From NCBI RefSeq assembly GCF_019209935.1, contig NZ_JAHUTN010000001.1, positions 186,001-250,000 on the forward strand: a DNA stretch of 64,000 bases, in the 5' to 3' direction. A program made the translations under genes and the position numbers. Shown one piece after another: positions 1-64,000 of this stretch (position 1 is the first letter of the stretch; each line of letters begins with the position of its first letter). This DNA comes from Corynebacterium sp. TAE3-ERU16 (GTDB taxonomy: Bacteria > Actinomycetota > Actinomycetes > Mycobacteriales > Mycobacteriaceae). The notes below the pieces were generated by a model that was given only the letters and a program-made list of their open reading frames with translations, was not told the origin of the DNA and ran no database searches.

Positions 1-35
1 TGCCCGGGGCGCGCTCCGGGACACGATGAAGTCAT

Positions 36-111
36 TCCCCCATAGCTCAATTGGCAGAGCATTCGACTGTTAATCGAAGGGTTACTGGTTCGAGTCCAGT
101 TGGGGGAGCCA
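36..111 (+). tRNA. tRNA-Asn (anticodon GTT)
   Basis: A full cloverleaf can be drawn. The acceptor arm is TCCCCCA (36-42) paired with TGGGGGA (101-107), followed by discriminator G108 and an encoded CCA (109-111). The anticodon stem TTCGA/TCGAA (62-66/74-78) closes the loop CTGTTAA, whose centre GTT (69-71) reads asparagine codons. The T-arm contains GGTTCGAGTCC. The CCA is encoded in the DNA. A terminator hairpin follows within 10 nt, so this looks like a single-gene transcript. Confidence 0.97.
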
Positions 112-116
112 CAGAG

Positions 117-152
117 AAGGTCGGACGGTTTCCACCGCCCGGCCTTTCTTCT
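117..152 (+). terminator. Intrinsic terminator of tRNA-Asn
   Basis: A 12-bp stem (117-128 with 135-146, one A-C mismatch and one T-G wobble) closes a 6-nt loop and is followed by the pyrimidine-rich run TCTTCTTT. It lies directly behind the tRNA and before the 3' end of the convergent dehydrogenase-like gene, so it may serve both strands. Confidence 0.75.
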
Positions 153-168
153 TTCCACCGCCCGGGCG

Positions 169-1119
169 TCAGTCGGATCCGTCGGTGTCCACGGTGTCCA
201 CGAGCGCACGCATGAGTGCCCAGTCCTGGACGGCTACGCCCACGGATTTGAATACGGTGACCCTCGCCGGATCGTGGGACACATCTCCCGCCGCGAGGGC
301 GGAGCCGAGGGTACGCAGATCCCCCGGATCCAGTTCGCCGTTGTCCACCGCCTCTATGATCTCCCCCGCTTCAGCCGTCACGGCCTCGACGTCGTCGACG
401 AACAGTGCCGTGCGTGCGACGTCCGCTCCCGACATCTCCCGCATCTCCGGACGGTAGGACCCGATGAGATTGACGTGCGCTCCGGGTTCGAGGTCCTCGA
501 GTCTGAACAGTTCCTCGGTCGACGGTGTGACACAGCAGATGATGTCGGCGCCGGCGACGGCGGCACGCGGATCGTCGGAGGCGGTGAACCGGACATCCGG
601 GAATTCGCCGGCGACCCGTGCGATGCACGCCTCCGCCGATTCCCGGGTCAGGGCGGCGACGGTGACCGAGCTGATCGCGCGGACGGCGAGCACCGCGCGG
701 ATCTGGTCGGGGGCCTGTCCCCCGGCGCCGATGACCGTCAGCGCATCGGCGTCGGGCGCCGCCAGCAGATCCGCCGCGACACCGCTGACAGCCCCGGTGC
801 GCATCGCGGTGGCCTCCGCCGCGTCCGTACCGACGTGCCGTTCGGTGCGCCACTCCTCCCACGTGAGCGTCCCCGACAGCGCCGGACGCCGGCCCGTGAA
901 ATTCGCCGACAACGACTTCACCGCGAGCGTCTCACTCGCGATGTGTCGCACCGGCATGACGAGGAAGTTCCCCTCGCCCGGAGCGAAACGCAACGGGATC
1001 TCGAACTCACCCCCGTGCAGGCTGATCAGGGCCTCGCGGACCCGGTCGACGACGGTGCCCATGTCGACGGCCACGCGCAGCTGCTCGGCGTCGAACCAGA
1101 TGGTACGGGACGGTGCCAC
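169..1119 (-). CDS. Ornithine cyclodeaminase / mu-crystallin family protein
   Basis: A 316-residue NAD(P)-dependent enzyme of the ornithine cyclodeaminase/mu-crystallin family, whose members include amino-acid cyclodeaminases, alanine dehydrogenases and imino-acid reductases. Family hallmarks visible: the lysine of the AVKS segment (K68), the RTGA motif at residues 107-110, and a Rossmann glycine motif IGAGGQA around 130-136. The length is normal for the family. The start chosen is a GTG preceded by GAGGAGG with a 4-nt gap; the reading frame stays open much further upstream, but that extension has no family similarity. The gene stands alone and converges on tRNA-Asn. The substrate cannot be told from sequence: the family fold is clear, the exact reaction is not. 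Confidence 0.85.
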   Translation of the reverse strand: MAPSRTIWFDAEQLRVAVDMGTVVDRVREALISLHGGEFEIPLRFAPGEGNFLVMPVRHIASETLAVKSLSANFTGRRPALSGTLTWEEWRTERHVGTDAAEATAMRTGAVSGVAADLLAAPDADALTVIGAGGQAPDQIRAVLAVRAISSVTVAALTRESAEACIARVAGEFPDVRFTASDDPRAAVAGADIICCVTPSTEELFRLEDLEPGAHVNLIGSYRPEMREMSGADVARTALFVDDVEAVTAEAGEIIEAVDNGELDPGDLRTLGSALAAGDVSHDPARVTVFKSVGVAVQDWALMRALVDTVDTDGSD

Positions 1120-1362
1120 ATGTCCTCCTCGGGGTAGCGGTGGAGGATCGTGTGCCGTGCACCGCCCCGACGCTCCACCGGTCCCCGGGGCACGGAACCG
1201 ACCCCAGACTAACAACATTCCCCGTCGCGACCGGTGGCAACCCGGAGCCGCCCACCGGCGGTGGTGGGTCGCCTGCTCCGGACCGCTGCCCGTGGTCGAC
1301 ACCTTCGGTAGAGTGAGGACAACGACCCCAGCCCCCCCCCAATCAAGGAGCATCCCCCTCAC

Positions 1363-1614
1363 ATGATCCAGTTCGTCGTCGGTGCGGCCGCAGGTTACGT
1401 CTTCGGCACGAAGGCCGGCCGAAAGCGCTACCACCAGCTCAAGAAGGGGTACACCATGGCGGTCGAGTCTCCGGTGGCCCGCGCCGCTGTCACCGCGACC
1501 CGGAAGGCCGTCGCCAACAAACTCGATCCGGAACCCCGGATGAAGGAGGTCAAGGACCTCCGCAGGGGCACCACGGGGTCCGGTCAGACGATCCTTGAAC
1601 CCGACGAGGACTGA
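1363..1614 (+). CDS. Small conserved basic protein, 83 aa
   Basis: Encodes 83 residues starting with a hydrophobic glycine-rich segment (MIQFVVGAAAGYVFGTKAGR, residues 1-20) followed by a basic helix (KRYHQLKKGY) and an alanine-rich helix, ending in an acidic tail. This pattern resembles YtxH-like short proteins, where a glycine-rich helix may associate with the membrane. AAGGAG lies 13 nt before the ATG, which is rather far, and a possible -10 TAGAGT sits at 1309-1314. It is divergent from the cyclodeaminase-family gene. No function can be assigned. Confidence 0.7.
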   Translation: MIQFVVGAAAGYVFGTKAGRKRYHQLKKGYTMAVESPVARAAVTATRKAVANKLDPEPRMKEVKDLRRGTTGSGQTILEPDED

Positions 1615-1769
1615 CCCGGGCTTCGGCCGCCCGAAAAAAATCTTTCGAGCCACCGTTCCGCACTGCTGCAAAACAGCGTATTCTCGCTGGTGCAGGATGC
1701 GGCCACGGTGGCTCTCTCCTGTGGCGACCCCCACCCGGGGCCGCCGGTACCAGGTGAGAGGGGACGAAA

Positions 1770-2609
1770 ATGACCGCGACAGCGGACCTCTACGGGGACA
1801 ACGTCGGCGCCACGCTGGCGACCACGGTGTACTCGCGCGCCACGGCGGGTGAACGCTACCGCATACCCGGATGGCACGACGATCAGGCCCGGGAAGTGTG
1901 GGAGAGACTGGTCGAGGTCGGACGCGCCGCCGGATCCGACCCCAACGATCTCGTGCTGACCGGTAAATCGAACGTCGCGGGAACCGTGTGGCGGTCGATG
2001 GCCATGGACGCACGCGTCCGTCAGTTCGCCGCCGAGCACGAGGATTCGGAGATCCAGGTGGTCACGCTCGGCGTCGGGCTGTGCAACCGCGCCTCCCGTC
2101 TCGCGGACCTCGACGCGTCCTGGTTCGGGATCGACAGGACGAAGGTCCTGGAACTCCGGTCCAGGCTGATCCCGGAGGACGACACGCAGCTCATCGACGC
2201 CTCCGTCACCGAACCCGGGTGGATCGACGGCATCGACGCCGCGGTACCCGCCGTGTTCGTCGCGGAAGGGTTGCTCATGTACCTGACCCGCGACGATGTC
2301 ACACAGATTCTCACCGACATCGGGCGGCACATGTCCGCCCCGGCGCGGTTCATCTGCGACGCCCACCACGCGAGCATCATCCGACGTCCGACCAGGTCCC
2401 AGATCACCAGACGCACCGGCGCCGTCTACACCTTCGGTATCGAGGACTCCCGCCATCTGGCGGCGCTGGCACCGGGCTGGCGGGCGGTCGGGGACGACGA
2501 CACGTGCAGCCCGATCGGTGTCGGCATGAAGATCGCGTCCGGGGTGTTCCGGATGCTCCGCGGCGGCGTCCTCTACGGGATCAAGACCATCGAGTTGCCG
2601 AACCACTGA
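1770..2609 (+). CDS. Class I SAM-dependent O-methyltransferase (LCM/TcmP-like family)
   Basis: A 279-residue protein resembling the leucine carboxyl methyltransferase-type family (Pfam PF04072 group) common in actinobacteria, often annotated as tetracenomycin polyketide methyltransferase-like. Visible features: VVTLGVGLCNRASRL (about residues 91-105) in the position of the SAM-binding glycine motif, then FGIDRTKVLELR in the position of the second strand, and a VAEGLLMYL motif (about 163-171) typical of this family. The RBS AGAGGGGA precedes the ATG. A candidate -10 TATTCT lies about 90 nt upstream. The gene ends 26 nt before the convergent 3' end of dnaG. The methyl acceptor is unknown. Confidence 0.8.
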   Translation: MTATADLYGDNVGATLATTVYSRATAGERYRIPGWHDDQAREVWERLVEVGRAAGSDPNDLVLTGKSNVAGTVWRSMAMDARVRQFAAEHEDSEIQVVTLGVGLCNRASRLADLDASWFGIDRTKVLELRSRLIPEDDTQLIDASVTEPGWIDGIDAAVPAVFVAEGLLMYLTRDDVTQILTDIGRHMSAPARFICDAHHASIIRRPTRSQITRRTGAVYTFGIEDSRHLAALAPGWRAVGDDDTCSPIGVGMKIASGVFRMLRGGVLYGIKTIELPNH

Positions 2610-2634
2610 TGAGGTGAACGGACCGGTGGCGGGA

Positions 2635-4533
2635 TCAGCCGGTCCTGAATGCCCGGTCCAGGAGCTCCCGGCGCGCCTGCTCGAGCGCGACGAGATCGGC
2701 GAACATCGAGTTGTACGCCAGCTCGTCATCCGAGGGGCGCATCCGCTGCAGCTGTCCCTTGAGCTGCGCGATCTGGTTTCCGACGCGGACCTCCTGCAGC
2801 CTGGACAGCACACTGTCGGTGTACCGGCCCAGTTCCCCGTCCTCGCAGTGGATCGGCTCCACCGCCAGACCGGAGACCAGATGCTGTCCGACCAGATCGT
2901 CCATCTCCCCGGCGACCCTCGACAACCAGTCGACGCCGTCGTGGGCGTTGCCGCATCCGCCGGCCTCGCTGATGGCGCGCCGGATCGCCCGGTAGGTGGG
3001 ATGCGTGAACGCGTCCACGGGCAGACCGTCGAAGTACTCCCCCGCGTACTCCGGGTACTGCAGGGCGAGTTTGAGACTCTCCCGTTCCGGCCAGAGCCGG
3101 GGTGTGCGCTGATCCGGTAGCTCGAGCGCCGGCTTGTCGGCGGGTGGCGTCTCCGCGTTGTCGAACCGGCGGGCGCGCCGCGGCTCCTGCTTCTTCTTCG
3201 GCCGCCTGGCCTCCGCGCGGACCTGCTCGAGAACCTCGGTCGGATCCGCCCAGCCGACCCATCCGGCGAGTTGTCGGGCGTACTCGTTGCGGAGCGTCTC
3301 GTCCCTGATCCCCGCAACGACGGGTACGCCCCGCCGGAGTGCCTGCAGGCGCCCGTCCGCGGAATCGAGCGGGTAATCGGCGATCATCGTCCGGACGACG
3401 AACTCGAACATGGGCACCCGCCGGGCGACGAGATCCCGGACCGCGGCATCGCCGCGCTCGAGGCGGAGATCGCACGGGTCCATGCCGTCGGGTGCCACCG
3501 AGACGTAGGACTGACCGGTGAACTGCTGATCCCCCTCGAAGGCGCGCATGGCGGCCTTCTGTCCCGCCTCATCCCCGTCGAAGGTGTAGATCAACTCACC
3601 GCGGAAGTAGTTGTCGTCCAGCATGAGGCGGCGCAGTATCTGCAGGTGCTCCTCACCGAACGCGGTGCCGCACGCCGCGACGGCCGTCGTCACCCCGGCC
3701 GCGTGCATGGCCATGACATCGGTGTACCCCTCGACCACGACGGCCTGGTGCCCGGAGGCGATGGCCTTCTTCGCGTGGTCGAGCCCGAACAGCACCTTCG
3801 ACTTGTGGTAGAGCAGCGTGTCCGGGGTGTTCATGTACTTGCCCATCTGGTCATCGTCGAAGAGCTTGCGCGCCCCGAAGCCGATGACGTCGCCCGCGAG
3901 GTTGCGGATGGGCCAGAGCAGCCGGCGGTGGAACCTGTCGATGGGGCCGCGTTTGCCCATCGTGGTCACACCCGCCGCGGTCAGCTCCTTGACGTCGAAG
4001 CCCTTCCGCAGCAGATGCTTCGTCGTCGTGTCCCATCCTCCGGGTGCGTAGCCGCAGCCGAAGCTCCGGGCGTGCTCGGCGGAGAAACCCCGGTCGGTGA
4101 GGAACGCGCGGGCGGTCGCGGCCTCCGGGGTCTCGAGCTGTTCCCGGTAGAAGGCGTGGGCGGCCTTGTTCACGGCGACGAGCCGCTGCCTGGTCCCGGG
4201 TTCCTCACGGCGTCCGGGACCGCCCCCCTCGTAGTTGATGTGGTAGCCGATCTTCTCGGCACAGATCTCCACGGCCTCCGGGAAGGGGATCTGCTCCATC
4301 TTCATCAGGAAGCTGAATACGTCCCCGCCCTCACCGGTGGAGAAACAGTGGAAGTACCCCCGGTTCGGCCGGACGTGGAAAGACGGGGTCTTCTCGTCCT
4401 TGAACGGGGAAAGGCCCTTCAAGGAGTCGCTTCCGGCGGGCTTGAGCTGGACGTACTCCCCGATGATCTCCTCGATCGGGGTGCGCTCACGGATCGCCGC
4501 GATGTCACTCTCCGGAATACGTCCCTTTGCCAT
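2635..4533 (-). CDS. dnaG: DNA primase DnaG
   Basis: A 632-residue primase that makes RNA primers at the replication fork. Order of domains: N-terminal zinc-ribbon-like region (about 38-72), catalytic core with the TOPRIM motifs EGYTD (268-272) and DGDEAG (319-324), and a C-terminal helicase-interaction-type region. The start is the ATG beginning MAKGRIPESD, with a TACAGT box 7 nt upstream suggesting a leaderless mRNA. Oddity: the zinc ligands of the usual C-x2-H ... C-x2-C ribbon are mostly replaced. The positions read S42, K45, C63 and T66, so only one Cys remains, although the surrounding fold residues (DEKTPSFHVRPN, GEGGD) are intact. Confidence 0.96.
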   Translation of the reverse strand: MAKGRIPESDIAAIRERTPIEEIIGEYVQLKPAGSDSLKGLSPFKDEKTPSFHVRPNRGYFHCFSTGEGGDVFSFLMKMEQIPFPEAVEICAEKIGYHINYEGGGPGRREEPGTRQRLVAVNKAAHAFYREQLETPEAATARAFLTDRGFSAEHARSFGCGYAPGGWDTTTKHLLRKGFDVKELTAAGVTTMGKRGPIDRFHRRLLWPIRNLAGDVIGFGARKLFDDDQMGKYMNTPDTLLYHKSKVLFGLDHAKKAIASGHQAVVVEGYTDVMAMHAAGVTTAVAACGTAFGEEHLQILRRLMLDDNYFRGELIYTFDGDEAGQKAAMRAFEGDQQFTGQSYVSVAPDGMDPCDLRLERGDAAVRDLVARRVPMFEFVVRTMIADYPLDSADGRLQALRRGVPVVAGIRDETLRNEYARQLAGWVGWADPTEVLEQVRAEARRPKKKQEPRRARRFDNAETPPADKPALELPDQRTPRLWPERESLKLALQYPEYAGEYFDGLPVDAFTHPTYRAIRRAISEAGGCGNAHDGVDWLSRVAGEMDDLVGQHLVSGLAVEPIHCEDGELGRYTDSVLSRLQEVRVGNQIAQLKGQLQRMRPSDDELAYNSMFADLVALEQARRELLDRAFRTG

Positions 4534-4540
4534 GCCCACC

Positions 4541-4546
4541 ACTGTA
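4541..4546 (-). promoter_or_regulatory. Candidate -10 box of dnaG (leaderless)
   Basis: On the minus strand TACAGT is followed by 7 nt and then the dnaG ATG at 4533. No Shine-Dalgarno sequence precedes that ATG. The geometry puts the transcription start at or next to the start codon. Confidence 0.5.
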
Positions 4547-4635
4547 GTGCCGGATCGGCGGACCGGAGGACTGACCACGGGCCCTCGTACCACCCGGGTC
4601 CCGGTACGCCGCGGTGTTCATGCGATCATGGGGCA

Positions 4636-5130
4636 ATGGACAATCGCCGCCTGCTGGGTGCCGTCGCCGGAGCCGTTCTCGTGCTCGGTGCGGCGTGGTT
4701 CGGTATCGATCTGAGCGGAGATCCCACGCCACCTTCGACCCCGACGCGGGAATCCACCCGCGCATCGACGACGCAACCCTCGCCCGCGCGTTCGGGGACC
4801 CGGGCACCGTCCGCGGCACGGGAACGGACCTGTCCGCTGGACACCCTTCCGGAGCAGGCAGAACTCGTGGTGGAGGACATCCTCGCGGGTGGCCCGTTCG
4901 ACCATCCGTCGCACGACGGAAAGCACTTCGGCAACTACGAGCGTCGCCTGCCGCGGGAGAACAACAGCTACTACCGGGAGTACACGGTGGAGACGCCGGG
5001 CCTCAGACACCGCGGTGAACGCCGCATCATCACCGGCGGCGGCACCGACCGCGACCCGGACGTCTGGTACTACACGGACGACCACTACGACAGTTTCTGC
5101 CTGATCCCGGATGCGGAGGAGAACCGATGA
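4636..5130 (+). CDS. Secreted guanyl-specific ribonuclease (RNase Sa/N1/T1 family)
   Basis: A 164-residue protein with a short N-terminal hydrophobic helix (about 5-24), a Ser/Thr/Pro-rich linker (28-62), and a C-terminal RNase Sa-like domain (65-160). The catalytic residues of this family are recognisable: Glu115 in YREYTVETPG, Arg126/Arg130 in RGERRII, and His150 in DDHYDSF. Cys66 and Cys155 sit where RNase Sa has its disulfide. It should cleave RNA after guanosine outside the cell or while membrane-tethered. Its TGA stop overlaps the ATG of the barstar gene, which fits a nuclease/inhibitor operon. Confidence 0.9.
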   Translation: MDNRRLLGAVAGAVLVLGAAWFGIDLSGDPTPPSTPTRESTRASTTQPSPARSGTRAPSAARERTCPLDTLPEQAELVVEDILAGGPFDHPSHDGKHFGNYERRLPRENNSYYREYTVETPGLRHRGERRIITGGGTDRDPDVWYYTDDHYDSFCLIPDAEENR

Positions 5131-5411
5131 CCGCACGGACGGTGACTCTCGGAGCGGCCGCCGCCGCCAACGAGACCACGTGGTTCGCCGCCCTGTTCCA
5201 TGCCTGCGACGCAGATCCCGAGAGGCCCGTCCCGAAGAATCTCGATGCCCTCGCGGACTTCCTCGGGGAACAGACCGGGCTACGGAAGGTGGTGAGCCCT
5301 GATCTGTCGCACTGGGCCCGGGAACGGCGGGTCCTGCTGTGCCGGGTGTTTCTCGGTGCCGGGGTCGATCTGCAGCTGCGCCGCTCCCCCGGTACCGGGG
5401 ACCACATCTAG
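5127..5411 (+). CDS. Barstar-family ribonuclease inhibitor
   Basis: A 94-residue cytoplasmic protein resembling barstar, the tight-binding inhibitor of barnase/RNase Sa-type enzymes. Visible family features are the N-terminal strand, the helix containing KNLDALADFLGE (positions about 37-48; barstar proteins have a similar N-L-D-A-x-x-D segment), and the compact length. It starts at ATG 5127 inside the RNase stop region (ATGA overlap), implying translational coupling so that inhibitor is made with the enzyme. Its stop codon overlaps the convergent ArsR gene stop in the tetranucleotide CTAG. Confidence 0.85.
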   Translation: MTARTVTLGAAAAANETTWFAALFHACDADPERPVPKNLDALADFLGEQTGLRKVVSPDLSHWARERRVLLCRVFLGAGVDLQLRRSPGTGDHI

Positions 5412-5767
5412 GGGTGCCGGGGCTCGCCGCTGATGACGTGATCGGCGTGATTGACGGCCTCGGTCACGAGCCGGACCAGGTGCCCGTCGTCCATCCGGTA
5501 GATCACGCGGCGCCCGTCCCTCCTGGTCTGCACCAGGTTTCCGGACCGGAGCTTGGCCAGGTGCTGGGAGACGGCCGTCCGGGAGATTCCCGTGGCCGCC
5601 ACCAGATCACCGACCGAGTACTCGGCGCCACTGAGCAACCACAGGAGGTGGAGGCGCGTCGGTTCAGCCAGGAGTTTCAGGGTGGCGGCGCCGGTGTCCA
5701 GAAGCTCGGCCGATACGGGCGGATCGTGCACCAGGGAGGCGGCGGGATCACGCGGTTTCATCTTCAT
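5408..5767 (-). CDS. ArsR/SmtB-family metal-sensing repressor
   Basis: A 119-residue winged-helix repressor. The helix-turn-helix spans about 51-74 (SVGDLVAATGISRTAVSQHL). The cysteine motif ELCVCDL of ArsR-type sensors is absent (YSVGDL instead), but the alpha5-type site of CzrA/SmtB/NmtR is complete: D94, H96, H107 and H110, with exactly the DxH(x10)HxxH spacing of CzrA. This predicts sensing of Zn, Co or Ni across the dimer interface. It is the second gene of an operon with the MFS exporter (6-nt gap) and probably binds the palindrome at 7076-7117. Metal identity is an inference. Confidence 0.9.
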   Translation of the reverse strand: MKMKPRDPAASLVHDPPVSAELLDTGAATLKLLAEPTRLHLLWLLSGAEYSVGDLVAATGISRTAVSQHLAKLRSGNLVQTRRDGRRVIYRMDDGHLVRLVTEAVNHADHVISGEPRHP

Positions 5768-5773
5768 GATCCC

Positions 5774-7084
5774 TCACGCTACCGGCCGCCGGGAGCTGAA
5801 CGCCCTGGACCCCGCGCCGACCGCCAGGAGGGTCATGGCGAGAAGTACCCCTGTGGCCGCGGGCAGTCCGAACCAGACCCCGAGGAATCCCGCCGCCGGA
5901 TACGTCGCCAGATAGCAGGCGTGGGACAGTGAGAACTGGGCCGCGAATATGTAGCTGTAGCTCTCGGGTTCGACGTTCCGTCGCAGCACCCGGGACATGG
6001 GGGTCTGCAGCGCCGACGTCGCGGAACCGAGGACGAGCCAGAGGGCGATGACCGTGAACCAGGCGCCGGCGCCGTCGAGCCGACCGCCGACGGTCAGCAG
6101 CAGCATGAGTCCCGCCAGCGTCGCGGCTCCCGCGAGGGCGCCGGCCGTCATCACGGCACGGTCGGACACCAGGGCGAGGATCCGGGGAAGAGCCAGCGCG
6201 GTCAGCATCGACCCGAGACCGAATCCGGCGAGGGTGATCGCGAGCGCGGTGTCGCTTCTGTCCATCTCCCCACGGACGATCACGACGGTGTTGATCATGA
6301 CCGTCGCCATCGGCGCGGCCACCGCGAGGTTGAGCCAGAGCACTCCCCGCAGTTCCGGTTCAGCCGCCATGATCCGGGCCCCACGGAACACCCGGGACAG
6401 GAACCCGGACTGCTCCGCCTCCGGATCGGGACGTGCCGGCAGGCGTGTCCCGATCACCAGCGCCGCGGAGACGAGGAAACCGAGCATCGTCCCGATGAAC
6501 AGGTTGTGGTAGCTCATCACCGCGAGGAACAACGCCGCGACGGCGGGGCTGGTGATCTGCTCGACGTCGTACGCCATCCGGGACAGGGACAGGGCGTTGG
6601 TGTACTCGTCCTCGTCGGGGAGCACCTGCGGTATGACCGACTGGAAGGTCGGGGTGAAGGTGGCCGATGCGGCCTGCAGCAGGAAGATCGCGACGTAGAG
6701 CTGCCATTCGGAGTGGACGAACGGCAGGCAGACCGCGATGGAGGCGCGGACGAGATCCGCGGTGATCAGGACGGGCTTGACGGGCAGCTTAGCCGCGACC
6801 GCCGTGACGGTCGGTGCCCCGATCACGTAGACGAGGATCTTGATGGTCAACGCGGTGCCGAGCACGAGTCCGGCGTCGCCGCCCGCGATGTCGAAGGCGA
6901 GGAGCCCGAGGGCGACCGTGAGCAGACCTGTGCCCACCAGTGCTACGACCTGGGCGGTGAAGAGCCTCCGGTAGGTCCGGTGCCGGAGGACACTCAGCAG
7001 TGGTGGGGCGGCGGGTGCGGACACTCCGGGCTCGTTTCTGTCGTCGCGGGGGATCCCCGGTCGGGTGGGGCCGGGAATCTGCAT
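5774..7084 (-). CDS. MFS transporter, probable exporter under ArsR control
   Basis: A 436-residue major facilitator with about 12 predicted membrane helices, starting after a cytoplasmic N-terminus of about 30 residues; it resembles the MFS_3/enterobactin-exporter-like group, which has two six-helix bundles. Co-transcription with the metal-sensor ArsR gene suggests efflux of a metal ion or metal complex. The ATG at 7084 lies inside the operator palindrome and has no Shine-Dalgarno sequence; a GTG at 7024 is an alternative start. The substrate is not deducible from the sequence alone. Confidence 0.85.
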   Translation of the reverse strand: MQIPGPTRPGIPRDDRNEPGVSAPAAPPLLSVLRHRTYRRLFTAQVVALVGTGLLTVALGLLAFDIAGGDAGLVLGTALTIKILVYVIGAPTVTAVAAKLPVKPVLITADLVRASIAVCLPFVHSEWQLYVAIFLLQAASATFTPTFQSVIPQVLPDEDEYTNALSLSRMAYDVEQITSPAVAALFLAVMSYHNLFIGTMLGFLVSAALVIGTRLPARPDPEAEQSGFLSRVFRGARIMAAEPELRGVLWLNLAVAAPMATVMINTVVIVRGEMDRSDTALAITLAGFGLGSMLTALALPRILALVSDRAVMTAGALAGAATLAGLMLLLTVGGRLDGAGAWFTVIALWLVLGSATSALQTPMSRVLRRNVEPESYSYIFAAQFSLSHACYLATYPAAGFLGVWFGLPAATGVLLAMTLLAVGAGSRAFSSRRPVA

Positions 7085-7117
7085 ACATGTGCACAGGTGC
7101 GCACATGTATGCAGATT
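7076..7117. promoter_or_regulatory. Perfect 17-bp-arm inverted repeat, probable ArsR operator
   Basis: The left arm (7076-7092) AATCTGCATACATGTGC and the right arm (7101-7117) are exact reverse complements separated by 8 bp. The repeat covers the start codon of the MFS gene and overlaps a candidate -10 box at 7113-7118 on the minus strand. ArsR-family repressors bind such palindromes over promoters, and the only regulator gene nearby is the ArsR gene of the same operon. Confidence 0.75.
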
Positions 7118-7142
7118 AGGCTGCCTTCACGGATCTCCGCAA
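7113..7142 (-). promoter_or_regulatory. Candidate promoter of the MFS-ArsR operon
   Basis: On the minus strand, TTGCGG (7142-7137) and TAATCT (7118-7113) are separated by 18 bp. The -10 box overlaps the outer part of the inverted repeat, so a bound repressor would block RNA polymerase. Confidence 0.5.
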
Positions 7143-7172
7143 CCACGCACTCCCCCGGGCCGGGCGAAAACG

Positions 7173-8468
7173 TCAGATGTAGTACCCCGCCACTCCGCTG
7201 GCCTGTTTCGCGGTGCGTTCGAGTCGGGACTCCGTCATCGAGGCGATCTGGTCGATGATCACCCGGGACCGTGCGGCGTCACTGTCGGCGTCGGCCCACC
7301 AGGCCGCGAAGATCGGGTCCAGCGTGCCGGGGGCGCCGAAGGTCAGGTAGTCGTGGACCCGCGCGATCCGCTCCCGCTGCCGGTTCTGCCGCTGCTGGTG
7401 GCGGGTCTCCTCCATGACGTAGAGAACTGCGATGGTCTTGAGCATCTGAACCTCCGCGGCGGCGGCCGGTGGGACGACGAGACGCCCGTGCATCCTGCCC
7501 AACCGCTCGTCCCCGGTGGCCTCGAGAGTCGCGCCGACGGTGGCCCCCACATACCGGCCGACCAGTTCGCTGGTCAGCGCCTTGAGCGCGACGAGAGACG
7601 AGAGTGAACCGTCGTAGTCCGCCGCCGCCGCGACGACGGGGAGCTGGCGGAGGGAATCCGCCGCGGCGATCATCTCCTCCGGGTCGCCGCCGAAGGCCTC
7701 GGCCCCCTTCTCCGCGAGTTCCGCGAGCTCGAAGAGATCCCACAGGACCCGCAGGCTGATGCGCCCCGAGCAGATGCCGTCCTCGACGTCGTGCACCGAG
7801 TAGGCGACGTCATCGGACCAGTCCATCACCTGCCCCTCGATGGAGGGCCTGGTGTCCAGTGGGTCGTGGCCCTCGCGGATCCAGGCGAGCAGCTCCACCT
7901 CCTCGTCGTAGGCGCCGTACTTGCGGCGCGGTGTCCCGTCGGGCGCGATCCGGGGCCACGGGTACTTGCAGGCGGCATCGAGGGAGGCACGTGTCAGGTT
8001 GAGACCGTGCGGCGATCCGTCCGGGGCGAGGATCTTCGGTTCCAGGCGCGAGATGATCCGCAGCGTCTGGGCGTTTCCCTCGAAGCCTCCGCAGTCGGCG
8101 GCCAGCTCGTCGAGGGCCACCTCACCGTTGTGCCCGTAGGGCGGGTGCCCGATGTCGTGGCAGAGACCGGCGAGATCAGCCAGATCCGGGTTCACGCCGA
8201 TGCCGGAGGCGATGCCGCGGGCGATCTGGGCCACCTCGAGGGAGTGCGTGAGCCGGGTTCTCGGGGTGTCTCCGTCCCTGGGTCCGACGACCTGGGTCTT
8301 GTCGGCCAACCGTCGCAGCGCCGCGGAGTGGAGGACCCGTGCCCGGTCGCGGGCGAACGCACCACGGTTGTCCACCGAGGCCGCACCCATCTGGCTGCCT
8401 TTCGGTTGCTCATCGCAGAAGCGCGCCCTGTCTTCGGCGGTGTAGCGGTACTGGGCGGGGCTCTCCAC
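7173..8468 (-). CDS. dgt: Deoxyguanosinetriphosphate triphosphohydrolase-like protein
   Basis: A 431-residue HD-domain dNTPase of the Dgt family, which hydrolyses dGTP to deoxyguanosine and triphosphate. The metal-binding HD motif is visible: THSLEVAQIARG with H75, then CHDIGHPPYGHNGE with H104/D105, and a further DWSDDVAYSVHDVEDG segment (about 216-231) that supplies the last Asp. Length is typical. In related genomes dgt and dnaG are close together; here the ArsR-MFS operon and the RNase-barstar pair lie between them. Confidence 0.93.
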   Translation of the reverse strand: MESPAQYRYTAEDRARFCDEQPKGSQMGAASVDNRGAFARDRARVLHSAALRRLADKTQVVGPRDGDTPRTRLTHSLEVAQIARGIASGIGVNPDLADLAGLCHDIGHPPYGHNGEVALDELAADCGGFEGNAQTLRIISRLEPKILAPDGSPHGLNLTRASLDAACKYPWPRIAPDGTPRRKYGAYDEEVELLAWIREGHDPLDTRPSIEGQVMDWSDDVAYSVHDVEDGICSGRISLRVLWDLFELAELAEKGAEAFGGDPEEMIAAADSLRQLPVVAAAADYDGSLSSLVALKALTSELVGRYVGATVGATLEATGDERLGRMHGRLVVPPAAAAEVQMLKTIAVLYVMEETRHQQRQNRQRERIARVHDYLTFGAPGTLDPIFAAWWADADSDAARSRVIIDQIASMTESRLERTAKQASGVAGYYI

Positions 8469-8540
8469 GGTCGGTCGGCGTCTCCTGGTCGGGGGTGTGG
8501 TCGGTCGTTGATGCGACGACGCGTTGTGTCTCGGAATGTC

Positions 8541-9239
8541 TCAGGCTCTGGCGCGGTGTCCGTCGCGGTCGAGGTGACGGTACCGGGTGCTTCTCGACGG
8601 TCTCAGTCGACCGGCGGCGGTGCGCAGTGCCCTTTCCAGCATATCGGCCACCCCGGCCGACACGGGTAGGCGACGCAGGTCAGCTACGGCGAGTCCCGCG
8701 GATTCGTGGAGCAGTGTCCACGCCCAGTGCTTTCCCGGGAACCGGGTCGGTGTCCCGGCCGCACCGACGGTGTCCACCCCGGGGAACCCGACCTCCCGGG
8801 CGATCAACCGGGCACGGGACCTGTGGTTCGGGTCGGTGACGATGATGACCCCACCCGGATCCGGACAGGCGGCCAACGCGGCGGCGAGGGAGCCCCTGGT
8901 GTCGTTGCCCTGTTCCACCGCGGTGATCGCCCCGGGGTCGACCCCAGCGCGGCGGAGATGGTCCTCTCCGACCTCGGCTTCCGTGAACCGGTCCCCCGGC
9001 AGGTTCCCGCCGACGGTGATGACGCGGAGGGACGGATTGACCCGCCAGAGATCGGCCGCCTGCTCCAACCGGGCCGCGAACTGGGCGCTGGGGCGACCGT
9101 CGTACTGGGCTGTTCCCGGGACGATGAGGGTCTGCGCCGACCGCGGATCGGGTGCCGGACGGACGGCCTGCAGGATCACCCGCGCCGGCCAGGTCATCAC
9201 CACGGCGGCGGCGATCCAGATGGTGGTCACGTACTTCAT
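8541..9239 (-). CDS. YdcF/ElyC-type (DUF218) membrane-anchored protein
   Basis: A 232-residue protein with one N-terminal membrane helix (about 5-22) and a DUF218-like domain. Family motifs visible: a strand plus VPGTAQYDGRPSAQFAARLEQA (about 38-59), VITVGGN, EQGNDTRGSLA and VIIVTDPNHRSRARLIAREVGF. Such proteins (YdcF, ElyC, SanA) act at the envelope or bind nucleotides, but their reactions are mostly unknown. The ATG at 9239 (MKYVTTIW) was chosen because it directly precedes the membrane helix; CAGACT stands 6 nt upstream as a possible leaderless -10. It is divergent from the TPM-domain gene. Confidence 0.75.
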   Translation of the reverse strand: MKYVTTIWIAAAVVMTWPARVILQAVRPAPDPRSAQTLIVPGTAQYDGRPSAQFAARLEQAADLWRVNPSLRVITVGGNLPGDRFTEAEVGEDHLRRAGVDPGAITAVEQGNDTRGSLAAALAACPDPGGVIIVTDPNHRSRARLIAREVGFPGVDTVGAAGTPTRFPGKHWAWTLLHESAGLAVADLRRLPVSAGVADMLERALRTAAGRLRPSRSTRYRHLDRDGHRARA

Positions 9240-9276
9240 GGTGTCAGTCTGCCATCCCTCCGCTACAACGTCGCGG

Positions 9277-9282
9277 TACTCT
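9277..9282 (+). promoter_or_regulatory. Candidate -10 box (leaderless) of the TPM-domain gene
   Basis: TACTCT followed by 6 nt and the ATG at 9289. No Shine-Dalgarno sequence is present between box and start. Confidence 0.5.
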
Positions 9283-9288
9283 TGGGCC

Positions 9289-11355
9289 ATGAGTTCCGCA
9301 GCACCGTCCCCCCGTCCGCGCCGCGCCGCCCGACCGTCGCACCCACCGCTGTTCCACCGGCTCCCCGTCCGTCTGGCGGGGGCGGGTGCCATCGGGGTGA
9401 TGGCGCTCCTCGGTACCGGCGCGCCGGCCGCGTGGGCGGATCAGGAGGTCTCCGTCGTCGCGCAGCAGCCGGGGGTGCTGACCTCGACGGTGACCGACAA
9501 CGCCGGGGTCCTGGATGCCGGGCAGATCGCCGACCTGGAGGCGAGGATCCGGGACTACCAGAAGTCCTCGGCGAAGAAGATCTACATCGTCTTCGAGCGC
9601 GACTTCGGCGGCACCGAGGGCTCCGAATGGGCCGAGAGGGAGTTCCGCGCGAATGACGGTGCCAATGTGCTCGTGTACGCGGTGGCGGTGGAGTCCCGGG
9701 ATTACGGACTGAGCTACGGGAAGGAGTTCTCCTCCTCCGAGGTCGAGCGCATGCGCGACGCGGCGTACGACCACCTGGTGGACTCCGACTTCGCGGGCTC
9801 CGCCTTCGCGCTCGTCGACGCGGCCTCCGGTTCCGGCGGCGGGATGTCGGGCACGGGCTGGCTGTTCCTCCTCGGTGGCGGTGGCGCCGCCGCGGCGACG
9901 TTCGTCGGCGTGAAGCGCTCCGCGAAGAAGAACTCACGAAAGAAGCGCGCCGCCCTGGTCACCGGTGCCCGGGAACTGCCTCCCGAGCAGTCGGACCGGC
10001 TGGAGGACATGCCCCTCGACGTCCTCGAGGAGCTGGCGCAGGAGGAACTCGTGAGCACCGACGAGTCGATCCGGGGGGCCCGTGAGGAGCTCGATCTCGC
10101 GGTGGCTGAGTTCGGTGCGGAACGCACGCGTCCGTTCACCCGTGCGATGAACGATTCGACGGGGACGCTGCAGCGGGCCTTCACGATGAAGCGGCGCCTC
10201 GATGACGCGGTGCCCGAGGATGCCGGAACCCGCCGGGGGATGCTGATCGACATCATCACCAGCTGCAAGAAGGCCGATCAGACGCTCGCAGCCCGAGCCG
10301 ACGAGTTCAGTTCCATGCGGAACCTGCTGATCAACGCGGACAGTCGACTGGACGAGCTCACGCAGAGGACCATCGGGCTCCGCACCCGCCTCCCGCAGGC
10401 CCGCGGATCCCTCACCCAACTGCACGACCGCTTCGACGCCGGGTGGGTGTCCACGCTGGACGACAACCCGGATCTGGCCGAGGCTCACCTGGAAGAGGCC
10501 GAGTCCACCATGGAGCGGGCCCGTGCCCTGGCCGCGAAACCGGCCGGGCAGCAGGGCGGCCTCGTGGACGACATCCGGCACATCGAGTCCGCTCTCCAGC
10601 AGGCGGAGAAGCTCCTCGACGGCGTGGAGCACGGGGAGTCGAACATCCGCGCCGCCCGCGCCAATCTCGGTCCCCTCGCCGAGGAGATCCGATCGGAGAT
10701 CGCCGAGGCCCGGCAGATCATCTCCGCCGCCGAGCGGGACGATCTCCGCGTCGATCACTCGGCGCTCGCCGACATCACCGCACGAGCGGAGCGGGAGACC
10801 CCCGAGGCGATGTCCCGGGCCGACAGTGACCCGCTGGGGACCTGGGAGGCGCTGCTCGCCCTCGACGCCGAGCTCGACGACCACCTCGACTCCTTCCGCA
10901 CCGAGGCCGCCGACGCCGGACGGCGGCGGGAGATGTTCAACAGGGCGATGGGGACCGCGAGCACAACCCTGCAGGCTGCGGAGGACCTCATCTCCACCCG
11001 CGGCAGGGTGATCGGGGGGACCGCACGGACCCACCTGGCCGCAGCCAAGCGGCTGCACGCCACGGCGCTCAACGAACGGGACGGGGATCTCCGTGCCGCG
11101 ACCCGGGCCGCGGGGCAGTGCGTCTCGGCGTCGAATGCGGCGCTCGCCGCCGCGCAGCGGGACATACGTGACTACGAGCGCCGGATGAATCGTCGCAGCG
11201 GCGGCGGGAACGGTGCGTTCATCGCGGGCATGGTGCTCAACTCGATCCTCAGCAACGGTGGCCGCGGCGGCGGCTTCGGAGGGGGTTTCGGCGGCGGCGG
11301 TTTCGGCGGCGGCGGAGGCGGAAACCTCGGCGGATCCTTCGGCGGCAAGTTCTGA
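9289..11355 (+). CDS. Exported TPM-domain protein with long coiled-coil and Gly-rich tail
   Basis: A 688-residue protein. Order of parts: signal peptide (about 1-51, hydrophobic GAIGVMALLGTGAPAAWA then DQ); a TPM domain (about 60-180: VTDNAGVLDAGQIADLEARI, SSAKKIYIVFERDFGG, NVLVYAVAVESRDYGLSYG); a membrane helix (about 185-205, GWLFLLGGGGAAAATFVGV); a charged helical region of roughly 430 residues; and a glycine-rich C-terminus (GGGFGGGFGG). TPM domains occur in Psb32/YgcG-type proteins linked to membrane protein maintenance. The topology suggests the TPM domain is outside and the helical part inside the cell. The role is unknown. Confidence 0.85.
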   Translation: MSSAAPSPRPRRAARPSHPPLFHRLPVRLAGAGAIGVMALLGTGAPAAWADQEVSVVAQQPGVLTSTVTDNAGVLDAGQIADLEARIRDYQKSSAKKIYIVFERDFGGTEGSEWAEREFRANDGANVLVYAVAVESRDYGLSYGKEFSSSEVERMRDAAYDHLVDSDFAGSAFALVDAASGSGGGMSGTGWLFLLGGGGAAAATFVGVKRSAKKNSRKKRAALVTGARELPPEQSDRLEDMPLDVLEELAQEELVSTDESIRGAREELDLAVAEFGAERTRPFTRAMNDSTGTLQRAFTMKRRLDDAVPEDAGTRRGMLIDIITSCKKADQTLAARADEFSSMRNLLINADSRLDELTQRTIGLRTRLPQARGSLTQLHDRFDAGWVSTLDDNPDLAEAHLEEAESTMERARALAAKPAGQQGGLVDDIRHIESALQQAEKLLDGVEHGESNIRAARANLGPLAEEIRSEIAEARQIISAAERDDLRVDHSALADITARAERETPEAMSRADSDPLGTWEALLALDAELDDHLDSFRTEAADAGRRREMFNRAMGTASTTLQAAEDLISTRGRVIGGTARTHLAAAKRLHATALNERDGDLRAATRAAGQCVSASNAALAAAQRDIRDYERRMNRRSGGGNGAFIAGMVLNSILSNGGRGGGFGGGFGGGGFGGGGGGNLGGSFGGKF

Positions 11356-11370
11356 CCCCGACCCCGCGGG

Positions 11371-11856
11371 TCAGATCCTGATATTGCGTTCGGCGGCGTC
11401 CACGAGGACGCACGCCCAGGACAGTACGACAGCGTGAGCCTTGGGCAGGTCGGTGTGCCGGGGACCGTCGAACACCTGCAGACCTCCCCGGAGGTCCGGA
11501 TGCGTCGAGGCGACGATCCCCGTGGGACCGATGATGTCGCGGTCGGTGCGGAGCAGCGAACGACGGCGCAGGGTGTACCGGGTCCCCGCGCAGTAACCGG
11601 TCAGCCTGCGGACGGTGAGGCCCTGCTGGGCCACGGTGTAGACATCGCCACCGGACAGCGTCGCCCGACAACGGAAACGGAGTCCGGGGGCGGAACGTTC
11701 CACGAGGATCCGGTCTTCCGCGGTGTGAATCACGCCGGCGGACATCATCGCGATGACATCCCCGTGACCGTCCCTCAGGTACCCGTCCGCCCAGACCCAG
11801 TGGTCGGGTGACTCGTCGGCGAACAGTCCCGCCTTGTCCTCGTCCCCGGCAGGCAT
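11371..11856 (-). CDS. Conserved hypothetical protein, 161 aa
   Basis: A 161-residue soluble protein with no membrane segment. The start MPAGDEDKAG has a good RBS (GGAGGA, 3 nt before ATG). The body is rich in beta-strand-like segments (RFRCRATLSGGDVYTVAQQGLTV is one; about 95-118) and ends with VVLSWACVLVDAAERNIRI. It follows another unknown gene by 14 nt, so the two form a probable operon downstream of nothing but upstream of the convergent TPM gene. I do not recognise the family. Confidence 0.7.
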   Translation of the reverse strand: MPAGDEDKAGLFADESPDHWVWADGYLRDGHGDVIAMMSAGVIHTAEDRILVERSAPGLRFRCRATLSGGDVYTVAQQGLTVRRLTGYCAGTRYTLRRRSLLRTDRDIIGPTGIVASTHPDLRGGLQVFDGPRHTDLPKAHAVVLSWACVLVDAAERNIRI

Positions 11857-11870
11857 CGTTCCTCCGGTGC

Positions 11871-12410
11871 TCAATTCAGGAAGAACCAGATGATCAGCGG
11901 AGTCAGGATCAGCAGGCTGACCGTGAGCACCACGGTGGAGCTGATCATCTTCGCCTCGAGCGCCATCCGGGACACCCACGCGTTGAACACCGCACGGTCG
12001 AGCGGTAGATCCGCGTCGGGCTCCATCTCCACGATGACCTTCCGGACCCCGTGGTTCGCCCCGGAGAACTGGCCCAGTTTCGTGCCGTCGGCGGCCTCGA
12101 TGACCCAGTCGGTGCGTGCCTCGTTGACGAACACGGCCTCCGCCTCACCGGCGAAGTCGACCGCGATCTTCTTCGCGCGGGCCAGTCGGGGTCTGTCGGG
12201 CGTCGCGGTGAACACCCGGCCGTCGGCGAGGGTCGCGCGCAGCGGTCCGGCTTTGGGGGCCGACAACCGCCATTCCTCGCCCTCGACCGTGGCACGGTGA
12301 TCCTCCACGGGCTCGGTGCCGAACACGGCGACGTCCCGGTCCCCCAGCGCGAGGGACAGCGTCGTGTGCCCGTCGGTCGTTTCCCGTGGTCCCCAGGTCA
12401 GGTTCTCCAT
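11871..12410 (-). CDS. Hypothetical protein with C-terminal membrane anchor, 179 aa
   Basis: A 179-residue protein with a soluble beta-rich N-terminal part and a single C-terminal hydrophobic helix (about 157-178, STVVLTVSLLILTPLIIWFF). A tail-anchored topology, with the body in the cytoplasm, is the simplest reading. The following gene (11371-11856) is 14 nt away and of similar style (LRFRCRATLSGG versus GPLRATLADGRVF), which hints that the two proteins may be related or act together; this similarity is weak and judged by eye. Confidence 0.7.
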   Translation of the reverse strand: MENLTWGPRETTDGHTTLSLALGDRDVAVFGTEPVEDHRATVEGEEWRLSAPKAGPLRATLADGRVFTATPDRPRLARAKKIAVDFAGEAEAVFVNEARTDWVIEAADGTKLGQFSGANHGVRKVIVEMEPDADLPLDRAVFNAWVSRMALEAKMISSTVVLTVSLLILTPLIIWFFLN

Positions 12411-12439
12411 GGCGGTGTGTCAGCCTTTCTTCCGGTGAA

Positions 12440-12461
12440 CGGGCCCCGGATCCGGGGCCCG
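12440..12461. terminator. GC-rich palindrome downstream of glyS
   Basis: The 20 bases at 12441-12460 are a perfect palindrome (GGGCCCCGGATCCGGGGCCC) that extends one more base pair on each side. It sits between the glyS stop codon and the next minus-strand gene, where a hairpin could end glyS transcription. No T-run follows, so efficient termination is uncertain. Confidence 0.45.
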
Positions 12462-12480
12462 GTTTCCCCTGAGGGAGGTT

Positions 12481-13866
12481 TCAGCAGCCGATCAGTCGTG
12501 CGGCGAGGTAGCTCTCCAGCTCGTCGATGGCGACCCGCTCCTGCTCCATCGTGTCACGCTCACGCACGGTGACCGCATTGTCCTCGAGGGTGTCGAAGTC
12601 GACCGTGACGCAGAACGGGGTGCCGATCTCGTCCTGGCGGCGGTAGCGACGGCCGATGGCGCCGGAGGTGTCGTACTCGATGTTCCAGTGCTGGCGGAGG
12701 GTCTCGGCGACCTTCTCCGCGGTCGGGGTGAGCGTGTCCTTCTTGGACAGCGGCAGTACGGCGACCTTGACCGGCGCGAGGCGGCGGTCGAGCTTCAGCA
12801 CGACGCGCTTGTCCACCCCGCCCTTCGAGTTCGGGGCCTCATCCTCGTGGTAGGCGTCCACGAGGAACGCCATCATGGAGCGGCCGAGACCGGCCGCGGG
12901 CTCGATGACGTAGGGGATCCAGCGCTCGCCGGACTCCTGGTCGAAGAAGGAGAGATCCTCGCCGGAGCCCTTCGCGTGGGTGGACAGGTCGAAGTCGGTG
13001 CGGTTGGCCACACCCTCGAGCTCTCCCCACTTGCCGTTGGCGAAGTGGAACGCGTACTCCACGTCGACGGTGCGCTTGGAGTAGTGCGACAGCTTCTCCT
13101 GCGGGTGCTCGTAGAGGCGCAGGTTCTCCGGGTCGATACCGAGGTCGACGTACCAGTTGAACCGGTGGTCGATCCAGTACTGGTGCCATTCCTCGTCCTC
13201 GCCGGGCTTGACGAAGAACTCCATCTCCATCTGCTCGAACTCGCGGGTCCGGAAGATGAAGTTGCCCGGGGTGATCTCGTTGCGGAAGGACTTGCCGATC
13301 TGCGCGATACCGAACGGCGGCTTCATACGGGCCGAGGTCATGACGTTCTTGAAGTTGACGAAGATGCCCTGTGCGGTCTCCGGGCGCAGGTAGTGCAGCC
13401 CCTCCTCGTCATCCACGGGGCCGAGGAACGTCTTGAGCATGCCGGAGAACTCGCGGGGCTCGGTCCAGTTGCCGGGCTGCCCCGTCTCGGGGTCGTTGAT
13501 GTCGGCGAGACCGTTTGCCGGCGGGTGACCGTGCTTCTCCTCGTAGGCCTCCAGCAGGTGGTCGGCGCGGTAGCGCTTGTGGGTGTGGAGTGACTCCACG
13601 AGCGGGTCGGTGAACACCTCGAGGTGGCCGGAGGAGACCCAGACCTGACGGGGCAGGATGACCGAGGAATCCAGGCCGACGACGTCGGGACGCGAGGTCA
13701 CCATGGACCGCCACCACTGCTTCTTGATGTTCTCCTTGAGCTCGACACCGAGCGGACCGTAGTCCCACGCGGAGCGGGTACCGCCGTAGATCTCGCCGCA
13801 GGGGTAGACCAGTCCGCGTCGTTTACAGAGGTTCACGACGGTTTCGATGGTGGTTTTCTGTGCCAC
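12481..13866 (-). CDS. glyS: Glycyl-tRNA synthetase (single-chain, class II)
   Basis: A 461-residue dimeric-type class II synthetase that charges tRNA-Gly. Recognisable motifs: [21 protein letters not shown] near residue 28, [14 protein letters not shown] (about 156-169), motif 2 [25 protein letters not shown], and motif 3 [14 protein letters not shown], followed by the anticodon-binding domain ([11 protein letters not shown] to the C-terminus). Length is normal for the bacterial/archaeal-type alpha2 enzyme. It is transcribed divergently from zur. Confidence 0.97.
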
Positions 13867-14235
13867 GATTCTTCAGTACTCCTAAAGGGAAGATGTACGG
13901 TTCGTTGATGCTCGGTGACGGCGGCGCCGGGGTTTATCCCGCCCCGGTACGCTCCGTGGATACCGGAGCACACCGGACGAGGGGTCTCCCCCGCCGCACC
14001 GGTCCGGGACCAGTCTAACCCGCGGGATCCCGGCCTCAGGTTCGGCCCGGGGTTTTCCCGCGGTCCACTCCCGCGGTCCACCCCGTGGGACGGCGGCGGG
14101 CACCGGGTAGCGGATGACGTGGACGCGCTATCATGTGGGAAACAGGCCGTCCCGCCGTCGTACGGTCCGGCAGGGACCCCAAGCCCCCTGGATCAGGGGC
14201 GGCTGACCATGCACCCCGCAGGAAGGACTCCGCAC
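13867..14235. other. Divergent intergenic region glyS / zur
   Basis: No gene is seen in this 369-nt stretch. It contains a hairpin-forming repeat CCGGGG-N9-CCCCGG near 13929-13949 and a candidate -10 box TATCAT at 14129-14134 for zur, which would give a leader of roughly 95 nt with AGGAAGG just before the zur ATG. I found no recognisable Zur-type operator by eye. Confidence 0.4.
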
Positions 14236-14679
14236 ATGTCCGGTAATCAGGACTCGACAATTCCGAAGCTGGGTGTCCGAAGCACCCGCCAGCGAGCAGC
14301 CGTGGTCGAGGTGCTCCGCGATCTGGACACATTCGCTTCCGCGAAGACGATCCACCGCGAACTCGGTGAACGCAACCACAAGGTCGGCCTGACGACGGTG
14401 TACCGGACGCTGCAGTCGCTCGCGGACATCCACGCGGTCGATGTCCTGCACATGGCGACCGGTGAGTCCCTCTACCGGCACTGCGACACCGAGGCGCACC
14501 ACCACCACCTGGTCTGCACCGAGTGCGGTCACACGATCGAGATCGAGGGCGGACCGGTGGAGAAGTGGGCGCTGGAGGAGTCCCGCCGCAACGACTTCCA
14601 GCTCACCGGCCACACCGCCGAGGTGTTCGGCGTGTGCGCCGACTGCCGTGCCGGACGGAGCACCGGCACGGACAACTGA
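14236..14679 (+). CDS. zur: Fur-family regulator, probable zinc uptake regulator Zur
   Basis: A 147-residue Fur-family repressor. N-terminal winged helix (about 10-75: RSTRQRAAVVEVL, TTVYRTLQSLADIHAVD) and a C-terminal metal-binding dimerisation domain with the histidine cluster HHHHLVC (88-94), the pairs C94/C97 and C134/C137 forming the structural zinc site, and a final CADC motif. The histidine-rich HCDTEAHHHH segment favours Zur/FurB over Fur. In C. glutamicum an ArsR-type gene lies directly upstream of zur; none is present here. Start chosen at the ATG with AGGAAGG upstream. Confidence 0.88.
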   Translation: MSGNQDSTIPKLGVRSTRQRAAVVEVLRDLDTFASAKTIHRELGERNHKVGLTTVYRTLQSLADIHAVDVLHMATGESLYRHCDTEAHHHHLVCTECGHTIEIEGGPVEKWALEESRRNDFQLTGHTAEVFGVCADCRAGRSTGTDN

Positions 14680-14706
14680 CGGGGCCGGGAAACGGCGTCG
14701 GTCAGC

Positions 14707-15822
14707 TCAGACCACGACGCCGATCACGTTGCCGAGGCCGAAGGTGACCGCCGCGGCACCGAGACCGACCCCGAGCTGGACCAGAGCCTTCCGGATGGGC
14801 GGCACCCCGGACAGCAGGCCGACGATGGAACCGGTGCACAGCAGGGCGATCCCGACGAGAACGCAGGAGAGCACCGTGGCCGTCAGGGTGGACAGCCCGA
14901 AGAAGAACGGCACGCACGGGATCAGGGCGCCGGAGGCGAAGAACAGGAAACTGTGCACCGCGGCGGACGTCCCGGACCCCACGACCTCCGGATCGGTGGG
15001 GGCGGCACCGACCGGGACCGTGGAGATCGCCTCCCGTTCCACGGGGCGGTTCGCCCGGATACCGGCGAAGACCGCCGCGGCCTTCGCCCTCGCCTCGTCG
15101 CCACTCATGCCGCGCGCACGGTAGACCAGCTCGAGTTCATTGGCGTTCACGTCCAGCTGCGGCAGCTGCGCGGAGGCCATCGGATCGGCGGTCGAGGCCT
15201 CGAGGAGGTCCCGCTGCGAGGACACCGAGATGTACTCTCCGGCCGCCATGGACAGTGCCCCGGCGAGCAGGCCCGTCAACCCGGTCATCACGATCACGCC
15301 GTTGCTCGTCACGGCCCCCACGACGCCGAGGACGAGCGCGAGATTGCTGACCAGGCCGTCGTTCATCCCGAACACGGCGGCCCGGAAGTTGCCGGAGATC
15401 TGTTCCCTTCCCCTCTCCGCGAGCCCGCGCACGACCTCGGCGTGGATGCACTCGTCGGCGGTCATCTGGTCGGTGGCGTCCTCGTCATCCAGGTACGGGG
15501 TGCGCTGCTCCGCGGACTGCATGAGGGCGAGGGTGAACACACTGCCGAAGCGACGCGCGAGGAAACCCATAAGCAGGGTGGAGTAGTCCGGGCGCCGCGG
15601 CATTCCCACGTGATTGCCCAGCAGGGTGCGCCAGTGTTCCTCGTGCCGGGCCTCCGCGTCCGCGAGAGAGAGGAGGATGTCTCGCTCCTCGCCCGTCTTG
15701 TGCAGGGCGAGCTCGCGGTAGACGGCGGCCTCCGCCCGTTCATTGGCGAGATAGCGCTGCCACCGCCTGATCTGTGCGCGGGTCGGTTCCCCGACCACCG
15801 GTTCCCCGGTGTGCTCCGTCAT
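14707..15822 (-). CDS. VIT1/CCC1-family transporter with N-terminal ferritin-like domain
   Basis: A 371-residue membrane protein. The N-terminal part (about 14-150) looks like a rubrerythrin/ferritin-like helical domain, with candidate metal ligands in ANERAEAAVYREL, DAEARHEEHW and ADECIHAEVVR. The C-terminal part (about 165-371) is a VIT1/CCC1 domain with the conserved GMNDGLVSNLALVLGVVGA segment and about five helices. This is the architecture of MbfA-type iron exporters; manganese is also possible. It abuts uppS with no intergenic bases and converges on zur. Confidence 0.87.
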   Translation of the reverse strand: MTEHTGEPVVGEPTRAQIRRWQRYLANERAEAAVYRELALHKTGEERDILLSLADAEARHEEHWRTLLGNHVGMPRRPDYSTLLMGFLARRFGSVFTLALMQSAEQRTPYLDDEDATDQMTADECIHAEVVRGLAERGREQISGNFRAAVFGMNDGLVSNLALVLGVVGAVTSNGVIVMTGLTGLLAGALSMAAGEYISVSSQRDLLEASTADPMASAQLPQLDVNANELELVYRARGMSGDEARAKAAAVFAGIRANRPVEREAISTVPVGAAPTDPEVVGSGTSAAVHSFLFFASGALIPCVPFFFGLSTLTATVLSCVLVGIALLCTGSIVGLLSGVPPIRKALVQLGVGLGAAAVTFGLGNVIGVVV

Positions 15823-16554
15823 CTACCTGACACCTCCGAACCGCCGGTCCCGGTGGGCGTACTCGACCACCGCGTCGTAGAGATCCTGCGGGGTGAAATC
15901 GGGGAAGAGCTTGTCCTGGTAGACCATCTCGGCGTAGGCGGACTGCCAGAGCAGGAAGTTCGACGTCCGCTTCTCCCCCGACGGGCGCAGGAAGAGATCG
16001 ACGTCCGGCATGTCCGGCTCGTCGAGGAACTTCGGGAACGTCGCCTCGGTGATCTGGTCGGGGCGGAGTCGACCGGCCGCGGCTTCCGCGGCGATCTTCC
16101 GGGCGGCGTCGATGATCTCGGCGCGGCCGCCGTAGTTCACGCACATCGCCAGCGTCATGGTCGTGTTGTCCTTCGTCAGCTCCTCGGCGGCCTCCAGCTC
16201 GCGGATCACCGAACGCCACAGCCGCGGACGCCTTCCGACCCACCGGACACGCACCCCCTTGGCGTGCAGACCATCCCGCTGCCGACGCAGGACATCGCGG
16301 TTGAACCCCATGAGGAAACGGACCTCCTCGGTGGAACGCCGCCAGTTCTCCGTCGAGAACGCGTACGCGGACAGATACGGGACGCCGAGAGCTATGCAGG
16401 CGTCCACGACATCGAGGAGCACGGCCTCTCCCCTGCGGTGGCCCTCGGTACGCTTCATCCCCCGTTCCGTGGCCCAGCGGCCGTTCCCGTCCATCACCAG
16501 TGCGATGTGCCTGGGGAGGAACTCGGCGGGGATGTCGGGAGGAGTGGTGTTCAC
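15823..16554 (-). CDS. uppS: Isoprenyl transferase (undecaprenyl/decaprenyl diphosphate synthase)
   Basis: A 243-residue cis-prenyltransferase that elongates farnesyl or shorter diphosphates with IPP to the lipid carrier for cell-wall precursors. Catalytic Asp22 in VMDGNGRWA, the helix [13 protein letters not shown], and the IPP-site motif [21 protein letters not shown] are all present. The GTG start (VNTTPPD) has GGAG 8 nt upstream; another GTG two codons earlier is possible. It belongs to the minus-strand run after recO. Confidence 0.95.
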
Positions 16555-16617
16555 AGTCACCGCTCCATTGTGCCACCCGTGCCCGTCCCGGGGAACCACC
16601 CCCGCCACTCCCCCGGG

Positions 16618-17385
16618 TCAGCCCTGATCGAGCAGATCCAGGGAGCGGACCCGGTGTTCCAGGTGCCACTGGAGATGCGCGCGCACGAGCTGGTGTGCCT
16701 GACCGGCGAAATCGGTGAACATCCCGTCCCCGGCGTTCTCGGAGGCCGCCCGCGCATCCTCCACCGCCGCCCACGATTCGTGGGCGAGCCACCACATGAG
16801 ACGGAGCACCGCTTCATCGGGGGTCGCGGCCCCCGGGGGCCGGCATGTCCCGCACACCGCTCCCCCGGCCGCGGGGTGGAAGGCGTGGTGCGGTCCGGGC
16901 CGTCCGCACTGCGCGCAGTCGAACAGGCTCGGCGCCCAACCCGCGTGGCCCATCGCCCGGAGCAGAAAGGAATCGAGTTCGGTCGTGGGATCGACGACCG
17001 TGCGCAGCCGGGCCAGTGCCGCGGCGCTGGCGTCGAAGAGCCACGGGTCATCACCGAACTCTGCGACGGCGAGGCGTTCCGCGGACTCGAGGACAGCGCA
17101 CGCGCAGGTGTAGCGGGTGTAGTCCTCGATGATCCCGGAGCCGTGGTAGGCGACGGTGTCCGCCCCGGTGATGCTGTGCAGGTTCCGCCCCGGGTACAGC
17201 TGCACGTCGAGCTCGACGAAGGGCTGGAGGCGGGACCCGAACCGGGACCTGGTGCGCCGCACGCCCTTCGCGACGCTGCGCACCAGGCCGTGTCCGCGGG
17301 TCAGGAGGACGACGACACGGTCGGCCTCCCCGAAGTCGTGGGTCCGCACCACGAGCGCCCGGTCGCGGAAGCTCGGTGCGCGCAT
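16618..17385 (-). CDS. recO: DNA repair protein RecO
   Basis: A 255-residue RecO, which helps load RecA in RecF-pathway repair. N-terminal OB fold (about 8-80, ALVVRTHDFGEADRVVVLLTR), helical middle, and an intact four-cysteine zinc site C157-x2-C160 ... C178-x2-C181. The ATG lies 1 nt after the era stop codon, so translation is probably coupled with era. Length is typical. Confidence 0.94.
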   Translation of the reverse strand: MRAPSFRDRALVVRTHDFGEADRVVVLLTRGHGLVRSVAKGVRRTRSRFGSRLQPFVELDVQLYPGRNLHSITGADTVAYHGSGIIEDYTRYTCACAVLESAERLAVAEFGDDPWLFDASAAALARLRTVVDPTTELDSFLLRAMGHAGWAPSLFDCAQCGRPGPHHAFHPAAGGAVCGTCRPPGAATPDEAVLRLMWWLAHESWAAVEDARAASENAGDGMFTDFAGQAHQLVRAHLQWHLEHRVRSLDLLDQG

Positions 17386-17386
17386 C

Positions 17387-18307
17387 CTAGAAACCGAGGC
17401 GACCGAGCGCCTTCGGGTCGGACTGCCAGTTCTTCAGCACCTTGATCCGCAGATCGAGGTAGATGTTCTGGCCGATCAGCTCGATGATCTCCTTGCGGGA
17501 GTTGTGGATGATCCGTCCCAGGCGACGGCCGTCCTTGCCGATGATGATGTCCTTCTGACCGGGACGTTCCACGTAGAGGACCGCGTGGATGTCGAGGACG
17601 TCGGGGCGCTCCTCGTTGGGCAGGACCTCGTCGATCTCGACGGCGACCGAGTGCGGCAGCTCGTCCTTCAGGCCGGCGAGCGCGGCCTCCCGGATCAGTT
17701 CCGACATGCGTGTGTTGCGGTCGTCGTCGGTGACGTGATCGTCCGGGTAGAACTTCGGCCCCTCCGGGAGCACACCGGTCAGGACATCGACCAGGACATC
17801 GAGCTGTTCACCGGACTGGGCGGAGACCGGTACGATCTCGCAGTCTCCTCCGAGCATCTCGTGCAGGGCCATCAGCTGTACGGCGACGGAATCCCGGGAG
17901 ACCTTGTCCACCTTGGTGACGATCCCGACGATCGTGGTCTTCGGGGCGACCTTCTTCACCGCGTCCAGGATCCACCGGTCACCGGGGCCGATCTTCTCGT
18001 CCGCGGGCACGGTGATGCCGATGACGTCGACGTCCGAGTAGGTCTCCTTGACCATCTCGTTCAACCGCTCACCCAGCAGCGTCCGCGGGCGGTGCAGGCC
18101 CGGGGTGTCCACGACGATGATCTGGGCGTCGGGACGGTGCACGATGCCACGGATCGGGTGGCGCGTGGTCTCCGGCTGGTTGGCGGTGATGGCGATCTTC
18201 TCGCCGACCAGTGCGTTCGTCAGGGTCGACTTGCCCGTGTTGGGCCGCCCCACGAAGCTGACGAAACCGGAGCGGAACCCCTCGGGGGTGTCGGTGAATG
18301 AAGTCAA
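17387..18307 (-). CDS. era: GTPase Era
   Basis: A 306-residue GTPase required for 30S ribosome maturation. G1 motif GRPNTGKST (20-28), switch region with TTRH, G3 DTPG (67-70), G4 TKVD, and a C-terminal KH domain containing IIIGKDGRRLGRI (about 258-270) that binds 16S rRNA. The start is a TTG (LTSFTDTPEG) with GGAGG 12 nt upstream; no ATG or GTG exists in a better position. Followed directly by recO. Confidence 0.94.
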   Translation of the reverse strand: MTSFTDTPEGFRSGFVSFVGRPNTGKSTLTNALVGEKIAITANQPETTRHPIRGIVHRPDAQIIVVDTPGLHRPRTLLGERLNEMVKETYSDVDVIGITVPADEKIGPGDRWILDAVKKVAPKTTIVGIVTKVDKVSRDSVAVQLMALHEMLGGDCEIVPVSAQSGEQLDVLVDVLTGVLPEGPKFYPDDHVTDDDRNTRMSELIREAALAGLKDELPHSVAVEIDEVLPNEERPDVLDIHAVLYVERPGQKDIIIGKDGRRLGRIIHNSRKEIIELIGQNIYLDLRIKVLKNWQSDPKALGRLGF

Positions 18308-18452
18308 CGTTGTTCTAGTCCTCCACGGAGCCGGAGGGCCCCGGATTGTCGGTGGGTGATGCTGACGGGCCCGGCCGCCCCGTGCTTGGCGCGGTCGGTC
18401 CCTGATGATCTCCCATCGTACCCCGTGGGTGCGCCGTGACCGCGGAGTACGC

Positions 18453-19775
18453 TCAGCGCACGTCGGCGCTGCCGCTCTCCGGATCGAGGACCGTGACGAT
18501 GACGGACTTGACCCGCATCCGTCCCCGACGGTCCCGGCCGCCCTCGGCGGTGAGCTCCAGGCCGCAGGTGCGCACCGAGGCACCGGGCAGCGGCACCCGG
18601 CCGAGTTCGTAGGCGATGAGTCCGCTGACGGTCTCCACCTGGTCGGTGATGTCCTCACCGAACTCCAGCTCGATGTCGAGGTCCTCATCCACGAGATCGG
18701 TGAGATCCTCGAGGGTGAGCCGCGAGACGACGCGGTAGCGTCCCGGCGCGAGCCTCTCGATCGGGGCGACCTCCCCGGAGTCGTACTCGTCGGCGATCTC
18801 ACCGACGATCTCCTCGAGGATGTCCTCGATGGAGATCAGCCCCGCGATACCTCCGTACTCGTCGACGAGCAACGCGATGTGGATCCGGTTGAGCTGCATC
18901 TCCCGGAGCAGATCGTCGAGGTTCTTGGAATCCGGGACGAACGTCACCGGGCGCATGACGTCCTCGACGCTCACGCTCCGGCCGTTGTCGCTCGACGAGT
19001 ACGTCCTCTGGACCAGATCCTTGAGGTAGACGACACCGACGATGTCGTCTACGTTCTCCCCGACCACCGGGATCCGGGAGAGCCCGGAGCGCACGCAGAG
19101 GGCGGTCGCCTGACCGGCCGTCTTGTCCGATTCGATCCAGATCATCTCCGGCCGGGGCACCATGACGCTGCGGGCCGTCGTCGACGCGAGATCGAACACC
19201 GACTGGATCATGCGGCGCTCGCCGATCTCGACGATGCCGTGCTCCTGGGCGATGTCGACCATCTCCCGGAGCTCCACCTCGGTGTTGAACGGACCGTCCC
19301 GGAATCCCGCCCCGGGGGCGAGGATGTTGCCGAACCAGATCAGTACCTTGGTCACCGGACCGAGCAGGTGCGCCAGCACGGAGAGCACGAGAGCCGACTT
19401 GAGGGACACCGTGTACGGGTTCTGGCGGCCGATGGTGCGGGAGTAGACCCCGACCACGACGTAGGTGACGAGGGTGAGGACCGCGATCGCCGTCGCCAGC
19501 GCCCAGCCCCGGGATGAGATCAGCTGGAACGCGAGCGCACCGGTGCACACCGCCGCGGTGGACTCCAGGAGGGTCCGGAGAAGCACGAGGAGGTTTATGT
19601 GGTCGGCTCGGCGATCCACGACCTGGAGCAGCTTCACCGCCCCGGGGCGTTCATCCTTGACGAGTTCCTCGACACGCGCTCGGGAGATCGACGACACCGC
19701 CGATTCAACTGATCCGAGCGCGCCGGAGGTGACCAGGGCGGTGACCGCCCCGAGCGCCAGCATGACTGGGTTCAC
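18453..19775 (-). CDS. CNNM/CorC-type hemolysin-family membrane protein with CBS pair
   Basis: A 440-residue protein: DUF21/CNNM transmembrane domain (about 1-180), a CBS-domain pair (about 205-330, VPRPEMIWIESDKTAGQA onward, ending in IAGLISIEDILEEIVGEI), and a C-terminal CorC_HlyC domain (about 345-430). Family members are linked to magnesium or cobalt homeostasis. The GTG start (VNPVMLAL) has GGAGAAG 8 nt upstream, placed across the ybeY stop codon. The operon continues with era after a 145-nt gap. Confidence 0.9.
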   Translation of the reverse strand: MNPVMLALGAVTALVTSGALGSVESAVSSISRARVEELVKDERPGAVKLLQVVDRRADHINLLVLLRTLLESTAAVCTGALAFQLISSRGWALATAIAVLTLVTYVVVGVYSRTIGRQNPYTVSLKSALVLSVLAHLLGPVTKVLIWFGNILAPGAGFRDGPFNTEVELREMVDIAQEHGIVEIGERRMIQSVFDLASTTARSVMVPRPEMIWIESDKTAGQATALCVRSGLSRIPVVGENVDDIVGVVYLKDLVQRTYSSSDNGRSVSVEDVMRPVTFVPDSKNLDDLLREMQLNRIHIALLVDEYGGIAGLISIEDILEEIVGEIADEYDSGEVAPIERLAPGRYRVVSRLTLEDLTDLVDEDLDIELEFGEDITDQVETVSGLIAYELGRVPLPGASVRTCGLELTAEGGRDRRGRMRVKSVIVTVLDPESGSADVR

Positions 19776-19777
19776 GG

Positions 19778-20382
19778 TCAGTTCTTCTCCGTCGTGTCCG
19801 GCTCGGCGATCACGGGGATCGTGCCGTCCACATTCAGATGGTCGAGTGTCTCCCGGTCCGATGCGGTCGGGAACGCGCCAGGTCCCGAGGGCTTGGGCTG
19901 GTACCGGACGCCCCGCGACTCCAGGTCGTCGTACCAGTCGGCCAGGATCTCGTTCTGCAGCGCGAACATCTCCCTCTCCTGGTCGGCCTCGACGTGATCG
20001 TAGCCGAGCAGGTGCAGGACCCCGTGGACGGTGAGCAGGGAGAGCTCGTGGTCGAGACTGTGTCCCGCGCGGGCGGCCTGCCCCTCGGCGAACTCGGGAC
20101 ACAGCACGATGTCCCCGAGCATCGCGGGGCCCGGCTCCGCGGCGTCGGGACGCCCGGAACCGGGGGTGAGTTCGTCCATCGGGAAGCTCATCACATCGGT
20201 CGGACCCGGCAGGTCCAGCCAGCGTTCGTGTAGTTCGGCGATGACTTCGGGGTCGACGATGTGCAGGGAACACTCCGCCTGCGGGTGCACGTCCATGCGG
20301 GACAGCGCGTAGCCGCAGACGTCGATGAGCATCTCCTCGTTCACGTCACCGTAGGCGGCCTCATTGAAAACCTCGGTGCCCA

Positions 20383-20383
<1 letters not shown>
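19778..20383 (-). CDS. ybeY: Endoribonuclease YbeY
   Basis: A 201-residue metal-dependent RNase for 16S rRNA 3' maturation and ribosome quality control. The zinc motif H-x3-H-x5-H appears as [11 protein letters not shown], preceded by the [11 protein letters not shown] strand. About 40 residues at the C-terminus ([20 protein letters not shown] to the end) go beyond the short bacterial enzymes, as is common in actinobacteria. The ATG overlaps the phoH stop by one base. Confidence 0.93.
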
Positions 20384-21450
<1,067 letters not shown>

Positions 21451-21458
21451 GGTGGACC

Positions 21459-22238
21459 TTACCAGCGGGGGCTGGACACCCCGATCGCGGAGAGCGCGGA
21501 CAGTGCCGCGGTCGCGGTGCGCAGAACCTCGGGCCCAAGCCGGACGGACCGGGCGCCCGCGGCGGTGAAGCGCGCCACCTCCGCCGGGGAGATGCCGCCC
21601 TCGGGGCCGATGACGAGAACCACCTCACCGGCGTCCGCCCAGTTGACGGTGGTGAAGGCGACTGCCGATTCCTCGTGCAGCAGGACGGCTTCGCCACCAC
21701 CCGCGACGGTGTCCCGGATGAGCTTCTCGACGTCACCGCCGTCTGCGAGAGCCGGGATCCGCGGGACATCGGTGCGCCGGGACTGCTTCGCCGCGGCGAC
21801 CGCGGCGGCCCGCCACTTGCCGAGTGCCCTGTCGCGTTTCGGCCCGGTCCAGCGGGCTATGCAGCGCTCGGCCTGCCACGGGATGATGGCGTCCGCACCA
21901 CCCTGGCACGCGAGATCGACGGCCAGCTCGGCGCGGTCGGATTTCGGGATCGCCTGGACGACGGTGACCCGGGGATCACGCACCGTGGCCGCGAGTGCCC
22001 GATCGACGGTGAGGACCATGGTGTCCCTGCCCGCGGTCTCCCGCACGGTGCACCGAACGGCGTTGCCGCGACCGTCGGCCATGATCAGCTCATCGCCGCT
22101 CCCGAGACGCCGCACGCTGACGGCGTGCCGGGCCTCGGGGCCGGTGACGGTGACGGTCTGCCCCGGGCCGGGCAACGGCGCCGGTTCCGTACCGGCGAGC
22201 ACCGCGTCGAGGTCGGCGAGGAACACGGGGAGGGTCAT
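21459..22238 (-). CDS. rsmE: 16S rRNA (uracil-1498-N3)-methyltransferase RsmE
   Basis: A 259-residue SPOUT-class methyltransferase that modifies U1498 of 16S rRNA. N-terminal PUA-like part ([29 protein letters not shown]), then the knotted domain with [23 protein letters not shown] and the SAM-loop [19 protein letters not shown] near 205-224. Start codon overlaps the dnaJ stop by 4 nt (ATGA). Confidence 0.94.
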
Positions 22239-23368
22239 CGCCGGAACCGGTTGCGGAGCCGACTGAACAGGGTCTCCTGCCCGTCACCTTCGCGGTTGAC
22301 CTCGGCCGAATCGTCCCGGTGGTCGCGGAGCTTCTCGAGGAGGGCCCGGGACCGGTCATCGAGCTCACGGGGCACGAAGACATCGAGGTGCGCGACGAGA
22401 TCACCGGCGCCCTCGGCGCGCAGCCGCGGCATGCCGGAGCCGGCGAGCCGGATCCGGTCACCGGGCTGGGAACCGGCGGGCAGTGTGATGGTCAGCGACT
22501 CACCGGTGAGGGTTTCCGTGCGGATCTCCGTACCGAGGGCGGCGTCGACCATGGGCACCCGGACGGTGAGATGGAGATCGTCGCCGTCCCGGCTGAACAC
22601 GGGGTGCCGCTGCACGGAGATCTCGACGTAGAGGTCGCCGGCGGGACCACCACCGGGACCGACCTCGCCCTGTCCGGCCATCCGGATGCGCATACCGTCG
22701 TCGATACCGGCGGGCACGGTGACCACGAGGTCCCGGCGCGCCCGGCGGCGGCCCTCCCCGTGGCACCGGTTGCAGGGGTCCTGGATGACGTCGCCGGTGC
22801 CCTGGCAGTTCGGGCACGGGCGGGAGGTCATCACGTTTCCGAGGAAGCTGCGCTGCATCTCCTGCAGTTCACCGGTGCCGGAGCAGGTCTGGCACGGCAC
22901 GGGCTTGGCTCCCGATTCAGAGCCGGATCCGGAGCACTCCTCACAGAGGACGGCGGTGTCGACGGTGATGTCCTTGCGGACACCGACGAAAGCGTCCTCG
23001 AGTGTGATCGAGGTACGCAGAAGAGCGTCGGCGCCGGGCTGGACGCGGGAGCGGGGGCCGCGACCGGTCCCGCCACCGCCGAAGAAGGCGTCGAAGATGT
23101 CGCCGAAGCCGCCGCCACCGAAGCCGCCTCCGTATCCGCCGCCACCGCCCTGCTCGGCGGGGTCGCCGCCGAGGTCGACGATGCGCCGCTTCTCCGGGTC
23201 CGTCAGGATCTCGTAGGCGAGGGACACTTCCCGGAACTTCTCCGCGGCCTCCTCACCCGGATTGACGTCCGGGTGGTATTTGCGGGCGAGTTTGCGGTAG
23301 GCCTTCTTGATCTCCGAGTCCGATGCGGAACGGTCGACGCCCAGAATGCCGTAGTAGTCACGAGCCAC
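22235..23368 (-). CDS. dnaJ: Chaperone DnaJ (type I, zinc-finger)
   Basis: A 377-residue Hsp40. J domain with HPD at 32-34, Gly/Phe-rich linker ([21 protein letters not shown]), zinc-binding domain with four CxxCxGxG-type repeats ([32 protein letters not shown]), and the C-terminal substrate-binding domain. The GTG start has AAGGAAG upstream. It is the DnaJ2-type copy usually next to hrcA; here a small plus-strand gene lies between them. Confidence 0.96.
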
Positions 23369-23659
23369 GTTGTCTGATACTTCCTTCTGTCACCGACCAC
23401 ATCCGGGTCGGAATGAGGGTCTTGGGTGCGTGTTCGGGAACGGGGTTCATCCCCGCATTCCATCCATAGTAGTGAGCGTCCGGCACTCCGCCCAAGCGGG
23501 TGCGGGATTCACGGTGTCCGTACCGTTCCCCGCCGCCGGAGCGGCGGAAACCGTCCCCGACCCGGCTCCGGGGGCGCCGCTACAATCGTGTCCACGATGT
23601 GAATGCGGACACAGTCCGGGCTCACGTCGTCCCGACCCCACAACACGGAGGTAACTGAC

Positions 23660-23863
23660 ATGCACGACGCCCGACACTTCTACGTCTCGCTCGCACTGAT
23701 GGTCCTGGCACTGCTGTTCGCGCTGTCCGGGCTCACCGCGTGGACCGCCCTGCTCCTGGTGCTGCTCATCTGCTGGTCGGTGTGGGTGCAGTTCGCGACG
23801 GACAACATCCGGGCCCGGAAGGGAAGGAAGGCGACGCCGACCGGGAAGCCGCGGGTGCGCTGA
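23660..23863 (+). CDS. Small membrane protein, 67 aa
   Basis: Encodes 67 residues with two adjacent hydrophobic stretches (about 7-25 and 27-42, together a hairpin-like YVSLALMVLALLFALSGL then TALLLVLLICWSVWVQF) and a strongly basic tail (NIRARKGRKA). A canonical GGAGG lies 8 nt before the ATG, and codon use matches the high-GC surroundings, so it is very likely expressed. It sits on the plus strand between dnaJ and hrcA. I do not recognise a family. Confidence 0.75.
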   Translation: MHDARHFYVSLALMVLALLFALSGLTAWTALLLVLLICWSVWVQFATDNIRARKGRKATPTGKPRVR

Positions 23864-24016
23864 ATCTCCGGGCTCCGCCCCCGACCCGGATCCACCGCAT
23901 GTCGGGTGCCGTGTCCGCTCCCCCGCGGGCGAAGTGCGGGATGGGGGATGGTTTGAGGGACGTCGAGTCCGGTGACGGTGATGGTGGCGAGGGGCCACCG
24001 TGGCGCGTTTGCGCGG

Positions 24017-25045
24017 CTAGTTGCCGCCGAGCACCCGGGAGACGTAGCGGGCGACGGCCTGCACCTTGGCGATGGTGCCGGGGTAGTCCATGTACGTCGG
24101 GCCGACGACCCCCATGCCACCGAAGGTCGCTCCGGTCGCGCCGTAGCCCGTGCTCACGATCGACGCACCACGGAGCTGGTCGTCCTGGTTCTCTTCACCG
24201 ATGCTCACGTGCACCGCCCCCTGCGCCGTCACGCCGGACAGCAGGCGGAGCACGACGACCTGTTCCTCCAGGGCGTCGAGGACCGTGGGGAGTCCGGCGG
24301 GGAAATCGCCGGTCACGCGGGAGAGGTTGGACGCACCCGCGAGAACCATCCGCTCACTGGGGGCCTCGACGAGGGTCTCGATGAGTGTGGTGGAGGCACG
24401 GATCACGGCTGTCCGGATGTCGGACGGTGCGTTCACCGCGAGGTCCGCCATCGAGACCGACGCATCATTCAGTGTCTTGCCCACCAACGCCTGGTTGAGA
24501 ACATCCCGGAGTCGGACGACCTGGTCGGCGGCGAGCTCGATGTCGGTGTCGACGTTGCGCTGGTCGACGCGACCCGTGTCGGTGATCAGGACCAGCAGGA
24601 TCCGGGACGGGGTGAGCTGCACGACCTCGCAGTGCCGGACGCGGGAGACATTCAGCGTCGGCAGCTGCGCGACGGCGGCCTGGCGGGTGAGCTGACTGAG
24701 CAGCTGCACGCCGCGGCGCAGGACATCCTCCAGGTCGACCCCGTCCTCGAGGAAACTCCGGATCGCACGCCGCTCGACCGGGGAGAGCGGCTTGACCTCG
24801 TGGAGGGAATCGACGAAGAGCCGGTAGCCCTTCTCGGTGGGGATCCGTCCGGAGCTGGCGTGCTGCTGGACGATGTAGCCCTCTGATTCGAGGACGGCCA
24901 TGTCGTTGCGGATGGTGGCGGAGCTGACCCCGAGCCGGTGGCGGTCGACCAGCGCCTTGGAGCCGACGGGTTCGTGGGAGGCGATGTAGTCGGCGACGAT
25001 GGCGCGCAGGACCTCGGCGCGCCGCTGGTCGGTGGATCCCGCCAT
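24017..25045 (-). CDS. hrcA: Heat-inducible transcription repressor HrcA
   Basis: A 342-residue repressor of heat-shock genes: N-terminal winged helix (about 5-80, [57 protein letters not shown]), a central GAF-like domain, and the inserted dimerisation part. The start MAGSTDQRR has GAGAGGAGC upstream. A -10-like TATACT lies near 25128-25133. I saw no CIRCE element (TTAGCACTC-N9-GAGTGCTAA) before hrcA or dnaJ, so its targets may be elsewhere. Confidence 0.95.
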
Positions 25046-25263
25046 GTCCGCTCCTCTCCCCGGTGGTGTTCCCGTCCCTGTGTCCGGCCCCTCCACCAAC
25101 GATCCGATCCGTGTGGTCTTCTCCCCAGTATAGGGCCCGGTGGAGGTCCACAGGTTTCCCCCAGGGTCCTCCCGGGTCCGTCCCGGGATTATCCCCTAGC
25201 GTGACTTCGCAGCCGACCTGTGCGGGTCGCAGTATCCGAAAGACCGAAAGGCCCTGGATCCCG

Positions 25264-26931
25264 ATGTCACTACCGACCGTCCTCCGCTTCACCCGACCAC
25301 GCCGCCTGTTCACCGGCGCGGCCGCCGCGCTGTGTCTGGCCGCCACCGGATGCTCCGGGGGTGGCGACGGCACCGTGCTGGCGGCACACGAGTACCGGAC
25401 AGCGAAGGTTGAGGAGGTGAGCCGGGCGGTGCAGACCAGCGCCACGGTGGCGGCTGCGAGGACCGAGGCCGTCACCACCGCACTCACCGGCCCGCTGACC
25501 TACCTGTCGGTGGTCACCGGAGACCGGGTCGAGGAGGGCCAGCTGCTGGCGACGGTCGACGTTTCCTCCGTGCAGCGGGAGCTGGCGAACCAGAAGTCAC
25601 AGCAGGCCACGGCGCTGACGTCGGAGCTCAATTCCGTCGAACAGGCGGAGCAGCGGCACCGACAGTACAAGGAGAGCCTGGACCAGTCACTGAACCCCGA
25701 GGTGAACGCCGCGCAGGCGGCCCTCCGGACGGCGACAGCCGCGCACGAGGATGCGGTCCGCGCGTTCGAGGCGAAGAAGGCCGATGCCGCCGACGGCCGG
25801 GATCCCCGACTGGTGGAACAGCAGCGCGCCCTGGAGGAGTCCCGCAATCAGGTGCTCAACGGCGAGATCAATCTCGCACGTTCCGGGGTCGCCTCCGCGG
25901 CTGCGCTCCTTCAGACGGAGCCTTCCGTCGAAGGGGTCCAGCAGTCTGTGACCACCCACATCGGCACCGTGGAGGCGGCCGCCGCACTGCAGAACTCGGT
26001 GAAGGAACTGAGCAACCGCCAGGAGGCCTACACGACCGCGCTCCAGGCGGTGGACCGTGATCTGGCGGAGGCCCAGCGGCAGGTCGCGGCGACCTTCGAG
26101 TCGAAGAAGGAGGCCGCGGTGTCGGTGGAGTCGGCGAAGCTGGCGGCCCGGCAGCAACTGGATTCCCTGGCCAGTGGTGTGGAGCAGGCCCGGCGCGCCG
26201 CGCAGGTCGCACGGGAGTCGGCCGGCCAGGGCACCGACCATCTGACGCGGGACCTCAACGCGAGTGAGATCCGGGCACCGTTCTCCGGTGTGGTGGTGAG
26301 CGTCGGGTCGGAGGTCGGTCGCCCCGTCGCCGGGTCGGTGCTCACGCTCGCGGATGATTCCGGGATGATCCTGCACACCGAGGTCCCGGAGATCGACGTC
26401 GCCGATCTCAGGCCCGGCGCCGAGGTCACGTTCACCACGGCCGCCACCGGCGGGAAGACGTTCCGCGGGAAGGTGTCGCGGGTGTCGCCCGTGGCCGGTG
26501 CGCCCGGCGGTGGGCTCTCCGCGCAGCAGCCGGGCGCGGCGGGTGCCGCGGGCACGCCCCAGTCCTCCGGTGCACAGCGTCCGACCTTCCCGGTGGAGAT
26601 CACGATCGACGGGGACACGAAGGATCTCCGGATCGGCGGCAGCGCCCGCGCCCGGATCGTGCTGGCCGCGGACAAGGGCGGCCTGGCGGTGCCGCGGGAG
26701 GCCGTGTTCGAGCGTGCCGACGGCACGAGGGCGGTTCTCGTCGTCGCCGGTGCCGAGGGGCCCGGGGCTAGGGGCACCGTGGAGGAGCGCCGCGTCGAGA
26801 CCGGTACCGAGGGGGATGTCACCGTAGCGGTCACCGGTGGCGAGCTGAAGAAGGGCGAGACGGTGATCAGCCAGGGATCGACCCGCCGTGACCTGCTGGG
26901 AACCACTGTCACGCTCGGGGACGAGGCATGA
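25264..26931 (+). CDS. Lipoprotein periplasmic-adaptor subunit of a MacAB-like ABC system
   Basis: A 555-residue HlyD/MacA-type adaptor. Signal peptide with lipobox LAATGC (lipidated Cys30); first lipoyl half with LTYLSVVTGDRVEEGQLLATVD (about 78-99); a long coiled-coil hairpin (about 105-330, much longer than in E. coli MacA); second lipoyl half SEIRAPFSGVVVSVGSEVG (about 336-354); beta-barrel and membrane-proximal domains to the end. In a diderm-like mycolic-acid envelope it could bridge the membrane and outer layer. Its stop overlaps the ATPase gene start, forming a three-gene operon. Confidence 0.88.
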   Translation: MSLPTVLRFTRPRRLFTGAAAALCLAATGCSGGGDGTVLAAHEYRTAKVEEVSRAVQTSATVAAARTEAVTTALTGPLTYLSVVTGDRVEEGQLLATVDVSSVQRELANQKSQQATALTSELNSVEQAEQRHRQYKESLDQSLNPEVNAAQAALRTATAAHEDAVRAFEAKKADAADGRDPRLVEQQRALEESRNQVLNGEINLARSGVASAAALLQTEPSVEGVQQSVTTHIGTVEAAAALQNSVKELSNRQEAYTTALQAVDRDLAEAQRQVAATFESKKEAAVSVESAKLAARQQLDSLASGVEQARRAAQVARESAGQGTDHLTRDLNASEIRAPFSGVVVSVGSEVGRPVAGSVLTLADDSGMILHTEVPEIDVADLRPGAEVTFTTAATGGKTFRGKVSRVSPVAGAPGGGLSAQQPGAAGAAGTPQSSGAQRPTFPVEITIDGDTKDLRIGGSARARIVLAADKGGLAVPREAVFERADGTRAVLVVAGAEGPGARGTVEERRVETGTEGDVTVAVTGGELKKGETVISQGSTRRDLLGTTVTLGDEA

Positions 26932-27620
26932 GCCCGCTGGTGGAGATGCGGGACATCGTCAAGACCTACAACATCGGTACCGAGGGGGAACTGACGGTTC
27001 TGCCGGGATGTGACTTCACCGTCGACCACGGCGAGTTCGTCTCCGTGGTGGGGGCATCGGGTTCGGGCAAGTCGACGCTGATGAACATCATCGGACTGCT
27101 CGACCGGCCCACGTCGGGCAGCTACAGTCTCGCCGGCGTCGACACGCGGAGCCTGGACAGCGATGCCCTGTCGGCGCACCGCAGCAGGGCGATCGGGTTC
27201 GTGTTCCAGAACTTCAACCTCATCGGCCGGATCAGCGCGCGGCGCAACGTCGAGATGCCGATGATGTACGCCGGTGTGCCCCGGGCGGAGCGCACGGAGC
27301 GCGCCGCCGAACTCCTGGAGATGGTCGGCATGGGGCAGCGCATGGACCACCGCCCGAATGAACTGTCGGGCGGCCAGAAGCAGCGCGTCGCGATCGCCCG
27401 CGCCCTGGCCAACGACCCGGAGTTCATCCTCGCCGACGAGCCGACCGGTGCCCTGGACTCGCACACGGGGCGCCTGGTCATGGACATGTTCCACGATCTC
27501 AACCGGAACCGGGGCAAGACCATCGTGTTCATCACCCACAATCCCGAGCTCGCCGCGGAGACCACCCGCGTGGTCACCATGCGCGACGGCCGTATCTCCG
27601 AGGGGGACCTGCTCCAGTGA
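26928..27620 (+). CDS. ABC transporter ATPase (MacB/LolD type)
   Basis: A 230-residue ATPase: Walker A GASGSGKST (42-50), Q-loop FVFQNFNLIG, signature LSGGQKQRVAIARAL (about 144-158), Walker B FILADEPTGALD, and H-loop VFITHNPELA. Powers the FtsX-type permease encoded next. ATG overlaps the adaptor stop and its own stop overlaps the permease start, so all three are translationally coupled. Substrates of such systems include macrolides, peptides and lipoproteins; none can be chosen here. Confidence 0.95.
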   Translation: MSPLVEMRDIVKTYNIGTEGELTVLPGCDFTVDHGEFVSVVGASGSGKSTLMNIIGLLDRPTSGSYSLAGVDTRSLDSDALSAHRSRAIGFVFQNFNLIGRISARRNVEMPMMYAGVPRAERTERAAELLEMVGMGQRMDHRPNELSGGQKQRVAIARALANDPEFILADEPTGALDSHTGRLVMDMFHDLNRNRGKTIVFITHNPELAAETTRVVTMRDGRISEGDLLQ

Positions 27621-28891
27621 ACTTCAACGAAGCACTCCGCCTCGCGGTCGGCAGCATCGCCGGCAACAAGCTGCGGGCGCTGCTCACCCTCCTCGGCGTG
27701 ATCATCGGCATCACCTCGGTCATCATCGTCCTGACCCTCGGTTCCTCACTGAAGACGCAACTGGTGAAGAGCCTCGCGGATTCCGGGGCGAACGATTACT
27801 CGCTGCAGGTGGAGTCGCGTACCGCCGACGAGAGTGATCCGCTGCTCTCCCCCACCCCGGTCCCAGCCGCGTCGAAACTCACACCCGAGCTCCTCGACCG
27901 GCTGCGGACGAGGTTCCCCGGCCGGCTCGCCGGGATCCCGGTCGGTGAGGGCTCCGAGCACTCCGGGACCGTCAGTCCCACCGGGCACCCCGAGACGTCG
28001 AAGCGTGCCCGGATCAACGGGGTTAACCCCGACTTCATCGCGATGAAGACCACCGGGGTCACCGCGGGCCGCTCCATCACGGACGACGACGTCACCGGCG
28101 CCCGACCCGTCGCGGTGGTCTCCCCGGAGCTCGTCACGGCACTGTTCGCCGGGGACACCGCCGGCGCACCCGGACAATCCGTCGACGTCGAGACCACGAC
28201 CGGGCGGATCATCTCGCTGACGGTCGTGGGTGTCACGGGCAGAGGGTCCGGTGGCGGGTTGTTCGGCGACGGCGGAAGTGATTCACCGGTGATCTACGTC
28301 CCGTGGTCGGTGGAGGATCGGCTGGGCGGCGACTCCGGTGCATGGACCAGGGTGTCGGTGCGCCCCGTTCCGGGGACCGACGAGGAGTCGTTCCGGCGGG
28401 AGCTGTCGGAGTTCGCGGCCGCCGAGTACACGACGGACCCGGACTTCACGGCGAAGGTCACCGACATGAAGAAGGACATCGACTCCTTCCGTCAGGTCAT
28501 CGATTCCCTGAGCATCGGATTGTCGGTGATCGCCGGAATCTCCCTGCTCGTCGGCGGCATCGGCGTCATGAACATCATGCTCGTCACCGTCACGGAACGG
28601 ACCCGGGAGATCGGCATCCGCAAGGCTCTCGGCGCGAGGAACCGCGACATCCGGCTGCAGTTCCTCGTGGAGGCCATGATCATCTGCCTGATCGGCGGGG
28701 TGATCGGGGTGCTGCTCGGCACGGCGCTCGGCGTGACGGGCGCGAAGCTGATGGGCACGCTGGTGTTCCCTCCTCTCGCGGGCGTGCTGTTCTCGCTGGG
28801 GTTCTCCGTCGCGATCGGCGGTTTCTTCGGGTTCTACCCCGCCGCCCGCGCCGCCCGGCTCAACCCCATCGAGGCACTGCGTCACGAGTGA
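27617..28891 (+). CDS. ABC transporter permease (MacB/FtsX type)
   Basis: A 424-residue permease: one N-terminal membrane helix (about 22-42, LLTLLGVIIGITSVIIVLTLG), a large extracytoplasmic MacB-type domain (about 50-290), and three C-terminal helices in the FtsX domain with the conserved ERTREIGIRKALGARNRDI segment (about 330-348). It ends with PIEALRHE, the usual family terminus. Third gene of the adaptor-ATPase-permease operon; converges on hemW. Confidence 0.94.
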   Translation: MNFNEALRLAVGSIAGNKLRALLTLLGVIIGITSVIIVLTLGSSLKTQLVKSLADSGANDYSLQVESRTADESDPLLSPTPVPAASKLTPELLDRLRTRFPGRLAGIPVGEGSEHSGTVSPTGHPETSKRARINGVNPDFIAMKTTGVTAGRSITDDDVTGARPVAVVSPELVTALFAGDTAGAPGQSVDVETTTGRIISLTVVGVTGRGSGGGLFGDGGSDSPVIYVPWSVEDRLGGDSGAWTRVSVRPVPGTDEESFRRELSEFAAAEYTTDPDFTAKVTDMKKDIDSFRQVIDSLSIGLSVIAGISLLVGGIGVMNIMLVTVTERTREIGIRKALGARNRDIRLQFLVEAMIICLIGGVIGVLLGTALGVTGAKLMGTLVFPPLAGVLFSLGFSVAIGGFFGFYPAARAARLNPIEALRHE

Positions 28892-28915
28892 TCGCGGAGC
28901 GGTTTCCGGTCCGGT

Positions 28916-30094
28916 TCAGTCCTCGGCGACGAGGATGTCCGCGATGATGCCGTCGGCGAGCAGTCTTCCGGAGTCGGTGAGCGCGAGATTGCGCCCACCG
29001 CGCCCACGGTCGATCCAGCACAGCAGACCGGAGTCCACGTATCCGGCGATGACCCGCTCGGAGCCGGGGCGCAGATCGGCCTCGGTGACACCGTCGCGGA
29101 GGCGGAGACCGAGCATCAGCTTCTCGGTGTGCCGGTCAGCGTCGGACAGCTGCTCCGAGTCCTTGACCGGAAGCTCGCCTCGCTCGCACGCCGCGGCGTA
29201 GGTCCGCGGATGTTTGACGTTGAAGAAGCGGACCCCACCCAGGTGGGAGTGGGCGCCGGGGCCGGCGCCCCACCAGTCGCCGTCGCGCCAGTAGCCGATG
29301 TTGTGGCGGCATTCCCCACCGGGACGGGCCCAGTTGGAGACCTCGTACCAGTCGAATCCGGCACCACGCAGGGCGTCGTCGATGAGCTGGTAGCGGTCGG
29401 CGAGCACATCCTCGTCGGGTGCGGGCAGCAGGCCCCTGTTCACCTTGCGGGCCATCGCGGTGCCGTCCTCGACGATCAGCGAGTAGGCGGAGACGTGGTC
29501 GACCTCGGCGGACAGGATCGCGTCGAGGGTGGCGCGCACATCGTCATCGGTTTCGGTGGGGGTTCCGTAGATCATGTCTAGGTTGACGTGCTCGAATCCG
29601 GCCGCCCGGGCCTCACGCGCCGCGGCGATGGGGCGCCCGGGGGTGTGCCGGCGTTCGAGGACGGCGAGCACGTTGCCCGCCGCGGACTGCATGCCCAGCG
29701 AGACGCGGGTGAATCCCGCGGTACGCAACCGGTCGAAGAACTCCGGTGAGGTGGACTCCGGGTTGGATTCGGTGGTGATCTCCGCGCCGGGTGTCAGGCC
29801 GATGTGGTCCCGGACGCCGTCCAGGAGCCGGGCCAGGCCGTCGGCCCCCAGCATGGACGGGGTGCCGCCGCCGACGAAGACGGTCTCCGCGGGTCGGAGG
29901 ATACCGTCGCGGTCCATCCGCCGCGCGGCGAGCCGGAGTTCGATGTCGAGGGCGGCCAGGTAGCTCTCCGGGTCGGCGCCGGTGCCTAGTTCGCCGGGGG
30001 TGTAGGTGTTGAAGTCGCAGTACCCGCACCGGCTGGCGCAGAAGGGCACGTGGACGTACACCCCGAAGGGCACCGCCGGGTCAGCTCCGCTCAC
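28916..30094 (-). CDS. hemW: Radical SAM heme chaperone HemW
   Basis: A 392-residue radical SAM protein of the HemW/coproporphyrinogen-III-oxidase-like family. The 4Fe-4S motif CxxxCxxC is at C19/C23/C26 (CASRCGYC), followed by VFVGGGTPSML and the C-terminal HemN domain. HemW proteins bind and deliver heme rather than oxidise coproporphyrinogen; that assignment follows the family. The GTG start overlaps the stop of the upstream unknown gene (GTGA), so the two are coupled. Confidence 0.93.
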   Translation of the reverse strand: MSGADPAVPFGVYVHVPFCASRCGYCDFNTYTPGELGTGADPESYLAALDIELRLAARRMDRDGILRPAETVFVGGGTPSMLGADGLARLLDGVRDHIGLTPGAEITTESNPESTSPEFFDRLRTAGFTRVSLGMQSAAGNVLAVLERRHTPGRPIAAAREARAAGFEHVNLDMIYGTPTETDDDVRATLDAILSAEVDHVSAYSLIVEDGTAMARKVNRGLLPAPDEDVLADRYQLIDDALRGAGFDWYEVSNWARPGGECRHNIGYWRDGDWWGAGPGAHSHLGGVRFFNVKHPRTYAAACERGELPVKDSEQLSDADRHTEKLMLGLRLRDGVTEADLRPGSERVIAGYVDSGLLCWIDRGRGGRNLALTDSGRLLADGIIADILVAED

Positions 30095-30792
30095 GAGGCG
30101 AAGCCACCGCCGTGAGCCCCCCGGTTGCGCGCGAGCTTGCGGGCGACCTTGGCGACCACGGCGTCGACGCGGGCTCGCTCCAGCAGGAACGTCGGGGGGT
30201 TGCTGCCGCGCATGGTCCGGCAGTAGGCGGGATGCTGACGGGCGACGGTGGTGAGCCAGCCGTCGGCGGCGGCGACGACGAGGGTCCGGGTGTGGGCGAA
30301 CATCAGGGGCAGGCTGACCGCGTCGAGGTCGTCGGCGGCGACGGCGGTCTGGTCGAGCACCCATTCCACGATGTCCTCGAGCTGCGCGGTCACGTCCCGC
30401 GTGCGGGAACACAGTGATTCGCTGAGTTCCCGGACGATGACGGGTGTTCCGGACAGCGGATGGATGGTGGTCAGGGTGGTGGCGTCGAGGAGTTCGGGGC
30501 GTTCGACCCCGGGGGTCCGGGCGACGGCACCGCGGACGCTGACGGATCCGGAACGGATTCCGGAGGTCAGTGCCTGACGGAGTCCGATGAGCTCGGCGAC
30601 GGTCCGTCTGGAGTCCGTGCGGGCCTCGTCGATGATGAGCTCGAATTCCGCGTGGCAGTCGACGACGAGTTCCTCGTCGTAGTCCGCGATCGCCTGCGCG
30701 AGATGCTCGATGTACTCCGCGACCTCGTCGCCGATGTTGTAGACCTCCTGGGTCAGCTCACGGTGGCGCAGCAGGGCGTCAGAGTGTGGCAA
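30091..30792 (-). CDS. Conserved hypothetical protein upstream of hemW, 233 aa
   Basis: A 233-residue, mainly helical, soluble protein starting LPHSDALLRHRELTQEVYNI. The TTG start has GAGGAG 5 nt upstream; a longer in-frame extension to 30855 has no such signal. No membrane segment or known catalytic motif is seen. Conserved-looking parts are the acidic helix EYIEHLAQAIADYDEELVVD and the C-terminal RARVDAVVAKVARKLARN. Overlap with hemW suggests a linked role, perhaps in heme or redox metabolism, but that is only inferred from position. Confidence 0.65.
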   Translation of the reverse strand: MPHSDALLRHRELTQEVYNIGDEVAEYIEHLAQAIADYDEELVVDCHAEFELIIDEARTDSRRTVAELIGLRQALTSGIRSGSVSVRGAVARTPGVERPELLDATTLTTIHPLSGTPVIVRELSESLCSRTRDVTAQLEDIVEWVLDQTAVAADDLDAVSLPLMFAHTRTLVVAAADGWLTTVARQHPAYCRTMRGSNPPTFLLERARVDAVVAKVARKLARNRGAHGGGFAS

Positions 30793-30995
30793 GGCTGCTC
30801 CTCGGTGGGTCTGCCCGGAAAATCGGGTGGTTCGGTCAGGATCTGCGGGCCCCACCTGTGGCGGGTGCTCCGGTTACAGAACTCTAAGCGCATTCCTCGG
30901 ATTCTTGTGGGTGCCCCGCCGACGACACGCCCGCCACACCGATGTTACTGGTGTGACGGGTGTGATTACGGGGGGTTTATCCCGGGAGGCCGGCG

Positions 30996-32825
30996 CTAGC
31001 GCTTGTACAGCTGCCGGATCTCCTCGTTGAATCGCTGCGCCACGACGTTGCGCTTGATCTTCATCGTCGGTGTCAGCTCGTTCTCCTCCTCGGACAGATC
31101 CCGGTCCAGGATGTAGAACTTCTTGATCGCCTCGGCATGGCTCACGGTCGAGTTGCAGTCGTTGATGGCGTCCTGGATCTCGGCCCGGAGCACCGGATCG
31201 GTCACCATGTCGGCCACCGACTTCGACTCGGGGAAGTTCCGCGTCAGCTTCCAGCGGCGGAACGCCTCCTCGTCGAGCGCGATCAGCACACCGACGAACG
31301 GCTTGCCGTCACCGACGACCAGGGCCTGACTGATCAGCGGATGACTGCGCAGGCGGTCCTCCATCGGGCCGGGCGAGACGTTCTTGCCGCTCGCGGTGAC
31401 GATGAGATCCTTCTTGCGGCCCGTGATCACGAGGTGCCCGGAATCCAGGAGCTCGCCCAGGTCACCGGTGTTGAACCAACCGTCGTCGACGGACTCCTCG
31501 GTGGCCTCCTCGTTGTCCCAGTAGCCGTCGAAGACCATCTCACCCTTGACGAGGATCTCCCCCTCCTCATTCACCCGGACCGCCATGCCCCCGATCGGAC
31601 GGCCGACCGAGCCGATGACGTTGTCCTCGAAGTTCACCGCCACGGCGGCGGTGGTCTCGGTCAGGCCGTACCCCTCGTAGACAGTGACCCCGATGCCACG
31701 GAAGAAGTGCGCCAGATCCGGGGTCATGGCCGAGCCACCGGAGATGCAGTACTTCACACTCGCCCCCATGGCCTCACGGATCTTCGAGTAGACGAGCTTG
31801 TCGAAGGCCCTGTGCTTCAGGCGCAGCGCCCGCGAGGGTCCCTCCTCCGTGTCCAGGGCCTTGGAGTAGTCCTGTGCGACCTTCTCCGCCTTGAGGAACA
31901 TCGCCCCCTGGACGGGCCCGTTGTCCTGGGCGTTCGCCGCGGCACCGTTGCGCACCTTCTCGAACACTCGCGGAACGCCGAGAATCAGGTTCGGCCGCGC
32001 CCGCTGGAACTCGACCGACAGCGTCGAGAAATCGGACCAGTGCGACTGGGTGGCGCCCGAGATCGTGATCGCGAGGCTCACAGCACGGGAGAACACGTGC
32101 GCGAGCGGGAGGAATGTCAGCACCCGGGTCCCGGGCACCGCGATCGCACCCACCGGATGTGTCATCAGGGCGCGGGCCTCCGACAGCCAGTTTCGGTGTG
32201 TCAGCCGGCAACCCTTGGGCCGCCCCGTCGTGCCCGAGGTGTACACGAGCGACGCGAGATCCGCCGACTTCGTGGCGGCGATGCGCTCCTCGACCGCGGA
32301 ATCGTCGATCGGACGTCCCTCGAACTTCAGGGTGTTGATCGCCGAGGCGTTGATCTCCAGGATCCGCTTCAGCCGGGAGGTCGATCCCTTCAGGGACGGC
32401 GAACCGTCCGGCCCGAGCTCCAGGTGCCGCATCAGCTCGGTGTGCTCGCGGGTCTCGGTCACGGCGAAAACCGCCCCGGAGTCCTCGATGATCCACTGGA
32501 CCTGGCTCAGCGACGACGAGCCGTAGATCGGGACGCTGACCGCTCCGGCCGCCCAGATGGCGAAATCCAGCAGCGCCCACTCGTAGCGGGTGTCACTGAG
32601 CAGCGCGATGCGGTCCCCCTGCTCCACACCGTTCGCGATGAATCCCTTGGCGACCTCGTAGACCTCGTCCAGGAACTCCCTGGCGGTGACACTGACCCAC
32701 TCGAAGTTCTGCGGCCGGGTGAACATCACCCCGTACGGACGCACCTTCACCAGGTCGATCAACGCCGTGAGACACGTCTCACCGGGCCCGATCTCGTACT
32801 TCGCGGGGGTTGAGTATTCCTGCAC
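30996..32825 (-). CDS. Long-chain fatty-acyl-CoA synthetase (FadD15-like)
   Basis: A 609-residue AMP-forming synthetase that activates fatty acids to acyl-CoA through an acyl-adenylate. P-loop-like motif LVYTSGTTGRPKGCRLTH (about 193-210), the adenylate motif YEGYGLTETTAAVAVNF, and the hinge TGDLGELLDSGHLVITGRKKDLIVTASGKNVSPGPME. Layout matches FadD15-type enzymes of mycolic-acid bacteria. The GTG start (VQEYSTPAKYEIGPGE) has GGAAGG upstream. Divergent from malQ. Confidence 0.93.
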   Translation of the reverse strand: MQEYSTPAKYEIGPGETCLTALIDLVKVRPYGVMFTRPQNFEWVSVTAREFLDEVYEVAKGFIANGVEQGDRIALLSDTRYEWALLDFAIWAAGAVSVPIYGSSSLSQVQWIIEDSGAVFAVTETREHTELMRHLELGPDGSPSLKGSTSRLKRILEINASAINTLKFEGRPIDDSAVEERIAATKSADLASLVYTSGTTGRPKGCRLTHRNWLSEARALMTHPVGAIAVPGTRVLTFLPLAHVFSRAVSLAITISGATQSHWSDFSTLSVEFQRARPNLILGVPRVFEKVRNGAAANAQDNGPVQGAMFLKAEKVAQDYSKALDTEEGPSRALRLKHRAFDKLVYSKIREAMGASVKYCISGGSAMTPDLAHFFRGIGVTVYEGYGLTETTAAVAVNFEDNVIGSVGRPIGGMAVRVNEEGEILVKGEMVFDGYWDNEEATEESVDDGWFNTGDLGELLDSGHLVITGRKKDLIVTASGKNVSPGPMEDRLRSHPLISQALVVGDGKPFVGVLIALDEEAFRRWKLTRNFPESKSVADMVTDPVLRAEIQDAINDCNSTVSHAEAIKKFYILDRDLSEEENELTPTMKIKRNVVAQRFNEEIRQLYKR

Positions 32826-33019
32826 TGATGATCCTTCCGCAGCGGTGCGCCCGGATCACGGCCGAGAACCGTGGACGGGAATCCGCCGTCGATTTGATTG
32901 TCTCTCCCGACGAATTTACCCGTTCCCGGCCACCGGAGTGCGGGTGCCTCCGGCTCTGGCGCGTCCGCCCACGGGGCGAGGGTGCGGCCGGAGACCACTG
33001 GATGGCAAGATGGGTGCCC

Positions 33020-35182
33020 GTGACCTACATCAATGAGCTGAAGTCCCTGGCAGACCTCCACGGGGTGGCGACCAGCTACCACACCGCCGCGGGGGAACTG
33101 GTCGAGGTGCCGGAAGACACCCTGACCAAGATCCTCGCCGCACTCGGGGTGGACATCCTCCGCGGTGGGGACGAGCCCACCGCCGAGTCCCTCGCCGCCG
33201 CGCGTCAGGCCCATCTGGACTCGCGGTTCACCCGCCCGCTCCCGCCGTGCGTCGTGACGATCGCGGGACAACCACACGAGTTCACCGTCCACGTGCACGA
33301 CGGGGAACCCGCCACCGTGACCATCACCCTCGAGGACGGAGGCACCGTCACACCACAGCAGGTGGACAACTTCGTCGAGGCCCGCACCATCGACGGTGTC
33401 ACCTGGGGGGAAGCCAGCTTCGCGGTACCCACCGACCTCCCCCTCGGATGGCACACGCTGTCCATGGAATCCACCGGCGGAGTCAGCGGCTCCTGCCGGC
33501 TCATCGTCACCCCGGCCCGACTCAGCACCTCCGACCGCTACCTGCGCACCCCCGTCGCGGGCGTCATGGCGCAGCTCTACTCGACGAGATCCCGGGACAG
33601 CTGGGGCATCGGCGACTTCGGCGACCTCCGCGACCTCGGACGCACGCTGGCGGAGAACGCGGGCGCCGACTTCCTCCTCATCAACCCCCTCCACGCCGCG
33701 GAACCGTTCCCCCCGGTGGAGGATTCCCCCTACCTGCCGACGACGCGCCGGTTCACCAATCCGCTGTACATCCGCGTCGAGGACATCGAGGAATACGGGC
33801 TCCTCTCCCCCGCCGACCGGGTCCGCATCGAGGACACGGCAGCGAAACTCAAGGCAGACAACACCTCGCCAGAGGAGATCAGCCGAAACCCGATCTACGC
33901 GGCGAAGCTCTCGGCGCTGCGGGAGATCTACGAACTGCCGATGACCCCGTCCCGCGCCGAGGCATTCACCTCCTACCTGGAGAAGGAGGGCCGGGGCCTC
34001 GACGACTTCGCCAACTGGTGCGCCCGCCGCGAACTCGAGGTTCTCGCCGCCGGCGGCACCGTTCCGGGGGTCGACGCCGCCCGGGAACGCACCGTCGAGG
34101 AGGCCGCGGGCTTCTACCGGTGGCTCCAGTGGATCTGTGACGACCAGCTCCGATCAGCGCAGCAGGCCGCCACCGACGCGGGTATGTCCATCGGCGTGAT
34201 GGCCGACCTAGCCGTCGGTGTGCACCCCGGTGGCGCCGACGCCGAGAATCTCTCCGACGTTCTCGTCCAGGCGGCATCCGTCGGCGCACCACCGGACGAC
34301 TACAACCAGCAGGGCCAGGACTGGTCGCAGCCGCCGTGGCATCCGGAGCGGCTCGCCGAGTGCGGCTACGCCCCCTGGCGGGACATGCTCCGCACGGTCC
34401 TGCGTCACTCCGGCGGCATCCGGGTCGATCACGTCCTCGGGTTGTTCCGCCTCTGGTGGATCCCGCGCATGCAGCCGCCGACCACCGGCACCTACGTCCA
34501 CTACGACTACGCGGCCCTCGTCGGTATCCTCGCCCTCGAGGCCGAGCGGGCCGGGGCGGTCGTCATCGGTGAGGACCTGGGGACCTTCGAGCCGTGGGTG
34601 CAGGAGGTCCTGAGCGGTCGCGGCATCATGGGCACCTCGATCCTGTGGTTCGAGCACGACCCCGAGATCTCCGGGCCACGCCGCCAGGACCGCTACCGGG
34701 AGCTCGCGCTGACCTCGGTGACCACCCACGATCTCCCCCCGACCGCCGGGATGCTCCGGGGCGAGCACATCCAGCTCCGGGAACGGCTGGGCCTGTTCAC
34801 CACGGATCCGGAGGAGGAGGACCGCGGGGATCTCGCGTGGCAGAACGAGGTTCTCGCCCGTATCCGGGAACACGGTTGCTTCGCCGGTACCACCGTCGAG
34901 GGACGCAGCTTCGAGGGCGCGGTCCGCGGTGACCGTGGCCCGATCCGGGAGCTTCTCGTCGGGATGCACCGGTACATCGCCGGGACCCCGTCCGCGCTCG
35001 CGTGCACGTCACTGGTCGACATGGTCGGGGACGTCCGGGCGCAGAACCAGCCGGGCACCACGCACGAGCTCTATCCGAACTGGTGCGTTCCGCTCTGTGA
35101 CGGATCCGGGGATGTGGTCCTCATCGAAGACCTCCCCGACAATCCGTGGTTCCGGGCCGTGGCCGAGGCGTCGAAGCGCTGA
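33020..35182 (+). CDS. malQ: 4-alpha-glucanotransferase MalQ (amylomaltase)
   Basis: A 720-residue GH77 enzyme that transfers maltooligosaccharide units to glucose or maltose. N-terminal carbohydrate-interaction region (about 1-175), then the catalytic barrel with nucleophile Asp in GGIRVDHVLGLFRLWWIP, acid/base Glu in VVIGEDLGTFEPWVQ and the third Asp in TTHDLPPTAG. Length is typical of actinobacterial MalQ. GTG start VTYINELKSLADLHG chosen by similarity to family N-termini; an ATG six codons upstream (33002) is also possible, and neither has a strong RBS. Confidence 0.95.
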   Translation: MTYINELKSLADLHGVATSYHTAAGELVEVPEDTLTKILAALGVDILRGGDEPTAESLAAARQAHLDSRFTRPLPPCVVTIAGQPHEFTVHVHDGEPATVTITLEDGGTVTPQQVDNFVEARTIDGVTWGEASFAVPTDLPLGWHTLSMESTGGVSGSCRLIVTPARLSTSDRYLRTPVAGVMAQLYSTRSRDSWGIGDFGDLRDLGRTLAENAGADFLLINPLHAAEPFPPVEDSPYLPTTRRFTNPLYIRVEDIEEYGLLSPADRVRIEDTAAKLKADNTSPEEISRNPIYAAKLSALREIYELPMTPSRAEAFTSYLEKEGRGLDDFANWCARRELEVLAAGGTVPGVDAARERTVEEAAGFYRWLQWICDDQLRSAQQAATDAGMSIGVMADLAVGVHPGGADAENLSDVLVQAASVGAPPDDYNQQGQDWSQPPWHPERLAECGYAPWRDMLRTVLRHSGGIRVDHVLGLFRLWWIPRMQPPTTGTYVHYDYAALVGILALEAERAGAVVIGEDLGTFEPWVQEVLSGRGIMGTSILWFEHDPEISGPRRQDRYRELALTSVTTHDLPPTAGMLRGEHIQLRERLGLFTTDPEEEDRGDLAWQNEVLARIREHGCFAGTTVEGRSFEGAVRGDRGPIRELLVGMHRYIAGTPSALACTSLVDMVGDVRAQNQPGTTHELYPNWCVPLCDGSGDVVLIEDLPDNPWFRAVAEASKR

Positions 35183-35192
35183 ATCCGTGGAA

Positions 35193-35230
35193 GAGGGGCG
35201 GGCACGTGGTCATACATGTGCCCGCCCCTC
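35193..35230. terminator. Bidirectional-type hairpin between malQ and small ORF
   Basis: A perfect 13-bp stem: GAGGGGCGGGCAC (35193-35205) pairs with GTGCCCGCCCCTC (35218-35230) around a 12-nt loop. It lies between the convergent 3' ends of malQ and the 37-residue gene, where one hairpin can stop transcription from both sides. T-richness on either side is modest. Confidence 0.65.
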
Positions 35231-35252
35231 CATTTCCTCGCGTCGTGAACGG

Positions 35253-35366
35253 CTAGATGAGGGTGACCAGCCAGCCGATGATCACGAGCAGGAGGAGCGC
35301 CACCAGGGCCAGCTTCACACGGGAACGGCCGTAGTTGCGCTTCTTCTTCGGTGCCTGGTTACTCAT
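35253..35366 (-). CDS. Tiny membrane protein, 37 aa
   Basis: On the minus strand an ATG at 35366 opens a 37-residue frame: a basic N-terminal part (MSNQAPKKKRNYGRSRVK) followed by one hydrophobic helix (LALVALLLLVIIGWLVTLI) running to the stop. Lys/Arg-rich start and single helix indicate a type II small membrane protein, positive end inside. GC content and codon use match flanking genes, and it ends just before a hairpin shared with malQ. This is a small protein easily missed by gene finders; homologues of this shape are expected in corynebacteria, but I cannot verify that here. Confidence 0.6.
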   Translation of the reverse strand: MSNQAPKKKRNYGRSRVKLALVALLLLVIIGWLVTLI

Positions 35367-35833
35367 AGCGGATATCGGCCACTGCTTTCTCGTCGAAACG
35401 TCATGTCCGCCGTCCGGCGGTGCTGCCTACCACCAGTCTAGTCCTCCGATATCTTAAAATCCCGTTGGGTATTCGAGGCAGATGCCAACGACAGGATTGG
35501 ATTAGAATGGCGATGGCGATGGACGCTGAAAAGCCCTCGATCACCATCGCCCGCAGGGTGAAAAGACCGCCTTGAACTACCAACCACACCCAGGACTTTC
35601 CTGAAGCACGCTAAGCGAAGCATGAGTGTGGAGATATCCGTAATCAAGACGACCTGAACACCAAGCGGTGCATGGTGAGCCACAACCGCTAGCGGCCACA
35701 TCTGATTTGGTGATCACGTCCCCTCAGCGCTGCGCGACTCGAATCGGCGAAGCATCAAATACGCCGCGCCTGCTTCAAAGTTCAAAGCCGCACCCGCCAG
35801 GTGAGCTTTTCCTCAAGGCCGGTCAGACCGGAG

Positions 35834-37168
35834 TCAGTTTCCGAAACCTACGAAGAAATTAAGACCTCGAATAAAATCGCGGAAGAATCCGGTAAGCCAC
35901 GCGAGCAATCCTCCGAGGAACTTCACGATTGCAACCACCGCGGCGACGGGCGAATTATCGCTTGGCCCGGTCCCGGTGTTGTCGTCACTGGGATTCGGAG
36001 CGTTGTCATCTGGATCGCGGGTATCATCCCCGGAACCATCCGAAGCCGACTCACCGTCACCCGAACCATCCGAAGCCGACTCACCGTCACCCGAACCATC
36101 CGAAGCCGACTCACCGTCACCCGAACCATCCGAAGCCGACTCACCATCACCCGAACCATCCGGGATCGACCCACCGTCACCCGAACCATCCGGGATCGAC
36201 CCATCATCATCAAGAGTGAAACCGATCCAACTCGGATCCGCGAGCGGCCCCATGTATCCGGGTATAGCTTCAACGTCAATTTTTTGATCAAAATACTTCA
36301 TGCATGCGCTGCTAGAGGCCGAAATACGCTGATAAGCGCGGTAGGCTTCTGCGGCATCGAGGCTCATAAAGTCCTGAATGGCCCGGCGCCGCATTTCGCG
36401 GATTCTCTTATACTCCTGAAGTACCACTTTCTGAAGTTCTAGATCTGAATTAGGAATAGAGGAATCATACTCACCGTTACCCATAAGCGAGTCGATGCCC
36501 CGATTCTTATATTCCTCAAATTTCGAAATGAACTCCTCTTTTGAAAGATCAGGGAGCGAACCAGCACCACCGACAAGGTGCGCGTGAACCGAAGTGGCCC
36601 CAAAAAGTACCAAATCGTCATCGACAGTAAAGACATCCATCTCACTAGGCGAGACGGAGATTCTAAAAAGGGAAGACCAAAGTGCAGGAACTGAGGAAGC
36701 TTCATCAAAACCATACTTTTTGCCGACGGCTTCGTTCGCGGGAGCTAGTTCTTCAATTCCCTGATTAAGTTGAGATATTTCCTCGTCAATCTCTGCCATT
36801 CTCTCTGAAGCTTCTTCTCCAGTGCCCAGTAGCTTACGCTCTTGCTCGAGCTTGGTGATTTTCATCTGCAACTGCCAACTCTTCTTAAAAGAAGGTTCCT
36901 TCGTGGCTTCTTTTAACGCCGCAAAAACCGCAGCATAGTGATCCAATTTCGCCAAATATTCGGCTTGGACAATCTCGGAATAGTCAAAGCTCGACAGGAA
37001 ACCACTTAACACAGTAGCACGGTCACTGTCCGTAAACTTCGAGTTACAATACAACTTTTCATCCCAAGACCCAGCATAAACAAATGTATCGGCCGATGCT
37101 GGGCTGACGAAAACTGAGGCCGCAAGAGAGACTCCGACCAGCGACCCAATGGTTCTACGAAAATACAC
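35834..37168 (-). CDS. Secreted repeat protein with C-terminal hydrophobic segment, 444 aa
   Basis: A 444-residue exported protein of unknown family. Signal peptide (about 1-26, cleavage after ASA); a helical region with coiled-coil-like heptads (about 95-140, ITKLEQERKLL, MAEIDEEISQLNQGIEEL); a globular middle; six 10-residue repeats of type GESASDGSGD or GGSIPDGSGD (about 320-379); an Asp/Pro/Asn-rich linker; and a C-terminal hydrophobic helix (about 410-435, VVAIVKFLGGLLAWLTGFF). Two cysteines in the mature part might form a disulfide. The GTG start has GAGGAAG 4 nt upstream. The topology suggests a wall-spanning or membrane-anchored surface protein. It lies in AT-rich DNA. Confidence 0.7.
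   Translation of the reverse strand: MYFRRTIGSLVGVSLAASVFVSPASADTFVYAGSWDEKLYCNSKFTDSDRATVLSGFLSSFDYSEIVQAEYLAKLDHYAAVFAALKEATKEPSFKKSWQLQMKITKLEQERKLLGTGEEASERMAEIDEEISQLNQGIEELAPANEAVGKKYGFDEASSVPALWSSLFRISVSPSEMDVFTVDDDLVLFGATSVHAHLVGGAGSLPDLSKEEFISKFEEYKNRGIDSLMGNGEYDSSIPNSDLELQKVVLQEYKRIREMRRRAIQDFMSLDAAEAYRAYQRISASSSACMKYFDQKIDVEAIPGYMGPLADPSWIGFTLDDDGSIPDGSGDGGSIPDGSGDGESASDGSGDGESASDGSGDGESASDGSGDGESASDGSGDDTRDPDDNAPNPSDDNTGTGPSDNSPVAAVVAIVKFLGGLLAWLTGFFRDFIRGLNFFVGFGN
36031..36210. repeat. Six tandem 30-bp units coding for 10-residue Ser/Gly/Asp repeats
   Basis: Units start at 36031, 36061, 36091, 36121, 36151 and 36181. The first four share the core CCGAAGCCGACTCACCGTCA (with one base change in unit 4); the last two carry CCGGGATCGACCCACC, encoding the GSIP variant instead of ESAS. 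The last unit degenerates at its end. In-frame, perfect 30-bp periodicity allows unit number to change without a frameshift. Confidence 0.92.
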
Positions 37169-37665
37169 GACGCTTCCTCACGGTGAGATTGACAATGATG
37201 AGATACCAACGCTACGGCATCGACCGCTGCAGGTTAGCTTTTTTCGGATTATCCGTCCACTTTCCCACGAAACTACCCCCATCATGATTAGCCCGATCTT
37301 TCACGGTGGCAAACACTCAAAACTGGACCACTGCCCACCATTTGGTATTATTTAGCCCGCCGTCTCATGGTAACCTTTTCACGCTATTCTAGATGAGCGA
37401 TACATCGCCACGCGCCACCCAACAACCTTTCTAAAGACCGCGCAAACAAATCGATCGGATACCGCGCAGGATCCACAATAATCCATTATTTGATTACCGA
37501 TAATCGACCATTCTCTATATTATTGCAGCACCGAACCTATTTAAAAACAGCTAAAGCTACACTCGAACACCACGGGTGACACCCCTACGTCTCCCTAGCA
37601 CGTACGCTCATACCCAAATACCGAGATAGCCCGCCAGCCCCGAAGAATTCGCCGACAATAAAGGG

Positions 37666-37971
37666 CTACTTAGAATCGTCATCCTCAGGAACTTTTGGCT
37701 CACTGGCGGACATAACCCTTACCCGCATCAAGGAATTTGAACTAGCAGGAGGATTGGTTCCCGACGAAATCGAGTTCCGAGAACTACGTACCAACGGCAG
37801 TTCAAAGACAGTGTCCAATCTGTTAACCAGCTTAGTTGCCAACACGGCAATCGGAGTACAGATAAGCAGAGCGACGACCATGACCAAGGGCGTCTGGATC
37901 CACAGCGGCGCACTAGTAAGCCATTGCCCGACCCGATCAGCCCACGGTGTGATAGTTGCGAGATAGTCCAT
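37666..37971 (-). CDS. Small single-span membrane protein, 101 aa
   Basis: A 101-residue protein: amphipathic N-terminus (MDYLATITPWADRVGQWLTS), one strong membrane helix (about 27-46, TPLVMVVALLICTPIAVLAT), and a polar, basic-to-acidic C-terminal tail that ends EDDDSK. AGGAG precedes the ATG closely. It is transcribed in the same direction as the secreted repeat protein 497 nt downstream. The gene is inside the AT-rich island but its frame is clean. The function is unknown. Confidence 0.6.
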   Translation of the reverse strand: MDYLATITPWADRVGQWLTSAPLWIQTPLVMVVALLICTPIAVLATKLVNRLDTVFELPLVRSSRNSISSGTNPPASSNSLMRVRVMSASEPKVPEDDDSK

Positions 37972-40579
37972 AATCTCCTGAGCCTAGCCGAAATAGCAGA
38001 AAAAACACAGAGACGGGCCCGACGGGACCCAACTCCTCCTGAAAGACCCGAATCGCCAACTCCCCGACCAGATCGATATCCACACCGGTAGCGGGTCAAA
38101 TCGAGAACGCTGTGCGACGAGCCCCGGCCAATAATTGCAATAGGTTAGCGACTGAACACCATCTCGTCTTATTCATTTGTCACCAACTCTCCCCCTTGCG
38201 CCTATTACCGCAATTCCCTCGCGACCTGGAACCTTTTATAGAACAAAAGCCGGAGAATCTCCACGACGCCAGAATCGGCCTATACTATTTTATTGATACC
38301 TGCTCTGAAATCATACAATAATCGAATTCTATTTATGACGCCTTTTCCACATCGATTCCCCAAGATCATCGTACCCTCAGAAGCGCTAGCTTTTAAATTG
38401 GATACTTGTATCCAGACCGTAGGAGTCATCGAATTATTCTTCAATCAGATAAAACAATACTCCGTTAGGAACACCACCAAGAAATAAGAAAACGACAGCA
38501 CTCTTATCTTACATTTTCGAAACGAATTCCTCGTTATTAATTTTGTTTTGCTTGGACAAACATTGTTTATCCCATACATGGAGCATTCGGCATCCACACA
38601 GTACGGTCCAGAATTACAGAACTGCAACCGGTTTACCGAGATCTAAACACCTTACTTTATTTTTGACACCATGTGCAGTACTTGAACGACGACTTACAAT
38701 CGGTCTTCCTACACATTGCCCATCTGACGTATATTTGGCCTGAATACCAATCCCGGATGGTCACTGGAGCTATCCATAATCTCTGCAATTCCGATTATTC
38801 AGTTCTCTTTTAATTCTTGAGAAACTGTTTTTCCGCGCCACATCTTTTCGGGCCAAATTTAACTGTCTCCGAGGCGGCCGAAGCGAACCTAAGATTGCAG
38901 CCCATTGAATCGACCGCCGCCCAACCAGCGCCAACCCAGTAGAGCAGCTCGAAAATTTCTATCGAGGCCGTAACCTACTCAAAACAGCACCCCAATCAAA
39001 CGGAGTGAAAGAATCGAAATTGCCATAGTTGGGGTGAAATAATTGTCTTGCGCCAAGCTATCGGGCATGAGCTTTCCGAAGTGTAATCCTTTTTATTTCT
39101 ACTAACCGCTGCTTTAGAGACATACGGAGTTTGCACCAATTTGCGAGCAGCCACGGCGGCATGGAATCTTTTTCACTAGCCTGGATAATTGAGCAATATA
39201 GAACGGATATCGACATCTATCAGATTCACCGCCGTCGAGGAATCGATTTTCCGTTAAGTTGCTACACACCGCAGCAGGGCCCACAGGAATCGATACCCCA
39301 CACTCCCCCCACTTGGAGAGAATAAGTGCGGCGGCGTCTCGACATAAATGTCTTGTTTTCACAATCGCCGAAACCGACGGGGTCTCCAGCTCTGTTCGAA
39401 AAGGACCTCGATCTGGTCTTGGAACATATTCTGGCAAAGATCTAGACCGGGTTCGTTTAGCATCGCTGACGGATCGAAACATCTATCCGGAAGAGCTTCG
39501 GAAGCTACCTGGTGGATGTAAGTGGTTCGGCGCGATGGTCACTGCTTTCGGCTCGCACCGGGGGTTATCGCAGCCCCTACGGGACACCCGTCTGTGTTCG
39601 CGAGAAAATAATCCGAATATCTTTCGATCACGCTAACGTGCCGGGTATCGAATCCCTAAACCAGCTCAAGACTCAAGATTTTGATGTTTTCGATGATATT
39701 GGCAATCTCATCTCAACCTAGTAGAGCGTATTGATAAGTCCGTAGGGTTAGACCTGGACCCGCATCTGCTTTTGAGTGCGCGCCCCGGAGTTTAATTACC
39801 GTTTTTTTGCGGGTCAATCTAGATCGGCGGCTTGAGGTTATCTTAATAAACGGGTAAATTTTGGTTCGCCCGCACGTTCTCCGCCATCTGGGAAAGGGAA
39901 AGGGTTCGATCAGTCAGTGCGGAGCACAGAGTTTTTCCAATCTGAACCGTACGTAGGGTGACCAGGCTGGTCTTCTTATATTTCTAATCCGGGAGTGCCT
40001 AACCAGTGGTCAGGTTCGAATGGTGGATTCTTGGCAGCCGTTTGGTTGAGGTAGTGAGCTCAATCCATTGAAAGAGTGAACGTCACTCCAATCGAGCTGG
40101 TCGGCTCGGCTCTTTCGGTGACCGAAGCTGAATTTTAGATATTTCTTGGTGCTCCAGGTTTTTCAGCCGTCTTGGGTCTGGGGAAATTCTGTTCCCCGGA
40201 TAATCCGTAACGTTGGTGGAACACTTGCGGTGGTCAGAATTCGTGGAGCATCGGTTGAAGATTTTTGAGATCGAGACCCGCCAGGTTTCAACAACTTGGT
40301 TTTTCAGTTGCTTGCTTTTGAGTCAGATCCTTCTAACGCCACATCTACTAAGCTCAGGTGGCGATTTCGACGGTGAAGGCGTTATAGCGGTCGGGACATC
40401 CGCGATTTTTCTTCAATACGAGATTGGAGGATCAGATCGGCTGTGATTCTCCAACAACGTAGAGCACGTATCCGAGAACTATTCGGAACAGTGTTGAAGC
40501 ACGGACCTTAGGCAGGAGACGCGCTTATACCTTTGTATTTCTAGCTCCCTGCTCCTACCTCGACCATTTTCCGGGTTGC
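37972..40579. other. AT-rich stretch of about 2.6 kb without a supported gene
   Basis: Six-frame reading shows only short open frames of low coding character. A few segments look like remnants: a 38-codon frame starting GTG at 39328 (containing LFSQSPKPTGSPALFEKDLD) and a 77-codon frame at 40213-40446 with one hydrophobic stretch. Neither has a good RBS or recognisable family. No RNA gene or insertion sequence is identifiable by eye. Confidence 0.55.
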
Positions 40580-40585
40580 TAGCCT
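40580..40585 (+). promoter_or_regulatory. Candidate -10 box of the carboxylesterase gene
   Basis: TAGCCT is followed by GAGGACC and the ATG at 40593. The 7-nt gap fits a leaderless start, but GAGGA could also act as a ribosome binding site if transcription begins further upstream. Confidence 0.4.
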
Positions 40586-40592
40586 GAGGACC

Positions 40593-41978
40593 ATGGATTC
40601 TTCCCCGACTCTGCAGATCCACGCACCCGATGCGGTAGCCACCGGCGCGATCGGTTCCCCTTCAGACACACGACGACCAAGGGGCGGAGACACGGTCACT
40701 TTTTATTCACTGCCCTACTCGCAGCTCCCGTCCCCCTTCGCCACCCCGGAACCGTTGCGGGAACGGGTAACCGTCGATGCGACGGTCCCGAAGGCGCGCA
40801 AGGTGGGACTCACGGTCAGTGCACCGGTGTCCGCGGTCCGTGCGGCCGCGGACGGTGCGTCACCACCGCCGGATCTGCCCGTGATCGCCTTCCTCCACGG
40901 AGGTCGCTACGAGTCCGGGCACCACGACGGATCCTGGTACGGCGGTCAGGCATTCGCCCGGGACGGGGCGGTGTTCGTGTCCATCGGGTACCGGATGGCG
41001 TTCGAGGGGTTCGCTCACTTCGACGACGAGGACCCGTCGCACTACCGGGGCACCGACGACGCCGCCATGGCGCTGGAGTGGATCCAGCGCAACATCGAGT
41101 CCTTCGGCGGTGACCCGACGAACGTGACGCTGATGGGGCAGTCCGCGGGCGGCGGGATGGCCGTCTGGCTGGCCCGCCGCGACCACTACCGGGGAGCCTT
41201 CCGCCGGATCGTCGCGCTCTCCCCCGGGTACCCGCGCCAGTCCTTCGATCGGCGCCGCCGTGCACTGCCCTTCCTCGGCGGTTCCGCGGCCCGGGAGAAA
41301 CTGACGTCCCTGTCCCCGAAACGGCGGGACGCCCTCTACCGCCGCTACCGCGCCCGTTACATCACGGATTCCGCGGTCGGGCCCAGCCCGTTCGACGGTT
41401 CACAGCTGGTCGATGTCCCCATCCTGCTGACGCACACGGCGGACGAGTTCTATCTCGAGCCGGTCGGTGCCTGGTGCGACGCCCGGGGCATGGGGTCGCG
41501 GTTCGCCAGGCTGCTCGCCGGGAACCTGGGCGCGACGATGGACCCCGGCGCGTACATCGACGCCTGCCGGAGGATCGACCCGGACCGTGTCGCGGGGCGG
41601 ATGATCGGGGATTCGACGATCCGGCGGTGGGTGAGCTCCATCGCGGAGACCGCACCCGGCCCGGTGTGGATGCTGCAGTTCACGGGCAGCGGGGAACAGC
41701 CGGCGCTCCACTGCGCCGAGCTCCCGCTGGTGTTCGACTGCCTGGACACACTGCCGGCACGGGTCGACGCCCTGCTGGGGGGCGACGCCGCGGTACGCCT
41801 GCAGCCGGTGGCCGACCGGGTGCACCGGATGGTGCTGGACTTCGCCTCCGGGCAGCGCCCCGGGTGGCGGATGTTCGACGTCGACGGCGGCCGATTCAGC
41901 CGTACCCTCGACATCACCACGGGGGAAACGGCTTCGGCTGCGGATCCTCTGGGGTACGTCCGCAGAACCTTTCCCTGA
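40593..41978 (+). CDS. Type-B carboxylesterase family protein
   Basis: A 461-residue alpha/beta hydrolase of the carboxylesterase type B family. Oxyanion-hole motif HGG (102-104), nucleophile elbow GQSAGGG with Ser184, an acidic residue in the HTADEFYLEP segment, and the likely catalytic His in HCAELPLVF. No signal peptide is seen. The ester substrate is unknown. It sits at the right edge of the AT-rich island with normal high-GC composition, and ends 45 nt before treS. Confidence 0.9.
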   Translation: MDSSPTLQIHAPDAVATGAIGSPSDTRRPRGGDTVTFYSLPYSQLPSPFATPEPLRERVTVDATVPKARKVGLTVSAPVSAVRAAADGASPPPDLPVIAFLHGGRYESGHHDGSWYGGQAFARDGAVFVSIGYRMAFEGFAHFDDEDPSHYRGTDDAAMALEWIQRNIESFGGDPTNVTLMGQSAGGGMAVWLARRDHYRGAFRRIVALSPGYPRQSFDRRRRALPFLGGSAAREKLTSLSPKRRDALYRRYRARYITDSAVGPSPFDGSQLVDVPILLTHTADEFYLEPVGAWCDARGMGSRFARLLAGNLGATMDPGAYIDACRRIDPDRVAGRMIGDSTIRRWVSSIAETAPGPVWMLQFTGSGEQPALHCAELPLVFDCLDTLPARVDALLGGDAAVRLQPVADRVHRMVLDFASGQRPGWRMFDVDGGRFSRTLDITTGETASAADPLGYVRRTFP

Positions 41979-42010
41979 CCCCGGTTCTGCACGGAGGACA
42001 CCGGATTTTC

Positions 42011-42016
42011 TAGTCT
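42011..42016 (+). promoter_or_regulatory. Candidate -10 box of treS (leaderless)
   Basis: TAGTCT, then 7 nt, then the treS ATG at 42024. No Shine-Dalgarno sequence intervenes, so a leaderless transcript is likely. Confidence 0.55.
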
Positions 42017-42023
42017 GGTGTGC

Positions 42024-43814
<1,791 letters not shown>

Positions 43815-43824
43815 GAGTATCCAC

Positions 43825-45087
43825 GTGAACCCCGCCGCTCTGGCAGCCACCCTGTCCACCAGCCGCTACTACGGTGCGAAGTCGCACCCGATCGACACCG
43901 TCGAGGTCGTCGCCGCCACGGAGGCCGCCGGCGGGCGGTGGCTGGTGGTGCGGACCCCGGACGGGCTGTACCAGATGCTCGTCGACGACACCGACGAGGC
44001 GCTCCCCGACGTGCTGGGGACCCCGGAGGTCGCGACGGCCCTAGGCGCGGCCATCTCCGAGGGCCGTCCGGCCGGCGGTGGCACCCTCCACGCCGTGGGC
44101 GGGGACACCGACGGCGGGCCCGACGGGACCCGGGAGCCGGGTGAGCTGGCCGGGGTCGTGATGCCCCGGGAGCTCCGGGGACGCCGGATCTCCGGGGAGC
44201 AGTCCAACACCTCGCTCGTGTTCGGCGACGGTTCCACGGAGTTCCTCATGGTGAAGTACTTCCGGAAACTGCAGCCCGGGGTCAACCCCGATGTCGAGCT
44301 GCTCGCCGGGCTGTCGGAGGTCGGCTGCCCGAACATCGCCCCCCTGCGCGGCTGGGTCACCATCGACGTGGACGGCTGGGAGTTCACCACAGCGATGGTC
44401 CAGGACTTCGCCCGGGGGGCCGCGGACGGCTGGGAACTCGCCCTGGAACACGCGGCCGAAGGCCGGTCATTCGCCGAGGAGGCCCGGGCGCTGGGCCGCG
44501 CGGTACGTAGGGTTCACGGCGATCTCGCCTCCGCGTTCGACTCCGCCACCACGGGCGTCGACGAGGTGAGGGACCACCTCACCGGGCGGCTCACCGAGCT
44601 CGCCGGCGATGTACCGGTGATCGGTGACTACCGGGATGCGGCGCACGCGGTCTACGACGGGCTCGACACGACGGCGACGACGCCGGTGCAGCGGGTCCAC
44701 GGGGATCTGCACCTCGGCCAGGTGCTGCGCACCGACGCCGGCTGGCTGCTCATCGATTTCGAGGGCGAACCCGCCCGTCCCCTCGAGGAGCGTCGTCAGC
44801 CCGACAGCCCGCTCAAGGATCTGGCCGGGGTGATCCGTTCCTTCGACTACGCCGCACACTTCCACGCCCAGAGCGATTCGAGTGCCCCGGGGCCGGAGGA
44901 TCCGGCGGCGTGGGCGCGGGACTGCGTCGACGCCTTCCTCGAGGGCTACGGCACCGAGAACACCCCGCTGCTGGAGGCCTACCGTCTCGACAAGGCGCTC
45001 TACGAGGTGGCCTACGAGGCCAACAACCGGCCCGGCTGGCTGGACATCCCCCTCGCGGCGGTCAAGCGGTTGACCGGGATCAGCTGA
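43825..45087 (+). CDS. mak: Maltokinase
   Basis: A 420-residue kinase that phosphorylates maltose to maltose-1-phosphate with ATP, removing the TreS product. The N-terminal cap region and the eukaryotic-kinase-like fold are recognisable; the catalytic loop reads VHGDLHLGQVLRTDAGWLLIDFEGEP, with the family sequence RPLEERRQPDSPLKDLAGVIRSFDYA after it. GTG start with TAGGAG 7 nt upstream. Coupled with treS as in other actinobacteria; no glgE is present in the window. Its 3' end overlaps idi by 8 bp in a palindrome. Confidence 0.94.
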   Translation: MNPAALAATLSTSRYYGAKSHPIDTVEVVAATEAAGGRWLVVRTPDGLYQMLVDDTDEALPDVLGTPEVATALGAAISEGRPAGGGTLHAVGGDTDGGPDGTREPGELAGVVMPRELRGRRISGEQSNTSLVFGDGSTEFLMVKYFRKLQPGVNPDVELLAGLSEVGCPNIAPLRGWVTIDVDGWEFTTAMVQDFARGAADGWELALEHAAEGRSFAEEARALGRAVRRVHGDLASAFDSATTGVDEVRDHLTGRLTELAGDVPVIGDYRDAAHAVYDGLDTTATTPVQRVHGDLHLGQVLRTDAGWLLIDFEGEPARPLEERRQPDSPLKDLAGVIRSFDYAAHFHAQSDSSAPGPEDPAAWARDCVDAFLEGYGTENTPLLEAYRLDKALYEVAYEANNRPGWLDIPLAAVKRLTGIS

Positions 45088-45092
45088 TCCCG
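45075..45092. terminator. 18-bp palindrome holding both stop codons of mak and idi
   Basis: CGGGATCAGCTGATCCCG is a perfect palindrome. The mak stop TGA (45085-45087) and the idi stop on the other strand (45080-45082) lie inside it, and the two reading frames overlap by 8 bp. It could form a short stem in both transcripts, but has no T-run. Confidence 0.4.
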
Positions 45093-45637
45093 AGCGCCGT
45101 CCGCAGTTCGGGGTGGGCGAGCTGCTCACCCATCCAGGGGCTGAACGCGAACGGGGCGGCGTGGACGGCGGCGACGAGGCGCGACGGTGCGATCCACGCC
45201 GTCTGATCCACCTCCCCGGGAAGCGGATCGATCCGGGCCCCGGGGGCGAGGAACGCCGTGTACACCGGGCAGATCTCGTTCTCGACGACGCCCGAGGAGT
45301 CGACCGCCCGGTACCGGAAGTCGGGCAGCACGCAGGTGACGTCGGTGAGGTCCCGCGGGCGCAGGCCGAGTTCCTGGGTACCGCGCCGCAGCAGTGCGTC
45401 GACGGTGTCCTCGTCCGGCCCCGGGTGCCCGCACATCGTGTTGGTCCACACCCCGGGCCACGTCTTCTTCCCGAGTGCCCGTCGGGTGAGCAGGACCTCT
45501 CCCGCTCCACCGATCAGGTAGCACGAAAACGCGAGGTGGAGCGGGGTATCGGTGGAGTGCACCGTTGCCTTGGGTGCCGTTCCGGTCGGCCTGCCCGCGT
45601 CATCGGCCAGGACCACGAGCTCACGTCCGTTGATCAT
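45080..45637 (-). CDS. idi: Isopentenyl-diphosphate delta-isomerase (type 1)
   Basis: A 185-residue Nudix-fold isomerase converting IPP to DMAPP. Catalytic Cys69 in TNTMCGHP and Glu119/Glu121 in ENEICPVY are intact, as is the metal site with His27, His34 and the GxGx-type Nudix helix TVDALLRRGTQELG. A -10-like TAAGCT stands 6 nt before the ATG, with no RBS, indicating a leaderless mRNA. Divergent from crtE, which needs its product. Confidence 0.95.
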   Translation of the reverse strand: MINGRELVVLADDAGRPTGTAPKATVHSTDTPLHLAFSCYLIGGAGEVLLTRRALGKKTWPGVWTNTMCGHPGPDEDTVDALLRRGTQELGLRPRDLTDVTCVLPDFRYRAVDSSGVVENEICPVYTAFLAPGARIDPLPGEVDQTAWIAPSRLVAAVHAAPFAFSPWMGEQLAHPELRTALGIS

Positions 45638-45643
45638 GCGACC

Positions 45644-45677
45644 AGCTTAACCACCGTCCCGGGTCACATGAGACAAT
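45644..45677. promoter_or_regulatory. Back-to-back leaderless promoters of idi and crtE
   Basis: On the minus strand TAAGCT (45649-45644) is 6 nt from the idi ATG; on the plus strand GACAAT (45672-45677) is 7 nt from the crtE ATG. Only 47 nt separate the two start codons, so the -35 region of each promoter must fall on or next to the other's -10 box. Confidence 0.5.
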
Positions 45678-45684
45678 GGGACAC

Positions 45685-46770
45685 ATGAATCCCCCGACCA
45701 CCGCCCCGATGTTCCGGGAACGCAGCGGGCGGTCCGTCGACTTTCTCCGCTCCAGGTTCGCCGAGGTCTCCGGCCGACTCGTGGAGACGGACCTCCACGC
45801 CGCCGAACCGCTCCGGGACGCCAGGGACATCTGCACAGGCGGAAAACACCTCCGTTCACTGCTGGTCCACATCGCCGCGGACCGCCCGGCGGGACCGGCG
45901 CCACACTGCGACATCGCGGTGGCTGCGGCCTTCGATCTCCTGCACGGATCCTTCCTCATCCTCGACGACGTCTTCGACTCGGACGGGACGCGCCGCGGGA
46001 GGCCCACGGTGCACACCGCAGCCGGGAACCGGGCGGAGACCTGTTACGGTCTCGACGGCCCCACCGCTTCCGCTGACGCGGCGCACTACGGCGAGTCGGT
46101 CGCCGTACTCTCCGGAACCGCGGCCCTGACCGGGGCGATCCGTCTGGTCGCGGACTCCGGTGCCGGGGACGCGACGACCGTGGCTCTGATCCGACTTCTC
46201 ACCGACGCGGCGGGCCTGTCGATGATGGGTGAGTTCCTGGACATCCACTACTCCCTGCCGGGTGTCGAGGCGGACACGGACGCCGTACGTACGGCGAGCT
46301 TCCTGAAGACCTCGCCCTATTCCTTCGGCGCCCCGCTCATGGCGGGTGCTCTGCTCGCCGGACGCGACGGGCACACCTCCGCACTGCGTGAGATGGGGAG
46401 CCACGCCGGAACCGCTTTCCAGCTGGCCAACGATCTCCAGTCCGTGTTCTCACCGAGTTCTCGGACCGGGAAGAGCGCCGCGGGCGATCTGGCGCTGGGC
46501 CGGGCCACCCCTCTGCTGACTGCGGCCAGGGACACCGGTGTCGGCCCGGATCTCGAAGCTATTCTCGCGGGAGACGGTCCCGACGGGCTCCAGCGGGTCC
46601 GGGACCTGCTGCATTCCTGCGGCGCGGTGGACAAGGTGATCAACCGGGCACAGGATGATCTCGCGGGCGCACGGAAGATCCTCGACGACACCGGTGTACT
46701 GCCCTCCCCGGAGGCGCGGCGGGCGTTCTCCGCGGTTCTCGACGACATCGCGGAGAGCCTGCATGTCTGA
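45685..46770 (+). CDS. crtE: Polyprenyl diphosphate synthase, probable geranylgeranyl-diphosphate synthase
   Basis: A 361-residue trans-prenyltransferase likely making the C20 diphosphate for carotenoids. First Asp-rich motif DDVFD (94-98) with following DGTRRGRPT is intact. The second Asp-rich motif is degenerate: residues 249-253 read NDLQS where DDxxD or DDxxG is usual, although GTAFQLA before it and RTGKSAAGDL after it are family-like. The ATG at 45685 is preferred because a -10 box ends 7 nt upstream; the ATG at 45676 would fall inside that box. Its last 8 nt overlap crtB. Confidence 0.88.
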   Translation: MNPPTTAPMFRERSGRSVDFLRSRFAEVSGRLVETDLHAAEPLRDARDICTGGKHLRSLLVHIAADRPAGPAPHCDIAVAAAFDLLHGSFLILDDVFDSDGTRRGRPTVHTAAGNRAETCYGLDGPTASADAAHYGESVAVLSGTAALTGAIRLVADSGAGDATTVALIRLLTDAAGLSMMGEFLDIHYSLPGVEADTDAVRTASFLKTSPYSFGAPLMAGALLAGRDGHTSALREMGSHAGTAFQLANDLQSVFSPSSRTGKSAAGDLALGRATPLLTAARDTGVGPDLEAILAGDGPDGLQRVRDLLHSCGAVDKVINRAQDDLAGARKILDDTGVLPSPEARRAFSAVLDDIAESLHV

Positions 46771-47641
46771 GCGTCACTCCCCGATGGCGGACTACGACGC
46801 CATGTCCACCAGCGCCGCGGGCCGGGTCATGGAGACGTACTCCACCTCCTTCTCCCTGGCCAGCCGGCTCCTCGACGCCCGGACCCGGACGGACATCAGG
46901 AACCTCTACGCTGTCGTGCGCATCGCGGACGAGATAGTCGACGGCGCCGCGACCGACGCCGGACTCACCGACACCGGGGTACGCGAGGAACTCGACGCCT
47001 TCGAGCGCCAGGTGACCCGCGCCCTGGTCAGCGGTTTCTCCACCAACCCGCCGGTGCATGCCTTCGCCGGTACCGCCCGACGCACGGGTATCACCGTCGA
47101 GCACATGACCGCGTTCTTCTCCTCGATGCGCCGCGACCTGTCCCCGTCCCCCGTCTACGACGACGCTGAGCTCGCGGCCTACATCTACGGCTCCGCCGAG
47201 GTCATCGGGCTGATGTGCCTGTGCATCTTCACCGCCGACCGCGAACTACCGGAGGGTGACATGGACCGGTGCGCCACCGGTGCCCGTCGGCTCGGGGCCG
47301 CGTTCCAGAAGATCAACTTCCTGCGGGACCTCCACGAGGACACCGCGGAGCTGGGTCGCAGCTACCTCGATGACGGAGGCCCGCTGACGGACCGGCGGCG
47401 GGACGAGGTCATCACCGATGTCCGGACGGACCTCGACGCCGCGCTGGAGACCGTTCCGATGCTCCCGACCCGCGTGCGTGCCGGGGTGATCGCCGCGGCC
47501 CTCCTGTACCGGGAACTGACCGATCGCCTGGCGGTGACGCCGGCGTCCGTGATCATGCGGCACCGGGTGTCCGTCCCGGCCCGGGTGAAGGCGACCATTC
47601 CGGCGCGGGCGCTGCTCATGGCGGCGCGCATGCATCCCTGA
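46763..47641 (+). CDS. crtB: Phytoene synthase (squalene/phytoene synthase family)
   Basis: A 292-residue head-to-head synthase joining two C20 diphosphates. Both Asp-rich motifs are present: DEIVD (56-60) in VVRIADEIVDG and DLHED (189-193) in KINFLRDLHED. Conserved GSAEVIGLMC and RLGAAFQ segments also fit. The ATG overlaps the crtE stop, giving a coupled crtE-crtB pair. The expected next genes of a carotenoid operon (crtI desaturase, cyclases, elongases) are not here; a lipoprotein gene on the other strand follows. Confidence 0.92.
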   Translation: MSERHSPMADYDAMSTSAAGRVMETYSTSFSLASRLLDARTRTDIRNLYAVVRIADEIVDGAATDAGLTDTGVREELDAFERQVTRALVSGFSTNPPVHAFAGTARRTGITVEHMTAFFSSMRRDLSPSPVYDDAELAAYIYGSAEVIGLMCLCIFTADRELPEGDMDRCATGARRLGAAFQKINFLRDLHEDTAELGRSYLDDGGPLTDRRRDEVITDVRTDLDAALETVPMLPTRVRAGVIAAALLYRELTDRLAVTPASVIMRHRVSVPARVKATIPARALLMAARMHP

Positions 47642-47683
47642 GTCACCCGTCCCAGGCCCGGTGCACGGTTGCGTTGAGAGGAC

Positions 47684-48238
47684 TCAGTTGCGTGGCAGGG
47701 ATCCCTTGAAGATGACGTTGCCGATCTTGAATTCGGCGTTGTACAGCGCTCCGTAAGAGGTCTGGAACGCGTACGCGAGGTTCGTCGAGGCACCGGGACC
47801 GAGTGGTAGATCGAGCGCGGACACCAGGCCCGGATACTGGTCCTCGGTCATCCGCTGGATCTGGGTGAGATTGCCCGCGTAGTCGGAGATCGCCAACGTG
47901 GGAGCGGTGAACGCATCAGCGGGAAGCGGTACGTCATTGCGGTTCGTGATGAGGACGTGGATGACGGAACCACCGTAGTTGCCGTAGTTGACCGACATGA
48001 TCTCCCAGTCCACGTTCAGGCCCGGGTCGTGGGCCGGTTCGTTGAGATCCTGGTCGACCAGAACCGGCTCGACCTGTTTCGGGGTGAACGGCGTCTTCTC
48101 CTCGACGACGGGGGCGGAGCTGATGGTCTCCGGTTCGGGAGCGGGCGTGTCAGCGTTGTCACCCGAACAGGCGGCGAGAGTCACCGCAGCGAGAGCCACC
48201 GCAACGATTCGGGCGGCGGGCCGGATCCTGGTAGTCAC
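47684..48238 (-). CDS. Lipoprotein with DUF4352-like domain, 184 aa
   Basis: A 184-residue lipoprotein. Signal peptide with lipobox LAAC (Cys about 23; AVALAAVTLAACSGD), an acidic Pro/Glu linker, then a beta-sandwich-like domain (WEIMSVNYGNYGGSVIHVLITNRNDVPL, LAYAFQTSYGALYNAEFKIG) resembling DUF4352. Usually such proteins are extracytoplasmic, of unknown role. The GTG giving VTTRIRPA was chosen for signal-peptide shape; a GTG three codons earlier is possible. Divergent from aecD. Confidence 0.75.
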   Translation of the reverse strand: MTTRIRPAARIVAVALAAVTLAACSGDNADTPAPEPETISSAPVVEEKTPFTPKQVEPVLVDQDLNEPAHDPGLNVDWEIMSVNYGNYGGSVIHVLITNRNDVPLPADAFTAPTLAISDYAGNLTQIQRMTEDQYPGLVSALDLPLGPGASTNLAYAFQTSYGALYNAEFKIGNVIFKGSLPRN

Positions 48239-48320
48239 TTCTTGCACCACACCTTCCGCGGGGTTCTGATGGTCGTCCCACCGGGGTCCGGCGGTCGTAT
48301 GCACACTCATCCTAGTATCC

Positions 48321-48337
48321 CGGGGCCTTCGGCCCCG
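48321..48337. promoter_or_regulatory. 7-bp hairpin between divergent lipoprotein gene and aecD
   Basis: CGGGGCC-TTC-GGCCCCG. It lies 15 nt upstream of the aecD -10 box, about where a -35 element or regulator site would be. No consensus operator is recognised. Confidence 0.35.
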
Positions 48338-48352
48338 CGACCTGTCCGGGAC

Positions 48353-48358
48353 TAGATT
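48353..48358 (+). promoter_or_regulatory. Candidate -10 box of aecD (leaderless)
   Basis: TAGATT, then 7 nt (CGGTGTC), then the aecD ATG at 48366. No Shine-Dalgarno sequence is present. Confidence 0.55.
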
Positions 48359-48365
48359 CGGTGTC

Positions 48366-49493
48366 ATGTATTTTCCTTCTCTGGATCAGCTCCGCGAACG
48401 TGGCACGCAGAAATGGACCCTCCACCCGGATGATGTCCTCCCTCTCTGGATCGCGGAATCCGATTTCGGAACCTGCCCCGAGGTGAAGCAGGCAATGGCC
48501 GACGCTGTCCGACGGGAGGCGTTCGGCTACCCCCCGGAGCCCACGTCACTGCGCTCCGCGATGGTCTCGTTCTACCGCTCCCGGTACGGGGTGTACCTCA
48601 ACCCGGACGGGATCTTCGCGATTCCCGACGTGGTCCGGGGACTGGAACTGGCGATCACACACTTCACCCGACCCCGATCGCCGATCATCATCCCGGTTCC
48701 GTGTTACCCGCCGTTCCTGGATCTTCCCGTGATCACGGACCGCGAGGTCGTGTACGTCGGTGCCGAGGGTGGACTGGACCCGGACGAGATCGAGAGGGCG
48801 TTCGCCGCCGGAGCGGGATCCCTGATCCTCTGCAGCCCGAACAATCCCCTGGGCTACACCTTCGACGCCGATTTCCTCCGCCGGCTGGCGGAGATCGCCG
48901 CGCGGCACGAAGGGCGGATCATCGTCGACGAGATCCACTCGCATCTCGTCTACGACCGACTCCACACGATGGCCGCCACGGTCAGTGGGACCGCGGCGAA
49001 AGTGTGCATCACGGTGACAGCGGCATCCAAGGCGTGGAACGTCGCCGGGTTGAAGTGCGCGCAGATGATCTTCACCAATTCGGACGACATCGCCACCTGG
49101 AACGGATTGAATCACCTGCTGCGCAGCGGGTACTCGACACTGGGCCTCGTGGCGACTGAAGCCTGCTACCTGGCGGACCAGGCATTCCTGAGTGAGGAAC
49201 TCGATCACCTCCGGTCGAACCGGGACTGGCTCGCGGCCGAACTCCCGGCACGGATCCCGGGTCTAAAGACGACTGTCCCCGAGGCCACCTACCTGATGTG
49301 GCTCGATTTCCGGGACACCGCAGTCCCCGGCGAACCCGCCCCATGGCTGCTCGAACACGCCCGCGTCGCACTCAACGACGGAACGACCTTCGGCCCGGGC
49401 GGTTCGGGCCATGCCCGGTTGAACTTCGCCTGTTCCCGGGAGACACTCACCGAAGCCGTGGACCGGATGGCGAACGCCTGCGCACAGGCGTGA
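48366..49493 (+). CDS. aecD: Cystathionine beta-lyase-type C-S lyase AecD (MalY/PatB family)
   Basis: A 375-residue PLP enzyme of the MalY/PatB class, cleaving carbon-sulfur bonds of cystathionine or related cysteine conjugates. N-terminal LPLWIAESDFGTCPEV matches the family's active-site strand, and the PLP lysine is K222 in TAASKAWNVAGLKCA. In C. glutamicum aecD lies directly upstream of brnQ, as here. The intergenic region with brnQ (173 nt) carries a hairpin with a T-run. Confidence 0.93.
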   Translation: MYFPSLDQLRERGTQKWTLHPDDVLPLWIAESDFGTCPEVKQAMADAVRREAFGYPPEPTSLRSAMVSFYRSRYGVYLNPDGIFAIPDVVRGLELAITHFTRPRSPIIIPVPCYPPFLDLPVITDREVVYVGAEGGLDPDEIERAFAAGAGSLILCSPNNPLGYTFDADFLRRLAEIAARHEGRIIVDEIHSHLVYDRLHTMAATVSGTAAKVCITVTAASKAWNVAGLKCAQMIFTNSDDIATWNGLNHLLRSGYSTLGLVATEACYLADQAFLSEELDHLRSNRDWLAAELPARIPGLKTTVPEATYLMWLDFRDTAVPGEPAPWLLEHARVALNDGTTFGPGGSGHARLNFACSRETLTEAVDRMANACAQA

Positions 49494-49544
49494 TCTTCAC
49501 CACTGCGGCAACTCAGGGCCCCCTACCTGCTACGGTCTGTTCGG

Positions 49545-49564
49545 AAACACACAGTAGTGTTTTT
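49545..49564 (+). terminator. Weak hairpin plus T-run between aecD and brnQ
   Basis: AAACAC (49545-49550) pairs with GTGTTT (49557-49562) and further T residues follow. With only 6 bp and AT-rich pairs, it may act as a partial terminator, letting some transcripts read on into brnQ. Confidence 0.4.
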
Positions 49565-49666
49565 CGGGTGAAGAAAGCCCGGCTGATTCTGTTCACTTCC
49601 GGGCGGACATCGACCGTTTCCGTGCGCCCCGCATTTCCGCCCGGTGCACCCGCGTGAAAGGCAACA

Positions 49667-51274
49667 ATGAGCACCCCAGCATCCACCCGATCAGCAGGCG
49701 CCACCGGCACCATCGCAGTGGCGACACTGATGCTGTTCTCGATGTTCTTCGGAGCCGGGAACCTCATCTTCCCACCCATGCTCGGTGTGGAAGCCGGCAC
49801 GGGGTTTCCGCTCGCGATCACCGGATTCCTCGCAGCCGGGGTGCTGCTTCCGGTGCTCAGCGTCATCGCCGTCGCCATCACGGGTGACGATATCTACGAT
49901 CTCGCGCAGCGGGGCGGAAAGATCTTCGGGCTGATCTTCCCGATCCTGGTCTATCTGGCGATCGGCGCGTTCTATGCACTGCCCCGTACCGCCGTCGTGA
50001 GCTTCTCGACCGCTGTGACACCACTCACCGGTCTCAATTCAACCGCCGCGGCAGCGGTGTTCTCCGCGATATTCTTCGCGCTCTCTCTGGCGCTGGCATT
50101 CGACCCGACGGGGCTGGTGGACAAACTCGGCAAATACCTCACCCCGATCCTGCTCACCCTCCTCATCGTCCTCGTCGCACTCTCCGTTCTCACGCTCCAG
50201 AGCAATCCCGGACCAGCGACCGAGAAATACACCACCCACCCGCTGTCCGCCGGGCTCATCGAGGGTTACCTGACGATGGACTCTCTCGCCGCGCTGGCGT
50301 TCGGAATCATGGTCGTGTCCTCCCTGCGCTACAAGGGGGTGCCGAACGGCCCGACGCTCGTCCGGGGTGTCGGAACCGCGGCCATCGGTGCCGGAGCACT
50401 TCTCGGTGTCATCTACGTTGGGCTCGGGATCGTCGGTCAACGGGTGCCGGATGCCCGCAATTACGACGACGGCGCGACGCTCCTCGCCCATGCCGCGGAA
50501 TCCACGATGGGCTTCACGGGCATGGTCGTCTTCGGACTGATCGTCTTTCTGGCGTGCCTGTCCACCGCCGCAGGACTCATCGGTGCGACGAGCGAGTTCT
50601 TCCACCGCATCATGCCCGGCATCTCATACCGGCTCTGGGCGATCATCTTCGCGGTGATTTCCCTCATGGTGTCGACCATGGGACTTGAGACGGTACTCGC
50701 CATCGCGGCACCGATCATCGGTTTCCTGTACCCCGCGGCGATCACCCTTGTATTCCTGACGCTCATCGAACCGATCTTCCGCCGCAAACTCCATTACGCG
50801 TTCCTCTTCTCCCTGGCGGTTGCGGTTATCTGGGCGGCCCTAATGACCACCATTTCCCTCGGTTGGGGCGCGTCGGTCACCCGTCCGCTGATCGACTGGG
50901 CACCGATGCACGCCCAGCAGCTCGGTTGGGTCGTCCCGACACTCATCGCAGCCGGAATCGGTTACGTGGCGGATCTCATCGTCCGCCCTGTCCGCGCTGT
51001 CCCGGTCGGTGGTGAGCACCAGCTCGAGGCCGAACTACGACGCGGCCACCGTGATTCCGAGGCCCTCGAAGAAGCTGTGATCACACACGACCCCGAAGCC
51101 ATAGCGGAGGTTGAGGCATCCGATGCGGAGGAGGCACTCGAGGCTCTCGATCAGCGTATCGACGCCATCGAGCGCGAACGCGCCGAAGCGACCGCCCGTC
51201 TGGAGGCACTCGACGAAGCGAGGGAACTCGCTGAACAGCATGCGGAGGACCTCCGTGGAGCCTCCGATAGCTGA
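49667..51274 (+). CDS. brnQ: Branched-chain amino acid transporter BrnQ with C-terminal tail
   Basis: A 535-residue sodium-coupled carrier of the LIVCS family for isoleucine, leucine and valine. Its membrane part (about 1-440, roughly 12 helices) begins with the family N-terminus TLMLFSMFFGAGNLIFPPMLG. Unlike the usual length of about 430 residues, about 95 residues follow the last helix: a highly charged, coiled-coil-like segment (EALEEAVITHDPEAIAEVEA, LDQRIDAIERERAEATARLEAL). AAAGG precedes the ATG by 5 nt. The gene follows aecD. Confidence 0.92.
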   Translation: MSTPASTRSAGATGTIAVATLMLFSMFFGAGNLIFPPMLGVEAGTGFPLAITGFLAAGVLLPVLSVIAVAITGDDIYDLAQRGGKIFGLIFPILVYLAIGAFYALPRTAVVSFSTAVTPLTGLNSTAAAAVFSAIFFALSLALAFDPTGLVDKLGKYLTPILLTLLIVLVALSVLTLQSNPGPATEKYTTHPLSAGLIEGYLTMDSLAALAFGIMVVSSLRYKGVPNGPTLVRGVGTAAIGAGALLGVIYVGLGIVGQRVPDARNYDDGATLLAHAAESTMGFTGMVVFGLIVFLACLSTAAGLIGATSEFFHRIMPGISYRLWAIIFAVISLMVSTMGLETVLAIAAPIIGFLYPAAITLVFLTLIEPIFRRKLHYAFLFSLAVAVIWAALMTTISLGWGASVTRPLIDWAPMHAQQLGWVVPTLIAAGIGYVADLIVRPVRAVPVGGEHQLEAELRRGHRDSEALEEAVITHDPEAIAEVEASDAEEALEALDQRIDAIERERAEATARLEALDEARELAEQHAEDLRGASDS

Positions 51275-51346
51275 CCCGAAGCACGGACAGGACTGACAGA
51301 CACCGCACGACCACCCCCTCAGAAGAGGGCGGAGATTTTCCGAGAA

Positions 51347-51382
51347 CATCTGCGCCCGGCACCGACGTGCCGGGCGCAGATG
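51347..51382 (+). terminator. Strong hairpin downstream of brnQ
   Basis: A perfect 16-bp stem (51347-51362 with 51367-51382) closes a 4-nt loop CGAC, about 70 nt after the brnQ stop. No T-run follows. Confidence 0.6.
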
Positions 51383-51585
51383 CATGTCCACCGGAAATTA
51401 CCTGGGGCCGACCGGTCCCGGAGATACCTCCATACCGGCAAAAGGACCGGACCTCCACAGCGACAGGCTCACCCGATGGCGTATGCGAGCGCCGATAAGG
51501 GTCGGTACACAGCGGACTCCTCCGGTCCCCACTCCACGAAATTCCCGGCACCAGGGAACCTGCCCGGGATCCGGGGAGTCTGACC

Positions 51586-52308
51586 ATGATGAAACCCACC
51601 GAATCCGCTCATGTTGTCACCGTCGTGGAGAAAATGAAGACCCCATTGAACGCCCCCAGACTTCTCGGACTGTTCCTTGCATGCGGAGCTCTGGCACTAC
51701 CGGCCTGCCACGGACCGGCTCCCCCACAGACAGGCACGGGAGCCGATTCCTCGACCGGCAGGTCAGACGACAGTGCGGGTGAGGACACCTCTAACGAAGA
51801 TCTGTCCTCGGCGACGTCCAACGCCGACGGAAGCCCCATCGTCTTCGATCCCGTGGAGGCCGGAAAGAACCTTCCCGACCCATGCCTGGAGCTATCTGAG
51901 GAAATCATGAACAGGATCGGGTTCACCAGTGATTATGAACGGTTTACTTATGGACTGGACGATGAACTACCGGGAAAAGGGATAAGTTGCGACCTTAGTT
52001 TAATTGAGAAACACGAAGAAGTGACCGCACAAGGTTTCTATTCAGACAATGTTAGTCGAGATTACATCATCAGAGAAGGTCTATTCATCCGAGATGCCAA
52101 GGAATCAGGGGTTCCAAACGCATACTTCTACACTTTCTCACCCCAAGACCAGAGCACTTGTTTTATTGGCACACATACCTCCAGAGGACGATTAGGGCTT
52201 GTCGTCACAGGACCAACAACATGGAGCTGGAGAGAATCTTGCCCCCTGGCGCTGAAGTATTTTGACAGGGCATACCAGTTCACCGAGGGTTTTGCCTGGT
52301 TGAAATGA
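51586..52308 (+). CDS. Lipoprotein with DUF3558-like domain, 240 aa
   Basis: A 240-residue lipoprotein. Signal peptide ends in the lipobox LPAC, followed by a Ser/Thr/Asp-rich linker (about 45-90) and a domain with four cysteines (PDPCLEL, ISCDLS, STCFIG, ESCPLAL) spaced as in DUF3558 proteins of actinobacteria. GGGGAG lies 7 nt before the first ATG; the in-frame ATG at 51634 would give a shorter signal peptide. The 5' half is GC-rich, but from about 51900 the DNA turns AT-rich. It is followed after 28 nt by a glycine-rich protein gene, so the two form an apparent operon. Confidence 0.7.
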   Translation: MMKPTESAHVVTVVEKMKTPLNAPRLLGLFLACGALALPACHGPAPPQTGTGADSSTGRSDDSAGEDTSNEDLSSATSNADGSPIVFDPVEAGKNLPDPCLELSEEIMNRIGFTSDYERFTYGLDDELPGKGISCDLSLIEKHEEVTAQGFYSDNVSRDYIIREGLFIRDAKESGVPNAYFYTFSPQDQSTCFIGTHTSRGRLGLVVTGPTTWSWRESCPLALKYFDRAYQFTEGFAWLK

Positions 52309-52336
52309 TTACCAAGGACCAAAAAGGAGAACGGAA

Positions 52337-54148
52337 ATGGCAATTCACTTCAACATCCCAGAACTAAATGGCATCGTAAGTTCTTTGCAAGAAAATCAAC
52401 AGAAGATTCAAAATGCCAGCAACCAGATTATATTTGGGCCACGTATCAGCGCATATTCTTCGGCCCCCGGCCTGGAGGATCTCGGCTGTCAACATGCTCA
52501 GGTATTGACCGGTGGCGCTGGCTCTGCAGAGGACGTGCTCGCCGTGTGCCGCGCGCAGGCTGAATGGTTGGCAGAAGCTCTGCATTCGACGGTGCGGGCG
52601 TTGGAAACCATGGACGGGGTTACCCGCATCCAGCTGGTCACCGGAGCACCCGGGCCCGAAATCACACCCGATGCACTCCCGTTTCCCGATCGACCGGGCG
52701 CGGACTACCGCCCCTTCACCTTCACTCCCCCACACGTCGGCGGCGGCGTCGACTCTCTGGCGGCGCTGGCCGCGTTGTTCTCAACGACCAACACCGCAGC
52801 CGCGGAGCGGGCTGAACAGACCTGGAGTCGCGCCGCGACCCAGACCGCCGAGATCGCCGAAGATCTCGAGTCGATCGCCGGAAAGATCAGGGACCTGACC
52901 GAAGGGGAATCATTCGAGCAGGCTGCACAGACCATCTCGACCGTCGCCGCGAGTGCGCGGGTGTTTTCCGGCAACGCCCGAATCATGGAACGCAGTGTGG
53001 CCAAACTCAACCCCATCAGCTCCTGGGCTCAGTCGGAGATCGCTGCGGCCCAGGCGGAAATCGAATCGATCGAGGATCCCGAGGAGCGCGAGGTCGCGGA
53101 GAAAGCCTGGGTCTCGTCCTTCCTCGCCGGTAGTCTCCCCGCAGAGGTTTCCAGCGCGGTTCCGCCGATCAGACACCTGATGGAATCCCCGGTCAGTGGG
53201 CACAGTGGACACACAGGCAACAGTGGCGGTCAGATCGGGTTCAGTGACACCGCTCCGGCGATCACCGGTGGCACAGGAACGGGTACTGACGGCGGCACCG
53301 CAGGGACGATCGCGTCCGCCCAGACCGGTGGTACCGACCTGGTGCGGCCGGATTCGCTCGGTACCTCAACCGCCGGAGTCGGAGGTGGTGGCCCCGCGAC
53401 GCCCACCTCCGGACAAGTACCCGTGACTGGTGGTGGGGTGCCCGTGACTGGCACGGCCGCATCCGGCGGCATCACAAACCCCGGTACCGGTTCAGGTGGT
53501 GGGGTATCCGTGACCGGTCCAGCCGCACTCGGTGGCACCGCCGGCGCTGTCCCCGGCGCCAGCACCGGCAAAACTGGTGCGGGTTCCGGTGCAGGCACTG
53601 GCGGGTTGAGTGTTGTGCCAGGCTCAGTCGGTGCTGCCAGCGGTGGGGTTCGGGGTACACCGGGTGCATCGCCAGGTGGTTCGGGCGAGGGATTTACAGG
53701 CCCAGGCGGTTCGGGCAAGGGATTTACAGGCCCAGGCGGTTCGGGCAAGGGATTTACAGGCCCAGGCGGTATCGGCCACCGGTCAGCGGCCGTACCGGGT
53801 ACGCGATCCGGAACAGGGGTGAGCCGTTCCGGCGGGGGCGGCGTTTCCGGTGGTGGGCTGACGCAGCGCCCCGGCGCGTCTGTCCCGGCGACGGGCACAG
53901 GTGCTGTGGGTCAAGCGGCCTCCGGTGGCACGCAGGGCACAGGCGTGGGCCGGGGCGGGATGGCCGGTGGTGTCCCGATGTCCGGCACCGCCGGTGGCCG
54001 GCGGGACCGGAAGAAGCCGTCATCGGTGTTGTCACAGGTGGAGCGGTCGGGGAATCTGGAGAAAATCCTCGGCCCCGCACCGTTGACGGTACCGCCGGTC
54101 ATCGGTGACTGGGCACGGAAAACCCCGCCGGACACGGCACAACGGTGA
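52337..54148 (+). CDS. Helical protein with long glycine-rich repeat tail, 603 aa
   Basis: A 603-residue protein. N-terminal helical part (about 1-280) contains IHFNIPELNGIVSSLQENQQ, AEDVLAVCRAQAEWLAEAL and coiled-coil-like ERAEQTWSRAATQTAEIAEDL; this resembles WXG100/PPE-type ESX substrates in style, but no WXG or PPE signature is seen. The C-terminal part (about 290-560) is dominated by Gly, Thr, Ser and Pro, with a 10-residue GGSGKGFTGP repeat. The tail ends with a basic then Pro-rich stretch. No signal peptide is present, which would fit type VII secretion or another non-Sec route, but this is inference. AAGGAG lies 8 nt before the ATG. Confidence 0.65.
   Translation: MAIHFNIPELNGIVSSLQENQQKIQNASNQIIFGPRISAYSSAPGLEDLGCQHAQVLTGGAGSAEDVLAVCRAQAEWLAEALHSTVRALETMDGVTRIQLVTGAPGPEITPDALPFPDRPGADYRPFTFTPPHVGGGVDSLAALAALFSTTNTAAAERAEQTWSRAATQTAEIAEDLESIAGKIRDLTEGESFEQAAQTISTVAASARVFSGNARIMERSVAKLNPISSWAQSEIAAAQAEIESIEDPEEREVAEKAWVSSFLAGSLPAEVSSAVPPIRHLMESPVSGHSGHTGNSGGQIGFSDTAPAITGGTGTGTDGGTAGTIASAQTGGTDLVRPDSLGTSTAGVGGGGPATPTSGQVPVTGGGVPVTGTAASGGITNPGTGSGGGVSVTGPAALGGTAGAVPGASTGKTGAGSGAGTGGLSVVPGSVGAASGGVRGTPGASPGGSGEGFTGPGGSGKGFTGPGGSGKGFTGPGGIGHRSAAVPGTRSGTGVSRSGGGGVSGGGLTQRPGASVPATGTGAVGQAASGGTQGTGVGRGGMAGGVPMSGTAGGRRDRKKPSSVLSQVERSGNLEKILGPAPLTVPPVIGDWARKTPPDTAQR
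53671..53770. repeat. Tandem 30-bp repeat in the glycine-rich gene
   Basis: Units begin at 53671, 53701 and 53731, with a partial fourth at 53761. Units two and three are identical (CCCAGGCGGTTCGGGCAAGG then GATTTACAGG); the first differs at three positions. Each unit encodes 10 residues (PGGSGKGFTG). Confidence 0.92.
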
Positions 54149-54823
54149 GTCTCCTGTCCCACTTCACCTGGGACGGGGAGGCAGGAGAGGACGGAAGATC
54201 CACGACAGGCACAGATGGAGTGCTTCCCTGCCCTGTGTATCCCCGACACCGATTTGGTCGTCGCTGATGCAGTCACTGTCGTCGTCTGGGTCGTACTCGA
54301 TCGCGGTCCGCGGGACGCCATCAGTGTTCTTTCCCCGGCACCGTCGATTCCCGTATCCGACGGATCCCTCCGAGGTGTCCGTGACATCCCGGTACCACGC
54401 CTGCCACCGTTGATCGACACGTTCCCATGACGAGATGAGGACCGAAGCGCGACAGTGGCGGTGTGCCACAGGACGGCGCTACCTGAACCCGGATCCGCGA
54501 TGAAGTGCAACACAATGAAGCCCGCACGGTGACAACCCTCGGACTCTGATCCGACGCCGACCGGATTCTTTCTCCCACCCAGGGTCCGCGTTCCCGTTGT
54601 CGGATGTTCTCCCGGGGTCCGGTAAAACCCTGGGTTGGTTGACAGACGAATACCCTGTACCGCCCGCTCATCAAGCTTCAATCGGTTCCGGAGGTGATCC
54701 CCAGCGCCAGACTCATTCGAAAGCCCGCCCCAATGCTCGATCGGCCCCACAGAAGGAAAACACCGCCCCCGGCTGTGCGCGTGGGACGGTGTTCTGAAGT
54801 TGTGGGCCTATCCGTTTACGGGG
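54149..54823. other. Intergenic region without a convincing gene
   Basis: Short frames exist on both strands (for example 54164-54469 on the minus strand, containing WQAWYRDVTDTSEGSVGYGN) but none has a good RBS or recognised family. Composition is lower in GC than flanking genes. The right end holds the terminator of the BCCT transporter gene. Confidence 0.5.
54757..54793 (-). terminator. Intrinsic terminator of the BCCT transporter gene
   Basis: Read on the minus strand, AACACCGTCCC pairs with GGGGCGGTGTT (11 bp with one wobble) around a loop of 13 nt and is followed by TTCCTTCT. It lies about 30 nt after the transporter stop codon. Confidence 0.75.
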
Positions 54824-56659
54824 TCAGGAGCCCTTGACGGGCTCAGCCTCGTCGGATTCCTTCCCCTCTCCCCCCTTGACGTCGAGCTCTCCGTCGACGA
54901 CGACGTTTCCGGAGATGACGATGTTGCCGTCGTCGTCGAACTCGTAGGCGAGCGGGGGCAGCGGGTTCCCGTCCGCGTCGTATCCGGGCGCGGGACGGTT
55001 CTCCTGCTCAGCGAGCTTCTCCGGGGAGTCGGTCTGGTCCCACTGCCTGGTGCGCAACTTCGGCTTAGCTGCGGCGTCGTCGATCATCCCCTTCATCAGG
55101 GAGTACATCATCACGAACTGCATTATGAAGAATGGAAGAGCGACGATGATGACGACCTGCTGCAGGGTCTCGATACCGGTGTCGGGGCTCATGATGAGCA
55201 GTGCACCGGCCACTGCACCGATGGCGCAGGCCCACATGACCCGGTAGTAGACGGGTGAGGAATCCTCTTCACCGGTGGCGAACATGTCGGTGACCATCGC
55301 GGACGAATCGATCGAGGTGATGAAGAAGATCACGACGATAGCCAGCGCGAAGATGCTGACGATGCCGGTCGCCGGGTAGTACTCGAGGAAGGTGAAGAGC
55401 GCCGCCGCGGTGTTGCCCTCCTCGACGACGGGGCCGACGAGGACACCCGGATCGAGCGCCTCGATCTCGAAACCGGCGCGACCGAAGATCGCGAACCAGA
55501 TCACCGAGAAGATCGCCGGCAGGCAGATCACACCGGCGATGAACTCACGGACGGTACGGCCCTTGGAGATACGGGCGACGAACATGCCGACGAACGGCGA
55601 CCAGCAGATCGTCCACGCCCAGTAGAACACGGTCCAGGAGCCCTGCCAGCCGGGGTTGTTGGCGAACGCGTCGGTGTAGAACATCATGCCGGGGGCGTTG
55701 TCGACGTAGATGCCGAAGCCCTGGACGGTGGAGCGGAGCAGAGTGAGCGTCGGACCGGTGATGAGAACGAAGACCATCAGGACGACGGCCATCGCGATGT
55801 TCGCGTTGGACAGCACCTTGATGCCCCGTTCCAGTCCACTGGCCACGGAGATTGAGGCGACCAGCGTGATGAACACGATGATGCCCAACTCGACGGGCCC
55901 CATGATCGGGACATCCCACAGCATGTTCATGCCGGCGTTGATCTGGAGGGTGCCCAGCCCGACGGATACCGCGATACCGAAGACGGTACCGACGATGGCC
56001 AGAACGTCAATGAGCTTCCCGGGCCAGGAGTAGATCCGGGCACCGAGGACGGGAGCGAACACGGAGCTCAGGCGCGGGGGCAGCTTCCGCTTGTAGATGA
56101 AATAGCCGAGGGCCAGGCCCGGCAGCGCCATGATGACCCACATGTGGGCTCCGAAATGGTAGAAGGTGAACGCCATCGCCTCGACAGCGGCCTCCTGGGA
56201 ACCCGGTTCAACATCGGCCATCGGTGGGTTGGTCATGTGGTGCAGTGGCTCGGCCACACCCCAGAACATGAGCACCGCTCCGACGCCTCCCGCGAACAGC
56301 ATCGCGAACCAGGCGAGCACCGAGTGCTCGGGCTCATCGTCGTCATCACCCAGCCGCATCCGGCCGAAGTGAGAGACGAACACCCCGAGCAGGAACACCA
56401 CACAGATGGACACGCCACCGATGTAGAGCCAGCCGAGATCCGTGAGCAGCCAGGTGGCCACCCCCTCGAGGGTCCGGCGGGCGCTCTCCCCGAAGATGAC
56501 GGCCGCCGCGACGAACGCGACGATGATCCCCCCGGAGAGGAAGAAGATGAAAGGATCCGTCTTCAGCCATCCGAAGAAACCGTCGTTGCCGGGTTTGTCT
56601 TCGGTGGTCTGTTCGGGTGGGGTGGTCTGTGCTGGTCCGGATTGTCCGGGCGACTTCAT
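54824..56659 (-). CDS. BCCT-family betaine/ectoine/choline transporter
   Basis: A 611-residue secondary transporter of the betaine-carnitine-choline family with about 12 helices (about 38-530). The signature motif appears as WTVFYWAWTICWSPFVGMFVARISKGRTVREFI. The unwound helix 1' segment reads AGGVGAVLMFWGVAEP (about 123-138) where sodium-coupled BetP has a GMGIG-type glycine stretch. Both ends are soluble, with a Thr/Pro-rich N-terminus and an acidic C-terminal tail (EFDDDGNIVISGNVVVDGEL) that may sense osmotic state, as C-terminal domains do in BetP. The substrate cannot be fixed. Confidence 0.92.
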   Translation of the reverse strand: MKSPGQSGPAQTTPPEQTTEDKPGNDGFFGWLKTDPFIFFLSGGIIVAFVAAAVIFGESARRTLEGVATWLLTDLGWLYIGGVSICVVFLLGVFVSHFGRMRLGDDDDEPEHSVLAWFAMLFAGGVGAVLMFWGVAEPLHHMTNPPMADVEPGSQEAAVEAMAFTFYHFGAHMWVIMALPGLALGYFIYKRKLPPRLSSVFAPVLGARIYSWPGKLIDVLAIVGTVFGIAVSVGLGTLQINAGMNMLWDVPIMGPVELGIIVFITLVASISVASGLERGIKVLSNANIAMAVVLMVFVLITGPTLTLLRSTVQGFGIYVDNAPGMMFYTDAFANNPGWQGSWTVFYWAWTICWSPFVGMFVARISKGRTVREFIAGVICLPAIFSVIWFAIFGRAGFEIEALDPGVLVGPVVEEGNTAAALFTFLEYYPATGIVSIFALAIVVIFFITSIDSSAMVTDMFATGEEDSSPVYYRVMWACAIGAVAGALLIMSPDTGIETLQQVVIIVALPFFIMQFVMMYSLMKGMIDDAAAKPKLRTRQWDQTDSPEKLAEQENRPAPGYDADGNPLPPLAYEFDDDGNIVISGNVVVDGELDVKGGEGKESDEAEPVKGS

Positions 56660-56821
56660 GGATCACGCCTTCGTCGGTGGCTGATAAGGAACGGGAACAA
56701 GATTAGAAACATCATTAGCTGTTTGCCGAATCCCCAGGATCAGCACCCCCAGACGTGGCTGGCGCTCATCGTTGCAGCGCACAGCGTTATTCACACCCAG
56801 GACACCGATTAATCGGTTGTG

Positions 56822-57751
56822 CTACCACCGGCCGAGCAATGCGGACACAATGAGGATCACCGGCACCGACACGATGGTGGAGACAACCGCCGCGTCGCGT
56901 GCCAGAGCAGTGGCGACACCGTATCTGTCGGCGTAGACGAACACGTTCTGTGCAGTCGGCAACGCAGCCAGTACGGTCACGGTGAGCAGCATCGCCCCAT
57001 CGAGGCCGACAGCTACGCCGAGAAGACAGGCGACGACGGGGTGCACGATGTTCTTCCCGACCACCGCGACCCCCAGTGTCCGACGGGAAACACCCGCCGC
57101 GTCCAGGACGCGAGTCGTCGCGAGCGAGATACCGAAGGCGATGAGGGCCACCGGGACCGCGGCACCGGCGAGCAGCGACACACCCCCGTCGACGGGCCCT
57201 GTGGGCCGCCACCCGAGAACGTTGGACGCTCCCCCGGCGAGAGCCGCCACGACCACGGGATTCGCCAGCGCCGACCGGACCAGAACCCGGGGCGACAATC
57301 CGTGGTCACCGGTCAGGGACTCGAGAACCGTCAGCGCGAGCGGACCGTAGAACCCGATCTGGAAGAGCAGCAGCGGTACGACGGCCGTGGCGTCGCCGAG
57401 GACATGGACCGCCAGTGGGAGGCCCAGATTCGCCGCGTTGCAGTAGGAGGGAGACAATCCGGCGACAACCGCCCCCGGTGCCGACGTCCCGGGGATGAGT
57501 CGGGTGACGCAGGATGTCCCGACGCCGACGATGAGTGCGGAGGCGACGATCACCGCCGATGACGGCGCGATGATCGTGGACCAGTCGGCGACGGCAACAC
57601 GGCTGAATACCAGGGCGGGCAGGGCGACGAAGAACACGAAACGGTTGAGAACCCTCAGTGCGTCCTCCCCCAGCACCCCGGTCCACCCGATGAGGGCACC
57701 GACGGCGATGACACCGAACACCATGCTGAACCCAGCCACCACGTCACTCAC
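56822..57751 (-). CDS. AEC-family (auxin efflux carrier) permease
   Basis: A 309-residue membrane protein with about 10 helices and the AEC family pattern: VFFVALPALVFSRVAV early, SPSYCNAANLGLPLAVHVLG in the middle, and KNIVHPVVACLLG plus ALPTAQNVFVYADRYGV in the second half. Bacterial members transport malonate, malate or are uncharacterised. The GTG start VSDVVAGFS follows GACAAT by 6 nt, consistent with a leaderless mRNA. It is divergent from the peptide-binding lipoprotein gene. Confidence 0.88.
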   Translation of the reverse strand: MSDVVAGFSMVFGVIAVGALIGWTGVLGEDALRVLNRFVFFVALPALVFSRVAVADWSTIIAPSSAVIVASALIVGVGTSCVTRLIPGTSAPGAVVAGLSPSYCNAANLGLPLAVHVLGDATAVVPLLLFQIGFYGPLALTVLESLTGDHGLSPRVLVRSALANPVVVAALAGGASNVLGWRPTGPVDGGVSLLAGAAVPVALIAFGISLATTRVLDAAGVSRRTLGVAVVGKNIVHPVVACLLGVAVGLDGAMLLTVTVLAALPTAQNVFVYADRYGVATALARDAAVVSTIVSVPVILIVSALLGRW

Positions 57752-57757
57752 CCGATC

Positions 57758-57840
57758 ATTGTCGCACCGGAACACACCCGAACTAGTGTCTGTCCGCCGA
57801 CAGAGGTGATGCCGGTCATGCGGAGTTAAGGCGCTACCCT
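57758..57840. promoter_or_regulatory. Divergent leaderless -10 boxes (AEC permease / ABC operon)
   Basis: GACAAT on the minus strand (57763-57758) stands 6 nt before the AEC GTG; TACCCT on the plus strand (57835-57840) stands 7 nt before the ABC binding-protein ATG at 57848. Neither gene has a Shine-Dalgarno sequence. Confidence 0.45.
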
Positions 57841-57847
57841 GTTCGTC

Positions 57848-59404
57848 ATGGATGCGACCCATCTCAACGACCGGATTCGCCACAGGGCGGCGACGACCTT
57901 CGTTGCGACCGGGGTGACACTCGTGCTCGCGGCCTGTTCAGCCGGTTCGACGGCCACCCAGACCGCGGCCATCGCGGACAGCGGTGCCGTGGTCGTCGCG
58001 GTCTCCGGCACACCGGCGACCCTCGACTTCACCACCACCGGTGGGGCGGCGATCCCCCAGGCGATGATGTCGAACATCTACGAGACACTGGTCCGCATCG
58101 ACGATGACGGGCACATCGTCCCGTGGCTCGCCACCGGGTGGGAGGTCTCCGAGGACCGCACCGTCTACACGTTCCACCTGCGCGAGGGTGTCACATTCTC
58201 CAACGGGTCACCCTTCACCGCCGAGACCGCGAAGTTCTCCATCGACCGCGTCCTCTCGGACGCGTGGACCAACGGACTGAAGAAGCTGATGTCCCCGGTA
58301 GTGGGCACCCGGGTCGTCGACACGCACACCCTCGAGGTGACGCTCAACGCCCCGTCGAACCAGTGGCTGTTCGCCATGGGCACCTTCGTCGGGGCGATGA
58401 TGACCCCCGACGGCGTCGACGCTCTGGCCACCGACCCCTTGGGCACGGGCCCGTACACCGTCACCGACTTCGCGCTCGGCCAGTCGATCACCTTCGCGGC
58501 CCGCGACGACTACTGGGGGAAGGCACCGAGGAACAACGCAGCGGCGATCCGCTACTTCGCCGACGCGGTGGGCGCCACCAACGCCCTGCGCTCCGGCGAC
58601 GTCGACGCGGTCTACTCCATGCAGTCCCCTGAGCTCCTCGACACCATCACCGCTCACGGCCACTACAACGTGGAGGTCGGCACCACCAACGGCGAGGTGC
58701 TGCTGTCGATGAACAACCGGCGCGCCCCGTTCGACGACATCCGCGTCCGTCGCGCAGTCATGTACGCCATCGACCGCCAGGCCGTCATCGACACCGCGTG
58801 GGACGGCTTCGGCACCGACACCGGCGGCGCACCGGTGCCGCCGACCGACCCCTGGTACGAGAAATCCGAGAGGTACCCCCACGACCCGGAGAAGGCGCGG
58901 CAGCTCCTCGCCGAGGCCGGGATCGACGGCACGAACAACCGGGTCGTCATCTCCGTCCCGTCCCGGCCCTACGCCACCGCGGTGTCCGAGATCATCGTCT
59001 CCCAGCTCCGCGACGTCGGGTTCGACGCCCGGATCGAGGCCACCGAGTTCCCGGCCGTGTGGCTGCAGAAGGTGTTCAGGCAGCACGACTACGACATGTC
59101 GATCATCCTGCACATCGAGGCCCGCGACGTTCCGGCGCTGTTCGGTGACCCCGACTACTACCTCGGGTTCGATTCCCAGGCGGTGCGCGAGGACATCGCG
59201 CGGGCCGATGCCGGAAGCCCGGAGGAGTACGTGTCGGGGATGCGTGCGGCGGTGGACACCATCATGGATCAGGCCGCCGCGGACACCCTGTTCAACTACC
59301 CGAACATCGTCATCACCGCACCCGGGGTGACCGGTGTCAACGCCGACGCCGTCGACGACGCCCTGGAGCTCGCGACGATCAGCGTGGAAGAGGAGCGCGA
59401 CTGA
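57848..59404 (+). CDS. ABC transporter substrate-binding lipoprotein (peptide/nickel family)
   Basis: A 518-residue SBP of the family-5 (DppA/OppA/NikA) type. Signal peptide with lipobox LAAC (Cys about 31), then the conserved YETLVRIDDDGHIVPWLATGWEVSEDRTVYTFHLREGVTFSNGSP region (about 79-123, written here in part) and DPLGTGPYTVTDF. It would capture peptides, nickel complexes or other small ligands outside the membrane. First gene of a four-gene operon; its stop overlaps the next start. Confidence 0.93.
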   Translation: MDATHLNDRIRHRAATTFVATGVTLVLAACSAGSTATQTAAIADSGAVVVAVSGTPATLDFTTTGGAAIPQAMMSNIYETLVRIDDDGHIVPWLATGWEVSEDRTVYTFHLREGVTFSNGSPFTAETAKFSIDRVLSDAWTNGLKKLMSPVVGTRVVDTHTLEVTLNAPSNQWLFAMGTFVGAMMTPDGVDALATDPLGTGPYTVTDFALGQSITFAARDDYWGKAPRNNAAAIRYFADAVGATNALRSGDVDAVYSMQSPELLDTITAHGHYNVEVGTTNGEVLLSMNNRRAPFDDIRVRRAVMYAIDRQAVIDTAWDGFGTDTGGAPVPPTDPWYEKSERYPHDPEKARQLLAEAGIDGTNNRVVISVPSRPYATAVSEIIVSQLRDVGFDARIEATEFPAVWLQKVFRQHDYDMSIILHIEARDVPALFGDPDYYLGFDSQAVREDIARADAGSPEEYVSGMRAAVDTIMDQAAADTLFNYPNIVITAPGVTGVNADAVDDALELATISVEEERD

Positions 59405-60345
59405 TGCTCATCACCCTGGGAAAACACATTCTCCGCTACCTGGCCACGATCTTCGTCGCCTCCGTCGCGGTCTTCGCGTTGATGCGCGTCGTGCCCGGTG
59501 ACCCGGCGGCCGTCGCACTCGGCGTGAGCGCCACCCCGGAGCTCATCGCCGCGAAGCGGGAGGCGCTCGGCCTGGACCAGCCGTTGGTCGCCCAGTACCT
59601 CAGCTGGATCGGCGGGATGCTGCGCGGCGATTTCGGGCTCTCCCTGACCAGTGGGCAGGACATCTCCCCGCTGGTGGTCGACCGGCTGCAGGTCAGCCTC
59701 ATCCTCGTCGGGTCCGCCATGGCGCTGGCGCTCGCCGCCGCGATCCCGGTGGGCACCTGGGTGGCGATGCGGCACCGGAGGGCCGACGGTATCGCGATCA
59801 CCGCCCTGAGCCAGGTCGGTATCGCGATCCCCAGCTTCCTCGCCGGAATCCTGCTGGTCAGCGTGTTCGCGGTGCGCCTCGGGTGGGCACCGGCGAACGG
59901 CTGGGTGCCACCGGACCAGGGCATGGGTGCATTTCTCCGGCGGCTCGTCATGCCCGTCTGCGCGCTCGCCGCGGTGCAGGGGGCGATCATGACGCGCTAC
60001 GTCCGCTCCGCGGTCCTGGAGATCCTCTCCGAGGACTTCATCCGCACCGCCCGGGCGAAGGGGCTTTCCACCTGGCAGGCGCTCCTGCGCCACGGGCTGC
60101 GCAACGCCGCCCTCCCCGTCATCACCGTCACGGGCGTTCAGCTGGCGTCACTCGTGATCGGCGCGGTCGTCATCGAGCAGGTCTTCGTCATCCCCGGACT
60201 CGGCTCCATGCTCCTCGACGCGGTGAGCACCCGCGACCTGACGACGGTGCAGACCATCGTCATGGTGCTGGTCCTGCTCACCCTCGCGGTGAACATGGTG
60301 GTGGACCTCATCGCACTCGCCCTCGATCCACGGACAGGACGGTGA
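59404..60345 (+). CDS. ABC transporter permease (DppB type)
   Basis: A 313-residue permease with six membrane helices. N-terminal RVVPGDPAAVALGVSATPE is the DppB-family signature after helix 1; the EAA loop is seen as EDFIRTARAKGLSTWQALLRHGLRNAALP (about 210-238). The start overlaps the stop of the binding-protein gene by one base, and its stop overlaps the next GTG. Confidence 0.95.
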   Translation: MLITLGKHILRYLATIFVASVAVFALMRVVPGDPAAVALGVSATPELIAAKREALGLDQPLVAQYLSWIGGMLRGDFGLSLTSGQDISPLVVDRLQVSLILVGSAMALALAAAIPVGTWVAMRHRRADGIAITALSQVGIAIPSFLAGILLVSVFAVRLGWAPANGWVPPDQGMGAFLRRLVMPVCALAAVQGAIMTRYVRSAVLEILSEDFIRTARAKGLSTWQALLRHGLRNAALPVITVTGVQLASLVIGAVVIEQVFVIPGLGSMLLDAVSTRDLTTVQTIVMVLVLLTLAVNMVVDLIALALDPRTGR

Positions 60346-61190
60346 TCGACGTGAATCGACTCACCCGCATCCTGCGCAGGCTCCCGACCGCCGCGACCAT
60401 CGGCCTCGTCATCGTCACACTCGTCGTGGTGGCCGGACTCATCTCCCTGATCTGGACGCCCTACGACCCGATCCACGCGATTCCCGCGGACCGACTCGAG
60501 GGCCCCTCGCTGCGGCACCTGATGGGCACCGACCGCTACGGGCGGGACGTGTTCTCCCGGATCATGGCCGGCTCCCGCATCACGCTGCTCGTCGGGCTCG
60601 TCGCCGTCGGCATCGGTGTCCTCGTGGGCACGCCGCTCGGGATCCTGGCGGGCATGCGCCGCGGCTGGGCGGAGACGCTCGTGCTCCGCGGGGCGGATCT
60701 CCTCCTCGCCTTCCCCGCACTGCTGCTCGCCATCGTCGCCGGCGCGATCTACGGCGCCTCGACGGTCTCGGCGATGGTCGCGATCGGCATCTCCACCGTC
60801 CCCGGCTTCGCCCGCGTCAGCCGCGCCGGAACGCTGCAGGTGATGTCCCGCGACTTCGTCGCCGCGGCCCGCACGGCCGGACGCTCCGGCCCCGAGATAG
60901 CGTGGCGGCACGTCCTGCCCAACATCACCGGAATGCTCATCGTCCAGGCTTCGGTGTCCTTCGCCCTGGCGATCCTCGCCGAGGCCGCACTGTCCTTCCT
61001 GGGTCTCGGCACCCCGCCACCCGATCCGTCCTGGGGCCGGATGCTCCAGTCCGCGCAGGCCTCGCTGGGGTCCGCCCCGATGCTCGCGTTCTGGCCCGGT
61101 CTCGCGATCGCCGGCACCGTCCTCGGGTTCAATCTGCTCGGCGACGGCCTCCGCGACGTGTTCGACCCGAAGACGAGGAAACGCCCATGA
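60342..61190 (+). CDS. ABC transporter permease (DppC type)
   Basis: A 282-residue permease partner of the DppB-type protein. DppC-family features: LMGTDRYGRDVFSRIMAGSRITLLVG (about 59-84), the EAA loop SRDFVAAARTAGRSGPEIAWRHVLPNI, and the C-terminal LLGDGLRDVFDPKTRKR. GTG start overlaps the previous stop (GTGA); a second GTG at 60351 is possible. Confidence 0.94.
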   Translation: MIDVNRLTRILRRLPTAATIGLVIVTLVVVAGLISLIWTPYDPIHAIPADRLEGPSLRHLMGTDRYGRDVFSRIMAGSRITLLVGLVAVGIGVLVGTPLGILAGMRRGWAETLVLRGADLLLAFPALLLAIVAGAIYGASTVSAMVAIGISTVPGFARVSRAGTLQVMSRDFVAAARTAGRSGPEIAWRHVLPNITGMLIVQASVSFALAILAEAALSFLGLGTPPPDPSWGRMLQSAQASLGSAPMLAFWPGLAIAGTVLGFNLLGDGLRDVFDPKTRKRP

Positions 61191-62806
61191 CCCTGCTCAC
61201 CGTCACCGATCTCGACGTCGACACGCGACGCGGGGAGACCCTCATCGGAGAGGTGTCCTTCACGATCGACTCCGGCGAACGCGTCGGGCTCATCGGCGAA
61301 TCGGGCTCCGGAAAATCCCTCACCGCGCTCTCGCTGATGGGGCTGCTGCCCGACCATCTCTCCGCCCGCGGTGAGATGGCGCTCGACGGGGAACCCGGGA
61401 ACCTCATCGACTACCCGGACCGCCGGATGCGCACACTCCGCGGGAGACGGGTGTCCATGGTGTTCCAGGAACCCATGACCGCGCTGAACCCGCTGATGAC
61501 CGTCGGCGCGCAGGTCGCCGAGGTGATGACCCACCACGGAACCGTCGACTCCGACGACGCCGCACGCGACAGGACCCTCGAGCTGCTCGCCGACGTCCGC
61601 ATCTCGGACCCCGAACGCATCTACGGCGCCTACCCGCACCAGCTCTCCGGCGGGCAACGCCAACGCATCCTCATCGCGATGGCCCTCGCGAACGATCCGG
61701 ACCTGCTGATCTGCGACGAACCGACCACCGCCCTCGACGTCACCGTGCAACGCCAGATCGTCGAACTGATCCTCGAGCTCGTCGAGCGACGCGGCACCGG
61801 CCTGCTGTTCATCACCCACGACCTGGCGCTGGTGTCCGGGGTGTGCGAGCGGATCCTGGTCATGCGCGACGGCAACCTCGTCGAGAGCGGCACCACGGAG
61901 CAGATCCTCACCGCCCCCGCCCACGACTACACGAGGGGACTGCTCGCGGCCAGTGACCTCGACGCCCGGGACCCGGACGGTCACCTCTACACCGTCGAAA
62001 CGGCCGCCACCGGCGGCTACCGGCCCGGCCACATCCACAAGGTGCCCGCCGTGCCCTCCATCGGTGAAGTCGTACTGTCGGCGACCGGGGTGTCCCGGAC
62101 GTACCTCGGCAAACGACGCGGAATCCTCGGCCCCCGGCGCCGTACGGAGGCGCTCAGGGACGTGTCCCTGGAACTGCGGCGGGGACAACGCCTCGGGATC
62201 GTCGGCGGTTCCGGCTCCGGGAAGTCCACCCTCCTCCGGATCCTCGCGGGCCTGGACTCCCCCACCACCGGCACCGTCAACCACGCCGAACGCGCACAGG
62301 TGGTGTTCCAGGACCCCATGGGTTCACTCGATCCGCGCATGCGCATCGGCGCGATCGTCGGGGAACCGCTCCTCGGCCTCGGGATCCCCGCCGAGGAGCG
62401 GCGGACCAGGGTCGCCGAGGTACTCGGCGAGGTCGGCATCGGCGCAGACGCCGTCGACCGGTTCCCGCACGAGTTCTCCGGCGGACAACGCCAACGCATC
62501 TCCATCGCCCGCGCCCTGTCCGTGAAACCCGACGTGCTGTTCGCCGACGAGGCGGTCAGCGCCCTGGACGTCTCCGTCCGCGCCCAGGTACTCAACCTGC
62601 TGGGCGACCTCGTCGCCGACTACGGGCTGGCCCTGTTCTTCGTCTCCCACGACCTCTCCGTCGTCCGCCAGATGTGCTCCGACGTCCTGGTGCTCAACCA
62701 CGGGGATGTCGTCGAGGCGGGCCCGGTCGAGAGGATCTGGAGTGCCCCGGAGGCCGACTACACGCGGGAACTGCTAGCGGCTGTGCCGAGGCTGGTCGGG
62801 CGGTGA
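61187..62806 (+). CDS. Fused double ATPase of the peptide/nickel ABC importer (DppD-DppF type)
   Basis: A 539-residue protein with two ABC ATPase halves in one chain. Half one: Walker A GESGSGKS (37-44), signature LSGGQRQR, Walker B LLICDEPTTALD. Half two: Walker A GGSGSGKS (about 340-347), signature FSGGQRQR, Walker B VLFADEAVSALD. Both halves appear competent. Fusion of the two normally separate ATPases is common in actinobacteria. ATG overlaps the DppC-type stop, completing a four-gene coupled operon. Confidence 0.94.
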   Translation: MTLLTVTDLDVDTRRGETLIGEVSFTIDSGERVGLIGESGSGKSLTALSLMGLLPDHLSARGEMALDGEPGNLIDYPDRRMRTLRGRRVSMVFQEPMTALNPLMTVGAQVAEVMTHHGTVDSDDAARDRTLELLADVRISDPERIYGAYPHQLSGGQRQRILIAMALANDPDLLICDEPTTALDVTVQRQIVELILELVERRGTGLLFITHDLALVSGVCERILVMRDGNLVESGTTEQILTAPAHDYTRGLLAASDLDARDPDGHLYTVETAATGGYRPGHIHKVPAVPSIGEVVLSATGVSRTYLGKRRGILGPRRRTEALRDVSLELRRGQRLGIVGGSGSGKSTLLRILAGLDSPTTGTVNHAERAQVVFQDPMGSLDPRMRIGAIVGEPLLGLGIPAEERRTRVAEVLGEVGIGADAVDRFPHEFSGGQRQRISIARALSVKPDVLFADEAVSALDVSVRAQVLNLLGDLVADYGLALFFVSHDLSVVRQMCSDVLVLNHGDVVEAGPVERIWSAPEADYTRELLAAVPRLVGR

Positions 62807-62948
62807 GGTGCCCGGTGTTGCAGCAGATGCCGTTCAACTGCCTGGTGGTGCTTTCCGGAGATGCGAGTACCGGACCCGGCCAATGCTGTGCCGTTGTTCT
62901 TTGACCACGGCGGCACCTTGAGAATTAAGTGAAGCGTCGCTCACGATG

Positions 62949-62978
62949 CGTGGGCCATTCCCCCAGTTGAGGCCCACG
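62949..62978 (+). terminator. Hairpin downstream of the ABC importer operon
   Basis: CGTGGGCC (62949-62956) pairs with GGCCCACG (62971-62978) around a 14-nt loop; outer segments GCGTCGCTCAC and GTGACGC can extend the stem imperfectly, and CCTTTTCTC follows. It lies about 140 nt after the ATPase stop, before the convergent gene at the right edge. Confidence 0.55.
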
Positions 62979-63048
62979 AAGTGACGCCTTTTCTCATTCT
63001 CCGGGATACGCCGTTCCCACCGCCTCCCCTAACCCGGCACCAGTTCTG

Positions 63049-64000
63049 TCACTCGCGTGCGATGAGGTCCCTGATCGCGTCCGCGATGTCCTCCTCACGC
63101 CTGTGGTTGAACATCGCCACCGTGCGACGTAGCGGGGCATCCGGGGAAAGCCCGAGCGCTGTGTTGATGATCGCCAGTGCCTCCTCTCCGGAAACCTCGC
63201 CGGGGTCTCCGGGAACCCGTTCGTCGAGACCAAGTCTGTTGAGGAGCCCGGCCCATCCGTCCAGGTCCTGCCGGACCGCGGTGGCGCGGCGGATGTCGAA
63301 GCCGCCGTCGTCGGCGAATACGAGCCAGATCCGCTGCCCTTCCATGAGGTCCAGGTCAAGGAGGAAATCCCGGATGCTGGTTATCGTCGCGCCCGTACGG
63401 TTCCACGCGATGAACTGGTCCCGGCCCAGGCGTGTCGGCATCGTGACCTTGCCGAGGAAGGGCACGTCCTTCATCGCCGCAACACCTCGGGGGACGCCAC
63501 TGCCCGAACCGCGGACATGATCACCGGTGACTGTCACGAGCAGCTCCCGGTCCGTTCCCCGGTGGTAGAGGCCTCTGACGTCGTCGGGATCGGCGGTGTT
63601 CTCGACCGGGCCGTCGTTCCGCGTCACCACTCCATCGACGGTGATGAACTCACCGTTGGTGCAGTATGTCCGTACCGAGGTCTCCGCGAGACCCCGGGCT
63701 TGGGCACCCTCGATGAGTTCCGTCAGCGGTGCGCTACCGTCTGCGTCGACGCGCGTGGCTATCCAGTGGGCGAGGCTCTGGAATTCCTCCATTCCCCATT
63801 CCGTGAGCGCCCAGGTGTCCCTGCCGACCCGCACGATCCGGGGGTCGGCGGACAGTGCGTTGGACATGGAGCGGATGTTCCCGGTACCGAAGGCCTCGAA
63901 GATCGTGTCGGCGGTGAGCGGTTCCCCGGCGATGGCGAGCAGTGCGACGGCACGGTCGCCGTAGTTGCTGCAGCGGGTGCAGAGTTTCCCCCGGACCGGT
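63049..64000 (-). CDS. Partial gene running off the window edge: Cys-pair plus winged-helix-like protein
   Basis: The C-terminal 316 residues or more of a larger protein; the frame is open to base 64000. The visible start carries a CxxC pair (KLCTRCSNYGD) followed by a helix-turn-helix-like segment, ALLAIAGEPLTADTIFEAFG then NIRSMSNALSADPRIVRVGR and TWALTEWGM, which resembles HARE-HTH-type winged helices. The rest, with DREL LVTVTGDHVRGSGSGVPR and LDLMEGQRIWLVFADDGGFDIRRAT, is not recognised and has no membrane segment. The internal Met at 63867 could mimic a start, but the homologous-looking frame continues upstream. A DNA-binding or regulatory role is inferred only from the helix pattern. 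Confidence 0.65.
   Translation of the reverse strand, partial: PVRGKLCTRCSNYGDRAVALLAIAGEPLTADTIFEAFGTGNIRSMSNALSADPRIVRVGRDTWALTEWGMEEFQSLAHWIATRVDADGSAPLTELIEGAQARGLAETSVRTYCTNGEFITVDGVVTRNDGPVENTADPDDVRGLYHRGTDRELLVTVTGDHVRGSGSGVPRGVAAMKDVPFLGKVTMPTRLGRDQFIAWNRTGATITSIRDFLLDLDLMEGQRIWLVFADDGGFDIRRATAVRQDLDGWAGLLNRLGLDERVPGDPGEVSGEEALAIINTALGLSPDAPLRRTVAMFNHRREEDIADAIRDLIARE

Follow-up and report, generated by a model that had tools for sequence, protein, structure and literature searches.

Two genes that adjoin on the minus strand of a Corynebacterium sp. TAE3-ERU16 contig raise the question of whether a repeat-bearing surface protein and a small membrane protein form a functional pair. 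A first-pass annotation of the window, i.e., of the whole 64,000-nt stretch of DNA analysed here, had described the larger product as a wall-spanning, anchored protein and the smaller one as its possible assembly partner. Both open reading frames (ORFs) were found where that annotation had placed them, with translations as described: a 444-residue protein is encoded at 35834..37168 (-) and, upstream on the same strand, a 101-residue protein with a single membrane span at 37666..37971 (-). The topology that had been proposed stands in one part, as the layout of the larger protein is that of a surface protein that is exported, anchored at its C-terminus and equipped with a repeat spacer, while the distribution of the two genes speaks against an assembly partner. 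The best explanation of the locus, which we regard as probable, is that the 444-residue protein (P0001) is a secreted surface protein on a PS2-like plan, anchored in the mycomembrane and encoded by a lone accessory gene, and that its 101-residue neighbour is independent of it.

An exported protein with a repeat spacer and a divergent paralogue

The P0001 ORF, which starts with GTG, is a true gene and not a product of chance. Its stop-free run extends over 447 codons, as compared to a maximum of 234 codons in 300 mononucleotide shuffles of the region 35420-40500, a sequence resembling a ribosome-binding site (AGGAAG) is located upstream of the GTG, and the same genome encodes a diverged paralogue. 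The ATG of the 101-residue gene is likewise preceded by such a sequence (AGGAG). Promoter-like and terminator-like sites occur near expectation (2 versus 2.4 expected and 5 versus 3.8 expected, respectively).

A signal peptide (residues 1-26, 37091..37168 (-)) was assigned by eye from a pair of Arg residues, a hydrophobic stretch and the sequence PASA, after which cleavage is expected. Kyte-Doolittle analysis with 19-residue windows identified two hydrophobic segments, one within this signal peptide (residues 6-25) and the C-terminal one that had been reported before (residues 405-429). The ectodomain (residues 27-322, 36203..37090 (-)) contains exactly two cysteines, Cys41 and Cys289, and a predicted helical hairpin at residues 92-151, whose helices (92-113 and 118-151) are predicted with the highest confidence in each of the two AlphaFold2 models, with 10-residue pLDDT means of up to 87 and 89. 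The hairpin fits the coiled coil claimed in the first-pass annotation. Both models were built from two-row alignments and are poor overall (mean pLDDT 44 and 41); they place the hairpin far from the spacer and show helices at 240-293 with low confidence, and the ectodomain is predicted, at low confidence, to be mostly helical. It is followed by the six Asp/Ser/Gly decapeptides noted earlier (residues 323-382, 36023..36202 (-)), which occur as GSIPDGSGDG (two copies), ESASDGSGDG (three copies) and ESASDGSGDD (one copy) and are encoded by a 30-bp tandem array at 36033-36192 with 94% matches. The composition of this acidic spacer and its low pLDDT suggest that it is disordered. The calculated pI of the mature protein is 4.22 for P0001 and 4.41 for its paralogue. 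A second 30-bp tandem array in the window, at 53672-53775, lies in the gene of a 603-residue Gly-rich protein (52337-54148) with PGGSGKGFTG repeats, which is matched by an ORF in 13 of 19 relatives' regions at 30-43% local identity.

The paralogue, P0004, comprises 400 residues and is encoded on contig 13 of the same genome, which is 2.66 Mb in size and assembled into 18 contigs. Its match to P0001 (E 9.6e-6) includes the low-complexity spacer. P0004 exhibits a signal peptide by eye and exactly two cysteines (residues 42 and 262), located at places that match Cys41 and Cys289 of P0001. Its spacer is made of Pro/Thr/Ser instead of Asp/Ser/Gly, its tail carries GGLFAWLTGF without any positive residue after the hydrophobic segment, and its last residue is Phe. 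When the two proteins were compared by shuffling, with a division into half and tail that was chosen after the BLAST match had been seen, none of 2000 shuffles reached the score of the membrane-proximal half (z 6.4) or that of the tail (z 10.7). The alignment of the whole ectodomains was no better than shuffled sequences (706 of 2000 reached the score), and the paralogy therefore rests on the membrane-proximal half and the tail. Part of the P0001 hairpin is situated opposite a 19-residue gap in P0004, in a stretch where the alignment is not significant. The P0004 gene is found in an AT-rich patch (52.7% G+C between flanks of 71.5% and 65.8%). It stands alone in this patch (L055:8001-15163), between a very large ORF resembling fatty-acid synthase and a pair resembling type III restriction-modification genes, both names having been given by eye from the sequence.

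No credible family for the P0001 ectodomain emerged from sequence searches of Pfam, NCBIfam, PHROGs and the PDB. The profile search that had been suggested for this region agrees with the first impression in so far as no Pfam, NCBIfam or PDB match to the ectodomain was credible. The best PDB sequence matches (E 0.024 and 0.063) were taken as chance, and the best PHROG matches fall into the low-complexity spacers (residues 323-387 of P0001, E 7e-5; residues 287-367 of P0004, E 5e-5); two weaker matches (E 0.03 and 0.08) are located in the P0001 hairpin. A Foldseek comparison of the P0001 model with the PDB yielded no match at E<=0.001, a result that is not informative because of the poor quality of the models. 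With a profile (A2) built from the two paralogues, the ectodomain was identified in one of 242 genus genomes, its own (E<=0.01); since this profile consists of two rows, it could overlook a further relative that has diverged to a similar degree. P0001 as a query matched three of 201 genus genomes at E<=0.001: its own, one in which the match runs through a 136-residue secreted protein with acidic repeats (G178), and one in which it is confined to the repeat region and runs antisense to a 598-residue ORF (G170). The best match outside its own genome in a family sample of 301 genomes reached only E 0.118, and no further relatives were found in two scans of genome contigs or in viral contigs, nor in plasmids with P0001 or in phages with P0004.

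The 101-residue neighbour and the history of the locus

The 101-residue protein, whose hydrophobic stretch spans residues 18-50, belongs by homology and synteny to a family that is spread over most of the genus and usually linked to dcp, the gene of an M3 peptidase. An 18-row profile identified this family in 213 of 242 genus genomes (E<=0.001), and the window's protein as a single query found relatives in 71 of 201. Six residues (P22, W24, Q26, V30, C38 and A42) are invariant among the 18 aligned sequences and are carried by the protein of the window; the family is thereby characterized by an invariant PxWxQ and by an invariant Cys inside the membrane span. NCBIfam holds no model for it (the best E value among the 18 members, 0.043, was obtained with an unrelated model), and two members that were scanned against Pfam gave no match. 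The apparent gene pair has thus exposed a nearly genus-wide family of small membrane proteins that has no name. The genomic context was analysed in 29 small-gene loci from other genomes, which are the best-scoring ones and not a random sample. A same-strand dcp match was present in 24 of them and absent in five; the small gene usually lies directly behind dcp, at a distance of 9-130 bp between the matches in 23 of the 29 loci and of 1195 bp in one. In one close relative (G041), the small gene and the end of dcp overlap. No dcp gene was found anywhere in the genome under study or in G159, G062, G087, G007 and G192, and as the small gene persists in all six, it outlives dcp.

The genomes most closely related to the one under study are G159, G041 and G062, which share 91-95% identity with the window in malQ; in all three, the small gene stands about 260-350 bp after malQ, and no large gene intervenes. 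The order in relatives is malQ, small gene, dcp, esterase, treS, and the window's small gene is likewise situated between malQ and the esterase gene. The order of the relatives is also that of C. glutamicum and, together with a Pks13 match in the genome under study, points to a genome of the Corynebacterium type. From roughly 35.4 to 40.5 kb, the G+C content drops from about 69% in malQ and the esterase gene to about 50%. The block conserved with G159 ends at position 35448 and resumes inside the small gene at 37821, and as the gap between these blocks measures 133 bp in G159 versus 2373 bp in the window, the window holds about 2.2 kb of extra DNA that includes the P0001 gene. This AT-rich segment, delimited by blastn boundaries and gene order (35449..37665), is absent at the same point in G041 and G062, in agreement with G159. 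The small gene of the window has drifted: it shares 44-49% identity with its counterparts in the three relatives, as compared to 59-69% among those counterparts, and has a G+C content of 51.6% versus 62.9-68%.

The place that dcp holds in G041 is occupied in the window by an AT-rich stretch (37972..40592, 48% G+C) in which no gene was recognised. Five of its nine ORFs of at least 60 residues were scanned against Pfam and none matched, and tblastn detected no credible dcp remnants in the gap. G159 and G062 also have AT-rich DNA in place of dcp, which shows no blastn match to the window beyond the small gene and the flanks. This is consequently a variable site, at which AT-rich DNA of 48-50% G+C replaces dcp in three related genomes (37972-40592 in the window; L036:8295-12568; L038:8292-9538).

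A two-part system, in which P0001 would be the surface protein and the 101-residue protein its assembly partner, could be expected from the adjacency of the two genes on the same strand and from the retention of the small gene although dcp is gone. It is nevertheless very improbable. The small family, usually located behind dcp, occurs in 213 of the 242 genomes and P0001 in a single one, and the neighbour conservation that would mark a recurrent pair was not observed in the 29 other genomes sampled. There, tblastn (E<=0.01) detected neither P0001 nor P0004 in the 29 short small-gene loci or in the 16-kb regions that were included for 19 of the same genomes; this search speaks on close relatives only, since P0001 missed P0004 in it, and relatives as distant as P0004 escape it. 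The idea also fails at the paralogue, which has no homologue of the small gene within the 19.5-kb region around it (L055). Finally, the two genes of the window are separated by 497 bp, so that the operon-like spacing typical of dcp and the small gene (9-130 bp in 23 of 29 loci) is absent. On the grounds of distribution, synteny and spacing, the two-part system was rejected. The 101-residue protein is an unrelated old neighbour of P0001 and not its partner, and the apparent pair arises from extra DNA beside an old dcp operon.

The C-terminal tail and its membrane

The C-terminal region of P0001 (residues 405-444, 35837..35956 (-)) comprises the hydrophobic segment 405-429 with the sequence GGLLAWLTGF (residues 419-428). 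Two Arg and one Asp follow soon after the hydrophobic stretch, and the last residue is Asn. A sortase-anchored (LPxTG) protein was considered and rejected, as neither P0001 nor P0004 contains an LPxT[GA] motif. The pattern GG[LIMF]xAW[LF][TA]G[LF] was found at four places in three of 242 genomes, and its reversed control pattern at none. All four places are C-terminal and belong to P0001, P0004, an 876-residue ExeM/NucH family endonuclease of G159 (L113:505-3135; 550 bits at an NCBIfam cut-off of 300) and a 208-residue, secreted-looking protein of G135 (L114:1496-2122), the latter two carrying the tail as GG[LI]xAW[LF][TA]G and ending in Arg. The gene of the 208-residue protein stands between genes that read like those of ribosomal protein L11 and NusG. 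Used as a protein query at E<=1, the 42-residue tail of P0001 gave matches in 75 of the 242 genomes. Those in 29 foreign loci were inspected and are weak and individually not significant (E 0.0097-0.21); they lie inside proteins or frames in 22 cases and coincide with a C-terminus in seven (L059, L061, L067, L068, L073, L074 and L086), including looser tails on a metallophosphoesterase (L067) and on a choice-of-anchor-M surface protein (L086). That one tail motif recurs on ectodomains unrelated to each other opens the idea of a modular anchor to testing and suggests that the tail is interchangeable, most likely serving attachment to the mycomembrane.

Such a membrane should be available in this host, which should make mycolates because a Pks13 match in its genome exceeds the cut-off of the family. 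In the control for this profile, 12 of 14 genomes matched, C. glutamicum among them, and one of the 14 passed the cut-off. By contrast, a search for the PorB porin family (PF11565) gave no match in the genome under study, although C. glutamicum, used as the control, was matched.

These observations point to a model in which P0001 is exported by Sec and probably tethered to the mycolic-acid outer membrane, with its C-terminal hydrophobic helix lodged therein. The acidic, disordered spacer, whose length may vary via slippage of the 30-bp repeats, would hold the ectodomain off the membrane, and one possible disulfide between Cys41 and Cys289 would close the mostly helical fold. The ectodomain itself would most likely contribute a species-specific surface or contact layer, as an adhesin or a shield of the kind that turns over rapidly. 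At the level of the locus, the P0001 gene stands by itself as an accessory gene within AT-rich inserted DNA, and its neighbour encodes a membrane protein with one span that belongs to the ancestral dcp operon and is conserved independently.

The membrane in which the tail resides is inferred, and a real alternative, to which we attach a distinctly lower probability than to the mycomembrane, is that P0001 is a type I protein of the inner membrane. Its tail would then be inserted into the cytoplasmic membrane with the Arg-containing end in the cytosol, and the spacer would cross the periplasm and the cell wall, as the earlier wall-spanning reading implied. The sequence Arg, Asp, Arg after residues 405-429 would suit a stop-transfer signal, and it is these two Arg behind the helix that keep the alternative alive. 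P0004, however, shares the tail and ends in Phe, and its hydrophobic segment is not followed by any positive residue; the same motif also forms the C-terminal tail of a secreted nuclease, tails of this type having been proposed as mycomembrane anchors in the part of PMC12021427 used here.

Relation to PS2 and PS2-like anchored proteins

The first-pass annotation knew of no family with this layout. The layout is nevertheless common to PS2 and to other putative mycomembrane-anchored proteins of corynebacteria, as far as these are covered by the part of PMC12021427 used here. PS2 homologues are described there as proteins with a Sec signal peptide and a coiled coil, followed by a disordered region and, at the C-terminus, by a segment that binds the mycomembrane, and the pI of the PS2 layer is estimated at 4.25 (PMC12021427). 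Truncation of PS2 by 27 residues at the C-terminus leads mainly to its release into the medium, according to earlier work cited in PMC12337289. Anchors resembling that of PS2 are also listed for further proteins of C. glutamicum, among them a metallophosphoesterase, an ExeM/NucH nuclease and a lamin-tail protein (PMC12021427).

On account of this layout, of its acidity and of a prediction, at low confidence, of mostly helical structure, P0001 might be regarded as a divergent S-layer protein of the PS2 type, or as one that forms a lattice of its own. We consider this unlikely. PS2 was part of the searched PDB set (9hpn_A) and was matched neither by P0001 (phmmer, E<=1) nor by the A2 profile (E<=10). 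P0001 is also shorter than PS2 homologues and lacks their terminal Phe, and part of its hairpin faces the 19-residue gap of P0004, albeit where the alignment is not significant. The fold comparison, in which PS2 is not among the best 50 of 365 Foldseek rows, is uninformative on this point because the P0001 model has a mean pLDDT of 44. Similarly improbable is the proposal that P0001 and P0004 define a coat of a novel type, distinct from PS2 and anchored in the mycomembrane, in which two co-existing, fast-diverging helical proteins would self-assemble on the surface of this single species, with a spacer length tuned by slippage.

As in PS2 (PMC12021427; PMC12337289, in the parts used here), a signal peptide, an acidic helical domain, a disordered spacer and a C-terminal hydrophobic segment of about 25 residues succeed each other in P0001, the pI is close to 4.2 and the distribution is patchy. 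P0001 differs from PS2 in its decapeptide spacer, gives no sequence match to it, and shares with P0004 just two cysteines at matching places. With 444 and 400 residues, P0001 and P0004 differ from the 452-665 residues of PS2 homologues outside C. glutamicum. PS2 ends in an invariant Phe, which is also the last residue of P0004, whereas P0001 ends in Asn; the PS2-like anchored proteins end in F, P or K. The latter proteins resemble P0001 in that a disordered segment precedes a C-terminal hydrophobic anchor (PMC12021427, as above), and in G159 the ExeM/NucH nuclease shares the GGLxAWLTG motif at its end. As ectodomains, the PS2-like anchored proteins carry enzymes or known domains, in contrast to P0001, whose ectodomain matches none. 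P0001 adds an orphan ectodomain to a recently described class of corynebacterial proteins, for which a C-terminal helix is presumed to provide attachment to the mycomembrane.
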